39,245 nt of DNA from a virus, in the IMG/VR virus record IMGVR_UViG_3300046367_000005, positions 1-39,245 of that record. One strand, written 5' to 3'. How positions within the stretch are numbered: position 1 is the first letter of the stretch; every line of letters starts with the position of its first letter. Both the position numbers and the translations under genes were made by a program. Under the pieces are notes generated by a model. That model did no database searches, was not told the DNA's origin, and worked only from the letters and a program-made list of their open reading frames with translations. Shown in pieces: positions 1 to 39,245 of this stretch.

Positions 1-143
1 AATTGTCATCTTCGTTTGCAGCAATCCAGCGTACTCAAAGTGCAGATGATGTCAAGGCTGCAATCAATCAAGCAATTGCTGATATTGAAGGTGCTAAAAC
101 CCGCACTCGTGAGGCGTATGATTCAACATATTCGTATAAGCGT
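1..143. repeat. Left copy of terminal redundancy
   Basis: Bases 1-143 are the same as 39103-39245 except at position 127 (C here, T at 39229). The reading frame of the injection-protein gene is continuous across the join. This is what an assembler leaves on a circular or circularly permuted genome. It could be a true short direct terminal repeat, but it lies inside a coding gene and has a mismatch, so an assembly overlap is more likely. Confidence 0.95.
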
Positions 144-191
144 TCAGCACCCGCTGGTGGCGTAGATGCGGCTAATCCATTGTTGAAATAA
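1..191 (+). CDS. C-terminal part of injection-type virion protein (gene continues from right end)
   Basis: This is the 3' end of the gene that begins at 38130. The frame enters at base 3 and ends at TAA 189-191. Joined across the terminal overlap, the protein is 387 residues (372 codons from the right end plus 15 after base 143). The apparent start near base 3 is an internal Leu codon, not a start. The segment is Ala/Gln-rich and helical and ends in NPLLK. It lies 9 bp before the next virion gene, consistent with a run of ejected DNA-transfer proteins like P22 gp7/gp16/gp20. That role is inferred from position and composition. Confidence 0.85.
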   Translation, partial: LSSSFAAIQRTQSADDVKAAINQAIADIEGAKTRTREAYDSTYSYKRSAPAGGVDAANPLLK

Positions 192-200
192 GGGACGCAC

Positions 201-2234
201 ATGGCAGATTTAGCCACGATCCTCAAAGACCCAAACTACGTCAATGCAAACGAGGCTACCAAAGCCGCGATCTTTGACAAATGGGCACCGCAAGATCCAA
301 ACTTTGCTAATGCAAATGCAGCTACACAGAATGCAATTCGAGTGAAGTTTGGTGTCGCCGCGCCTGCTGCTCCATCACTTCCACCGCTACCCACAGCATC
401 ACAAGCTGTGACACCAACTCCTCAAGAACCATCCACGTATTCGAAAGTGCGTGAGTTTGTCACACCTACAGTCGAAGCCCTTGGTGCTATCGGTGGTGGT
501 GCTGCTGGTGCTCTTGGTGGTCCTATTGGAGCTGTTGCTGGCGCTGGTTTGGGTTACGCTGGTGCTAAGGAACTGTTGAAGTTTGCTGACACGGTTGCTG
601 GCGAGGGTGGTCCCAAAGAATCAATGACTCAAGCTGGTGTCCGTCAAGCCAAGAATGCGCTTGAAGGCGCAACCATGGAAACTGGTGGCCGAATCATTGG
701 TCAAGGTCTTGGTTACCTTGGTGGAAAGATTGCAGACCTTCGTCAGATTCCTCAACAAAAAGCAGCAAAGATTGCACAGAATGCTTTGGGTGGTGATCTA
801 CCACAAGTAATGAACGCACTTCGCAACGCGCCAGCAAACGCCAGTGTTGCCGAGTTGACTGCCAAATTTGAAAATCCTGCATGGCAAGCATTGGTCAAAG
901 ACGCTTTGGAAAAAGACCCGCAGTTTGTTCGCAAGATGCGACTGATGGACGAGGGTCAATCATTGAACGCTTTGAGTAAGTTGGCAGGTGGTCAAACCGC
1001 TGCTGAAACTCGCGCTGTTGGTGAAACTGCCAAAAACAATCTCAATACCATTACAACACCAATGCGTGAGTCTGCGCTTAAACGTGCAAACCTTGGTCAG
1101 TATGTTGCAGATGAAGCTGCTGTGCGAAGCGCAAATGACATCGCTACACGAATTGGATCAGGTTCAACTATTGCCCCTGCTGAGTTTGTCGCTCAAGCCG
1201 CTGGTGCTGAAAAAGCACTTCGTTCCGTGGGTATCAAACCACTCGAAGGTGCGCCACTTGCTGACAAAATCCAAAGCATCTCAAACAACCCATCATTTGC
1301 TGAAAATGATCTTCTTGAAGGTTCGGTTAAACAGGTGTCGGATGGCATTCGACGTTGGACATCTGAGGGTGGTGTGATTAACGCAGAAGCCCTTGAAGCC
1401 ATTCGCAAAAATGCAGTAAATGCTGCAATTGCAAAAATGCGTCCTGGTGCTGATGCAACAGCTCAACGCAATCTTGCAGCAGGGGTTATGTCAAAAATCA
1501 AACCCATGATTGATGACGCAATTGAATCTGCGGGTGGTGCTGGCTGGAGCGATTATTTGCAAGCTCACACTAAAGGTATGCAAGATGTCAATGCAAAGAA
1601 GTTGACAGGTGAAGCACTGCGTCTGTGGAAAACAGACAAGGACTCATTTGTGAAGCTGGTTCAAAACGACTCACCTGATGTTGTTGAAAAGTTTCTTGGT
1701 GCTGGTAATTACAACATCGCTAAAGAATTGGCTGATGACACCCTGTCAGTGTTGCAAAAAGAAGCCGATAAGCACTTAACCAAATTGTCTGTCAAAGAGC
1801 AAGTTGGTGAAGGTGGTGCGGCTTTGTCGCAATTGTTGAAACAAGAAGCCTCACGATTCCGTTTTCCATCGTTCCTGAGTTTCTGGGCTTCCGCTGGTAA
1901 CAAGACTTTGAGTGAGCTTGAGCGCAACATTGGCACTAAGTCAATGAAGCAATTGACTGAGGCGATGAAGACACCCGATGGTGCTGCTAACTTGCTGGAG
2001 ACTCTACCAGCGGCTGAACGCAATCAAGTGTTGAAGTTGATCTCTGACCCAGCGATGTTGTCAAAAGCGCCAGCTAAAGATACGCTTATTGGGTCAAGTG
2101 CCGCAAAGCAAGCACAGCAGGCAGCGGAAGCCATTCGCACAGGTACTGTTGTAAATGCTCTGTCACCTAAAGAAAAACCAGCTAACCAAAACGCACTGCG
2201 TATAGAATTACGTGGCATGGCCAATAAGGAATAA
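201..2234 (+). CDS. Large virion/injection protein (677 aa)
   Basis: The 677-aa protein starts at ATG 201 after a good ribosome site (AAGGGA). Residues 1-55 hold a duplicated motif of the form DPNYVNAN..TKAAIFDKWAPQDPNFANAN..TQNAI, seen at the N-terminus of many podovirus internal or ejection proteins. A Pro-rich linker follows, then a Gly/Ala-rich hydrophobic segment (about 93-125) resembling glycine-zipper membrane segments of DNA-ejection proteins. The rest is mostly amphipathic helix. It is probably packaged in the head and ejected into the cell envelope to help DNA cross, the role of P22 gp16-type proteins. No lytic transglycosylase motif was recognised. The function is inferred from composition and from its place after two other injection-like genes. 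Confidence 0.7.
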   Translation: MADLATILKDPNYVNANEATKAAIFDKWAPQDPNFANANAATQNAIRVKFGVAAPAAPSLPPLPTASQAVTPTPQEPSTYSKVREFVTPTVEALGAIGGGAAGALGGPIGAVAGAGLGYAGAKELLKFADTVAGEGGPKESMTQAGVRQAKNALEGATMETGGRIIGQGLGYLGGKIADLRQIPQQKAAKIAQNALGGDLPQVMNALRNAPANASVAELTAKFENPAWQALVKDALEKDPQFVRKMRLMDEGQSLNALSKLAGGQTAAETRAVGETAKNNLNTITTPMRESALKRANLGQYVADEAAVRSANDIATRIGSGSTIAPAEFVAQAAGAEKALRSVGIKPLEGAPLADKIQSISNNPSFAENDLLEGSVKQVSDGIRRWTSEGGVINAEALEAIRKNAVNAAIAKMRPGADATAQRNLAAGVMSKIKPMIDDAIESAGGAGWSDYLQAHTKGMQDVNAKKLTGEALRLWKTDKDSFVKLVQNDSPDVVEKFLGAGNYNIAKELADDTLSVLQKEADKHLTKLSVKEQVGEGGAALSQLLKQEASRFRFPSFLSFWASAGNKTLSELERNIGTKSMKQLTEAMKTPDGAANLLETLPAAERNQVLKLISDPAMLSKAPAKDTLIGSSAAKQAQQAAEAIRTGTVVNALSPKEKPANQNALRIELRGMANKE

Positions 2235-2236
2235 AG

Positions 2237-2914
2237 ATGGCATCACTATCACCCACCCCCAAGCTACAGTTCTTCGGCACTGATGGCCTCCCACTCGTCG
2301 GTGGCAAGCTGTACACGTATGCTGCTGGCACAACGACTCCTTTGGCCACGTATGTGGACTACACGGGCACCACGACAAACACAAACCCAGTCATCTTGGA
2401 TTCCAATGGTGAGTGCGATGTTTGGTTGTCCAACACATTGATCTACAAATATGTGCTCAAGGATGCCGATGACACAACTTTGTACACGGTTGACTATGTG
2501 TCCGTGCCTATCACGGCTGTGTCTTTTGCCGCACCACCTGCTATCGGTGACGCAATCCCCAACGAGGGTACGTTCACCAACTTGAACGTGGTGGACCTGA
2601 TGACCCTTGAAGGCACTGGTGCTGCGATCCTGAACGTGGGCACCACTGGTGAACGTCCCGCTGATCCTGAGGCTGGTATGGTGCGCTACAACAGCACCAC
2701 AACCAAGTTTGAAGGCTACAACGGCGCATGGGGTCCGTTGGGCGGTGGTGCTACAGGTGGTGGCACTGACAACGTGTTCATTCAAAACGGTCAAACGGTC
2801 ACCACCAGTTACACTATTCCTGCTGATCAAAATGCCATGAGCACTGGTCCCATCTCCATCAATGACGGTGTGACCGTCACCATCCCCACCACAAGTGTGT
2901 GGGCTATCATTTAA
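2237..2914 (+). CDS. Short tail fibre protein with virion-binding N-terminus
   Basis: The 225-aa protein starts 2 bp after the previous stop with an AAGGA ribosome site. Residues 1-90 match the beta-rich particle-binding domain common at the start of phage fibres (PKLQFFGTDGLPLVGGKLYTY, then TTTPLATY, NPVILDSNGECDVWL, YKYVLKD). The middle is a Gly/Thr-rich spacer. The last ~45 residues (SYTIPADQNAMSTGPISI, then GVTVTIPTTSVWAII) form a compact beta module almost identical in pattern to the C-terminus of the long fibre encoded at 35194-36648. It probably attaches to the tail and takes part in host recognition. It is short for a fibre, so it may act as an adaptor for the following small proteins. 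Confidence 0.72.
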   Translation: MASLSPTPKLQFFGTDGLPLVGGKLYTYAAGTTTPLATYVDYTGTTTNTNPVILDSNGECDVWLSNTLIYKYVLKDADDTTLYTVDYVSVPITAVSFAAPPAIGDAIPNEGTFTNLNVVDLMTLEGTGAAILNVGTTGERPADPEAGMVRYNSTTTKFEGYNGAWGPLGGGATGGGTDNVFIQNGQTVTTSYTIPADQNAMSTGPISINDGVTVTIPTTSVWAII

Positions 2915-2923
2915 GGAACGATC

Positions 2924-3139
2924 ATGGGTGTTAAATTAGTTTCTCCGAGTGCAGGATCAGTGGAGATCGTGCCTGCGACTACAGCATTCAACTACACAGC
3001 AACATTACCCGCTGCTACAGGTAACGTGCTTGTTTCGACATCAGTATCGGCATCAACCACAAACACCGTTACTAATAAGTTGGCAATCGTTATCAACGGA
3101 ACCACATACTATCTGCTGGCTTCAACCAGTGGTACCTAA
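2924..3139 (+). CDS. Small beta-rich virion protein
   Basis: A 71-aa protein with a clear AAGGAACG ribosome site, lying between two fibre genes. It is rich in Thr, Ser, Ala and Val, without Cys or charged clusters, and resembles isolated beta-sandwich fibre or tip segments. I do not recognise a family. It could be a fibre-tip or decoration subunit; this rests on position and composition only. Confidence 0.6.
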   Translation: MGVKLVSPSAGSVEIVPATTAFNYTATLPAATGNVLVSTSVSASTTNTVTNKLAIVINGTTYYLLASTSGT

Positions 3140-3150
3140 GGAGCACAATC

Positions 3151-4044
3151 ATGACAGTCGTAATTAACGGTTCAACGGGCATCACCAGCGTCAATGGTTC
3201 GGCAGCAGCGCCATCGGTAACAGGTGCTGACACAGACACAGGTATCGTCTACGGCACGAACACTTTGTCATTGGCTACTGGTGGCACTACTGCTGTCACT
3301 GTGGACTCAAGTCAGAACGTAGGTATTGGTACTTCTTCGCCAGCCTCTCCTCTAGACCTCAAAGGGAAGCAGTTATATCGCTCTGGCTCAGATCCTCGAA
3401 CTGCGTCAATTTACAACAATGGTGATGGCACGTTTCGACTTGGTAGCGAAGGTGCTAACGGTATTACTGAGATTATTTTCAATAAGTACGGTGGAACGGA
3501 AGCCATGCGTATCGACTCCAGCGGTAACTTGCTGGTGGGGACTACGAGTACAGCAGCAGCGCAATTTGGTCACAGTGTTGTTTTAAATAGCACAGCAACT
3601 TCGCTGAACACGTTTCACGGTAACGGTGTCGCAACTGGAAACGCATATCATGCTTTTTATTACAACGCTGGTTATATTGGTGGTATTACACAAAACGGAA
3701 CGACAGCGGTTGCTTACAACACAACTTCTGATTACCGTCTAAAAGAAAACATACAACCGATTGCTAGTGCATTGGCGCGTGTTGCTGCATTGAAACCATG
3801 CACATACACATGGAAATCCGCGCCTGATGAAATTGGTGAAGGTTTTATTGCTCACGAGTTGGCAGAAGTATGCCCACAAGCCGTAACTGGCGAGAAAGAT
3901 GCTGTTGACGAAGAAGGTAACGCAAAATATCAAAGCATCGACACCAGCTTCTTGGTTGCTACTCTGACCGCAGCAATTCAGGAACTTAAATCCGAACTTG
4001 ACGCAGTTAAGGCTGACATTGCAACATTGAAAGGTCAAGCATGA
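3151..4044 (+). CDS. Tail fibre/spike with C-terminal S74 intramolecular chaperone domain
   Basis: The 297-aa protein has an AAGGAG ribosome site. Residues 1-190 are a Gly/Ser/Thr-rich beta fibre with motifs typical of phage fibres (VDSSQNVGIGTSSP at 51-64; RIDSSGNLLVGTT at 120-132). From about 191 the protein becomes a peptidase S74 / endosialidase chaperone domain: SDYRLKENI with Ser193 and Lys198 as the expected cleavage dyad, then ALKPCTYTWK, GFIAHELAEVCPQAV and YQSIDTSFLVATLTAAIQEL. A coiled coil (269-293) follows that trimerises the chaperone. In this family the domain helps the fibre trimer fold and then cuts itself off before the Ser. The mature spike would be only about 192 residues. 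The stop overlaps the next start by 4 bp. Confidence 0.88.
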   Translation: MTVVINGSTGITSVNGSAAAPSVTGADTDTGIVYGTNTLSLATGGTTAVTVDSSQNVGIGTSSPASPLDLKGKQLYRSGSDPRTASIYNNGDGTFRLGSEGANGITEIIFNKYGGTEAMRIDSSGNLLVGTTSTAAAQFGHSVVLNSTATSLNTFHGNGVATGNAYHAFYYNAGYIGGITQNGTTAVAYNTTSDYRLKENIQPIASALARVAALKPCTYTWKSAPDEIGEGFIAHELAEVCPQAVTGEKDAVDEEGNAKYQSIDTSFLVATLTAAIQELKSELDAVKADIATLKGQA

Positions 4045-4370
4045 CAACTCGATTAGATGGAACAAACGGTGTCTTGCAGTCGTATGACTATCAAGCACTG
4101 ACAACTGGTTTCAGTTACACATTCGCAACAGGTACTCAGGTGTTGATCATCAACCCAGCAGGAACACTTGCTACAGGTACGATAACAATGCCTTCGACTC
4201 CTGCTGATGGTATGACTGTTCGATTCAGCTCTAGCCAAATCATTACAGCACTGACTGTTTCAGCCAACACTGGTCAAAGTATCGTTGGTGCTGTGACAGC
4301 TTTGGTTTTGGGTGGTAGCGCTCAATATTTGTATCGTCAATCGAATACCACTTGGTATCGTATCGCATAA
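4041..4370 (+). CDS. Small fibre-associated beta protein
   Basis: The 109-aa protein begins inside the stop of the S74 fibre gene (ATGA), so the two are probably translated together. The pattern is beta-rich: LIINPAGTLATGTITMP, GMTVRFSSSQIITALTVSAN, YLYRQSNTTWYRIA. Such repeats occur in C-terminal caps of phage fibres, where a final aromatic strand closes the barrel. It may form a separately encoded fibre tip. No enzyme motif is visible. Confidence 0.6.
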   Translation: MTTRLDGTNGVLQSYDYQALTTGFSYTFATGTQVLIINPAGTLATGTITMPSTPADGMTVRFSSSQIITALTVSANTGQSIVGAVTALVLGGSAQYLYRQSNTTWYRIA

Positions 4371-4382
4371 GGAACATTTGGT

Positions 4383-4589
4383 ATGAGCGACACCATCTCA
4401 GTAACCGCAGCTCGTTTAGACACACATGAAGCTGTATGCGCACAACGATACGAGACAATCAGTGACCGACTCGACAAAGGTGCAGAGCGCATGGACAAGA
4501 TGCAGTATCTGATCTACGCAGTCCTTGCCGCTGTGCTCCTTGGGCCAGGTGCTGCTGCTGAGTTCTTCAAGAAGCTCATAGGCATCTAA
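4383..4589 (+). CDS. XhlA-like small membrane protein of the lysis cassette
   Basis: A 68-aa protein with an AAGGAACA ribosome site. Residues 1-40 form a charged amphipathic/coiled-coil helix (ARLDTHEAVCAQRYETISDRL). A single transmembrane helix (about 41-59) and a short basic tail follow. This layout matches haemolysin XhlA-type phage proteins, which work with a holin. It is the first gene of a lysis block that ends in the endolysin. Family assignment is by architecture, not firm sequence identity. Confidence 0.6.
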   Translation: MSDTISVTAARLDTHEAVCAQRYETISDRLDKGAERMDKMQYLIYAVLAAVLLGPGAAAEFFKKLIGI

Positions 4590-4590
4590 T

Positions 4591-5331
4591 GTGGGTCCAG
4601 AAATCATGCTTGCGCTTCAAGCGATGCGTGCAGCATATTCTGGAATCCAATACTGCTGCGATTGCCTTCGTGAAGGATCTGTTGAGATCCAGCGAGTCAA
4701 GAAGACCGTTGAAGGTGGAATCACTGACGCAAAGAAGATCTATACCGAGGTCACTGGACTTTGGGGGTGGGTTAAAAGTTTATTATCCAGGCCGTCAGAT
4801 AATAAACCCCTAGCATCCACGCCATCCGCACCCCTTGAAGTCAAGCCAAAAGATAAAGAAGTCTACATCGACCACGTACCCACCCAAGATGAAGTCGTCC
4901 AGCAGTTCATTGGACACGTTGGTGAGTGGTTCGACAACTACCACACCCTAAAGACATTCACTGAGAAACGATACGCTGAGGTGTTCAGCAAGGACGTGAT
5001 TGATCAAAAGGAAGTATTGGAGCTGACCCAGCTACAAGTCGAAGTGGACGCAGCGTACCCTGCTCTGATGACTCTGATGACCACCAATGCTCCATGGCAG
5101 ATTGGTCCCATCTGGACTCAATTCAAAGAGATGCAGGACAAGGTGAAAGCTGGTCAAGCGGCACGTCAAATGAAGCAGCGCAGGGAGAAGGCAGCTCACG
5201 ATGCTCGTGCTGCACAACTTCGTAGCGATAGAATAGATCGCAATTTGACGTGGTTCTGGTCAATTGTGTTGGTCATTTACTTTTGGATTCTGATGGGTGC
5301 AGTATGGCTAAACACGAAGACAATGCGATAG
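4591..5331 (+). CDS. Tail-anchored membrane protein of unknown function in lysis cassette
   Basis: The reading frame opens at GTG 4591, one base after the previous stop. ATG 4606 is an alternative start five codons in; neither has a strong ribosome site. The 246-aa product is soluble and helical, with a charged coiled region (about 175-215, rich in Arg, Lys, Gln and Ala), and ends in one transmembrane helix (about 220-240, WFWSIVLVIYFWILMGAVWL). It would therefore be anchored by its C-terminus in the inner membrane. I do not recognise the family. Its last 28 bp overlap the start of the next small membrane protein. Confidence 0.65.
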   Translation: MGPEIMLALQAMRAAYSGIQYCCDCLREGSVEIQRVKKTVEGGITDAKKIYTEVTGLWGWVKSLLSRPSDNKPLASTPSAPLEVKPKDKEVYIDHVPTQDEVVQQFIGHVGEWFDNYHTLKTFTEKRYAEVFSKDVIDQKEVLELTQLQVEVDAAYPALMTLMTTNAPWQIGPIWTQFKEMQDKVKAGQAARQMKQRREKAAHDARAAQLRSDRIDRNLTWFWSIVLVIYFWILMGAVWLNTKTMR

Positions 5332-5513
5332 TGTTCATGCTGTGCGTCATTGTGGGTATCTTGTTCGTGGTGCTGTGCTTCTTGCTGCTGCGCCTGATGA
5401 CCGTGGATTCACAACTCGTGCGTAACAAGCGCGAGGTGGATAAAGCAATCGTGCTTCTAAGGGAGGAGCGCGAGAAATTTAAAAAGGAGTCGGAAGATGG
5501 ACGAAAACCATAA
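5304..5513 (+). CDS. Small membrane protein with coiled-coil tail
   Basis: The ATG at 5304 is chosen over an upstream in-frame ATG at 5250 because it gives a clean N-terminus directly before the membrane helix. The 69-aa product has a very hydrophobic helix (about 8-29, IVFMLCVIVGILFVVLCFLL) followed by a highly charged helix (33-65) likely to coil. It lies between a tail-anchored protein and the holin. It may be a holin partner or antiholin, but sequence alone does not decide. Confidence 0.6.
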   Translation: MAKHEDNAIVFMLCVIVGILFVVLCFLLLRLMTVDSQLVRNKREVDKAIVLLREEREKFKKESEDGRKP

Positions 5514-5751
5514 ACAGAAGTGGACCTACCTGATGGGTCTGACCTACATGATCGTAAACATCGCTGACTTCGTAGCGTTCCCCATCATGTATACCATCGT
5601 GCAGTTTTGGGAAACCCAAGCAGCCAATGATGCGTTTCGCCAGTGGGTTCCATTGACTCTCACCAACGGTGGATTCATTCACATTGCGTTTGCCGCGATC
5701 CTTGGTATCTCTGCCTTCAACAAAGAAGAAAAGAAACCCGATGCTACGTAA
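5497..5751 (+). CDS. Holin (GTA_holin_3TM-like)
   Basis: An 84-aa protein with a GGAAG-type ribosome site. It has a hydrophobic segment at about 10-38 containing VNIADFVAFPIMYTIVQFW, an amphipathic loop (TQAANDAFRQWVPLTL), and a second hydrophobic helix (about 57-73, GGFIHIAFAAILGISAF), then a charged tail. The acidic residue followed by F/VxFP in the first segment is typical of the 3TM holin family found in gene transfer agents and many phages. It would form the inner-membrane lesion that times lysis and releases the endolysin. Its stop overlaps the i-spanin start by 11 bp. Confidence 0.72.
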   Translation: MDENHKQKWTYLMGLTYMIVNIADFVAFPIMYTIVQFWETQAANDAFRQWVPLTLTNGGFIHIAFAAILGISAFNKEEKKPDAT

Positions 5752-6136
5752 CCTAGCCATATTCGTCGGATGCTTACTGATCGCGTTTTTCGCAGGTAAG
5801 CATCAAGAACGCCAAGCGATCAAAGCGGAAGTCACACGCATTGAAACCAAGATGCAAGAAGCTGCTGTTGAAGCAGAGGACAAACTTCACCAAGAGAAAC
5901 AAGATGCTCAAACCAAAATCAACCAGCTTCGCGCTAATGTCGCTTCTGGTGCTCTCAGCCTGTCAATCCGTGCCCACTGCTCTGCCTCCACTTCCGAAGG
6001 AGATCCAGAAGCGCGAGCCGAACTTGACCCAAAGGCTGCTGACGACCTTATCTCCATCGCAGCAGACGGTGACCAAGCCATCATCGAACTGAACTCCTGT
6101 ATCGACTTTTACAACAACTTGAGGACCATTAAATGA
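5741..6136 (+). CDS. Rz: i-spanin (Rz-like inner-membrane spanin)
   Basis: The start at ATG 5741 (131 aa) puts an uncleaved signal-anchor helix at residues 4-19 (NLAIFVGCLLIAFFAG). A long charged periplasmic coiled coil follows (about 20-65, HQERQAIKAEVTRIETKM onward). There is an in-frame upstream ATG at 5669 that would add residues lying over the holin gene; it is not favoured. Rz proteins span the periplasm and pair with the Rz1 lipoprotein to fuse the inner and outer membranes at the last step of Gram-negative lysis. The identification is reinforced by the fully nested Rz1 frame and by the holin and endolysin on either side. Confidence 0.85.
   Translation: MLRNLAIFVGCLLIAFFAGKHQERQAIKAEVTRIETKMQEAAVEAEDKLHQEKQDAQTKINQLRANVASGALSLSIRAHCSASTSEGDPEARAELDPKAADDLISIAADGDQAIIELNSCIDFYNNLRTIK
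5904..6092 (+). CDS. Rz1: o-spanin (Rz1-like outer-membrane lipoprotein), nested in Rz
   Basis: This 62-aa frame lies wholly inside the i-spanin gene in the +1 frame. From ATG 5904 (preceded by AAGAGAAA) it encodes a classic lipoprotein signal: basic start (MLKPK), hydrophobic core (FALMSLLVL) and lipobox LSAC with lipidated Cys20. The mature part is 43 residues and begins Pro-rich (SVPTALPPLP), as in lambda Rz1. It would sit in the inner leaflet of the outer membrane and bind the C-terminus of Rz. A longer frame from ATG 5841 would add a charged stretch before the signal and is less likely. Confidence 0.85.
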   Translation: MLKPKSTSFALMSLLVLSACQSVPTALPPLPKEIQKREPNLTQRLLTTLSPSQQTVTKPSSN

Positions 6137-6606
6137 AGCTCAGTGAATACTTCACCCTTGAAGAAGCCACCTATTCTGAAACCGCGATCCGCTTGGGTCT
6201 TGACAACCAGCCAAGCATTGTTCAGTTGGAGAACATGAAGCATGTGGCCACCACCCACGCTGACCTGATCCGCAAAGAACTTGGCCACCCATTACACATC
6301 AACTCGTGGCTTCGTTTGCCCGACGTGAACGTGGCTGTGGGTGGTTCCAAGGTGTCTTCACACATGGACGGTTGGGCATTCGATATGACGTGCGCAGGCT
6401 TCGGTGACACACTGGCTACTGCCAAGGCAATCGCCAAGATCCTGAATGACCACGGTATCAAGTTTGACCAGATCATTCACGAGTATGGCCGCTGGGTACA
6501 TGTCTCTGGAGCGCCAGAAGGCCGCTGTCAATTGCTGACCATCTTCCGTCCAGAGAACAAGTACAAGCCAGGCTTGTTGTCAGAAACTGAGTATCACGCA
6601 GCCTGA
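6133..6606 (+). CDS. Endolysin, M15-family zinc peptidase
   Basis: The 157-aa protein starts 4 bp inside the i-spanin stop (ATGA). It matches the peptidase M15_3 fold: N-terminal FTLEEATYSETA, helix with ADLIRKELGHPLHINSWLR, then SSHMDGWAFDM with zinc ligands His77 and Asp84. Glu117 (HEYGRW) is the expected catalytic residue, and His123 (WVHVS) is the third zinc ligand. These enzymes cut D-Ala-containing peptide cross-links in peptidoglycan. There is no signal peptide, so release depends on the holin. It is the last gene of the rightward late operon and overlaps the last gene of the leftward replication operon by 13 bp, tail to tail. Confidence 0.9.
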   Translation: MKLSEYFTLEEATYSETAIRLGLDNQPSIVQLENMKHVATTHADLIRKELGHPLHINSWLRLPDVNVAVGGSKVSSHMDGWAFDMTCAGFGDTLATAKAIAKILNDHGIKFDQIIHEYGRWVHVSGAPEGRCQLLTIFRPENKYKPGLLSETEYHAA

Positions 6607-7049
6607 CCCCAAGACGGTACAGTGACCCACGTAGTTTTCTGAGGCTTGTACTCAGGCTGCGTGGGTTTTTCTTTGGCTACTTCACGGATGCGTTTGTTAG
6701 CCAGTTGCTGTGATATGCGCTCCCGCTTCGCGGCTTCACGTTTGAGCTTGCGCTTCTTCGCAGCCTCAGCCTGTTTGTCGTCTACGATCTCAACAGGGAA
6801 CTCAGAAGCCAAAGGCTTGGTGGCGTTGGCAGGCACAGCCACACATCGCCATATCGCATTGAACTGACGAGCACCAGTGGAGCTAATCACGAAGTCTGCG
6901 ATGTAGCAGCCGTAGGTGCGCCGTAGGCACGAGATCAGCAGATCCTGTGCGTACCCTGTCAACTTGGCCAACTCGCGCACTGTGAGCCCTTGTGGGTGGA
7001 GAAGCAAGGCTTCTCGGGTCACCTCACTTATCGTCTTCTGGACTGGCAT
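6594..7049 (-). CDS. Helix-turn-helix protein, last gene of replication operon
   Basis: The 151-aa protein has an N-terminal winged-helix-like region (about 5-55; TREALLLHPQGLTVRELAKL, then a second helix DLLISCLRRTYGCYIADF) of the kind that spaces a recognition helix. A basic coiled segment (about 90-130; KKRKLKREAAKRERI) follows. It is probably DNA-binding; its target is unknown. The C-terminal codons also encode the late-operon terminator on the opposite strand, and the gene overlaps the endolysin tail to tail. Its start lies 26 bp inside the upstream gene. Domain call is by pattern only. Confidence 0.65.
   Translation of the reverse strand: MPVQKTISEVTREALLLHPQGLTVRELAKLTGYAQDLLISCLRRTYGCYIADFVISSTGARQFNAIWRCVAVPANATKPLASEFPVEIVDDKQAEAAKKRKLKREAAKRERISQQLANKRIREVAKEKPTQPEYKPQKTTWVTVPSWGQAA
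6625..6670 (+). terminator. Rightward intrinsic terminator of the late operon
   Basis: The 10-bp arms ACCCACGTAG (6625-6634) and CTGCGTGGGT (6657-6666) pair with one G-U wobble. A smaller CTGAG/CTCAG hairpin lies in the loop, and TTTTCTTT follows the stem. It lies 19 bp after the endolysin stop, inside the C-terminal codons of the convergent gene at 6594-7049. It fits the end of late transcription. Confidence 0.75.
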
Positions 7050-7221
7050 TCAAAATCTCCTTCAATCGCAGCAAACGCTTGATGTGAAATTCAATCATGC
7101 TCTGGTGATACTCAGCAGCACTTTGAGACAACAGAAGCTCTCGTCGAGCTTCATCGTACTCACGTTGTGCTAGTTGATCGGCAGTTGGGGTTTTGAACAT
7201 TTGTTTCAGTTGATCTAACAT
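7024..7221 (-). CDS. Small helical protein of unknown function
   Basis: A 65-aa protein with an excellent ribosome site (AAGGAG before ATG 7221). It is almost all helix, with a charged central region (EYDEARRELLLSQSAAEYHQ and IEFHIKRLLRLKEIL). Short proteins of this type are common near phage replication genes, but no activity is known to me. It overlaps the next gene by 26 bp. Confidence 0.65.
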   Translation of the reverse strand: MLDQLKQMFKTPTADQLAQREYDEARRELLLSQSAAEYHQSMIEFHIKRLLRLKEILNASPEDDK

Positions 7222-7246
7222 ATTTACTCCTTGTATAACAAGTGTA

Positions 7247-7552
7247 TCACACTTCTTTGACGAAGATGCCCTCGGGAGTCAAGTAACCTTTGCGGTCTTT
7301 GATCTCGTTGTAAGCGCCAGCAAGACACTCGACAAGATCAATGTCCAGCACCGCGCACACCATAATCAGTGTTACCACAATGTCACCCACCGCATCCTTG
7401 GATTCGTCAAGATTCTTTTTGTTGATGGCATCAAACAACTCAGTGACTTCCTCAAGTGTCTTGATAGCCTGTGAGAGCGCGGTAGCGTTTTGCACAATGC
7501 CACGGGCCTCACCCCATTGCACAACTTTCATTTCGATTTCAGAATAGCTCAT
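7247..7552 (-). CDS. MazG-like nucleotide pyrophosphohydrolase
   Basis: The start at ATG 7552 follows AAAGGACAATGAA. A longer frame to 7624 would run into the helicase gene. The 101-aa all-helical product carries the MazG metal-binding signature: EExxE in KTLEEVTELFDAI (about residues 33-45) and the second acidic motif ESKDAVGDIVVTLI. Phage MazG proteins hydrolyse NTPs or dNTPs and have been proposed to adjust nucleotide pools or alarmone levels during infection. It sits directly after the helicase gene, so it is co-transcribed with replication genes. Confidence 0.88.
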   Translation of the reverse strand: MSYSEIEMKVVQWGEARGIVQNATALSQAIKTLEEVTELFDAINKKNLDESKDAVGDIVVTLIMVCAVLDIDLVECLAGAYNEIKDRKGYLTPEGIFVKEV

Positions 7553-7553
7553 T

Positions 7554-8960
7554 TCATTGTCCTTTCGATTGACGGTATTGCTTGATCGCGTTACGCAATC
7601 CTGCTTGTGTTGTTGCTTTGTCATCCAGCGCCAAAGCCTGCGCTTGATCCAGTGTGTCTTGCATCATAATTCGATGGCACATGACGGGTGCTCCTTGACC
7701 TTGGCGGCGTACTCGGGCATTGAACTGTTCGTATAAGTCCAGTGACCAATTGAGTCCGTACCACACCAAGATGTGACCATTCTTTTGAAGACCATCAATC
7801 CCGTGACCCATGGATGCAGGGTGGCCAATCATCAGTTGACAGTCGCCAGTCTTCCAACGGTGCATGGCATTGGTCAAAGACACCTCGCTCTTGCACTCAG
7901 TCAGGTTGATTGGGCGCAGAGCTTTAAACCTCTCCATGATCCGCGCTGCATCGCTTCGGTAAGCATAGGCACACAGGATAGGTGAACCCTGAGCTTCGTC
8001 AATGATGTCTTCAAGTGCTTCGAGCTTCAAGTCATGCACTGGTTCCCACAGTGGCATCCCAGCCACAGGGTACATCGCACCGTTGGAGAACTGGAGACAC
8101 TTGTTGGTCAGTGATGCCTGGTTAAACGCTTCGATGGTTGTGCCGCTGTCGAGCTGCAAGAAAAACTCTTTTTCCATCAAGTCATACTTGGCACGCAGGA
8201 TCGGGGGCATCTCAATCTCGACGTTGTTCACGATCAAGTCAGGCAGTGGGTTGTAGTCCTCAGCAGACATCTCAAGGGTGATGTCACCAATGAGCTTCTT
8301 GATCGTGTCCTCAGTGTCTTCATAGGCCACCTCTTTGTACGGTCCCACCTTCTTGTAGAACCGTGTGCGGAAGGCTGTTTTGGATGTACCAAGGCGCTCA
8401 CCCTTGTCCACCACCAAGAACTGCCCGTGGAGGTCTTTGTAGCCATTGGATGCAGGCGTGCCAGTGAGTCCAGTGGTCCAGTCAAAGTGGGGTAGCACTT
8501 TACGAATTGCCTTGACTCGATTGGTTGCTGAGTTCTTGCACTTGCTGATCTCGTCCCATACCACACCGTTAAAAGGGATCGGGCGATCCTTCTTGATGAA
8601 GTATGTGTGCAGTGTTTCAGAGAGCCATTGCATGTTCTCAAAATTAATCAAGTAAATGTTCGCGGGGCGAAGTAAAGCACGAGTGCGTTGATCTCGTGTA
8701 CCTGTGACAACACTAAACGTGAGATCTTTGGTGTGTTCCCACTTGACAGCTTCTTGTCTCCAAACAAGTCGAATGACACGAATTGGGGCAACAATCAACA
8801 CACCTCGAAGGTATTGAGTTTTGACCAAATGCGCAATACTTGTAAGAGTAATCACAGTCTTTCCCAACCCCATATCTAACCAGAGCATTGAGTTTGGGTG
8901 AGAGCACTGGAAACCCACAGCTTTCTTTTGGTAATCGTGAAGTAGGTTAGGAGTTAGCAT
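7554..8960 (-). CDS. SNF2/DEAD-type superfamily 2 helicase
   Basis: The 468-aa protein starts at ATG 8960, residue 34 of a longer open frame whose extension overlaps the homing-endonuclease gene and has no homology pattern. Motif Q-like LHDYQKKAVGF (7-17), Walker A DMGLGKT (29-35), motif II WDEIS (135-139, a DEIS variant of DEAH), motif III GLTGTPASNG (164-173) and motif VI ARVRRQGQG near the C-terminus are all visible. This is the standalone SNF2-like helicase found beside DNA polymerase and VRR-NUC in many phages. It probably remodels or unwinds DNA during replication or recombination. No clear ribosome site precedes the start, so it may depend on translation of the overlapping HNH gene. 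Confidence 0.9.
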   Translation of the reverse strand: MLTPNLLHDYQKKAVGFQCSHPNSMLWLDMGLGKTVITLTSIAHLVKTQYLRGVLIVAPIRVIRLVWRQEAVKWEHTKDLTFSVVTGTRDQRTRALLRPANIYLINFENMQWLSETLHTYFIKKDRPIPFNGVVWDEISKCKNSATNRVKAIRKVLPHFDWTTGLTGTPASNGYKDLHGQFLVVDKGERLGTSKTAFRTRFYKKVGPYKEVAYEDTEDTIKKLIGDITLEMSAEDYNPLPDLIVNNVEIEMPPILRAKYDLMEKEFFLQLDSGTTIEAFNQASLTNKCLQFSNGAMYPVAGMPLWEPVHDLKLEALEDIIDEAQGSPILCAYAYRSDAARIMERFKALRPINLTECKSEVSLTNAMHRWKTGDCQLMIGHPASMGHGIDGLQKNGHILVWYGLNWSLDLYEQFNARVRRQGQGAPVMCHRIMMQDTLDQAQALALDDKATTQAGLRNAIKQYRQSKGQ

Positions 8961-9444
8961 GACGAATCCATTTAAATCCAGCACATGTGCCATTACGTCT
9001 AATCGCAGACCATATCGCGGCAGTTGTGACATTAAGTAACTTTGCAGCATCTGCCCCACTTCTAAACGACATTACTGTTTCACCATCACTGTTTATGGCA
9101 ATCACTTTGAGTTCAGTAGCGACACGACGACCATTGCTGCGATAACCATGCATTATGTTTTCAGAAGATGTCGCCCACTCCAAGTTGTCCAATTTGTTAT
9201 CTTTAGGATTTCCATTTTTGTGATTAACAATTGGTTTACTGTCAGGGTTTTCTAAAAAAGCAAGAGCTACGAGTCTATGCACATACATACTTTTTGCACG
9301 CCCTTTACCTTTACACAGAGCCACTGTCAAATGACCAGACGGAATTGAGCCAGGTTTAAGAACCTGTGGTTTACGACGAACTTGACCAAGGTTGCTCACC
9401 TCGTACATGTCAAACCCATCAACATCTTTCCAAATCTCATTCAT
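8947..9444 (-). CDS. HNH homing endonuclease (NUMOD4-HNH-NUMOD1)
   Basis: The 165-aa protein has a complete free-standing homing-endonuclease layout. NUMOD4 at 3-25 (EIWKDVDGFDMYEVSNLGQV). HNH_3 at about 53-95 with His56 (VHRLVALAF), His75/Asn77 (VNHKNGNP) and Asn87 (LDNLEWAT). C-terminal NUMOD1 helix-turn-helix at about 113-160 (SFRSGADAAKLLNVTTAAIW). It is inserted between VRR-NUC and the helicase and overlaps the helicase start by 14 bp. Such genes spread by cutting cognate sites in related phages that lack them. It is not inside an intron as far as can be seen. Confidence 0.9.
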   Translation of the reverse strand: MNEIWKDVDGFDMYEVSNLGQVRRKPQVLKPGSIPSGHLTVALCKGKGRAKSMYVHRLVALAFLENPDSKPIVNHKNGNPKDNKLDNLEWATSSENIMHGYRSNGRRVATELKVIAINSDGETVMSFRSGADAAKLLNVTTAAIWSAIRRNGTCAGFKWIRHANS

Positions 9445-9445
9445 G

Positions 9446-9730
9446 TCAGCATCCCATCACCATTAAGTCAATCATGTTCTTACCTTCGATTACGTTGTCA
9501 ATTACAAAGACACTTACTTTTTGTTGTCGCAGCGTGTCGTGCTCTCGTTCTTGCGCACCAGTTGGTTTAGCACCCGCACGCTTAAATTCGCAGAACCACA
9601 CACGGCCATCAGGCGCGATGAACAGACGATCTGGCACAGCAGCCCGTGCGGGGCTGGTGAACTTGTAAGCAAGCACACCCTTCGATCTGGCGTATTCACA
9701 GACTTTGGATTCAATTTGTTTTTCAAGCAC
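9446..9730 (-). CDS. VRR-NUC domain nuclease
   Basis: The 94-aa protein is a minimal PD-(D/E)XK nuclease of the VRR-NUC family. Glu3 lies in the first helix. The core is VPDRLFIAPDGRVWFCEFKR, with Asp34, Glu48 and Lys50 as catalytic residues. Gln60 lies in the following helix (PTGAQEREHDTL), and the end is the family-typical VFVIDNVIEG. Stand-alone phage members act on branched or flapped DNA. Its start overlaps the DUF3310 gene by 8 bp, and it lies in the usual polymerase-DUF3310-VRR-NUC-helicase order. Confidence 0.92.
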   Translation of the reverse strand: MLEKQIESKVCEYARSKGVLAYKFTSPARAAVPDRLFIAPDGRVWFCEFKRAGAKPTGAQEREHDTLRQQKVSVFVIDNVIEGKNMIDLMVMGC

Positions 9731-9968
9731 GCAACACCTCTAAAAGTTTTTCCATGTAATGCTGACCTTTTGCAATCTCTTGGGCGCTTTCGTCTTTGCT
9801 ACCCATACGCATGAGGTACTTGAGTGCGCCACCACGGTAGTATCCAATTTGTTGTTCGATTGGCCAAGTGTCCACAACATCCCATGGTTGCACTGCCAAC
9901 TCTTTGTAATGATTACCTGCGACTTGGCGGGTGTTGGCTGGTTTCTTTTTCACGCTAGACCTAGACAT
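9723..9968 (-). CDS. DUF3310 protein
   Basis: The 81-aa protein has a basic start, then the DUF3310 core: GNHYKELAVQPWDVVDTW, IGYYRGGALKYLMRMGSKD and a helical end (GQHYMEKLLEVL). DUF3310 proteins are widespread in phages and are sometimes labelled SaV-like or nucleotide kinase, although no P-loop is visible here. The gene overlaps the polymerase end by 19 bp and VRR-NUC by 8 bp, so it is tightly coupled to replication. Its role remains unproven. Confidence 0.88.
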   Translation of the reverse strand: MSRSSVKKKPANTRQVAGNHYKELAVQPWDVVDTWPIEQQIGYYRGGALKYLMRMGSKDESAQEIAKGQHYMEKLLEVLRA

Positions 9969-11800
9969 AGTTTCTCCACTTCTCGAACGTAGTAATCAAA
10001 ATCAACTGGCAGCTTGCCAGCATCTCGGATGTCGTTGCATGGTTGGACACCCCAACCAGATTCAACGCCAATCTTTCGCCACACATCTGGCTTTGTCTTG
10101 GTAGGCGGCATCCACTTGAACAGGCGTCCACCACCCTGCGCAATGTAGTAGCGCGTGATGTTCTGCAACTGTGATGGCACACCATCGTGCTCAATCGCCA
10201 AGTAGCTGGATCGTGGCACTTTGGTGCGAAGCATGAAGTCCATGATCTCAGGCCACTGCTCCACAGTCTCACGGATCGGTGCGCCTTCAATCAACACCTT
10301 CTCGGCTACCTTAGCGATCACCATGCCGCCATGGTTCTGGCTCCAGTCCATGTCATATTCGTAAGCACCCTTGCGCTTCACTTTGTCGTTCTCATAGACC
10401 GCGATGTAGTTGTTCACGTCACGGATCATCATGGTCTTGTAGATCGCTTCCTCAAGTTCTAAACCTGTCATGTCCTCCCATGCTTCACGAACAGCGTTAA
10501 CTTTGTACTTGTTGACGCGAGGTACACGAACAGTCAGACCATCGGTGTTCACTTGGATCAACTGCAATCCTTCAATCTCCATTAGATACTCTGCAAGTTT
10601 GCACAACAGCAGTTGACCATTGAGCGTGATGCTCATGGTGAACAGAGGGTCATAGAACACGCTGAATGCACTGTTGCTGTCACCGTACACACCGTTCAAT
10701 GCCAGCTTGAGCATGGCGTTCTCTGCGCTGCCCTTGGGGTATGTTTTGCGCTGCTCGTACAAGTGCTTGTAGATGTCGCAAAATGTTTCCCCTAGATGCT
10801 GTGGAAAAAAGCGGTTAGTAATAGCGAGGTTTGGATAATAGCTACTGACATCCAAATCAACAATGATGAAGTCGGCGTCCGATTCAACAATTTCCGATTC
10901 AATAGAACCGTGGATGCCACCAAGACCAAACACAAACTCGAACCCATTAACACGAGCTGTGACATCTTCAAAGACTCCCTTTGTTTCAGTGATGACCTGA
11001 CCCTTGAGCCAGTTGAGTACACGGGTGAACTCTGGATTGGTGAACTCGATCCATGGCAGGATCGCATCTTTGAGTGCAATCGTGGGGCGCTTGGTTTGTC
11101 GAGGTGTGCGGCCACTTGGACCGAAGTCGTACAGAGCGACACCAGCTTCTTCTAGCTTCATCGCAAAGTAATCTTTGCCGATCTTGGTGTCGTTGTGATT
11201 CATAAAGTCGCGCTGATACAAGTGAGTCAGTTCTTCACGAAACTTGATCATCTCAAGAGTCTTGTAATAGAACAACTTGGTCTGCGCTACGTCATGCTTG
11301 TTGTATTTTTTGAGCACGGGGGTCTGCTCAGGTGTGAGGTTCGTGCCTACCTTGAATGGTAAGTCTTCAATGTTGTCGCTGCGCATATTGAACTCAAGAA
11401 CCTTGAGGCCAGTGGCGCGTGCTCTGTTGTCAAAGTGGTGGATCTTGTACAGATCAATCTGCTGCACGAATCGGTCAGACGGGTTGACGTTGTGCATCCA
11501 CTTCTCGTCACCATCTTGACCATTGATGATAGCCATGGCTTTTTGATACAGCGTGTTTGCGTCACTGTGACCCATGCGAATGAGTGTGTGGATCACAGGA
11601 TAATCGAACCCCAAGCTGTTAAAGCCAACCATGCGTGCATTGATTTCCTTGAGATGCTGGAGGAACGCAATGATCTCGCGGCTGTCGTTGCGTAGGTCAC
11701 TGATCTCGAACATGAGTTGAATTGGAGCCTCGGCGTGCTCAAAGGCTGCTGTGAAAACATTTGGATATGTTTCCAAATCGAAGATCCAATCATTAGACAT
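9950..11800 (-). CDS. DNA polymerase, family B-type with 3'-5' exonuclease
   Basis: The start at ATG 11800 (616 aa) puts Exo I at the N-terminus; the open frame extends further upstream but only over the HNH gene. Exonuclease motifs: FDLETYP with Asp8 and Glu10, GFNSLGFDYP with Asn61 and Asp66, and YNKHD with Tyr166 and Asp170. Polymerase motif A is DLDVSSYYPN (315-324) and motif B is KLALNGVYG (365-373). Motif C reads QVNTDGL with Asn418-Thr-Asp420, where family B usually has Asp-Thr-Asp. It replicates the phage genome with the primase, helicase and DUF2815 protein encoded nearby. At 616 residues it is compact. No terminal-protein-binding insertion was identified. Confidence 0.9.
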   Translation of the reverse strand: MSNDWIFDLETYPNVFTAAFEHAEAPIQLMFEISDLRNDSREIIAFLQHLKEINARMVGFNSLGFDYPVIHTLIRMGHSDANTLYQKAMAIINGQDGDEKWMHNVNPSDRFVQQIDLYKIHHFDNRARATGLKVLEFNMRSDNIEDLPFKVGTNLTPEQTPVLKKYNKHDVAQTKLFYYKTLEMIKFREELTHLYQRDFMNHNDTKIGKDYFAMKLEEAGVALYDFGPSGRTPRQTKRPTIALKDAILPWIEFTNPEFTRVLNWLKGQVITETKGVFEDVTARVNGFEFVFGLGGIHGSIESEIVESDADFIIVDLDVSSYYPNLAITNRFFPQHLGETFCDIYKHLYEQRKTYPKGSAENAMLKLALNGVYGDSNSAFSVFYDPLFTMSITLNGQLLLCKLAEYLMEIEGLQLIQVNTDGLTVRVPRVNKYKVNAVREAWEDMTGLELEEAIYKTMMIRDVNNYIAVYENDKVKRKGAYEYDMDWSQNHGGMVIAKVAEKVLIEGAPIRETVEQWPEIMDFMLRTKVPRSSYLAIEHDGVPSQLQNITRYYIAQGGGRLFKWMPPTKTKPDVWRKIGVESGWGVQPCNDIRDAGKLPVDFDYYVREVEKLCLGLA

Positions 11801-12215
11801 ATTTCTTCTCCGACCAGCAGTTAGATTTTGGTGGATATGTGTAACCACCATCCGTGCGTCCTTCACACCAAGCCTTGACACGACTAATCGTGACACCAAC
11901 AGCTTTAGATGCTTCACTCAAACTTGCGTATCTCACGCCATCAACAAACCACCATTTTGACAAACGAGTGTTCTGCATCTGTGGTGTTTTTTCAACCCAG
12001 TGACAGTTGTCTTTTGAGTAACCTTTGGTGTTATCACGGCGATCAAATTGATGCTGTGGAGTTGGACGCAAACCCATGTCTGCAATAAATTGAGCAGGGT
12101 TGTCCCATTCAGCACAAACTGAAATACCTTCGTAATAGGTAGCGTTGTGACCGTGTGGGTTGTTACACCTTTGACGCATGTTGACCCATGCGATGTATTC
12201 AGGTGTTTTACTCAT
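11793..12215 (-). CDS. HNH-like homing endonuclease variant with C-terminal HTH
   Basis: The 140-aa protein belongs to a phage family with the pattern YIAWVNMRQRCNNP, YYEGISVCAEW, FIADMG, QFDRRDNTKGYSKDNCHWV. The DRRDN...NCHW part resembles an HNH core (usual form DRIDN...NCRW). Residues 96-120 (RYASLSEASKAVGVTISRVK) look like a NUMOD1-type helix-turn-helix. It is placed between the ssDNA-binding protein and DNA polymerase and overlaps the polymerase start by 8 bp, just as the other HNH gene overlaps the helicase start. It is probably a selfish DNA endonuclease; activity is inferred from pattern. Confidence 0.72.
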   Translation of the reverse strand: MSKTPEYIAWVNMRQRCNNPHGHNATYYEGISVCAEWDNPAQFIADMGLRPTPQHQFDRRDNTKGYSKDNCHWVEKTPQMQNTRLSKWWFVDGVRYASLSEASKAVGVTISRVKAWCEGRTDGGYTYPPKSNCWSEKKYV

Positions 12216-12233
12216 TACATTTACCAGTTAAGT

Positions 12234-12280
12234 GGGGGTCACGCGAGGCTGTAGCTCCGAAATGGATTCGCGCTTCCCCC
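12234..12280. repeat. Imperfect inverted repeat between SSB and HNH genes
   Basis: GGGGG (12234-12238) and CGCGA (12242-12246) pair with TCGCG (12268-12272) and CCCCC (12276-12280), separated by a 3x3 mismatch and a 21-nt loop. It lies in the 72-bp gap after the DUF2815 stop. No T-run follows on either strand, so it is not a standard intrinsic terminator. It may be an mRNA stabilising or processing hairpin, or a scar of HNH gene insertion. Confidence 0.5.
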
Positions 12281-12287
12281 GATTCAA

Positions 12288-12950
12288 TTACATACCCAAG
12301 AACGATGGCAAGCCAGGCATCGCTGGAGCAGCGGCAGCAGGAGCTGCACCGAACCCAGCAGGAGCACCAGCCACAGCACCAAAGAAGCCAGAGGCATCAA
12401 CAGCACCTTCACCGAACGCTGTGTCGTCACCAGCGAACTGCAAAGCAATCAAGTCGCAACGGATTCCGTTACCGTGCTTGTTCACTTGCAACCAAGGCTT
12501 GATCGCAGCGTTGACACGGCAACCACCGTACATCTTGCGAGTTAGTTGTTGGTAGGCCATGGTGTTGCTTGGATCAATGGGTTGACCGTCAGCTTGGATG
12601 ATCTGAGGTTGTGTGTCGCGGCCAGCAGTGATAAAGGCGTGACCAGCGTAACCATCGTAAGGTTGAAAGGTTTTTTTGTTGACCTTTTCCTCACCAAGAC
12701 CAAAGCAGCGCAGCTTGCGATCCGCTTGGATCATTTGCATCACGGTGTTGGTGTGCTCCAACCACTTCTCTTGAGCCATGGCAGCGTAGCGTTGCATGAA
12801 CTGTTGCAGACCAGCGTGGTCTTTAGGCATGATGAACTCACAGTTGTAGCTGATACGTTCTTTACCTGTTGCTTCGTTCACTTGCTTCTGTGGTTCAGCG
12901 ATGTGGGGGAAAGACAAACGGACATTTGACAAAAAGATGATTTCGGACAT
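12288..12950 (-). CDS. DUF2815 single-stranded DNA-binding protein
   Basis: ATG 12950 is preceded by GGAG; the 220-aa product begins at the family-typical SEIIFLSNVRLSFPHIAEP. Further DUF2815 features are SYNCEFIMPKDH, the aromatic/Gly region FQPYDGYAGHAFITAG, and MYGGCRVNAAIKPWLQ ending in CDLIALQFAGDDTAFG. A flexible Ala/Pro/Gly tail with a short terminal peptide follows, as in many SSBs that bind partners by their C-terminus. DUF2815 is annotated as an ssDNA-binding protein and is nearly always next to DUF2800, as here. It would protect replication intermediates. Confidence 0.9.
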   Translation of the reverse strand: MSEIIFLSNVRLSFPHIAEPQKQVNEATGKERISYNCEFIMPKDHAGLQQFMQRYAAMAQEKWLEHTNTVMQMIQADRKLRCFGLGEEKVNKKTFQPYDGYAGHAFITAGRDTQPQIIQADGQPIDPSNTMAYQQLTRKMYGGCRVNAAIKPWLQVNKHGNGIRCDLIALQFAGDDTAFGEGAVDASGFFGAVAGAPAGFGAAPAAAAPAMPGLPSFLGM

Positions 12951-12969
12951 TTCAATTACTCCAGTTGAT

Positions 12970-14268
12970 TTACGATAACCACGCAGGCAGGGCTTCTGCT
13001 TGCGTTTCAATTGCGCTGAACATAGGTGCAGCATTCAAAACCACGGCAGGCCGTGAGTCTGATTCGGGGGCGACAGTTAGCTTACCTGCCATCTTGACAA
13101 CGTACTCAGTCTCCAGTGTTTTAAGTTGGCGCTCAGTCAATTGCTTCGTTGAGCCATCTCGCTTGATCCAAGTTAGCTTTTCAGCCTTGGCAGGAGTGAC
13201 GAGTTTGGTTTCCCAAACACTACCTTTAGGGATGCCCATCTTGGTCAGCTTCTCGGCAATCTGATCCTCTGGCAACGCCCACGCGCGGCTACCGCGACCA
13301 TTGACGAGTTTGATACCTGGGATTGATTGACCAAGCTGCAATCGACGCAGAGCTTCCGCTTCTACGGCTTCAAGCAGTTGACGCATCAGGGGTGCAGCTT
13401 CCATGATCTGACGGATCTGTTGATCGTCCATGGTGCTGGGGTCTTTGTTCGCAGCTTGCTGTGCGACATCGAACGGCTGGGCTGGGGTAGCCTGCACGGG
13501 TTGAAACATTACACCGACTCCTTCCATTACGTTACTTGCAAGAGCAGAACAGCTACCCTTGGCTTTGCAAAACTTACATTGACTTTCACCCGCTTTGAGT
13601 GGTGCATCAGGTGAATCGGTCAAGTGAGCCTCATGCACCATCTGGCCAAGTTTAGCAAGGATTTCGATGACGTCCACCTCGTGCGATGAAATTGCTTTCA
13701 TGCCTTTGATGGCCAGCTTTGGCTGGATGATCGTCATGCGCACACGCTTCCATGGGTACACAGCGTTCACAGGCAACTTGCAACTGGCCAACGCACCCAT
13801 GGCGTACTGCTCCAGTTGTGGGTTGTCCTTAGCGCCCACGACACCCATACCATCCTTGTAGTCGATGATCTCAAGCAGCTCAGTACCACGGATTTGAACG
13901 TCCACAGTGCCTGACATATCCTTGCGGCCAATCAGATGCTCAGGGTCCACACGAGTCTCGGCAATCACCTCGCACATGCCACTTTGTTCAGCGACACGTT
14001 GCTTGATGTAGTCGGTGGCCACCTTGACACGAGCGGCACGGTCTTTGTCAACCGTGAACACGCCCTCATGGTCACTCAGTGTCTCACCAACTGTTGTGAG
14101 AGGGTCTTTGTCCTCACCGATACAGTATTCCAGCAGCGTATGGCTATGAGTGCCATCGGCAGCAGCAGGACCACTTTTATCGGGGTACTTAGCTTCCTCT
14201 CGAATAGACCCAGGGCACAGCATCCAACGATGCCGTTTGCTGGGTGACAGTTGTGCGTGATCGCTCAT
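12970..14268 (-). CDS. DUF2800 Cas4/RecB-like nuclease with Fe-S cluster cysteines
   Basis: The start at ATG 14268 gives 432 aa and the family N-terminus (SPSKRHRWMLCPGS). Cys18 there and the CKFCKAKGSC cluster (Cx2Cx5C) form the four-cysteine Fe-S signature of Cas4/AddB-like nucleases. Between them lies a PD-(D/E)XK core: AETRVD, GTVDVQIRG, LEIIDYKDG, then QLEQYAMGA. The C-terminal third (about 300-432) is a separate helical region. It probably processes DNA ends during replication or recombination together with DUF2815. It is the first large gene of the leftward replication operon. Confidence 0.9.
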   Translation of the reverse strand: MSDHAQLSPSKRHRWMLCPGSIREEAKYPDKSGPAAADGTHSHTLLEYCIGEDKDPLTTVGETLSDHEGVFTVDKDRAARVKVATDYIKQRVAEQSGMCEVIAETRVDPEHLIGRKDMSGTVDVQIRGTELLEIIDYKDGMGVVGAKDNPQLEQYAMGALASCKLPVNAVYPWKRVRMTIIQPKLAIKGMKAISSHEVDVIEILAKLGQMVHEAHLTDSPDAPLKAGESQCKFCKAKGSCSALASNVMEGVGVMFQPVQATPAQPFDVAQQAANKDPSTMDDQQIRQIMEAAPLMRQLLEAVEAEALRRLQLGQSIPGIKLVNGRGSRAWALPEDQIAEKLTKMGIPKGSVWETKLVTPAKAEKLTWIKRDGSTKQLTERQLKTLETEYVVKMAGKLTVAPESDSRPAVVLNAAPMFSAIETQAEALPAWLS

Positions 14269-14270
14269 GC

Positions 14271-14480
14271 TTAGAATTTCCAAGTAATCGCTTTGACTGC
14301 CCACATCTGCGCAGTCTGCGCTTCGGTGATAGCAATGCTGGCCATACGCGCCACTTCTGGCGAACATTCCAACGAGTTACGCAAGTCATTCATGCGATCA
14401 ATGACAGCAGCAAATTCTTTTTTGCAATTTGCTACAGCATCATCGTTGCTGGGGTTGAATGTCAACTTTTGTTCATTCAT
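14271..14480 (-). CDS. Candidate Acb2/Tad1-type cyclic-nucleotide sponge (hairpin-domain protein)
   Basis: The 69-aa protein is two helices. The second, RMASIAITEAQTAQMWAVKA, shows the spacing R..xIAxTxxQxxxMxxxKA that I associate with the Acb2/Tad1 hairpin-domain family of small phage proteins. Characterised members bind cyclic di- or tri-nucleotides, or Thoeris signals, as oligomers and so block CBASS and related defence. The first helix (NCKKEFAAVIDRMNDLRNSL) fits the hairpin partner. It starts 4 bp inside the stop of the 48-aa gene. Family assignment is from remembered pattern, so it is moderately sure; ligand binding is not shown. Confidence 0.58.
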   Translation of the reverse strand: MNEQKLTFNPSNDDAVANCKKEFAAVIDRMNDLRNSLECSPEVARMASIAITEAQTAQMWAVKAITWKF

Positions 14481-14623
14481 GATCGTTTTCCTTGTTTGTG
14501 TTTGCGGCCTGGACCCTTCTTGCGATTGGTTTCAGACTTACCCATCTTGTGACCAAACAAAACCGAAGTTTCGGGCACACCAAAAGCCAGCAACATTTGT
14601 TGAGCAGTAGTAAGTGGCAACAT
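14477..14623 (-). CDS. Small basic protein (48 aa)
   Basis: ATG 14623 to TGA 14477-14479. The N-terminal half is neutral/hydrophobic (LPLTTAQQMLLAFGVPE) and the C-terminal half is very basic (KSETNRKKGPGRKHKQGKRS). It fills the gap between the Ala/Pro-rich gene and the Acb2-like gene exactly, with a 4-bp ATGA overlap at its 3' end, which supports it being translated. The basic tail suggests nucleic-acid binding; no family is recognised. Confidence 0.6.
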   Translation of the reverse strand: MLPLTTAQQMLLAFGVPETSVLFGHKMGKSETNRKKGPGRKHKQGKRS

Positions 14624-14625
14624 GA

Positions 14626-15045
14626 TTAACCTTTCAAGGCTTCCACACCAGCGTGCAACTGTGCATAGTGCTCAGGCTTCACGTCATTGATGTTCTGGTA
14701 ACCCATGCTAGTCAGCACGCCTTGGATCTGTTGACCCTTTTCAGCACCGAGTGCCTTGTAAGCACCCATCACGTATTCCAACAGACCTTTGGGATCATTG
14801 AACGGTGTGCCAGCAGCAGGTGCAGCCACGGGTGCTGGTGCTACGAATGATGGAGCAGCAGGCATTACGGGAGCAGGAGCAACAGGAGCAGCCACGGGTG
14901 CTGGAGTAGCAACGGTGACGGTTAAAGGAGCAGCTACGGGATCTTGCACAACAGGGGCAGCAGGTGCTACATTGATGCCTTCGATTTTGGCGGTCAATGC
15001 GATGACAGCGGCGGCGAGGTTTTTGATTTCAGTTTCCAGTGACAT
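14626..15045 (-). CDS. Ala/Pro-rich linker protein of replication operon
   Basis: The start at ATG 15045 is chosen for its AAGGA ribosome site. The 139-aa product has an N-terminal coiled helix (SLETEIKNLAAAVIALTAKI), a long Ala/Pro/Val linker (about 27-80) and a C-terminal helical domain (about 84-139; DPKGLLEYVMGAYKALGAEK, VLTSMGYQNINDV). Similar two-domain proteins with Pro/Ala linkers accompany DUF2815/DUF2800 cassettes in other phages, with no known role. It may be a scaffold that ties two parts of a replication complex together. Confidence 0.7.
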   Translation of the reverse strand: MSLETEIKNLAAAVIALTAKIEGINVAPAAPVVQDPVAAPLTVTVATPAPVAAPVAPAPVMPAAPSFVAPAPVAAPAAGTPFNDPKGLLEYVMGAYKALGAEKGQQIQGVLTSMGYQNINDVKPEHYAQLHAGVEALKG

Positions 15046-15229
15046 ATAACGATTCCTTACGGTTTGCGGGAGGTTGAATTGTGAGACGGTCATCATTGAA
15101 CGCCTCGACTATTTCACGTAGCACTTCGGACGGGTTACCGTGCTTCTGCGCCTTGGTGTGAAATTTGGTTCGCGTCTTGTCAGTCACACGGACTACAAGG
15201 AACGCTGATTTGAGCTTGGTAGTTGCCAT
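15029..15229 (-). CDS. Ribbon-helix-helix-like small protein, first gene of replication operon
   Basis: ATG 15229 lies about 30 bp downstream of a good promoter; a longer frame to 15289 would start upstream of that promoter and is rejected. The 66-aa product has a beta-strand-like start (SAFLVVRVTDKTRTKFHTKA) and a helix with the RHH-like pattern GNPSEVLREIVEAFNDDRL. It may be an Arc/CopG-type repressor acting on its own promoter region. No Shine-Dalgarno sequence is evident. Its 3' end overlaps the next gene by 17 bp. Confidence 0.65.
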   Translation of the reverse strand: MATTKLKSAFLVVRVTDKTRTKFHTKAQKHGNPSEVLREIVEAFNDDRLTIQPPANRKESLYVTGN

Positions 15230-15259
15230 AATCAAAATAAATTTGGTTTCGTTGAACAA

Positions 15260-15289
15260 AGTATAACAGCATCTGATACACTTGCGCAA
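15260..15289 (-). promoter_or_regulatory. Leftward promoter of the replication operon
   Basis: On the minus strand, TTGCGC (15289-15284) is followed after 18 bp by TGT-TATACT (extended -10; hexamer 15265-15260), five of six bases matching TATAAT. Transcription would begin about 25 bp before the ATG at 15229 and run leftward through the replication genes to 6594. This is a sigma70-type site by inspection only. Confidence 0.6.
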
Positions 15290-15322
15290 ACAAATTCAAA
15301 AATATTTTTCAAGAGGGTGAAA

Positions 15323-15472
15323 ATGGAATGCAAGCACAGGTGGTCTGAGGTGAACTGGGGCAAGAAGTACCGAGTCGAGGGGTCGTACTATTACTGGTGC
15401 TCTCGCTGCTACCAATGTCGCTTTGCCCAACTCACCCAAAAGAAAAGCCCTGACCTTGTGAGTCAGGGCTAA
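15323..15472 (+). CDS. Zinc-ribbon mini-protein (49 aa) upstream of primase
   Basis: ATG 15323 is preceded by AAGAGGG at good spacing. The product has Cys3 and His5 near the start and CSRCYQC (Cys26, Cys29, Cys32) in an aromatic context (YYYW), suggesting one bound zinc. The final codons coincide with a perfect 9-bp inverted repeat (15446-15470). It is the first gene of the rightward primase transcript. No family is recognised; it could be a regulator or an accessory to primase. Confidence 0.6.
   Translation: MECKHRWSEVNWGKKYRVEGSYYYWCSRCYQCRFAQLTQKKSPDLVSQG
15438..15470 (-). terminator. Leftward intrinsic terminator within the 49-aa gene
   Basis: Arms AGCCCTGAC (15446-15454) and GTCAGGGCT (15462-15470) are perfect with a 7-nt loop. 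On the minus strand the stem is followed by TTTCTTTT, so it terminates leftward transcription. It would stop antisense transcripts crossing the primase before they reach the replication promoter at 15260-15289. On the plus strand it lacks a T-run and may only fold as an mRNA hairpin. Confidence 0.7.
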
Positions 15473-15486
15473 AAGAGGAACCAAAC

Positions 15487-15525
15487 ATGAACATGACAAC
15501 TGCATTGTCAGAACGGATTATATGA
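15487..15525 (+). CDS. Possible 12-codon leader ORF coupled to primase
   Basis: ATG 15487 follows a strong AAGAGGAA ribosome site and encodes MNMTTALSERII. Its TGA overlaps the primase ATG by 4 bp (ATGA at 15522-15525). The primase itself has no separate ribosome site, so its translation may depend on this short frame. It could be a leader peptide rather than a functional protein. Confidence 0.5.
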   Translation: MNMTTALSERII

Positions 15526-18005
15526 GCGCATTGCCATCAGTACAACAACACCCCGCATCCGTGGATGCCTACATTCGCCATGGCTTCTCACTTGTCCCCA
15601 TCCCACAAGGGACCAAGGGACCACGCACCGCTGGCTGGAACATCAAGGCCAACGCAATCAAATCGCAGGCTGACCTGCCCCAAGGCTGGGGTATCGGCTT
15701 GGCCCATGCCTACAGTGGCACGATGGCATTTGACATCGACGAGTGGGACACCACCGCCATGGTGCTCGGGCTGCAAGGGATCAATCTCCAAGCACTCTAC
15801 GATGCCAACGATGCAGTCATCGTAGACTCTGGCCGCGCGGGGCACGGTAAGCTGCTCTACAAGATGCCACTGGGCATGGCGCTGCCATCCAAGAAGATCA
15901 TCATCAACGGCATCACCGCCTATGAGCTGCGCTGTGCCACGGCCAACGGGTTGACGGTGCAGGACGTACTGCCCCCATCTATCCACCCCGACACCAAGCA
16001 GCCGTACCGCTGGGCAGGTAAGGGTCACTGGATGCGCCTACCAGAGCTGCCGCAGTCCCTGTTAGACTTGTGGCATGGTCTTCTTGAGCAGGATAAGGTG
16101 CGCACGCTTGCCACGGGCGATGGTGTCGATGCGTCATGGGACGAGATCCGTTCAGCCATCGAGTCAATCAGTCCTGACTGTTCCCGAGAAGAATGGGTCA
16201 ACGTGGGCATGGCGCTGCATTGGGCAGGTACTCACACCAACCAGCTAGACCAAGCGCTGCACCTGTGGGACGAGTGGTCAAAGCCCTCGAACAAGTACCC
16301 CAGCGAGAAAGAGATCATCAACCAGTGGGTCAGCTTCAAGTCAGACAAGGCTACCGCTGTCAAGCTGGGCACGCTGTTCCACATTGCCAAGCAGCACGGA
16401 TGGTCACGCCCACCTGTTGACGCCGCATCGCTGTTCGCGGCAGTTGGCCAAGCTGCACCCATGACACCTGTCAACGTGACAGCAGGCATCCGTCCACCCG
16501 CGCCAGAGATGAACATGGACCTGTGGCCACACATCCTCAAGACTCGCGCCAATGAGATTGCTGAGAGCGTGGGTTGTGATCCACTGGTCCCATTGTTCTC
16601 AGGCATGGCCGCTGTCTGTGGTGCGATTGACGCACGCACACGTTTGGAGCTGATGCCAGGCTTCCAAGTGCCACCTGTGCTGTGGCTGATGACCCTCGGT
16701 GACCCTGCTGACAAGAAGTCACCAGGCTCGCGCCCCATGATGTCCCCACTCAAGGCCATCGAGATGGAGGATCGCCCACGGTTTGCCAAAGAAATGTTGG
16801 ACTGGGAGGGCAAAGAGGCTGCACACGCATCATCGAAAAAGGCTTTCCTTGAATTCTCTGCATCGACTGAGGCCATGCTCGGTGGTGATCAGGCACCAGT
16901 GGTGGCAGAGCTGCCAGCGCAGCCCGTACCGTTGAAGATCACGGTGTCGGACATCACGAGTCAAAAGCTCGTGCGCTCGGCTGCTGATCGTCCCCGTGGC
17001 CTGCTGTGCTACCTCGACGAGATGAACTCATGGGTTAAGAAGCTGACGGATCGCACCAGTGGAGAAGATCGCTCGGCTTGGGTTGTGTCCTATGAGTCTG
17101 AACCGTATGAGATGGATCGTGTGGGCGCTGGGTCCATTCATGCTGACAACCTCGCTGTGAGCATCTATGGCAACATCCAACCCGCAGTGTTTAAGGCCAA
17201 CCTGCAAGCACTGGCTTCTGATGGCCTGCTGCAACGCTTCATACCCGCCATTCTGCGCAGCAACAAGACGAAGCTAGGCCACCCTATCCCCGACTACCTG
17301 ACAGCCTCTGCTGCATGGGAAAACACGCTTCGCTTGACCTGTGCGCTCCCACCACAAACTTATAAGCTGTCACCCGATGCGTTCAAGGTGTATCGTGAGT
17401 TCCAAGCATGGTACGAGGAGTCCAAGCAAGACGAGCGCCTGCTCATGTCCAATGACACGTTTATGACCGCATTTGGTAAGCTGGAGGGTACTGCTGGCCG
17501 CTTGATTCTCATGTTCCACATTATCGAGTCACCGTTTAACCTGACAGTCGATGTGAAGATCGTCAACCGTGTGATCGAATTGATCAAGTCGTACATCATC
17601 CCAGCGTATCGCTATGCCTTGGGTGAAGTGGCAGGCGTTGACACCTTTGATCAATGGGTGGCCGATCACATGATCCACCACTTCGACAAGGGTCAGATCA
17701 CCCTGTCGGAGTTGAAGCGCAGCGCACGCCGAAGCCTTGACGGTAAGACCATATGGACTCAGGATCAAATGGTGCTCAGTGCCATGGCCACCTTGGAGCA
17801 GGCTGGCTGGGTGATCCGCTTGGATGACGGTACGAAAGAGCACCAGCACCATGCAGAGTGGGCTATCAATCCTTCATTGGGTGAACAGTTCAAGGATCAC
17901 CGTAAGAAGGTCATTGCTGCGCGTCAGCGCTTGGCAGAGCAGCGTTGGTCTAACTCAGATAAGCCGAAGCCAAAGGTCAAAGGGTACGAGTTGCTGGAGG
18001 AATGA
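15522..18005 (+). CDS. Primase: Prim-Pol + PriCT_2 + DUF3987 ATPase-like
   Basis: The 827-aa protein has three parts. Residues about 12-180 are a bifunctional Prim-Pol domain: AFDIDEWDT with Asp71/Asp73, SGRAGHGKL with His108, and YELRCATANG...VLPPSIHPDT, the usual third motif. Residues about 205-285 are PriCT_2 (WDEIRSAIESISPDCSREEW, MALHW, LHLWDEWS). From about 330 to 770 it matches DUF3987, a helicase-like region common in phage primases, where the P-loop position reads LGDPADKKSPGSRP and looks degenerate. It would make primers and possibly load or act at the fork. It is the only large replication gene on the plus strand, with its own leader and terminator. Confidence 0.88.
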   Translation: MSALPSVQQHPASVDAYIRHGFSLVPIPQGTKGPRTAGWNIKANAIKSQADLPQGWGIGLAHAYSGTMAFDIDEWDTTAMVLGLQGINLQALYDANDAVIVDSGRAGHGKLLYKMPLGMALPSKKIIINGITAYELRCATANGLTVQDVLPPSIHPDTKQPYRWAGKGHWMRLPELPQSLLDLWHGLLEQDKVRTLATGDGVDASWDEIRSAIESISPDCSREEWVNVGMALHWAGTHTNQLDQALHLWDEWSKPSNKYPSEKEIINQWVSFKSDKATAVKLGTLFHIAKQHGWSRPPVDAASLFAAVGQAAPMTPVNVTAGIRPPAPEMNMDLWPHILKTRANEIAESVGCDPLVPLFSGMAAVCGAIDARTRLELMPGFQVPPVLWLMTLGDPADKKSPGSRPMMSPLKAIEMEDRPRFAKEMLDWEGKEAAHASSKKAFLEFSASTEAMLGGDQAPVVAELPAQPVPLKITVSDITSQKLVRSAADRPRGLLCYLDEMNSWVKKLTDRTSGEDRSAWVVSYESEPYEMDRVGAGSIHADNLAVSIYGNIQPAVFKANLQALASDGLLQRFIPAILRSNKTKLGHPIPDYLTASAAWENTLRLTCALPPQTYKLSPDAFKVYREFQAWYEESKQDERLLMSNDTFMTAFGKLEGTAGRLILMFHIIESPFNLTVDVKIVNRVIELIKSYIIPAYRYALGEVAGVDTFDQWVADHMIHHFDKGQITLSELKRSARRSLDGKTIWTQDQMVLSAMATLEQAGWVIRLDDGTKEHQHHAEWAINPSLGEQFKDHRKKVIAARQRLAEQRWSNSDKPKPKVKGYELLEE

Positions 18006-18030
18006 AAAAGGGACCGTGTGGTCCCTTTTT
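18005..18030. terminator. Bidirectional intrinsic terminator
   Basis: An 11-bp perfect inverted repeat, AAAAAGGGACC (18005-18015) and GGTCCCTTTTT (18020-18030), with a GTGT loop. It has an A-run before and a T-run after, so it works in both directions. It begins at the last base of the primase stop and overlaps the last codon of the leftward gene at 18029, ending both convergent transcripts in 26 bp. Confidence 0.9.
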
Positions 18031-18223
18031 AATCCCGCTTTAACTTAGGCAGTGGTGCCCAATGTGTGTAGAACGTGTCCTTGCCGTGATACTGTCCATA
18101 CATGGCCACCCCACCCTGTCCGAGTAGCTGCACCTTAGCACCACGGGGGCAGGTGGTTATGGGTTGCCAAAAGTAGTTATGGTCCACGGCTGCTGTGCCT
18201 GTGCTGTCGAGTTGTGAGGTCAT
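18029..18223 (-). CDS. Small conserved-type phage protein ending in WAPLP
   Basis: A 64-aa protein with the pattern YFWQPITTCPRGAKVQLLG, GVAMYGQYHGKDTFYTHWAPLP. This beta-rich arrangement with a terminal WAPLP resembles DUF551-type and related short phage proteins. It is the last gene of the leftward early operon, and its stop abuts the bidirectional terminator. Function unknown. Confidence 0.65.
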   Translation of the reverse strand: MTSQLDSTGTAAVDHNYFWQPITTCPRGAKVQLLGQGGVAMYGQYHGKDTFYTHWAPLPKLKRD

Positions 18224-18226
18224 GTC

Positions 18227-18658
18227 TTACTCCTTAATGCCATGATTCTTCTCCTTGCAAACTCGCTCCCAATATCGGGCCAACATAACATCATCCTCAT
18301 CGCCACAAACAGCCAAGTCCTCATCCGTCATCCCAACCCATGTGCGTTGTTGTGGTGGATTCATATACGTTTCACCTGAATAAAACTCAACCCACTGCTG
18401 TACTTTTTTAGAGAGCGCATCAGAAAATTCTTCACCTTTGGGATAATTAGCTCCCCAGTTTGCAGCCGTGTGCAAGAGCTGTTCAAGTGAAAGTGTCCCA
18501 ACCCATGTTCGTTGTGGTGGTGTGGTGTAGAGCGTCTTTGTATAAAGCCTTCCACCAATTCGCTCACAAAGCCCTGCTTTTATGCAAAGCTCTGGGTACT
18601 TTTCTTTTAGCCAATTTACAGCTTTAAGATTTACAGTTACGGTTTCAGGGCAGCACAT
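18227..18658 (-). CDS. Mosaic protein with repeated PPQRTWVG modules
   Basis: The 143-aa protein contains two copies of a short module, TTPPQRTWVGTLSLEQL (about 45-61) and NPPQQRTWVGMTDEDL (about 99-114), joined to unrelated helical segments. The DNA of the modules is also duplicated (about 18333-18360 and 18497-18521). Proteins of this kind in phages of freshwater bacteria seem to be shuffled by recombination between the short repeats. It ends in a charged tail. No function is recognised. Its 5' end overlaps the upstream gene by 22 bp. Confidence 0.62.
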   Translation of the reverse strand: MCCPETVTVNLKAVNWLKEKYPELCIKAGLCERIGGRLYTKTLYTTPPQRTWVGTLSLEQLLHTAANWGANYPKGEEFSDALSKKVQQWVEFYSGETYMNPPQQRTWVGMTDEDLAVCGDEDDVMLARYWERVCKEKNHGIKE

Positions 18659-19257
18659 TTATTTCTCCTTTTCAATTCTGTTTCAAGCTCTCTTGCAAAT
18701 AACAGCATTTCTGTGTCACTTCTTGGCTCGTTATACATTTCGTAAATCTCAAAATCTGAGACGCTTTTCCACGCCACAGGCTCACCCTGCTCTTGCTTGG
18801 CTGGTGGTGCGGTGTAGACGATGCGATGGTTGTATATGTGATGAGGCCACTTTGTTTGGTCTTGTTTTCCGTCATACCATGGCGCTTTCTTGCCAAGTTC
18901 TTTAAAGCTGTATTGGTGAATTTCCACAGGATCACCCTGCTCTTGCTTTTCTAATTCTGTCGAATTCGACGTAATTAAAACTTCTTGCTTGGCCACAAGA
19001 ATGTCAATCACATAATCCAGCGCTGCCTGTTCGTTTGGGCCAAGCATCTTTTCTTCATGCTTGAAGCGGCTCATGAACATTTCAGCGCGTCTTGCGGTCA
19101 TCTTTCCGAAAGGCTCACCCTGCTCTTGCTTGGCTAGTGCTGCTTCTAGGGCTTTGATGGCTTCGGTTACCCGAATAAATTGAACTTTATTCCAAAAATT
19201 ACAAGGCATACGCAACGCCTCAAGCGCTAGCTTTGCAGCAGATTTTAAATCGTTCAT
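18637..19257 (-). CDS. Mosaic protein with three KQEQGxP linkers
   Basis: The 206-aa protein is built of helical blocks separated by near-identical linkers: LAKQEQGEP (about 41-49), LEKQEQGDP and PAKQEQGEPVAW. One block has the common phage pattern HHIYNHRIVYTAPPA. The linkers are encoded by repeats given as a separate entry. The start overlaps the HNH-AP2 stop by 4 bp. Such modular proteins may vary by slippage or recombination between linkers. Function unknown. Confidence 0.62.
   Translation of the reverse strand: MNDLKSAAKLALEALRMPCNFWNKVQFIRVTEAIKALEAALAKQEQGEPFGKMTARRAEMFMSRFKHEEKMLGPNEQAALDYVIDILVAKQEVLITSNSTELEKQEQGDPVEIHQYSFKELGKKAPWYDGKQDQTKWPHHIYNHRIVYTAPPAKQEQGEPVAWKSVSDFEIYEMYNEPRSDTEMLLFARELETELKRRNKCAALKP
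18779..19135 (-). repeat. Three dispersed copies of a ~24-bp linker repeat
   Basis: GGCTCACCCTGCTCTTGCTT recurs at 18779-18798 and 19112-19131, each followed by GGCT, and in a diverged form at 18929-18948 (GATCACCCTGCTCTTGCTTT). Each copy encodes KQEQG(E/D)P on the minus strand. The spacing is uneven (about 150 and 183 bp), so this is not a tandem array; it marks block boundaries in the mosaic protein. Confidence 0.85.
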
Positions 19258-19733
19258 AAAGTTGCTCCTTCGTGCATTTCACGCTTTGCTTTTACATAGG
19301 CTTGATGTGCCTCTCGCGGCGTTACATAGGTTCCAAGATTTACTTTTTTTCCACAAACCCTAATTTCTGCTCGCCACTTGCAACCGTTTGGGCTGACACC
19401 AAGAAGGCCAGACTTGTTGTTTGACCTTGCTTTGCGTTCATTTTGAATATTGACCGCATGACTTACATCACGCAAATTTGCAATTCTGTTATCAGATGGG
19501 TTCCCATTGATGTGGTCAATATGTCCAGATGGCATAACACCATGCACAAACAGCCACGCCAATCTGTGAGCTTTATACATAACGCCATCAATCTTTAAAC
19601 AAACATAACCAAGTTTGTCTTTTGCATCAGCAACTTTGCCAGCAACTTTCTTGGGTGCTTTATTTGTCCATGTGAAAACGCCAGTTTTACTGTCGTAAGT
19701 CAATTTTTCAAGAATCTGTGTTTCTTTATTCAT
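19254..19733 (-). CDS. HNH endonuclease with C-terminal AP2 DNA-binding domain
   Basis: The 159-aa protein has an N-terminal segment (LTYDSKTGVFTWTNK), then an HNH_3 core: His56 (KAHRLAWLFVHG), Asp73-His74-x-Asn76 (HIDHINGNPSDNRIANLR) and Asn86. An AP2-like three-strand domain follows (about 106-155; NNKSGLLGVSPNGCKWRAEI, LGTYVTPREAHQAYVKAK). It is a typical mobile homing-type endonuclease of phages. It is linked by 4-bp overlaps to both neighbours, so it is fully integrated in the operon. Confidence 0.9.
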   Translation of the reverse strand: MNKETQILEKLTYDSKTGVFTWTNKAPKKVAGKVADAKDKLGYVCLKIDGVMYKAHRLAWLFVHGVMPSGHIDHINGNPSDNRIANLRDVSHAVNIQNERKARSNNKSGLLGVSPNGCKWRAEIRVCGKKVNLGTYVTPREAHQAYVKAKREMHEGATL

Positions 19734-19918
19734 AGCTTTTCCTTAAGTTTTTGCCTAAACGATTTATGCGGTTCTTTTTTTAATCTTTCAATCTCATCTT
19801 CTAACGCAGTAATGCGCTTAGATTCACGTTCAATGCGCTCATAAATGGCTTCAGACAAATCTTTAACAGCACTGGCTACAAACTCTATGGCTTCTGCTAA
19901 TTGTCTAGTTACGCTCAT
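19730..19918 (-). CDS. Small coiled-coil protein
   Basis: The start at ATG 19918 coincides with the stop of the upstream 34-aa gene (ATGA), which decides it over a longer frame to 19984. The 62-aa product is one long helix with heptad character (IERESKRITALEDEIERLKK) and a basic tail. It is likely a small oligomeric protein of unknown role. Confidence 0.65.
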   Translation of the reverse strand: MSVTRQLAEAIEFVASAVKDLSEAIYERIERESKRITALEDEIERLKKEPHKSFRQKLKEKL

Positions 19919-20019
19919 AACGGAGCCTCTGGTAGTTGTGCGCGTTGCGCTTGTTGGTACGCTTGTTCTTGTGCTTTTGTCCACGGTGCTGGTGGATAGC
20001 TAGGGAAGGGCCAGCTCAT
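19915..20019 (-). CDS. Pro/Gln-rich mini-protein (34 aa)
   Basis: ATG 20019 to TGA 19915-19917. It begins with SWPFPSYPPAPWTKAQEQAY and ends in LPEAPL. Both ends overlap neighbours as ATGA, which argues strongly that it is translated. Short proteins of the form WPFP...PWT...LPEAP occur in other phages of betaproteobacteria, in my recollection. Function unknown. Confidence 0.62.
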   Translation of the reverse strand: MSWPFPSYPPAPWTKAQEQAYQQAQRAQLPEAPL

Positions 20020-20210
20020 TCCTTGATCCTCCCAATGTGAATAGAGAAACTAGCCTTAGTGTCAGGCTCAAAGGGAAACTCTTGGATCAGGGTAACGGCA
20101 CGATCTGCTGCACCGTTCCAACCGTTCAAGAACACCAGCCAAGCGGCATCACTGGTGGCGAGTCCCAAGTCTCTAAAAAGTCGTTCGAATTCAAGGCGTG
20201 CGGGGGTCAT
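20016..20210 (-). CDS. Small helical protein
   Basis: ATG 20210 overlaps the upstream stop (ATGA), so it is preferred over an in-frame ATG at 20255. The 64-aa product (RLEFERLFRDLGLATSDAAW, LNGWNGAADRAVTLI) is helical, with an acidic/aromatic character. It is related in style to small phage proteins with a GWNGA motif. No known activity. Confidence 0.62.
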   Translation of the reverse strand: MTPARLEFERLFRDLGLATSDAAWLVFLNGWNGAADRAVTLIQEFPFEPDTKASFSIHIGRIKE

Positions 20211-20341
20211 TGTGTCTTCTCCTTTGTTTGTGTTGAGCAGTGGATATGCACCCACCGTTTGTAGCCGTCGATCTCAATTAGCCTGCTGCCCTGACGGTCA
20301 CGGGGCAATTGGCACAGGGCGCATAGTTTGACGGGGGTCAT
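20207..20341 (-). CDS. Zinc-knuckle mini-protein (44 aa)
   Basis: ATG 20341 lies inside the upstream stop (ATGA); the longer open frame to 20440 is not supported by coupling. Cys7 and Cys10 (LCALC) plus His/Cys near the end (WVHIHC) could bind one zinc. The protein is basic and is one of two zinc-ribbon mini-proteins encoded side by side. It may bind nucleic acid or host protein; unproven. Confidence 0.6.
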   Translation of the reverse strand: MTPVKLCALCQLPRDRQGSRLIEIDGYKRWVHIHCSTQTKEKTQ

Positions 20342-20562
20342 GGTTCTTCTGGCTCCTTGTCTTCTCTGCGTCCACAGTCGTCGCACTGCCAGTATTTCCA
20401 ATGGGGTTGGGTATACATGGGGCCAATGCAGCTTGGGCACGTTGGTTCGTCGTCTTGATCTATCTCGCGCTTACCAAAGGTGCGATCAAAGTTATCACGA
20501 TAGCTGTTGGTGCTTGATTTACTCACCAATGAGTCACCAGTTATGTCGTTCTTTGATGTCAT
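20338..20562 (-). CDS. Zinc-ribbon protein (74 aa)
   Basis: The 74-aa product has a polar N-terminal half and a C-terminal ribbon with two CxxC pairs: TCPSC and CDDC, separated by an aromatic loop (MYTQPHWKYWQ). This is a standard rubredoxin-like zinc ribbon of phage regulators and RNA-polymerase-binding proteins. Ends overlap neighbours by 4 bp. The binding partner is unknown. Confidence 0.68.
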   Translation of the reverse strand: MTSKNDITGDSLVSKSSTNSYRDNFDRTFGKREIDQDDEPTCPSCIGPMYTQPHWKYWQCDDCGRREDKEPEEP

Positions 20563-20813
20563 GGCTTCCCTTTTGGCAAAAAGTAATCATGTATCGCGGG
20601 TGCAATAGTCTCCAGTGAACCCATTACATCGAGCAGGCGAACGGCAACCGATGGGGGTGTACGTTCACCCGATTGCCACTTGATGTAGGTATGCACAGGG
20701 ACACCTAGATAATCGGCGGCTTGAGCGTTGGTTAATTTGAGTCGTTCCCTCAGTGCTGCTATGCGTGCAGAGGCTGGAGGAATAGGGGGTTTTAGGCGTG
20801 TTTGTTCATTCAT
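20559..20813 (-). CDS. XRE-type helix-turn-helix regulator
   Basis: The start is taken at ATG 20813 (84 aa); ATG 20825 four codons earlier is also possible, and neither has a clear ribosome site. Residues about 16-65 form a lambda-repressor-like HTH: ARIAALRERLKLTNAQAADY, LGVPVHTYIKWQSGERTPPS. It has no oligomerisation or peptidase domain, so it is Cro-like in size. It is a natural candidate to bind the ACCCANTGGGT palindromes at 23.3-24.4 kb, but that link is inference. Confidence 0.78.
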   Translation of the reverse strand: MNEQTRLKPPIPPASARIAALRERLKLTNAQAADYLGVPVHTYIKWQSGERTPPSVAVRLLDVMGSLETIAPAIHDYFLPKGKP

Positions 20814-20829
20814 AGGGGGTTGCATAGGG

Positions 20830-21555
20830 TTAGGGGTTTTCAGGTGTCCACAACACCGCGTGCGACTCAATCATCAACAATGCGGAGCAATATTCTTTCG
20901 CATGATTGTTGTCTTGATGGGTGCTTGATAACTTTGCATTAAATTCATCAAGGGTTCCAAAAAAACAACCCGTTTGAATCTTTAATCCTTGATCGGTAAC
21001 CCATGCGGTCAAGTAGTCCATGCGTGAACCAATGGGGCCAATTTGAAACCATGGGCGCTTACCTATTAACTTGGCATCACTGAGGTTGGCCCCACTGAGG
21101 TTGGCCCCACTGAGGTCGGCCCCACGGAGGTTGGCCCCACGGAGGTTGGCATCACTGAGGTTGGCCCCAATGAGGTAGGCCCCACGGAGGTTGGCCTCAC
21201 GGAGGTTGGCCCCAATGAGGTTGGCCCCAATGAGGTAGGCCCCACGGAGGTTGGCCTCACGGAGGTTGGCATCACTGAGGTAGGCCCCACGGAGGTTGGC
21301 CTCACGGAGGTTGGCCTCACGGAGGTTGGCCCCAATGAGGTTGGCCCCACGGAGGTTGGCCCCACTGAGGTCGGCCCCACGGAGGTTGGCCTCACGGAGG
21401 TTGGCATCACTGAGGTTGGCCCCAATGAGGTAGGCCCCACTCGATACGGCTTTCTCAAGCACATATCGAGCGGCTAACCCGCTGGGCGTGTCGCTTGGTA
21501 CAGCGCATTCAAAAATAACAGCGTTTGTGAATCGGTTTTTAATCTGGTGTTTCAT
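20830..21555 (-). CDS. Pentapeptide-repeat protein
   Basis: The 241-aa protein has a 40-residue N-terminal cap, 25 consecutive pentapeptides A(N/D/Y)L(x)(x) at residues 41-165 (such as [20 protein letters not shown]), and a C-terminal region about 166-241. That C-terminal region has the pattern [20 protein letters not shown] and [10 protein letters not shown], which recurs behind pentapeptide repeats in many phages. The repeats should form a right-handed quadrilateral beta-helix. Some such proteins mimic DNA and inhibit gyrase; no evidence of that here. The coding repeat is near-perfect at DNA level, so copy number is probably unstable. Confidence 0.92.
21061..21435 (-). repeat. 25-copy 15-nt tandem repeat
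   Basis: The pentapeptide region is encoded by 25 units of 15 nt, plus-strand consensus GAGGTTGGCCCCACG with a few variant classes (ATCACT, CCAATG, CTCACG, CCACTG at the variable positions). The DNA similarity is higher than needed for the protein, which points to recent expansion by slippage or unequal recombination. Confidence 0.92.
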
Positions 21556-21573
21556 GTTCAGGTTCCAATCTAT

Positions 21574-21633
21574 TTAAAGGCCCATCAATTCCGAGATTAG
21601 GGCGGCAATGATGCACGCGATGATGATGGTCAT
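21574..21633 (-). CDS. Possible 19-aa membrane peptide
   Basis: ATG 21633 overlaps the upstream stop (ATGA) and encodes a single hydrophobic helix, MTIIIACIIAALISELMGL, ending at TAA 21574-21576. It sits in the 74-bp gap before the pentapeptide gene. The coupling and composition suggest a real membrane micro-protein, but such short frames also occur by chance. Confidence 0.42.
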   Translation of the reverse strand: MTIIIACIIAALISELMGL

Positions 21634-21821
21634 GCTCTAGCACTCCCGCGATACTCAGCGCGGCCACGTTCGATAAGTTCCCGAGCGTCTGCCAAGTCTC
21701 GCCCCTGCTCACTGGATAACATAGCGCGAATCTTTTGAGCCTCTGCGCGTGCGCTGTCTATCCCTTGAGCCTTTTCATATCGGCGTCCCGCTTCGATGTA
21801 GGCGTGTTCGGTGTGGTTCAT
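21630..21821 (-). CDS. Small helical protein
   Basis: The 63-aa product is Ala/Arg/Glu-rich and helical (EAGRRYEKAQGIDSARAEAQ, then LADARELIERGRAEYRG). Both ends are joined to neighbours by 4-bp overlaps. Not recognised. Confidence 0.62.
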   Translation of the reverse strand: MNHTEHAYIEAGRRYEKAQGIDSARAEAQKIRAMLSSEQGRDLADARELIERGRAEYRGSARA

Positions 21822-22000
21822 GGTGTTATTGTCCTTTTAAGTCGTTCGATTTGTATGCGCACGGCATCGGCTTGAGCCGCGTAGCCTTTGCGAAGTGTGT
21901 CACTGTGTCTGATAAAGTTTGAGGCTTGATCGTTTAGCCAGATCAGCCGCGCCTCAAGGATTTGCAATTGTTTGATCGGGGGCAGTTCTTCTAGGTTCAT
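21818..22000 (-). CDS. Small helical protein
   Basis: A 60-aa helical product (LPPIKQLQILEARLIWLNDQ and AAQADAVRIQIERLKRTI), probably a two-helix hairpin or coiled coil. Starts and stops overlap neighbours by 4 bp. Not recognised. Confidence 0.62.
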   Translation of the reverse strand: MNLEELPPIKQLQILEARLIWLNDQASNFIRHSDTLRKGYAAQADAVRIQIERLKRTITP

Positions 22001-22449
22001 TTGATAACCTCAACGAGTAAACATTGGGCGCTATCGATGTCACCCGCTGCAATTAGATCCAATGCTGCACGGATTGACTTTTTTAAACTGGCGACACTTT
22101 GCGCGGGTTTCTTGGGTTTATCTAAAAACTCAGGCACATAGTCGGGATTGACATCTTCCACGCATTCAGGAAACGCGGCATCCAACATAGGCGCGGGTTT
22201 ATGGTAATTGGGGCAACCGTGCTCAATGCCGTGGTGCATCAATCTGCTATTTAAACCGTTAAACTGTGCGACATATTCTGCGGTACTCATGCCAATTTCA
22301 AAAACTGGATAAGAGCGTTTTAAGTTAACACTACTCAGGGCTTCGGGTTTGTGCTTTTTCGGCTTTTCCAATGCTGCGCGGTACGCCTGAGCGTTTTCAG
22401 GCTTGACGGTGTAACGGGTTGAATCATGGGTGAAAGTTTGAATGTTCAT
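21997..22449 (-). CDS. Hypothetical early protein (150 aa)
   Basis: The 150-aa product starts with FTHDSTRYTVKPENAQAYRA, has a central polar region with YVAQFNGLNSRLMHHGIEHG and a Lys/Pro linker, and ends in a helix (SVASLKKSIRAALDLIAAGD, then CLLVEVIK). No domain is recognised. It is separated by only 5 bp from the upstream gene, with a weak ribosome site (GGACTAAAC). Probably an early host-interaction protein by position only. Confidence 0.62.
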   Translation of the reverse strand: MNIQTFTHDSTRYTVKPENAQAYRAALEKPKKHKPEALSSVNLKRSYPVFEIGMSTAEYVAQFNGLNSRLMHHGIEHGCPNYHKPAPMLDAAFPECVEDVNPDYVPEFLDKPKKPAQSVASLKKSIRAALDLIAAGDIDSAQCLLVEVIK

Positions 22450-22454
22450 TTTGT

Positions 22455-22649
22455 TTAGTCCTTTGCGAATGAGGCTTTAAATTGTTTTGAGGGGTAACGA
22501 GCAACAGCACCCGCAACGGCATCACGGCACGTTTTATAGGCGTTTGTGCTCCATGTGTACACGGGGCCACCTTCGCGCAACTGATAGACGTGGATTTTGC
22601 GACGGTAGACGGGGCCAGAATGCGCGGTTGTAATTACTGGGTTTCTCAT
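22455..22649 (-). CDS. Small basic beta-rich protein
   Basis: The 64-aa product (PVITTAHSGPVYRRKIHVYQ, GGPVYTWSTNAYKTC, KQFKASFAKD) is basic with alternating beta residues. It starts 4 bp inside the upstream stop. Not recognised. Confidence 0.62.
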   Translation of the reverse strand: MRNPVITTAHSGPVYRRKIHVYQLREGGPVYTWSTNAYKTCRDAVAGAVARYPSKQFKASFAKD

Positions 22650-23074
22650 GCTGCCACCTTTTGAGCACGGGCGGCGGCGTTAGCTGCACGCTCAAGCAAT
22701 CGGGCCACGGCGGGGCGGTATTCTGTGGGCCAATATTGACCAGTGCAATAGTCGAGAGTTAGCGTGTCGCCTTGATTCTCAAGGGTCAAGCGTTCACCAC
22801 GGCTGCACTCAATCAAGTGCGAATCTTGAACATTGACGGCGCAAGCGAAGCGCAAAGCCTCGCGTACACGTTGCAGATCTTTAGTGATGCTTCGGGCTTC
22901 TTGAAAGTATGCGGCGCGTCCGTTCTTGTCGTTCCACCCGCTGCAATAATCCCGAAAATCAAGCGCGGGGCGTTTAGCGGCGTAAGCAGCCACCATGCGC
23001 AAGCCTTCGGGCAACGTGTCGAGGTTGACCCAAACGGGGAAAAGGGAGGCGGCAAGATTGTTTAATTTAGTCAT
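22646..23074 (-). CDS. Hypothetical early protein (142 aa)
   Basis: The 142-aa product is mixed alpha/beta: a hydrophobic N-terminal third (LNNLAASLFPVWVNLDTLPE), a Tyr/Trp-rich middle (DFRDYCSGWNDKNGRAAYFQ), a beta region (ERLTLENQGDTLTLDYC) and a C-terminal Ala/Arg helix. The ribosome site is AAGAAAG. No known motif. It is the second gene of the early operon counted from the 23.35-kb promoter. Confidence 0.62.
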   Translation of the reverse strand: MTKLNNLAASLFPVWVNLDTLPEGLRMVAAYAAKRPALDFRDYCSGWNDKNGRAAYFQEARSITKDLQRVREALRFACAVNVQDSHLIECSRGERLTLENQGDTLTLDYCTGQYWPTEYRPAVARLLERAANAAARAQKVAA

Positions 23075-23106
23075 GGTTTTACTTTCTTACATTTACGGGT
23101 TACAGA

Positions 23107-23265
23107 TTAAGCGGGAACAAAGAGAACGCCGTTATAGGCGAGGATTAAAACGGCGAGGATTGCACCAAGGCACGCACCCGCCACGTATTCATAAAAGCCA
23201 GTTTTATACGGGGCACGGTTCGCGGGTTCGATTGCCAAGTGTTGAGCATGGTTTGAGTGTTTCAT
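23107..23265 (-). CDS. Small single-pass membrane protein (52 aa)
   Basis: ATG 23265 follows AAAGG. The product has a polar N-terminal half (KHSNHAQHLAIEPANRAPYK), then one transmembrane helix (about 27-48; VAGACLGAILAVLILAYNGV) and no tail. It is the first gene behind the TTGACA/palindrome promoter, so it should be among the earliest and most strongly controlled genes. It may act on the host membrane, as superinfection-exclusion or antiholin-like proteins do; not proven. Confidence 0.65.
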   Translation of the reverse strand: MKHSNHAQHLAIEPANRAPYKTGFYEYVAGACLGAILAVLILAYNGVLFVPA

Positions 23266-23321
23266 TGTTAACCTTTCGGGTTGTTTACTGTTTACAGATT
23301 ACCTGGTGTTTTGTGCCAGTG

Positions 23322-23353
23322 GTGATAGTTTAACCCATTGGGTGACTTGTCAA
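23322..23353 (-). promoter_or_regulatory. Leftward promoter with palindromic operator in the spacer
   Basis: On the minus strand a perfect TTGACA (23353-23348) is followed by AGTC and the palindrome ACCCAATGGGT (23343-23333), then TAAACT (23332-23327, spacing 15) or TATCAC (23327-23322, spacing 20) as possible -10 boxes. A repressor on the palindrome would block polymerase. The -10 is weak, so activator-dependent use is also possible. Confidence 0.55.
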
Positions 23354-23404
23354 TAGAAAATGTTTCTATGCAAACCCGCTGGGTGATAGTTTTACCCAAT
23401 GGGT
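23333..23404. repeat. Palindrome cluster I (three ACCCANTGGGT-type sites)
   Basis: Sites: ACCCATTGGGT 23333-23343, ACCCGCTGGGT 23374-23384, ACCCAATGGGT 23394-23404. The first and third belong to a 25-bp direct repeat (23321-23345 and 23382-23406, 22 of 25 identical, 61 bp apart). This 138-bp gap between the HNH and 52-aa genes holds no other gene. Likely operators. Confidence 0.85.
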
Positions 23405-23895
23405 TAATTGGTTAAGTTTTTAATGCGTTTGTTGAATTCGGCGGTGTCGATGAATCCTTGTTCTTTGGCGAATTCAAGCGCGGCGCGGTCCCCCAGCTTC
23501 TCGCGTACTTTTTGCACCTTGAGTGTGTTCATCTGTTTATCACTAATGCCGATCAACTTTAAGAAAGAACCAAAATTCCCTTGGTTGTTTTTGTCTTGCT
23601 TTTCTTTAGTGGGTGCGCGGAGGTTTTCGGGGCGATTGTCGAATTTGTCACCGTTCAAATGTTTAATGTGATAGTTAGGCCACTCCCCGCGCTTCATTCG
23701 CCAGACAACGTGGTGAGCCATAACATAACAATTGGCAACAGTGAGGCGAATGCCAGCGGCGGTTATGGAACCAGCGGGTTCTTTCCAAGTGTGCGAGCCT
23801 TTGGCGCATTCTTTAAAGAACACCCCCGCGCTTTCATCGAATGAGAACGAAGCGGCGCATTGTTTCAAGAATTCGTCAGTTTTCGGGTAAGTCAT
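23404..23895 (-). CDS. HNH endonuclease, first gene of early operon
   Basis: The 163-aa protein has a strong AAAGG ribosome site. Residues 60-95 are the HNH_3 core: His61/His62 (MAHHVVWRMKRGEWPNYHI), Lys78-His79-x-Asn81 (KHLNGDKFDN) and Asn91 (PENLRAP). The first His of the usual DH/NH motif is preceded by Lys rather than Asp or Asn. The C-terminal 60 residues are charged and helical, with SDKQMNTLKVQKVREKLGDR, and could bind DNA. It is flanked on both sides by palindrome clusters and may have entered by homing into this control region. Confidence 0.85.
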   Translation of the reverse strand: MTYPKTDEFLKQCAASFSFDESAGVFFKECAKGSHTWKEPAGSITAAGIRLTVANCYVMAHHVVWRMKRGEWPNYHIKHLNGDKFDNRPENLRAPTKEKQDKNNQGNFGSFLKLIGISDKQMNTLKVQKVREKLGDRAALEFAKEQGFIDTAEFNKRIKNLTN

Positions 23896-23938
23896 GTTTC
23901 AACCTTTCAAGTGTGCCATTGTGACCATGTAAGCCTAG

Positions 23939-23947
23939 ATCATAGCA
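23939..23947 (-). promoter_or_regulatory. Leftward extended -10 promoter of early operon
   Basis: The minus strand reads TGC-TATGAT (hexamer 23944-23939), an extended -10 with five of six matches. Seventeen bases upstream only a weak -35 (GTAATT) is seen. The HNH ATG lies 44 bp downstream, which suits the start of the leftward early transcript. Confidence 0.45.
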
Positions 23948-24103
23948 CAGAATATTAAAACAATTACGGATAATAATAAAAAGATTTAGAAAAGCCTTCT
24001 AGGGTTCTTGGTCAATTTGGCACAGTGATTAAGGGATGCCCACTCGTTGATGGTTAATTGTTGATTGTTTCGCGGGTTTATGGGTTCAATCTGGAATCAC
24101 AGA

Positions 24104-24376
24104 ACCCAGCGGGTCTGTTCCCGTGTGCGCGTGTGGGGTAAATTGTCACACTCACCCAATGGGTGCAATGACCCAATGGACACAATCAACCCATTGGATG
24201 CACGGATTCTGTGACCCACTGGGTTAGTTTATGTGCTAGATACCGTGACCCAATGGGTTTAGGGAATATCGGGGATCGCGCCGACCCCCTCCCCCTAGGG
24301 CCGAGCGCCATCGGGTCACGGTTACGGAGGACTCAGATGAAATTTTTAATTTTTTAATCCATAGAACCCATTGGGT
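24104..24376. repeat. Palindrome cluster II (seven ACCCANTGGGT-type sites)
   Basis: Sites: ACCCAGCGGGT 24104-24114, ACCCAATGGGT 24154-24164, ACCCAATGGAC 24171-24181 (half site decayed), ACCCATTGGAT 24189-24199, ACCCACTGGGT 24214-24224, ACCCAATGGGT 24248-24258, ACCCATTGGGT 24366-24376. Spacings run 17-34 bp in the core. Same consensus as cluster I. Too short and irregular for CRISPR. Confidence 0.88.
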
Positions 24377-24439
24377 TCCCTACTCCCACTGCTACTTTTT
24401 ACACACATGCTTCAAAAGATGTGATAGCATCGGGCCACT

Positions 24440-25015
24440 ATGGAACCTCAAATCCTAGGCACAACTGTCACAGCAGGCCCACAACTCGAACATACCTCGT
24501 CAGCACCTGAGATGCCTGACTGGTTAGCCGCGCCTACTCCCGAGATCCCAGCGATCCGCGAAGCCACCCCCACGAACCGCGAGATCATGTACATGCAGTT
24601 TGAGTACATGTTTGACCATGTGCTTGATCAACTCGCTGGGGGCAAGACCATCAAACAAACACTCGATCACGACCCTCGTGGGTACGAGTCGGCCACGTAT
24701 ATCCATTGGATCAAGAAAGACCCGCAGCGCACGAGCCGCTATGAGCACGCTCAACTGCTGTTTGCAGAGCAGCTTGGCGCTGAGATCATTGAGATCTCGG
24801 ACGCAGAGGACTCAGCGGAAGATGTCCAGCGTTCTAAGCTGCGGATCGACAGTCGCAAGTGGCTCATGGGCGTTTACAACAAGAAACGCTACGGTGAGAC
24901 AAAAACTATCGAGATGGGTGGGTCGATAAGTATTACTGATGCCCTTGCTCAAGCTCAAGCCCGAGTGATAGAGGGTGAAGTGATTGATGTGACACCTCGA
25001 CTAGAGAACAACTGA
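24440..25015 (+). CDS. Terminase small subunit
   Basis: The 191-aa protein has a Pro-rich N-terminus, then FEYMFDHVLDQLAGGKTIKQ and YIHWIKKDPQRTSRYEHAQL, an HTH-like DNA-recognition region. The family-typical stretch follows: LGAEIIEISDAEDSAEDVQR, LRIDSRKWLMGVYNKKRYG, and a C-terminal strand/helix (SITDALAQAQARVIEGEVID). It recognises the packaging site and delivers DNA to the large subunit. It is the first gene of the late operon; its stop overlaps the large-subunit ATG by 1 bp. No strong ribosome site is visible. Confidence 0.87.
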   Translation: MEPQILGTTVTAGPQLEHTSSAPEMPDWLAAPTPEIPAIREATPTNREIMYMQFEYMFDHVLDQLAGGKTIKQTLDHDPRGYESATYIHWIKKDPQRTSRYEHAQLLFAEQLGAEIIEISDAEDSAEDVQRSKLRIDSRKWLMGVYNKKRYGETKTIEMGGSISITDALAQAQARVIEGEVIDVTPRLENN

Positions 25016-26544
25016 TGCAGAAGCTCAAATACTCGCCCGAAGATGAACAGATCCTGATGTCCCAGCTCTGGAGTCCCCAGCTTGCTGATGACCCTGAGAG
25101 CTTTGTACTGTTCTGTTTCCCGTGGGGCGTGGAGAACACACCCCTGGCCAAGTTCAAAGGTCCACGGAAGTGGCAGAGGAAAGTGCTGCGCGAGATCCGT
25201 GACCACTTGAAGGCCAACCGTGGTGTGCTGGACATGGAGGCGCTGCGTAAGGCGATTAGCTCTGGTCGTGGTATCGGTAAGTCTGCGCTGGTGTCGTGGC
25301 TAATCCTCTGGATGCTGTCAACTCGTATCGGATCGTCAGTCATTGTGTCGGCCAACAGCGAGAACCAGTTGCGCACCGTCACATGGGGTGAACTCACTAA
25401 ATGGTCCACCATGGCCATCAACTCGCACTGGTGGGAAGTGTCAGCTACCAAACTCGTACCTGCCACATGGTTGACTGAGCTTGTCGAGCGTGACTTGCGC
25501 AAAGGTACACGTTATTGGGCTGCTGAGGGTAAGCTGTGGTCTGAGGAGAACCCTGACTCGTATGCGGGTGTCCACAACCACGATGGCATGATGGTGATCT
25601 TCGACGAGGCCAGTGGTATTCCCGATGGCATCTGGTCCGTGGCCGCCGGCTTCTTTACCGAGAAGATATTGGATCGCTACTGGTTCGCGTTCAGCAACCC
25701 ACGTCGAAACACAGGCTACTTCTATGAGGCTATCGAGGGCAACAAGCGCGACTTCTGGTCCTCGGACATCATTGATGCGCGTAGCGTTGAGGGCACTGAC
25801 CAAGCGGTGTATGACCAAATCATCGCCGAGTACGGTGAAGACTCCATCCAAGCGCGAGTCGAGGTCTATGGTGAGTTCCCCGCTGCTGGGGAAGACCAGT
25901 TCATCTCGCCCGTGGCCGTGGAGGATGCGTTCAAGCGTGACAAGTACAAGGATGAAACAGCGCCCGTGGTTGTCGGGGTTGACCCCGCGCGTGGCGGCAT
26001 GGACAGCACCGTGATCGTGGTGCGCCAAGGGCGTGACATCGTGGCCATCAAACGCTTCAAGGGTGACGACACCATGACCACCGTGGGTAATGTGATCGAC
26101 GCGATTGAGGAATACAAGCCTGCGCTGACCGTGATCGACGAGGGTGGCTTGGGCTACGGCATCCTTGACAGATTGACCGAGCAGCGCTACAAAGTGCGCG
26201 GGGTGAACTTCGGCTGGAAAGCCAAGAACCCTGTGATGTGGCAGAACAAGCGCTCAGAGATGTGGGGTGCGATGCGCGACTGGTTAAAGACCGCAGCGAT
26301 CCCACGGGACCGTCAGTTAAAAGCTGACCTTGTTGGCCCCATGCGTAAATTCAACTCGTCAGGTGCGATCATGCTTGAGAGTAAGAAAGAGATGCGATCC
26401 CGTGGACTGGCTTCACCAGATGCTGCCGATGCACTGGCTGTCACGTTCGCATACCCCGTGGCCTCTCGGGGCTACAATGTTAAACAAACAACCCGCCGAG
26501 TCTACGAAGGTGGCGGGGCTACATCATCATGGATGGGAAGTTGA
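25015..26544 (+). CDS. Terminase large subunit
   Basis: The 509-aa protein has the ATPase and nuclease of a headful or cos packaging motor. Walker A SGRGIGKSA (83-91, Lys89). Walker B MMVIFDE (192-198, Asp197 and catalytic Glu198). A coupling motif region at AFSNPRRNTG (225-234). RNase H-like nuclease acidic residues Asp323 (VGVDPARGGMDST), Asp375 (LTVIDEGGLG) and Asp469/Asp472 (ASPDAADALA). It pumps DNA into the procapsid through the portal encoded nearby and cuts the concatemer. It resembles large subunits that accompany P22-like portals. Confidence 0.94.
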   Translation: MQKLKYSPEDEQILMSQLWSPQLADDPESFVLFCFPWGVENTPLAKFKGPRKWQRKVLREIRDHLKANRGVLDMEALRKAISSGRGIGKSALVSWLILWMLSTRIGSSVIVSANSENQLRTVTWGELTKWSTMAINSHWWEVSATKLVPATWLTELVERDLRKGTRYWAAEGKLWSEENPDSYAGVHNHDGMMVIFDEASGIPDGIWSVAAGFFTEKILDRYWFAFSNPRRNTGYFYEAIEGNKRDFWSSDIIDARSVEGTDQAVYDQIIAEYGEDSIQARVEVYGEFPAAGEDQFISPVAVEDAFKRDKYKDETAPVVVGVDPARGGMDSTVIVVRQGRDIVAIKRFKGDDTMTTVGNVIDAIEEYKPALTVIDEGGLGYGILDRLTEQRYKVRGVNFGWKAKNPVMWQNKRSEMWGAMRDWLKTAAIPRDRQLKADLVGPMRKFNSSGAIMLESKKEMRSRGLASPDAADALAVTFAYPVASRGYNVKQTTRRVYEGGGATSSWMGS

Positions 26545-26545
26545 T

Positions 26546-26692
26546 ATGCCGTTGAAGAAATCCACAAGTAAAGAAGCATTTAAATCAAATGTGAAGGCTG
26601 AGGTCAAGGCAGGTAAACCTGTCAAACAAGCCGTTGCAATTGCCTACTCAGTCAAACGCGAATCCGCTAAACCAACATCCAAGAAAAAATGA
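26546..26692 (+). CDS. Small Lys/Ala-rich protein (48 aa, DUF6496-like)
   Basis: ATG 26546 lies 1 bp after the terminase stop and is preceded by GGAAG. The product is basic and helical (PLKKSTSKEAFKSNVKAEVK, then KPVKQAVAIAYSVKRESAKP). The KP.KQAVAIAYSVKR pattern is shared by many phage small proteins that sit in the head module. Role unknown; the basic character could mean DNA association in the head. Its stop overlaps the next ATG by 4 bp. Confidence 0.72.
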   Translation: MPLKKSTSKEAFKSNVKAEVKAGKPVKQAVAIAYSVKRESAKPTSKKK

Positions 26693-26928
26693 CTCTACAA
26701 GCAATGCAAAACTGTGTCATCATCGAAGCAGATGTTGAAACTCACGAAATGTTCATCATTCCGTCCGTTGACCGAATGGAGACGGGAATCGTCAAAGCCG
26801 CTGGTCCAGACTGTAAAGAGCTAAAGGCTGGCGATCACGTATACTTTGGCGTCGGGCAAGAATTTAAGCACGAAGGCAAGGATTACGTTGTCATTCGTGA
26901 ACCCCACGTCTTAGGAGTCCTTGAATGA
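26689..26928 (+). CDS. GroES-like co-chaperonin
   Basis: The 79-aa protein follows the Cpn10 fold: a first strand (CVIIEADVE), a region equivalent to the mobile loop (about 17-31, with hydrophobic Ile23-Ile24-Pro25 where GroES has Ile-Val-Leu), then GIVKAAGP (33-40), LKAGDHVYFG (45-54), a roof-like turn EFKHEGKDYVVIREPHVLGV and the terminal VLE. It is shorter than GroES (97 aa). It probably teams with host GroEL to fold the coat or other virion proteins, as T4 gp31 does. It lies between terminase and portal and overlaps both neighbours by 4 bp. Confidence 0.85.
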   Translation: MTLQAMQNCVIIEADVETHEMFIIPSVDRMETGIVKAAGPDCKELKAGDHVYFGVGQEFKHEGKDYVVIREPHVLGVLE

Positions 26929-29126
26929 CTGATGTAACAGGAATGGTGGCCGCTGGTAATGTGGCCAATGGTGGTGGCAAAGAGAACAGCAGTGAAAGCG
27001 TTCTGGCCACCGCACGCACCCGCATGAACATGGCCATCGGCGCACTATCCGAGTCCCGTGAGAACGAGATCGATGACTTGCGTTTCTACGCTGGTTCCCC
27101 CGATAACCAGTGGCAATGGCCTGCTGACGTGCTGGCCACCCGTGGCGCGGTGCAGGGTCAGTCGATCAACGCACGCCCTTGTTTGACCATCAACAAGCTG
27201 CCACAGCACGTTCACCAAGTCACCAACGACATGCGCCAGAACCGCCCAGGCGCTAAAGTCATTCCAGTGGACGACAAGGCCGATATTGAAGTGGCCGAGG
27301 TGTTCAACGGCATGATTCGTCACATCGAGTACATCTCTGATGCTGACGTGGCCTACGACACAGCTTGCGAGAACCAAGTGTCCTACGGTGAAGGCTACAT
27401 TCGCCTCCTGACCGACTACTGTGACCCCAACTCATTCGAGCAAGACATCAAAATTGGCCGTGTGCGCAACAGTTTTAGCGTTTACATGGACCCAACGATC
27501 CAAGACCCGACTGGTGCTGATGCCAAGTGGTGTTTTGTGACCGAAGACATTGATCGCGGTGAATACTCGCGTTTGTACCCCAACGCTGCACCCATCACGA
27601 CACTGCAATCGCTGGGTGTTGGTGACCAAAACCTGACTCAGTGGCTCAACGAGAACACAATCCGCATCGCTGACTACTATTATGTCGATTACGACATGAA
27701 AACGCTGCATTTGTACCCTGGCAACGTGACCGCTTTTGAAGGCAGTCGTGAAGACAAGATGTACAAAGAGCTATACGGCAAGCCAAAAAAGACCCGAAAA
27801 GTCCAAGATCCAGTGGTTCGCTACTGCAAAATCAACGGTTATGAGATTTTGGAAGAAAACGTGTGGGCTGGTCAGTGGATTCCAGTGATTCGCGTGGTCG
27901 GCAACGAATTTGAAGTCGATGGTCGCTTGTACGTGTCGGGTTTGGTGCGCAACGCCAAAGATGCCCAGCGTATGTACAACTATTGGGTGTCCCAAGAAGC
28001 TGAGATGTTGGCCTTGGCTCCCAAAGCGCCATTTATCGGCTATGGTGGTCAGTTTGAAGGCTACGAAGACAAGTGGAAGACCGCAAACACGAACAATTGG
28101 CCTTATTTGGAGGTCAATCCTGACGTTACAGACGGTTCAGGTGGTGTGCTCCCATTGCCACAACGCGCCCAGCCACCAATGGCTTCGTCGGGTCTGTTGC
28201 AGGCTAAATCGGGTGCTGCTGAGGACATCAAGTCCACCACTGGCCAATACAACGCCTCCCTTGGTATGGGCTCCAACGAGCGTTCTGGCAAGGCTATCTT
28301 GGCCCGTCAGAAAGAAGGCGATGTCGGCACTTACCACTATGGTGACAACTTGTCTCGCGCTGTGCGCCACGTTGCCCGTCAACTAGTTGATTTGATCCCC
28401 AAAATCTACGACACAGAGCGCATCGCACGCATCATCGGTGAAGACGGTGAGACAAAGATGGCCAAGATCAATCCTGAGCAGGCAGAACCAGTCAAAGAGA
28501 TCCGCGACATGGCAAACCCTGACATCGTGATTGAAAAGATCTACAACCCGAGCGTGGGTAAATACGATGTGGTGGCCAGCACAGGTCCAGGCTACGCAAC
28601 CAAGCGTCAAGAAGCTCTGGAAGCCATGGCTCAGTTGCTTCAAGGCAACCCTGACCTCTGGAAAGTTGCTGGTGATTTGTTTGTCAAGAACATGGATTGG
28701 CCAGGCGCTCAAGAGATGGCCAAACGATTCGCCAAAACCATTGATCCCAAGATCATGGAAGACGGTAACAAGTCGCCCGAGTTGCAGGCTGCCGAACAGC
28801 AGATTCAAGCCATGGGTGCTGAGATGGAACAGATGCACAAAATGCTTCAAAACGTCAATCAATCGGTTGAAGTGCAAGAGCAAAAACGCAAAGACTTTGA
28901 ATCTCAGGTCAAGGCATACGATGCTGAAACCAAGCGCATTCAGGCTGTTCAAGCAGGCATGTCGCCTGAGCAAATCCAAGACATCGTGTTGGGTACAGTT
29001 CACGGCATGATCACTTCTGGTGACCTAGTTGCAGAGATGCCTGGTCACGACATGGACATTGGTCCTGAAATGCCACAAGAGGGTATGGAACAGCAACCCG
29101 TGATGCCACAAGGAATGCCACAATGA
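26925..29126 (+). CDS. P22-like portal protein
   Basis: The 733-aa protein is close in length to P22 gp1. The N-terminal third has the family pattern TRMNMAIGALSESRENEIDD, LRFYAGSPDNQWQWPADVL, INARPCLTINKLPQHVHQVT, NRPGAKVIPVDDKADIEVAE. Stem and clip regions follow, with IRNSFSVYMDPTIQDPTGAD nearby. The C-terminal part is a long helical, Gln/Met-rich barrel-like region (about 610-733). Twelve copies form the ring at one vertex, through which DNA enters and leaves and where gp4-like proteins bind. A residual open frame on the opposite strand is a shadow. Confidence 0.93.
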   Translation: MTDVTGMVAAGNVANGGGKENSSESVLATARTRMNMAIGALSESRENEIDDLRFYAGSPDNQWQWPADVLATRGAVQGQSINARPCLTINKLPQHVHQVTNDMRQNRPGAKVIPVDDKADIEVAEVFNGMIRHIEYISDADVAYDTACENQVSYGEGYIRLLTDYCDPNSFEQDIKIGRVRNSFSVYMDPTIQDPTGADAKWCFVTEDIDRGEYSRLYPNAAPITTLQSLGVGDQNLTQWLNENTIRIADYYYVDYDMKTLHLYPGNVTAFEGSREDKMYKELYGKPKKTRKVQDPVVRYCKINGYEILEENVWAGQWIPVIRVVGNEFEVDGRLYVSGLVRNAKDAQRMYNYWVSQEAEMLALAPKAPFIGYGGQFEGYEDKWKTANTNNWPYLEVNPDVTDGSGGVLPLPQRAQPPMASSGLLQAKSGAAEDIKSTTGQYNASLGMGSNERSGKAILARQKEGDVGTYHYGDNLSRAVRHVARQLVDLIPKIYDTERIARIIGEDGETKMAKINPEQAEPVKEIRDMANPDIVIEKIYNPSVGKYDVVASTGPGYATKRQEALEAMAQLLQGNPDLWKVAGDLFVKNMDWPGAQEMAKRFAKTIDPKIMEDGNKSPELQAAEQQIQAMGAEMEQMHKMLQNVNQSVEVQEQKRKDFESQVKAYDAETKRIQAVQAGMSPEQIQDIVLGTVHGMITSGDLVAEMPGHDMDIGPEMPQEGMEQQPVMPQGMPQ

Positions 29127-29488
29127 ACGCAAAACAATTCGTAGGGCACTTGTTTACTGCTCGTAATGTGGCTCATTCGACCCACTTAAATACTCGCAGT
29201 TTTTCTAAACATGATGCACTGAATGACTTTTACAATGAAATCATCCCATTGGCTGACACTTTTGCTCAAGCCTACATGGGTCGCACCCGTAAACTGATTG
29301 GTGCGATTCCAATGATGCCTGTGGAAAAAGCAGGTAGTATCATTGAGTTCATGGCTTGGTCACTGGACGTAGTGGAAAAGAACCGCTACGATGTGGTCGA
29401 TAAAGACGACACAGCGTTGCAAAACATCATTGATGAAGTTGTGGCGTTGTACCTCGACACTCTTTACAAACTTGAGCAATTGGCATAA
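29123..29488 (+). CDS. DUF5856-like helical protein
   Basis: The 121-aa protein begins 4 bp inside the portal stop. It has the pattern NVAHSTHLNTRSFSKHDALN followed by FYNEIIPLADTFAQAYMG, typical of a ferritin/Dps-like helical family (DUF5856) seen in many phages next to head genes. A His and several acidic residues could bind metal, but no metal chemistry is demonstrated. It may take part in head assembly or protect DNA. Confidence 0.72.
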   Translation: MNAKQFVGHLFTARNVAHSTHLNTRSFSKHDALNDFYNEIIPLADTFAQAYMGRTRKLIGAIPMMPVEKAGSIIEFMAWSLDVVEKNRYDVVDKDDTALQNIIDEVVALYLDTLYKLEQLA

Positions 29489-29497
29489 GGATAAATC

Positions 29498-29764
29498 ATG
29501 GCATATTTCAAACAAGGTAACGCTGACTCACAGGTGAAAATCGGTGGCGGTAAGTTTTACGGCATTTTCATTTCCAGCACCACAAGCGGCACTTTTGCTC
29601 TGTACGACAGCGCAACTGCCAGCACCAGTGATCCCAAAATTGTGAACACTGTGACTGTTACCGCTGGCACTCAATATGTGAGCTTTCCACAAGGTGTGTG
29701 GTTTAGCAAAGGCTTGTATATCGACATTGCGAACACAATCGAATACACGATCTGTTACGAGTAA
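29498..29764 (+). CDS. Small beta-rich virion protein
   Basis: The 88-aa product has an AAGGATAA ribosome site. It is beta-rich (QVKIGGGKFYGIFISSTTSG, then TVTVTAGTQYVSFPQGVWFS and TIEYTICYE), like capsid decoration or fibre-tip proteins. It lies before the scaffold and coat genes. Not recognised at family level. Confidence 0.62.
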   Translation: MAYFKQGNADSQVKIGGGKFYGIFISSTTSGTFALYDSATASTSDPKIVNTVTVTAGTQYVSFPQGVWFSKGLYIDIANTIEYTICYE

Positions 29765-29815
29765 TCTTTACTCACAACCGTACTGGTGCGGAACACCAGG
29801 GAATCTTAGGATTCG

Positions 29816-30601
29816 ATGAAAATGACTGATGAAGTCCAAGCAGTAGTAGCGGAAGTTGCACCCGCGCCAGAACTGGAAGCCACAGCAGCTCCAGCATCTG
29901 ATGTTTCGACGCTGGAAGTGCCTGCGGAAGCACCCAAGACCTTCACACAAGAAGAACTTGATGCTGCCATCGGCAAACGCCTTGCACGAGAACAACGTAA
30001 ATGGGAACGAGAACAAGCACAGCGACGAATGGAAACACCTGCCGCTGCACCAGTAGCTCTCCCGCCTGTTGACCAATTCGAGTCTCCACAAGCCTATGCG
30101 GAAGCACTGGCCGAACAGAAGGCTCAAGAGTTGATCAACAAGAGGGAACAAGCGAAAGCGCAAGCTGAGGTTCTTGAGAACTATCACGACAAGGAAGAAC
30201 AAGCTCGGGACAAGTATGACGACTTTGAACAAGTTGCCTACAACCCAAACTTGCGAATCACTGATGTGATGGCTCAAACGATTCAATCTTCGGATGTTGG
30301 TCCTGATGTAGCCTACTACCTCGGAGCTAACCCCAAAGAAGCAGATCGCATCTCCCGTTTGTCACCTTTCATGCAGGCAAAAGAGATCGGTGTGATCGAA
30401 GCCAAACTGGTTAATAATCCACCTGTCAAAAAGACAACATCTGCACCTGCACCAATTTCACCTGTAAGCGCGCGAAGTGCTGGTTCTCCAGCTTATGACA
30501 CTACTGATCCTCGGTCTACCAAGACCATGAGTGCATCGGAGTGGATTAACGCCGAACGCGCCCGTCAGATGAAAAAGTTGCAAGCACAGACAATCCGCTA
30601 A
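29816..30601 (+). CDS. Scaffolding protein
   Basis: The 261-aa product has an acidic, Ala/Pro-rich N-terminus, a long charged helix (about 42-130; TQEELDAAIGKRLAREQRKW and beyond), and a C-terminal helical region with basic end (SEWINAERARQMKKLQAQ) that would bind coat. It stands directly upstream of the coat gene, as expected. ATG 29816 has AGGA upstream; ATG 29822 is an alternative. It would drive procapsid assembly and leave before or during packaging. Low sequence complexity limits certainty. Confidence 0.85.
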   Translation: MKMTDEVQAVVAEVAPAPELEATAAPASDVSTLEVPAEAPKTFTQEELDAAIGKRLAREQRKWEREQAQRRMETPAAAPVALPPVDQFESPQAYAEALAEQKAQELINKREQAKAQAEVLENYHDKEEQARDKYDDFEQVAYNPNLRITDVMAQTIQSSDVGPDVAYYLGANPKEADRISRLSPFMQAKEIGVIEAKLVNNPPVKKTTSAPAPISPVSARSAGSPAYDTTDPRSTKTMSASEWINAERARQMKKLQAQTIR

Positions 30602-30622
30602 CTTTCTTCAAGGACTTTTTAA

Positions 30623-31831
30623 ATGTCAAACTCAATCTTAACCATTGACATGATCACCCGCAAATCGCTGGAGATCTTGGAAAACAACCTCGTGTTGACA
30701 CGTAACGTGAACCGCCAGTACGACGACAGCTTCGCTGTTGAAGGTGCAAAGATCGGTTCTACACTGCGTATCCGCTTGCCCGACCGCGCTTTGGTCACTG
30801 ATGGTGCCGCCTTGCAAGTTCAAGACGACAACGAACAGTACACCACTTTGACTGTGGCCAACCAAAAGCACATCGGTGTCAACTTCACATCTGCTGAATT
30901 GACCATGCAATTGGATGACTTCGCAGAGCGCGTGTTGAAACCTCGTATTAGCCAATTGGCATCGTCTATCGACGCTGACGTGGCAAACGCATACAAAGGC
31001 GTTGGTAACTCTGTTGGTACTCCTGGCACCACTCCTGCAACTTCTTTGGTCTTGTTGCAAGCCCAACAAAAGTTGAACGAGAACGCTGCCGTGATGAACC
31101 CACGTTACGCTACCGTGAACCCTGCTGCTAACGCTGGCTTGGTTGAAGGCTTGAAAGGTCTGTTCAACCCAACAGACACTATCAGCAAGCAATTCAAGAA
31201 CGGCATGATGGGCACTGGCGTGTTGGGCTTTGACGAGATCAACATGTCTCAATCCATCAAGCAATTCTTGACTGGTTCACGTACAGCCACTGGCGGCACT
31301 TTGTCTGCTGCTGTGACTTCCGAAGGCGCAACTTCCATCGCTATCACTGGCGCTGGTAACGCTGGCACAATCAAGATCGGTGACGTGTTCACTGTGGCTG
31401 ATTGCTACTCTGTGAACCCACAAACTCGTGAATCTACTGGTTCTTTGTTCCAGTTCGTCGCTACTGCTGACGTGACTTTGAACGGTTCTGGTGCAGGCAC
31501 GATCACCGTGGCTCCGATCTACTCTGCTTCTCATGCCTTGGCTACCGTGGACAGCTTGCCTGCTTCTGGTAAAGCTGTTGTGTTCGTGGGTGCAGCATCT
31601 ACTCAGTACGCTCAAAACTTGGTGTACCACAAAGATGCGATCACCTTCGCTACCGCCGACTTGCTGTTGCCACAAGGTGTGGACATGGCTTCTCGCGCTG
31701 TTCACAACGGTATCAGCTTGCGCGTTGTTCGTCAGTACGACATCAATAACGACCGTATGCCTTGCCGTATCGACGTGTTGTATGGCTACAGCACCATCCG
31801 TCCACAAATGGCTGTCCGTATGTGGGGCTAA
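30623..31831 (+). CDS. Major capsid protein, P22 coat-like
   Basis: The 402-aa protein has a strong AAGGA ribosome site. It follows the P22 coat family pattern: TRKSLEILENNLVLTRNVNR, GAKIGSTLRIRLPDRA, NQKHIGVNFTSAELTMQLDD, RVLKPRISQLASSIDADVAN, and C-terminal RVVRQYDINNDRMPCRIDVL, GYSTIRPQMAVRM. The middle (about 225-320) is a beta-rich insertion, as the I-domain of P22 coat, with Thr/Ala repeats. An HK97-like fold is implied. A C(UUCG)G terminator follows nine bases after the stop, which would let coat mRNA accumulate. Confidence 0.94.
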   Translation: MSNSILTIDMITRKSLEILENNLVLTRNVNRQYDDSFAVEGAKIGSTLRIRLPDRALVTDGAALQVQDDNEQYTTLTVANQKHIGVNFTSAELTMQLDDFAERVLKPRISQLASSIDADVANAYKGVGNSVGTPGTTPATSLVLLQAQQKLNENAAVMNPRYATVNPAANAGLVEGLKGLFNPTDTISKQFKNGMMGTGVLGFDEINMSQSIKQFLTGSRTATGGTLSAAVTSEGATSIAITGAGNAGTIKIGDVFTVADCYSVNPQTRESTGSLFQFVATADVTLNGSGAGTITVAPIYSASHALATVDSLPASGKAVVFVGAASTQYAQNLVYHKDAITFATADLLLPQGVDMASRAVHNGISLRVVRQYDINNDRMPCRIDVLYGYSTIRPQMAVRMWG

Positions 31832-31839
31832 ATTGAAAC

Positions 31840-31858
31840 GGGGACTTCGGTCCCCTTT
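31840..31858 (+). terminator. UUCG-loop terminator after coat gene
   Basis: GGGGAC (31840-31845), loop TTCG, GTCCCC (31850-31855), then TTT. The C(UUCG)G tetraloop is unusually stable. The T-run is short, so termination may be partial, leaving read-through for the tail genes. Confidence 0.75.
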
Positions 31859-31891
31859 CATTGTTTTCAAATCTTTTAAAGGAAATTTATC

Positions 31892-32305
31892 ATGGCACTT
31901 CCAAACGGCGCAGGCGGTTACCAAATCGGTGACGGTAACCTGAACGAAATTGACTTCACCGTCATTCCAGCCCCCGCAACTGCAACAGTGACATCAACTC
32001 TGACTGCTGCACAAGTTCTCAACGGTATCTTGCTCGGTAGCCCTGGTAGCTCTGCTGCCAGCTACACCTTGCCCACTGTTGCTGATCTCGAAGCTGCAAT
32101 GCCTTCTGCTACTAAACCTGGTGTGTCTTTTGACATGTCAGTTGTGAACGTGGATGGTTCTGGTTCTGGCGTTATCACTTTGGTTGCTGGCACTGGTTGG
32201 ACCCTCGTTGGTCTGGCTACTGTTGTGGCCACTGCTGGTACTGCTCAAACATTCCGCGCCCGTAAAACAGGCGACGGTACTTGGACTTTGTACCGCGTGG
32301 CTTAA
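31892..32305 (+). CDS. Virion structural/decoration-like protein
   Basis: The 137-aa product has an AAAGGAAA ribosome site. It begins ALPNGAGGYQIGDGNLNEID and is beta-rich with many Thr/Ala/Val and a last aromatic strand (GDGTWTLYRVA) like the end of the 4041-4370 protein. It is probably a head decoration or surface protein because it lies between coat and tail adaptor, surrounded by terminators. No Pfam family is recognised by eye. Confidence 0.7.
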   Translation: MALPNGAGGYQIGDGNLNEIDFTVIPAPATATVTSTLTAAQVLNGILLGSPGSSAASYTLPTVADLEAAMPSATKPGVSFDMSVVNVDGSGSGVITLVAGTGWTLVGLATVVATAGTAQTFRARKTGDGTWTLYRVA

Positions 32306-32309
32306 ACTT

Positions 32310-32335
32310 AAAAGGGGACTTCGGTCCCCTTTTTT
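32310..32335 (+). terminator. UUCG-loop terminator 2
   Basis: AAAAGGGGAC (32310-32319), loop TTCG, GTCCCCTTTT (32324-32333), with further T's. A 10-bp perfect stem; the sequence is nearly the same as the one after coat, suggesting duplication. With A-run and T-run it could act in both directions. Confidence 0.85.
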
Positions 32336-32347
32336 AAAGGAAACATC

Positions 32348-32755
32348 ATGTCAAACACAAAAGCTACTGGTGTTGCATATCTGGACCCCGAGTTCAGCAC
32401 ATGCTTTGCAACTGAGGAATTGGGTTACGCTGCTGCTGCTCAAGGCACTGTGACACAAGCTACAGACAAGTCAACAGCGGTTACGCTGAACAAGTCTATG
32501 GGTCGTATCACAATGAACGCCGCGTCTTTGGCTACTGCTACAAACGCTACGTTCACTTTGAACAACAATTTAATTAGCGCAAATGACACCGTGATTTTGA
32601 CAATTTCTGGTGGTCAAGCAACTCCTGGTTCATACAACGCATTTGCTAACGCTCTTGCTACTGGTTCTGTCAGCATCACATTGCGCAACATTTCAGGCGG
32701 CACACTGTCTGAGGCTGTTGTCATCAATTTCTGCGTTATCCACGGCGCATCTTAA
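32348..32755 (+). CDS. Virion structural protein (135 aa)
   Basis: The ATG is 13 bases behind terminator 2, with an AAAGGAAA ribosome site. The product is beta-rich (SMGRITMNAASLATATNATF, then NDTVILTISGGQATPGSYNA, SITLRNISGGTLSEAVVINF) and has an immunoglobulin-like alternation. It is probably a head surface or decoration protein. It is followed by the third UUCG terminator. Confidence 0.7.
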   Translation: MSNTKATGVAYLDPEFSTCFATEELGYAAAAQGTVTQATDKSTAVTLNKSMGRITMNAASLATATNATFTLNNNLISANDTVILTISGGQATPGSYNAFANALATGSVSITLRNISGGTLSEAVVINFCVIHGAS

Positions 32756-32758
32756 TTA

Positions 32759-32780
32759 AACGGGGCTTCGGCCCTGTTTT
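32759..32780 (+). terminator. UUCG-loop terminator 3
   Basis: AACGGGGC (32759-32766), loop TTCG, GCCCTGTT (32771-32778) with one G-U pair, then TT. It is four bases after the stop. The following gene has its ribosome site (AGGAAAA) right after the stem. Confidence 0.75.
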
Positions 32781-32791
32781 CAGGAAAACAA

Positions 32792-33037
32792 ATGCCAGTT
32801 ATTTACATGAAACATGAAATCCATGGGGCCAAAGTAGCCAACATGGAAGCCGAAGCAGTCGCAGACGAGAAAAACGGCTGGGTGCGATATACTCTGGACA
32901 CGCCTTCCGAAGTTCAAGAAGCGGCTCCTAAAAAGGAAGTTAAACCACGCGCCCGTAAGGTCGCTGAACCAGAACAACCCGCAGTTGACGAAGTGCCTAA
33001 CTTTTTAGCACCCGCTGCCGAAGCCACAGGAGCTTAA
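32792..33037 (+). CDS. Small head-module protein with Pro/Lys-rich tail
   Basis: The 81-aa product starts PVIYMKHEIHGAKVANMEAE and GWVRYTL, a short beta/helix unit common before head-completion genes. It ends in a flexible charged tail (KKEVKPRARKVAEPEQPAVD and onward). The gene lies 2 bp before the gp4-like gene. Role unknown; possibly head completion. Confidence 0.65.
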   Translation: MPVIYMKHEIHGAKVANMEAEAVADEKNGWVRYTLDTPSEVQEAAPKKEVKPRARKVAEPEQPAVDEVPNFLAPAAEATGA

Positions 33038-33039
33038 CC

Positions 33040-33756
33040 ATGACAACATACACCGCTGGCGATCAAATCACTCGTGCGCTGCGATTGCTCGGTGTGTTGG
33101 CTGAGGGTGAGTCAATGTCAGCGGCCATGGCCAATGACGGTTTGGTTTCTCTGAACCAAATGATTGACTCGTGGAACACTGAACGACTTTCAGTGTTCAA
33201 CACCGAAGATCAAGTATTTACTTGGCCTGCTGGCGAAATCACTCGAACAGTTGGACCAAGTGGTGATTTTGTTGGCAATCGACCAGTGTTGGTCGATGAT
33301 GCGACTTACTACCGCGATCCAGGCACCAATGTGTCCTTCGGTATCAAATTCATCAACCAGCAGCAATATAACGGTATTGCTGTGAAGACCGTGACATCCA
33401 CATACCCACAGGTGTGTTGGATCAACATGGAGTTTCCCAACATCACAATGACCGTTTACCCACGTCCCACACGGGATCTGGAATGGCACATTGTTTCTGT
33501 TCAAGAACTCAGCCAGCCTGCTGCACTTGATACCGTGTTGCACTTTCCACCAGGCTACATGCGTGCATTTGCCTACAACTTGGCAATGGAGATGGCTCCT
33601 GAGTATGGTATTGAACCAAGTCAGCAAGTCACTCGTATTGCGATGACATCCAAACGCAATTTGAAGCGCATCAACAATCCTGACGATGTGATGGCAATGC
33701 CTTACGCAATCGTGGCCACTCGTCAACGCTACAACATCTTCGCTGGTAACTACTGA
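33040..33756 (+). CDS. P22 gp4-like tail accessory factor / head-tail adaptor
   Basis: The 238-aa product has a GGAG ribosome site. Its N-terminal pattern ALRLLGVLAEGESMSAAMAN, DGLVSLNQMIDSWNTERLSV matches the helical start of P22 tail accessory factor gp4. The rest follows in the family order with FPPGYMRAFAYNLAMEMAPE and IAMTSKRNLKRINN near the end. Twelve copies bind under the portal, close the head and give a platform for tail hub and spikes. P22 gp4 is also reported to have peptidoglycan hydrolase activity; I cannot tell whether this one does. Confidence 0.87.
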   Translation: MTTYTAGDQITRALRLLGVLAEGESMSAAMANDGLVSLNQMIDSWNTERLSVFNTEDQVFTWPAGEITRTVGPSGDFVGNRPVLVDDATYYRDPGTNVSFGIKFINQQQYNGIAVKTVTSTYPQVCWINMEFPNITMTVYPRPTRDLEWHIVSVQELSQPAALDTVLHFPPGYMRAFAYNLAMEMAPEYGIEPSQQVTRIAMTSKRNLKRINNPDDVMAMPYAIVATRQRYNIFAGNY

Positions 33757-35201
33757 TGAAGTCACCCATCCTCGGCTCCTCTTATGTGGCACGCAGCGTC
33801 AATGCTGCCGACAACCGCATGGTCAACTTGTACCCCGAGATGATTCCCGAGGGTGGTAAGGAATCAGCGTTTCTAAGTCGTTGCCCAGGTCTTCGCAGAC
33901 TTGTTGAAGTTGGTGAAGGTCCAGTGCGCGGTTTGTGGCGTCTTGGTGATTACTTGTATGTTGTCTCTGGTGAGACTTTTTATCGAGTAAACCCAATCGG
34001 AACGACCAGTCGATACAAAATTAAATATGTGGGCACTGTGACAGGTACTGGTCCAGTGTCCATGTCAGACAACGGCACGCAAATCTTCATCGCTTGTAAT
34101 CCTGACGGATATATTTACAACGCCAATACAGAAGTGTTTGCACAGATCACAGACCCTGATTTTCCAGGTGCTGTGACCGTGGGTTATCTTGATGGTTACT
34201 TTGTGTTCAATGAACCAAATAGCTCTCGCGTATGGGTGACTTCATTGTTTGATGGTCTATCTGTCAACCCGCTTGACTTTGCCAGCGCGGAAGGCAACCC
34301 TGATGGTTTGGTGTCGTTAATCGTTGACCACCGTGAGGCATGGTTGTTTGGAACCAACTCAATCGAGGTTTGGTATGACGCAGGCTTGCCTGACTTTCCG
34401 TTACAGCGCATCCAAGGCGCTTTTAACGAGATTGGTTGTGCTGCCCCTTACTCTGTTGCCAAACTCGACAACGGTCTGTTTTGGCTCGGTTCTGATGACC
34501 GTGGGCGTGGTATTGTTTACCGCGCAAATGGCTACACTGGAACTCGTGTGTCAACTCATGCAATTGAGTGGCAGATTCAAGAGTATGGTGACATCTCGGA
34601 CGCTATTGGTTACACCTATCAACAAGACGGTCACGCTTTCTATGTGTTGATTTTCCCAACTGCTGAAACCACATGGGTTTACGATGTGGCGACTCAGGCT
34701 TGGCATGAGCGTGCTGGTTGGGACAACGGTGCTTTTGTGCGCCATCGTTCAAATTGTCAAGTGGTCTACAACAACGAAATCGTCGTGGGTGACTTTGAAA
34801 ACGGCAACATCTACGCATTCGATTTAAATGAGTATGCTGACAACGGCGACATTCAGAAATGGTTGCGTTCATGGCGTGCCCTACCCACTGGTCAAAATGA
34901 TCTAAAGCGTTCATCTCAGCACAACTTGCAGATCGACTGTGAAGCTGGTGTTGGTACGAACACAGGTCAAGGTAGCGATCCTCAAATGATGATGCGCTGG
35001 TCCGACGATGGTGGCCACACTTGGTCCAATGAGAAGTGGTTACCTATCGGTAAGATCGGTGAGTATTTCCGCAGAGTAATTTACCGTCGCCTCGGTATGA
35101 CATTGAAGCTGCGTGACCGTGTGTATGAGATTTCAGGCACAGACCCCGTGAAAATCACTATCATGGGTGCTCATATCTACGTGACACCTACCAATGCCTG
35201 A
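33756..35201 (+). CDS. P22 gp10-like packaged-DNA stabilisation protein
   Basis: The 481-aa product begins at the last base of the gp4-like stop. It has the family pattern [40 protein letters not shown], then many beta repeats of propeller type ([60 protein letters not shown]). The later region has [20 protein letters not shown] and [10 protein letters not shown]. As in P22, six copies would make the tail hub below the gp4 ring and hold DNA in the filled head. Confidence 0.88.
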
Positions 35202-36648
35202 ACAAATAAACACGACCAACATACCGTCTAACCGTGTGGAGTTTATTGATTCTCGCACGGGTTTAGTCTCGCGTGAATGGTATCGGTTTTTCTTGAACCT
35301 GTTTAATCTGGCAGGCGCTGGTGGTAATCAGATCAGTCTAGATGAAATGCAGATTGGTCCACCACCCATGGAGAGCACAGGTTCTGGTGGTAGTACGGGC
35401 ACAGTGACTTCGGTTGATGTGTCTGGTGGTACAACTGGCCTGACTACATCAGGTGGTCCCGTCACATCATCGGGTACGATTACTCTGGCTGGCACATTGG
35501 CTGTTGCAAACGGTGGCACGGGTGCTACAACAGCGGCAGCAGCTCGTACCAATTTGGGCGCTGGTACTGTCACTTCGGTAGCTGCTACAGCGGGTACTGG
35601 CATCTCAGTGACTGGTAGCCCCATCACTTCCAGCGGCACACTGACCATTACAAATACCGCACCTGATCAGGTGGTGGCCATTTCATCGGGATCTGGTATC
35701 TCGGTTACTGGCACATATCCAAACTTCACGGTGGCCAATACATCACCGTCGAGTGGAGGTACAGTCACATCGGTTGGCACTGCTGGCACTGTCAGCGGAT
35801 TGACCTTGACTGGTGGCCCCATTACATCGTCTGGCACAGTTATTCTTGGTGGCACGCTGGCAGTTACACCATCCAACTTCGCATCACAAACAGCCAACAC
35901 ATTTTTAGCAGCACCTAATGGTTCGGCAGGCACACCTACATTCCGCACAGTCGTAGCTGCGGATATTCCCACGCTTAACCAGAACACCACAGGAACGGCA
36001 TCAAACGTCACGGGTACTGTGGCTATTGCCAACGGTGGTACAGGGGCTACAACAGCTGCTACAGCGCTGTCAAACCTCGGTGCTTATCCTGCGAGCAACC
36101 CGAGTGGTTACACCAGCAACACTGGCACAGTCACATCGGTGGGTGGTACAGGTACGGTCAACGGTATCACGCTGACAGGTACAGTCACATCCTCTGGCAA
36201 CCTGACACTGGGTGGCACACTCAGCGGTGTGAACTTGGCAACTCAGGTTACTGGAAACTTACCAGTCACCAACCTAAACAGCGGCACAGGCGCATCATCG
36301 ACGACTTACTGGCGTGGTGATGGAACATGGGCTACCGTGGTGTCTGGTGCGTCAATCACGAATGACACAACAACGTCCACCAACGTCTATCCATTGTTTG
36401 CTGCGGCCACCAGTGGCACACCGACAACAATCTACACAAGTGACGCGAAATACCTGTACAAACCCTCCACTGGTGAGCTGACATCGCCTGCACATGTGTC
36501 CAGCAACGGTATTCAGGTAAACGCCAACACAGTGGCCACCAGCTATACTATCCCCACGGGAAGCAACGGGTTGTCTGCTGGCCCCGTTAGCGTGAACAGT
36601 GGTGTCACTGTTACCATTCCTTCTGGTTCAACTTGGGTTATCGTATGA
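35194..36648 (+). CDS. Long tail fibre with repeated Gly/Thr/Ser modules
   Basis: The 484-aa product overlaps the previous gene by 8 bp. The N-terminus [29 protein letters not shown] is a known virion-binding segment of phage fibres. The shaft is a series of modules of form [45 protein letters not shown], with AAAARTNLG, typical of phage tail-fibre repeats. The last ~45 residues ([35 protein letters not shown]) match the C-terminus of the short fibre at 2237-2914. It is probably the main host-binding fibre. Length could change by recombination between shaft modules. Confidence 0.85.
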
Positions 36649-36986
36649 CCGTCACCGCACGCAATCTGCTTCCTGCTAAGTTCGCTGAGGACACTCAGAC
36701 GACTCAGTACATCGTGAGCAGCAACATCACTGCTACGATTATCGACAAGTTTACCGCAACCAACATCAGCGGTTCAACTGCCACAATCAGTGTCAACATT
36801 GTCACTGGTTCAGATACGGCGGGTAATCAAAACTTGATCACCAAGAGTAAAAGTCTGGCAGCGTCTGAGGTTTATACATTCCCTGAATTGGTGGGTCAAA
36901 TCTTGCCGAACAGCGCATTCATCTCTACAATTGCAAGCACGGCTAATGCCATAAATATCCGCATCAGCGGTCGGGAGATTTCATAA
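36645..36986 (+). CDS. Small tail-associated protein (113 aa)
   Basis: ATG 36645 overlaps the fibre stop (ATGA); an ATG four codons earlier is less likely. The product is beta-rich ([53 protein letters not shown]), a pattern of small tail proteins that follow fibre genes in several phages. No enzyme signature. Confidence 0.68.
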
Positions 36987-38140
36987 TGGGTTTTGGATTT
37001 AAATCAATAAGTAACGCTATCAGTAATATAGGTTCCAGCATTGATGACGCTATCACGCAACCTATTGTGAATGCAACCAAAGACGCTGGTTCACAACTCG
37101 ATGATTTTGTCAACAGTGAGATTCCAGGTGGTTGGGCTACCGTGGTTTTAATTGGTGGTGGTGTTTACTACGCACCCGAGATTGGCGCTTATTTCAGTTC
37201 GTCTGGTGAAGTTTTGACTGCATCTGAGGCGGCTGCGGCTGCTGAGGCTGGTGGTATGACCGCTGCTGAGGCAAATGCCGCAATTGCAGCCGAGCAAGCT
37301 GGTGCTATGACTGCCGCTGAAACAAACGCAATGATTACCGCAGAACAAGCTGGCGCAGCAGGTGCGGGTGCTGGCGCTGCTAGTGCAGCAGGTGCGGGTG
37401 CGGCTGGTGCCGCAGGCGCTGGCGCAGGTTTGGGTAGTTATGCCACACCTCTTGCTATTGCAGGAAGTTCTTTACTTGGAGCAAATGCTGCCAAAGATGC
37501 AGCCAACACTCAAGCCGCCGCTACAGATCGTGCCAATCAACTCCAGTACCAAATGTACAGCGAGTCGAAAGCACTTCAGGAACCATATCGTGCTGCTGGT
37601 GTTACTGCTCAAAACCGACTTATGGATGTGTTGGGTTTGAGTGGAAACACGGGTGCTGCTGATTACGGTATCGCAAACAAGAACTTCACACCTAGCGATC
37701 TGACCACAGACCCAAGCTATCAATTCCGATTGAACGAAGGGTTGAAAGCACTTGATCGTCAAGCTGCCGCTCGCGGTGGTTTGATCTCAGGTGGTGCGAT
37801 TAAAGCGGCTCAGGAATACGGTCAACAATCGGCATCGCAAGAGTATCAAAACGCATTCAACCGTTATCAAACTAACCGTTCAAATCTTTTGCAACCACTG
37901 GGTAACTTGGTGAACAGTGGACAAAATGCTGCTGCTAATTTGGGCAGCGCTGCAAGCAATTACGGTGCTACCGTTGGCAACAATATCACCAGTGCTGGCG
38001 CGGCACAAGCGGCAGGTGAAGTGGGTCAAGCGAACGCATTGGCTAACGGTGTAGGTCAATATCTAAATTACAGCAGTAACCAGAACTTGCTGAACTCAAT
38101 CCGTCAATCGTCTTATAAGGCACCCGCAAATGGCTATTGA
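36986..38140 (+). CDS. DNA-transfer/injection protein (384 aa)
   Basis: The ATG overlaps the preceding TAA by one base. The N-terminus has amphipathic helices and a hydrophobic segment (VVLIGGGVYYAPEIG). An Ala/Gly-rich low-complexity tract follows (about 80-165) with imperfect repeats of GGMTAAEANAAIAAEQAG / GAMTAAETNAMITAEQAG. The C-terminal half holds the widely conserved pattern DPSYQFRLNEGLKALDRQAA, ARGGLISGGAIKAAQEYGQQ, ASQEYQNAFNRYQTNR seen in P22 gp7/gp20-like ejection proteins. It would leave the head with the DNA and help form the channel. Its stop overlaps the next gene by 11 bp. Confidence 0.82.
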   Translation: MGFGFKSISNAISNIGSSIDDAITQPIVNATKDAGSQLDDFVNSEIPGGWATVVLIGGGVYYAPEIGAYFSSSGEVLTASEAAAAAEAGGMTAAEANAAIAAEQAGAMTAAETNAMITAEQAGAAGAGAGAASAAGAGAAGAAGAGAGLGSYATPLAIAGSSLLGANAAKDAANTQAAATDRANQLQYQMYSESKALQEPYRAAGVTAQNRLMDVLGLSGNTGAADYGIANKNFTPSDLTTDPSYQFRLNEGLKALDRQAAARGGLISGGAIKAAQEYGQQSASQEYQNAFNRYQTNRSNLLQPLGNLVNSGQNAAANLGSAASNYGATVGNNITSAGAAQAAGEVGQANALANGVGQYLNYSSNQNLLNSIRQSSYKAPANGY

Positions 38141-39245
38141 TCCAAACATCGCATTAGGTTACAAAGGTGTTCAACTCGAATCACCTTTGAATCAGTACGC
38201 TCAGGTTTCGCAGATTCAAAATGCGCAAAACCAGAACGCCCTTGCTCAATTTCAAATGAGAGCAGCACAGCGTGGTGAGCAAGACAATGAGGCACTTCGC
38301 AACGCTCTTGCTGGTACTAAGTACGGTACCCCTGAATATGATCAAGCGCTCACAGGTGCTTACTTGAAGACTGGTAACGTCAAAGGCTTGCAAGAGTATC
38401 AAAAAGGTGAACGCGAGACGAACAAAGCTGCTGCTGAATTGCAGATCAAACAGCAAGAAGTCAAGCGTAGCATCTTTGGTAATCTGGCCATGAACACCTC
38501 GGATGAAAACGTCAAGGCTCACTTGCAAGATTTGGTTTTGAACAAGACCATCACACCCGAGCAAGCTCAGTCTGGATGGGCTGAGGTCAAGGACATGAAT
38601 GCCGCGCAGCGCAAGAAGCACTTTACTGATCTGGCACAGACTGCTGATCAGCGAGTTGGTAATGAGATTAGTCGTGAGAACTTGGGTGTATCTCAAGGAC
38701 GACTTGATCTTGAACGTCAACGTGTTGGTTTAGAGGGTCGGCGAGTGAACCTTGCAGAAGAAGATTCTCGACTCAAGCGTGAAGGTGTTGAGGGTATTGC
38801 ACCCAAAGAGTTGCAAAAGCGTGAAGCTGCGTTGCCAGCAGCAACAGCATCCGTTAAAGGATTTGAAGCCAAATCGGACAGCTTTATTCGTGATCTTATA
38901 GCTTTGCGCGATCATCCAGGTCTTGAAGGTATCACTGGTGCTGTGTATGGTCGTACCCCGAGCGTCGGCAAAGAAAGCAGTGCGGCACAAGCACTTTACG
39001 ATAAAGTCGTTGCCAAGGGTGGTTTTCAAGCCTTGCAAGACCTTCGTGATGCCTCTAAAACAGGTGGTGCGCTGGGTAACGTGTCTAACCAAGAAGGCAA
39101 ACAATTGTCATCTTCGTTTGCAGCAATCCAGCGTACTCAAAGTGCAGATGATGTCAAGGCTGCAATCAATCAAGCAATTGCTGATATTGAAGGTGCTAAA
39201 ACCCGCACTCGTGAGGCGTATGATTCAATATATTCGTATAAGCGT
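38130..39245 (+). CDS. Injection-type virion protein, N-terminal part (runs off the window)
   Basis: ATG 38130 opens a frame of exactly 372 codons with no stop before the window end. It continues at base 144 of the window to the TAA at 189-191, giving a 387-aa product. It starts AIDPNIALGYKGVQLESPLN and is nearly all helix, rich in Gln, Ala, Glu and Lys (NQNALAQFQMRAAQRGEQDN; SRENLGVSQGRLDLERQRVG). The C-terminal part has GLEGITGAVYGRTPSVGKES, FQALQDLRDASKTGGALGNV and SNQEGKQLSSSFAAI, a motif common in podovirus ejection proteins. The terminal mismatch changes Thr to Ile. Confidence 0.88.
   Translation, partial: MAIDPNIALGYKGVQLESPLNQYAQVSQIQNAQNQNALAQFQMRAAQRGEQDNEALRNALAGTKYGTPEYDQALTGAYLKTGNVKGLQEYQKGERETNKAAAELQIKQQEVKRSIFGNLAMNTSDENVKAHLQDLVLNKTITPEQAQSGWAEVKDMNAAQRKKHFTDLAQTADQRVGNEISRENLGVSQGRLDLERQRVGLEGRRVNLAEEDSRLKREGVEGIAPKELQKREAALPAATASVKGFEAKSDSFIRDLIALRDHPGLEGITGAVYGRTPSVGKESSAAQALYDKVVAKGGFQALQDLRDASKTGGALGNVSNQEGKQLSSSFAAIQRTQSADDVKAAINQAIADIEGAKTRTREAYDSIYSYKR
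39103..39245. repeat. Right copy of terminal redundancy
   Basis: Same 143 bases as 1-143, differing only at 39229 (T here, C at 127). See the left copy for interpretation. Confidence 0.95.

Follow-up and report, generated by a model that had tools for sequence, protein, structure and literature searches.

The question raised by this locus is which protein reads a short palindrome that is repeated ten times between two divergent operons of a phage, and what its binding would do to them. The stretch analysed (hereafter the window) is 39,245 bases long and constitutes a virus record in IMG/VR; all ten copies lie between 23333 and 24376, around an HNH endonuclease gene and ahead of the small terminase gene terS. 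The sites, to which no strand is assigned, and the two genes are the following.

23333-23343: site 1, ACCCATTGGGT, exact; putative operator within the spacer of the leftward early promoter (PE)
23374-23384: site 2, ACCCGCTGGGT, one mismatch
23394-23404: site 3, ACCCAATGGGT, exact; upstream member of the left sites, abutting the end of the HNH gene
23404-23895, minus strand: HNH endonuclease gene (PHROG 99, PF13392), whose insertion separates the left sites from the central cluster
24104-24114: site 4, ACCCAGCGGGT, one mismatch; central cluster
24154-24164: site 5, ACCCAATGGGT, exact; central cluster
24171-24181: site 6, ACCCAATGGAC, two mismatches; central cluster
24189-24199: site 7, ACCCATTGGAT, one mismatch; central cluster
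24214-24224: site 8, ACCCACTGGGT, exact; central cluster
24248-24258: site 9, ACCCAATGGGT, exact; central cluster
24366-24376: site 10, ACCCATTGGGT, exact; last site, phase-locked to the putative late promoter, centre about -66
24440-25015, plus strand: terS, first late gene, Sf6-like small terminase (PF20901, phrog_1482)

Exact copies of ACCCANTGGGT number six in the window (starting at 23333, 23394, 24154, 24214, 24248 and 24366), all of them within 23333-24376, against 0.03 expected from dinucleotide shuffles. When up to one mismatch is allowed there are nine copies within this interval (8.6 per kb) and two elsewhere in the window (0.05 per kb), and the word at 24171 (ACCCAATGGAC), a copy with two mismatches, completes the count of ten; a further two-mismatch word at 23769, within the HNH gene, was left out. 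ACCCA is the sole arm of a 5+1+5 palindrome with more than two occurrences in the window. The original prediction of ten sites, three of them left of or touching the HNH gene and seven in the gene-free stretch before terS, was thus borne out, also by the comparison with shuffled sequence that it had proposed; its figure of seven sites with both arms intact should read six.

Searches with TerS and TerL yielded about 150 viral contigs, and all the relatives used come from metagenomes. The same array was found in most of the retrieved contigs containing the region upstream of terS, giving 98 non-redundant loci with 4-17 sites each (median 8). Some ACCCA loci were retrieved through the motif itself, and those retrieved through TerS, TerL or XRE agree with them. 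Conservation in relatives had been named beforehand as decisive, and the array is indeed kept where TerS is only 36-91% identical. In the common layout, two sites about 59 bp apart at the left end are followed, after a gap of about 180 bp, by 4-8 further sites; roughly another 140 bp separates these from a single last site just before terS, which is nearly always exact. The largest array, that of L134, has 17 exact copies of ACCCANTGGGT upstream of terS.

A gap of more than 450 bp within the array is present in 16 of 90 loci (the window and 15 others), and in none of the 90 does it fall between the cluster and the last site; the gap of HNH size is absent from the close relative L009 and from most relatives. 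This array gap appears to be an insertion hot spot, being filled in the window, L011, L012, L014, L027, L030, L094, L097, L132 and others, by HNH genes in some relatives and by an unrelated gene family ending ..VHLGYFAT..ERDAA.. in others.

The window is related to the uncultured Phage DSL-LC05, whose TerL is 77% identical to its own. DSL-LC05 is lytic according to its authors, who propose a family 'Luchaoviridae' (PMC10611076), and promoters, operators and repressors are nowhere mentioned in that paper. A literature search returned no report of a ACCCANTGGGT-type word in phages. The search of genome contigs for relatives returned one short MAG contig, and pattern scans of viral contigs for AGCCANTGGCT and TTACANTGTAA pairs led to unrelated phages.

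As a mechanical sigma70 scan of the window control region called no promoter, the relatives were needed to read the promoters. At the left end of the array this element can be recognized.

23327-23353, minus strand: PE, putative leftward early promoter; -35 TTGACA 23353-23348, -10 TAAACT 23332-23327, site 1 in the spacer

In the window PE has a perfect -35, a spacer of 15 and a -10 with only 4 of 6 matches. In L009 its hexamers match at 12 of 12 positions (TTGACA-N5-site-TATAAT), and the typical form in relatives, read leftward, is TTGACA-N5-ACCCANTGGGT-TAGAAT. A site in the spacer of a leftward TTGACA/TATAAT pair with at least 10 of 12 hexamer matches was found in 49 of 97 non-redundant loci, against 0.5 with shuffled flanks, and in 45 of these 49 it is the leftmost site of the array. 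No rightward promoter with a site in its spacer was found at 10 of 12 matches. A protein on the spacer site should block the polymerase, and a site in the spacer of an early promoter is the classical repressor position. In relatives the regulator's site is thus placed so as to occlude the early promoter; the window promoter is imperfect.

On the other side of the array, ahead of terS, two elements follow one another.

24339-24358, plus strand: A/T tract GAAATTTTTAATTTTTTAA, which precedes the last site in most relatives, including those with variant palindromes
24422-24430, plus strand: extended -10 of the putative late promoter (PL); TG 24422-24423, TAGCAT 24425-24430, 9 nt before the terS ATG and 48 nt after site 10

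In 98 of 102 loci a TANNNT box precedes the start codon of terS by 9 or 10 nt, and the late -10 has a TG extension in 71 of 100. The late -35 hexamer has a mean score of 3.68 of 6, compared with 4.84 for the early one. With a -10 box at 9-10 nt from the ATG the terS message should start 2-4 bases before the start codon, so that it appears to be near-leaderless. The A/T tract may represent an UP-like element or bent DNA. To its left, a C/G-rich stretch, CCCCCTCCCCCTAGGGCCGA (24275-24300 in the window), corresponds to GGGGAGGGGGTAGGGCCGA in relatives (7490-7515 in L008), giving the impression that its inner run has changed strand, and this could possibly be a packaging-related element.

The last site keeps a helical register with the late promoter. 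Its gap to the -10 box is mostly 26-28, 36-38, 46-48 or 56-58 bp (48 in the window, which places the site centre near -66), and at a period of 10 the circular concentration R is 0.81 (n=88). Reduced to a single locus for each 95% TerS cluster, the set gives R 0.75 (n=51), a value as high being obtained in 0 of 20,000 random sets, and at 85% clustering R is 0.66 (n=27); among only ten TerS lineages of less than 75% identity it is 0.42, which is not significant. The remaining sites of the arrays are not in register with the late promoter (R 0.05). Moreover, phages with variant motifs (AGCCA and TCACA) keep the register of the last site, with gaps of 26, 27, 36, 37 and 38 bp, and 49 bp in L088. 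A register of this kind, tolerating whole turns, is what would be required of an activator that contacts RNA polymerase. Activation is not thereby proven, since an inhibitory contact would also depend on the face of the helix; the weak late -35 together with the timing favours activation.

In phages without ACCCANTGGGT the same place is taken by another palindrome of the same 5+1+5 architecture. Arrays of AGCCANTGGCT occur in L083, L085, L088, L135, L151, L412 and L421; TCACANTGTGA-like words, of which TCACANTGTGA itself was derived from enriched words in L452-L456, occur in L143 and L452-L457. An unbiased palindrome search returned ACCCA in the phages that have Lys at the specificity residue of XRE described below, and AGCCA in L083, L085, L135, L151, L412 and L421. 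Phages with Lys have C at position 2 in 89% of their half-sites, whereas G takes this position in 71% of half-sites where the residue is His and in 63% where it is Asn. The symmetric change of both arms together points to a symmetric protein dimer. In L006 (MW202483.1), a more distant phage, about 13 GTTTACGTAAAC-like palindromes lie within 1.6 kb upstream of terL, in the matching place. Clustered CCGTAAC/GTTACGG repeats were also seen upstream of terL in the TerL relatives L138, L147, L153 and L154; no XRE homologue was found in L147, L149 and L154, the three genomes of this type that were tested, and these relatives were left out because of this and of their different gene layout upstream of terL.

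Two small proteins, both conserved in the relatives, had been put forward as binders of the sites, the XRE protein and the product of 15029-15229.

20559-20870, minus strand: XRE/Cro-like regulator with HTH_3, part of the leftward early operon and probably starting with the ATG at 20813 or 20825
15029-15289, minus strand: RHH-like small protein, ribbon-helix-helix by inspection, with no family or profile match

The XRE protein matches HTH_3 (PF01381) with 25.7 bits against a curated cut-off of 23 (26.7 bits in a six-frame search), is about 84-103 amino acids long without a second domain, and is encoded approximately 2.5-3 kb from the array. Directly upstream of its gene lies that of a pentapeptide-repeat protein (PF00805; 20830-21555, minus strand). 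The predicted structure of XRE (pLDDT 90) has helices at 13-24, 28-35, 39-47, 54-69 and 71-75, a five-helix fold with a recognition helix; the best fold matches of this model are HigA2, P2 C, MqsA and P22 c2, with high probability and none below E 0.001.

The specificity residue, which directly precedes the Trp in the recognition helix, is Lys 44 of the model and lies within the predicted helix 39-47. ACCCA phages have Lys here (138 loci; 49 of 49 at 90% non-redundancy, with a mean identity of 53% among these 49 proteins; 52 of 52 non-redundant proteins in the column control), AGCCA phages have His or Asn, in separate clades, and TCACA phages have Ala or Ser. As a control, we looked in four proteins for columns whose residue is shared by at least 97% of the ACCCA phages yet occurs in none of the AGCCA phages: 1 of 10 near-invariant columns switches in XRE, and it is this Lys, against 0 of 10 in the RHH-like protein, 0 of 23 in TerS and 0 of 184 in TerL. 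TerS and TerL, also considered as readers, were rejected on these figures. The one exception is L420, in which Asn goes with a degenerate array whose arms are mixed. In G008/L120 the sites are present and XRE was not found; as the record ends within the primase gene, beside the expected position of XRE, this locus is not counted against the model. The pattern suggests, at the level of sequence, that the operator word and the reading residue of XRE changed together, through few events, as there are only two to three independent recognition changes.

The corresponding helix position is occupied by Gln33 in the repressor of phage 434 and by Ala49 in that of lambda, which both contact bases. In L007 and L008 an Ala replaces the Phe, His or Tyr found four residues before the Lys and the outer base of the sites is relaxed, which would fit a contact of that residue with the outer base. 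The best sequence-profile match of XRE in the PDB is the C-terminal HTH of E. coli MqsA (3fmy, E 2e-5), and the Lys is aligned with an Arg taken to be the DNA-contacting Arg101; MqsA, which contacts DNA through Asn97 and Arg101, likewise binds palindromes (ACCT-N3-AGGT; PMC4901048), but it is an antitoxin with a toxin-binding domain and its half-site spacing is different. Taken together, it is likely that XRE, one of the two candidates named in the original prediction, reads all ten sites, with one invariant residue of its recognition helix tracking the operator type.

It is reasonably probable, judging from the comparison of loci, that the ten palindromes are XRE operators through which this protein shuts the early promoter and activates the late one. 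After infection, a host sigma70-type RNA polymerase would start at the leftward early promoter, and transcription of the early operon would make the Cro-sized XRE protein. As it accumulates, XRE would occupy the early spacer site and turn off the early operon and with it its own gene. At the last site, which shares its DNA face with polymerase at the terS promoter and is centred about 45-75 bp upstream of the start, a dimer would contact the polymerase and turn on the late operon; the promoter there combines an extended -10 with a weak -35, and its message would be near-leaderless. The effect of XRE on the late promoter is probably activation, not repression. The central sites, often decayed by one base, would load or titrate XRE and thereby time the switch. 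In relatives the 338 cluster sites have no promoter context, many carry one mismatch, their spacings are irregular and helical phasing between them is weak or none, and it is probable that these 4-8 sites set the time of the switch in this way. DNA looping through them is possible, but hardly as a fixed loop that reaches the early promoter, given that the array accepts insertions separating the early sites from the cluster.

Other readings of the array must be taken into account. It could be a pure repressor array, in which a Cro-like XRE represses early and late transcription alike and the phase reflects an inhibitory contact with the polymerase, relieved later by another factor. The early spacer site is indeed a classical repressor position, and phasing alone is compatible with either sign of late control. 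However, the late -35 is poor, the late genes must start while the early product XRE is abundant, and simple repression would be expected to put a site over the late promoter, like the one in the early promoter, and not in register 45-75 bp further upstream; we regard this reading as unlikely, though it deserves some weight. There is only a small chance that the central sites are stoperators, stopping elongating polymerase between operons as in Cluster A mycobacteriophages. There one repressor, Rep, has a true operator in Pleft and many non-promoter sites, with cognate motif variants among relatives, which recalls the many sites without promoter context found here; but Rep binds as a monomer to asymmetric sites of 13-14 bp, placed genome-wide in one orientation, in temperate phages (PMC6550527), whereas the present sites are palindromic and confined to 23333-24376.

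That the array might consist of iterons of a replication origin, as had been offered at the outset, or of recognition (packaging) sites for terminase, would suit its place beside terS in a gene-free region. This is scarcely credible, since the cluster spacings are irregular and not those of regular direct repeats, none of the 23 near-invariant TerS columns switches with the operator type, one site lies in the early spacer and the last is in register with the -10 of the late promoter. Ribbon-helix-helix proteins bind short palindromes, and the RHH-like protein is conserved in the same phages; nevertheless, with none of its 10 near-invariant columns switching with the operator type, its own promoter in the window lacking a full copy of the motif and no ACCCA site in its intergenic region (15230-15521), it is a poor candidate and very improbable as the reader. 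Of the earlier interpretation, the operator series is well supported, with XRE as its likely reader; the iterons and a lambda-like switch are not supported, nor is the 15029-15229 protein.

The intergenic region just mentioned, with the RHH-like gene (minus strand) on one side and the primase gene (plus strand) on the other, is a second divergent control region, and in many relatives it contains conserved promoter-like words and a terminator-like AAGCCCCGG..CCGGGGCTT. The plus-strand orientation of the primase gene is identical in all 118 loci, for which reason a rearrangement was rejected.

By its proposed mode of action, and not by sequence likeness to p4 or any claim of membership, the array seems to work like the p4 switch of phi29. 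In that phage an early regulator represses strong early promoters and is needed for a late promoter of low consensus on the other strand, through inverted-repeat sites and with A-tracts involved; unlike XRE with its 4-17 sites and a repressing site in the promoter spacer, p4 works with the nucleoid protein p6 (PMC3100819). With the CI/Cro system of lambda and the c2/Cro system of P22 the locus would share a small HTH dimer, several palindromic operators between divergent operons, activation from a site near the promoter, as CI activates PRM from a site beside its -35, and operator specificity types that vary among relatives (general knowledge; PMC6550527 introduction). It differs in having a single regulator gene 3 kb away and in that activation is proposed for the late operon. 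A lysis/lysogeny switch of the lambda type is not supported: XRE lacks a second domain and is the only HTH_3 match in the window genome, hence no divergent CI/Cro pair flanks the operators, and no tyrosine integrase (PF00589) was found in 17 records including the window, in agreement with the original prediction.

It is tempting to speculate, although we consider it rather unlikely, that these phages, without lysogenising, have true 'immunity types', in which the early regulator of a first phage would silence the early promoter of a superinfecting relative with the same operator word. Operator and recognition residue would then have switched repeatedly under the pressure of competition between lytic phages, and the central sites would act as a molecular timer.

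For an abundant group of uncultured freshwater podoviruses, the proposed switch offers a concrete, testable model of the timing of gene expression. The register of the late site and the Lys/His/Asn pattern constitute natural-variation data on an HTH regulator that represses and probably also activates, and they bear on the joint change of an operator and its regulator in phages that show no sign of lysogeny. Moreover, the specificity types are candidate orthogonal operator/regulator pairs.
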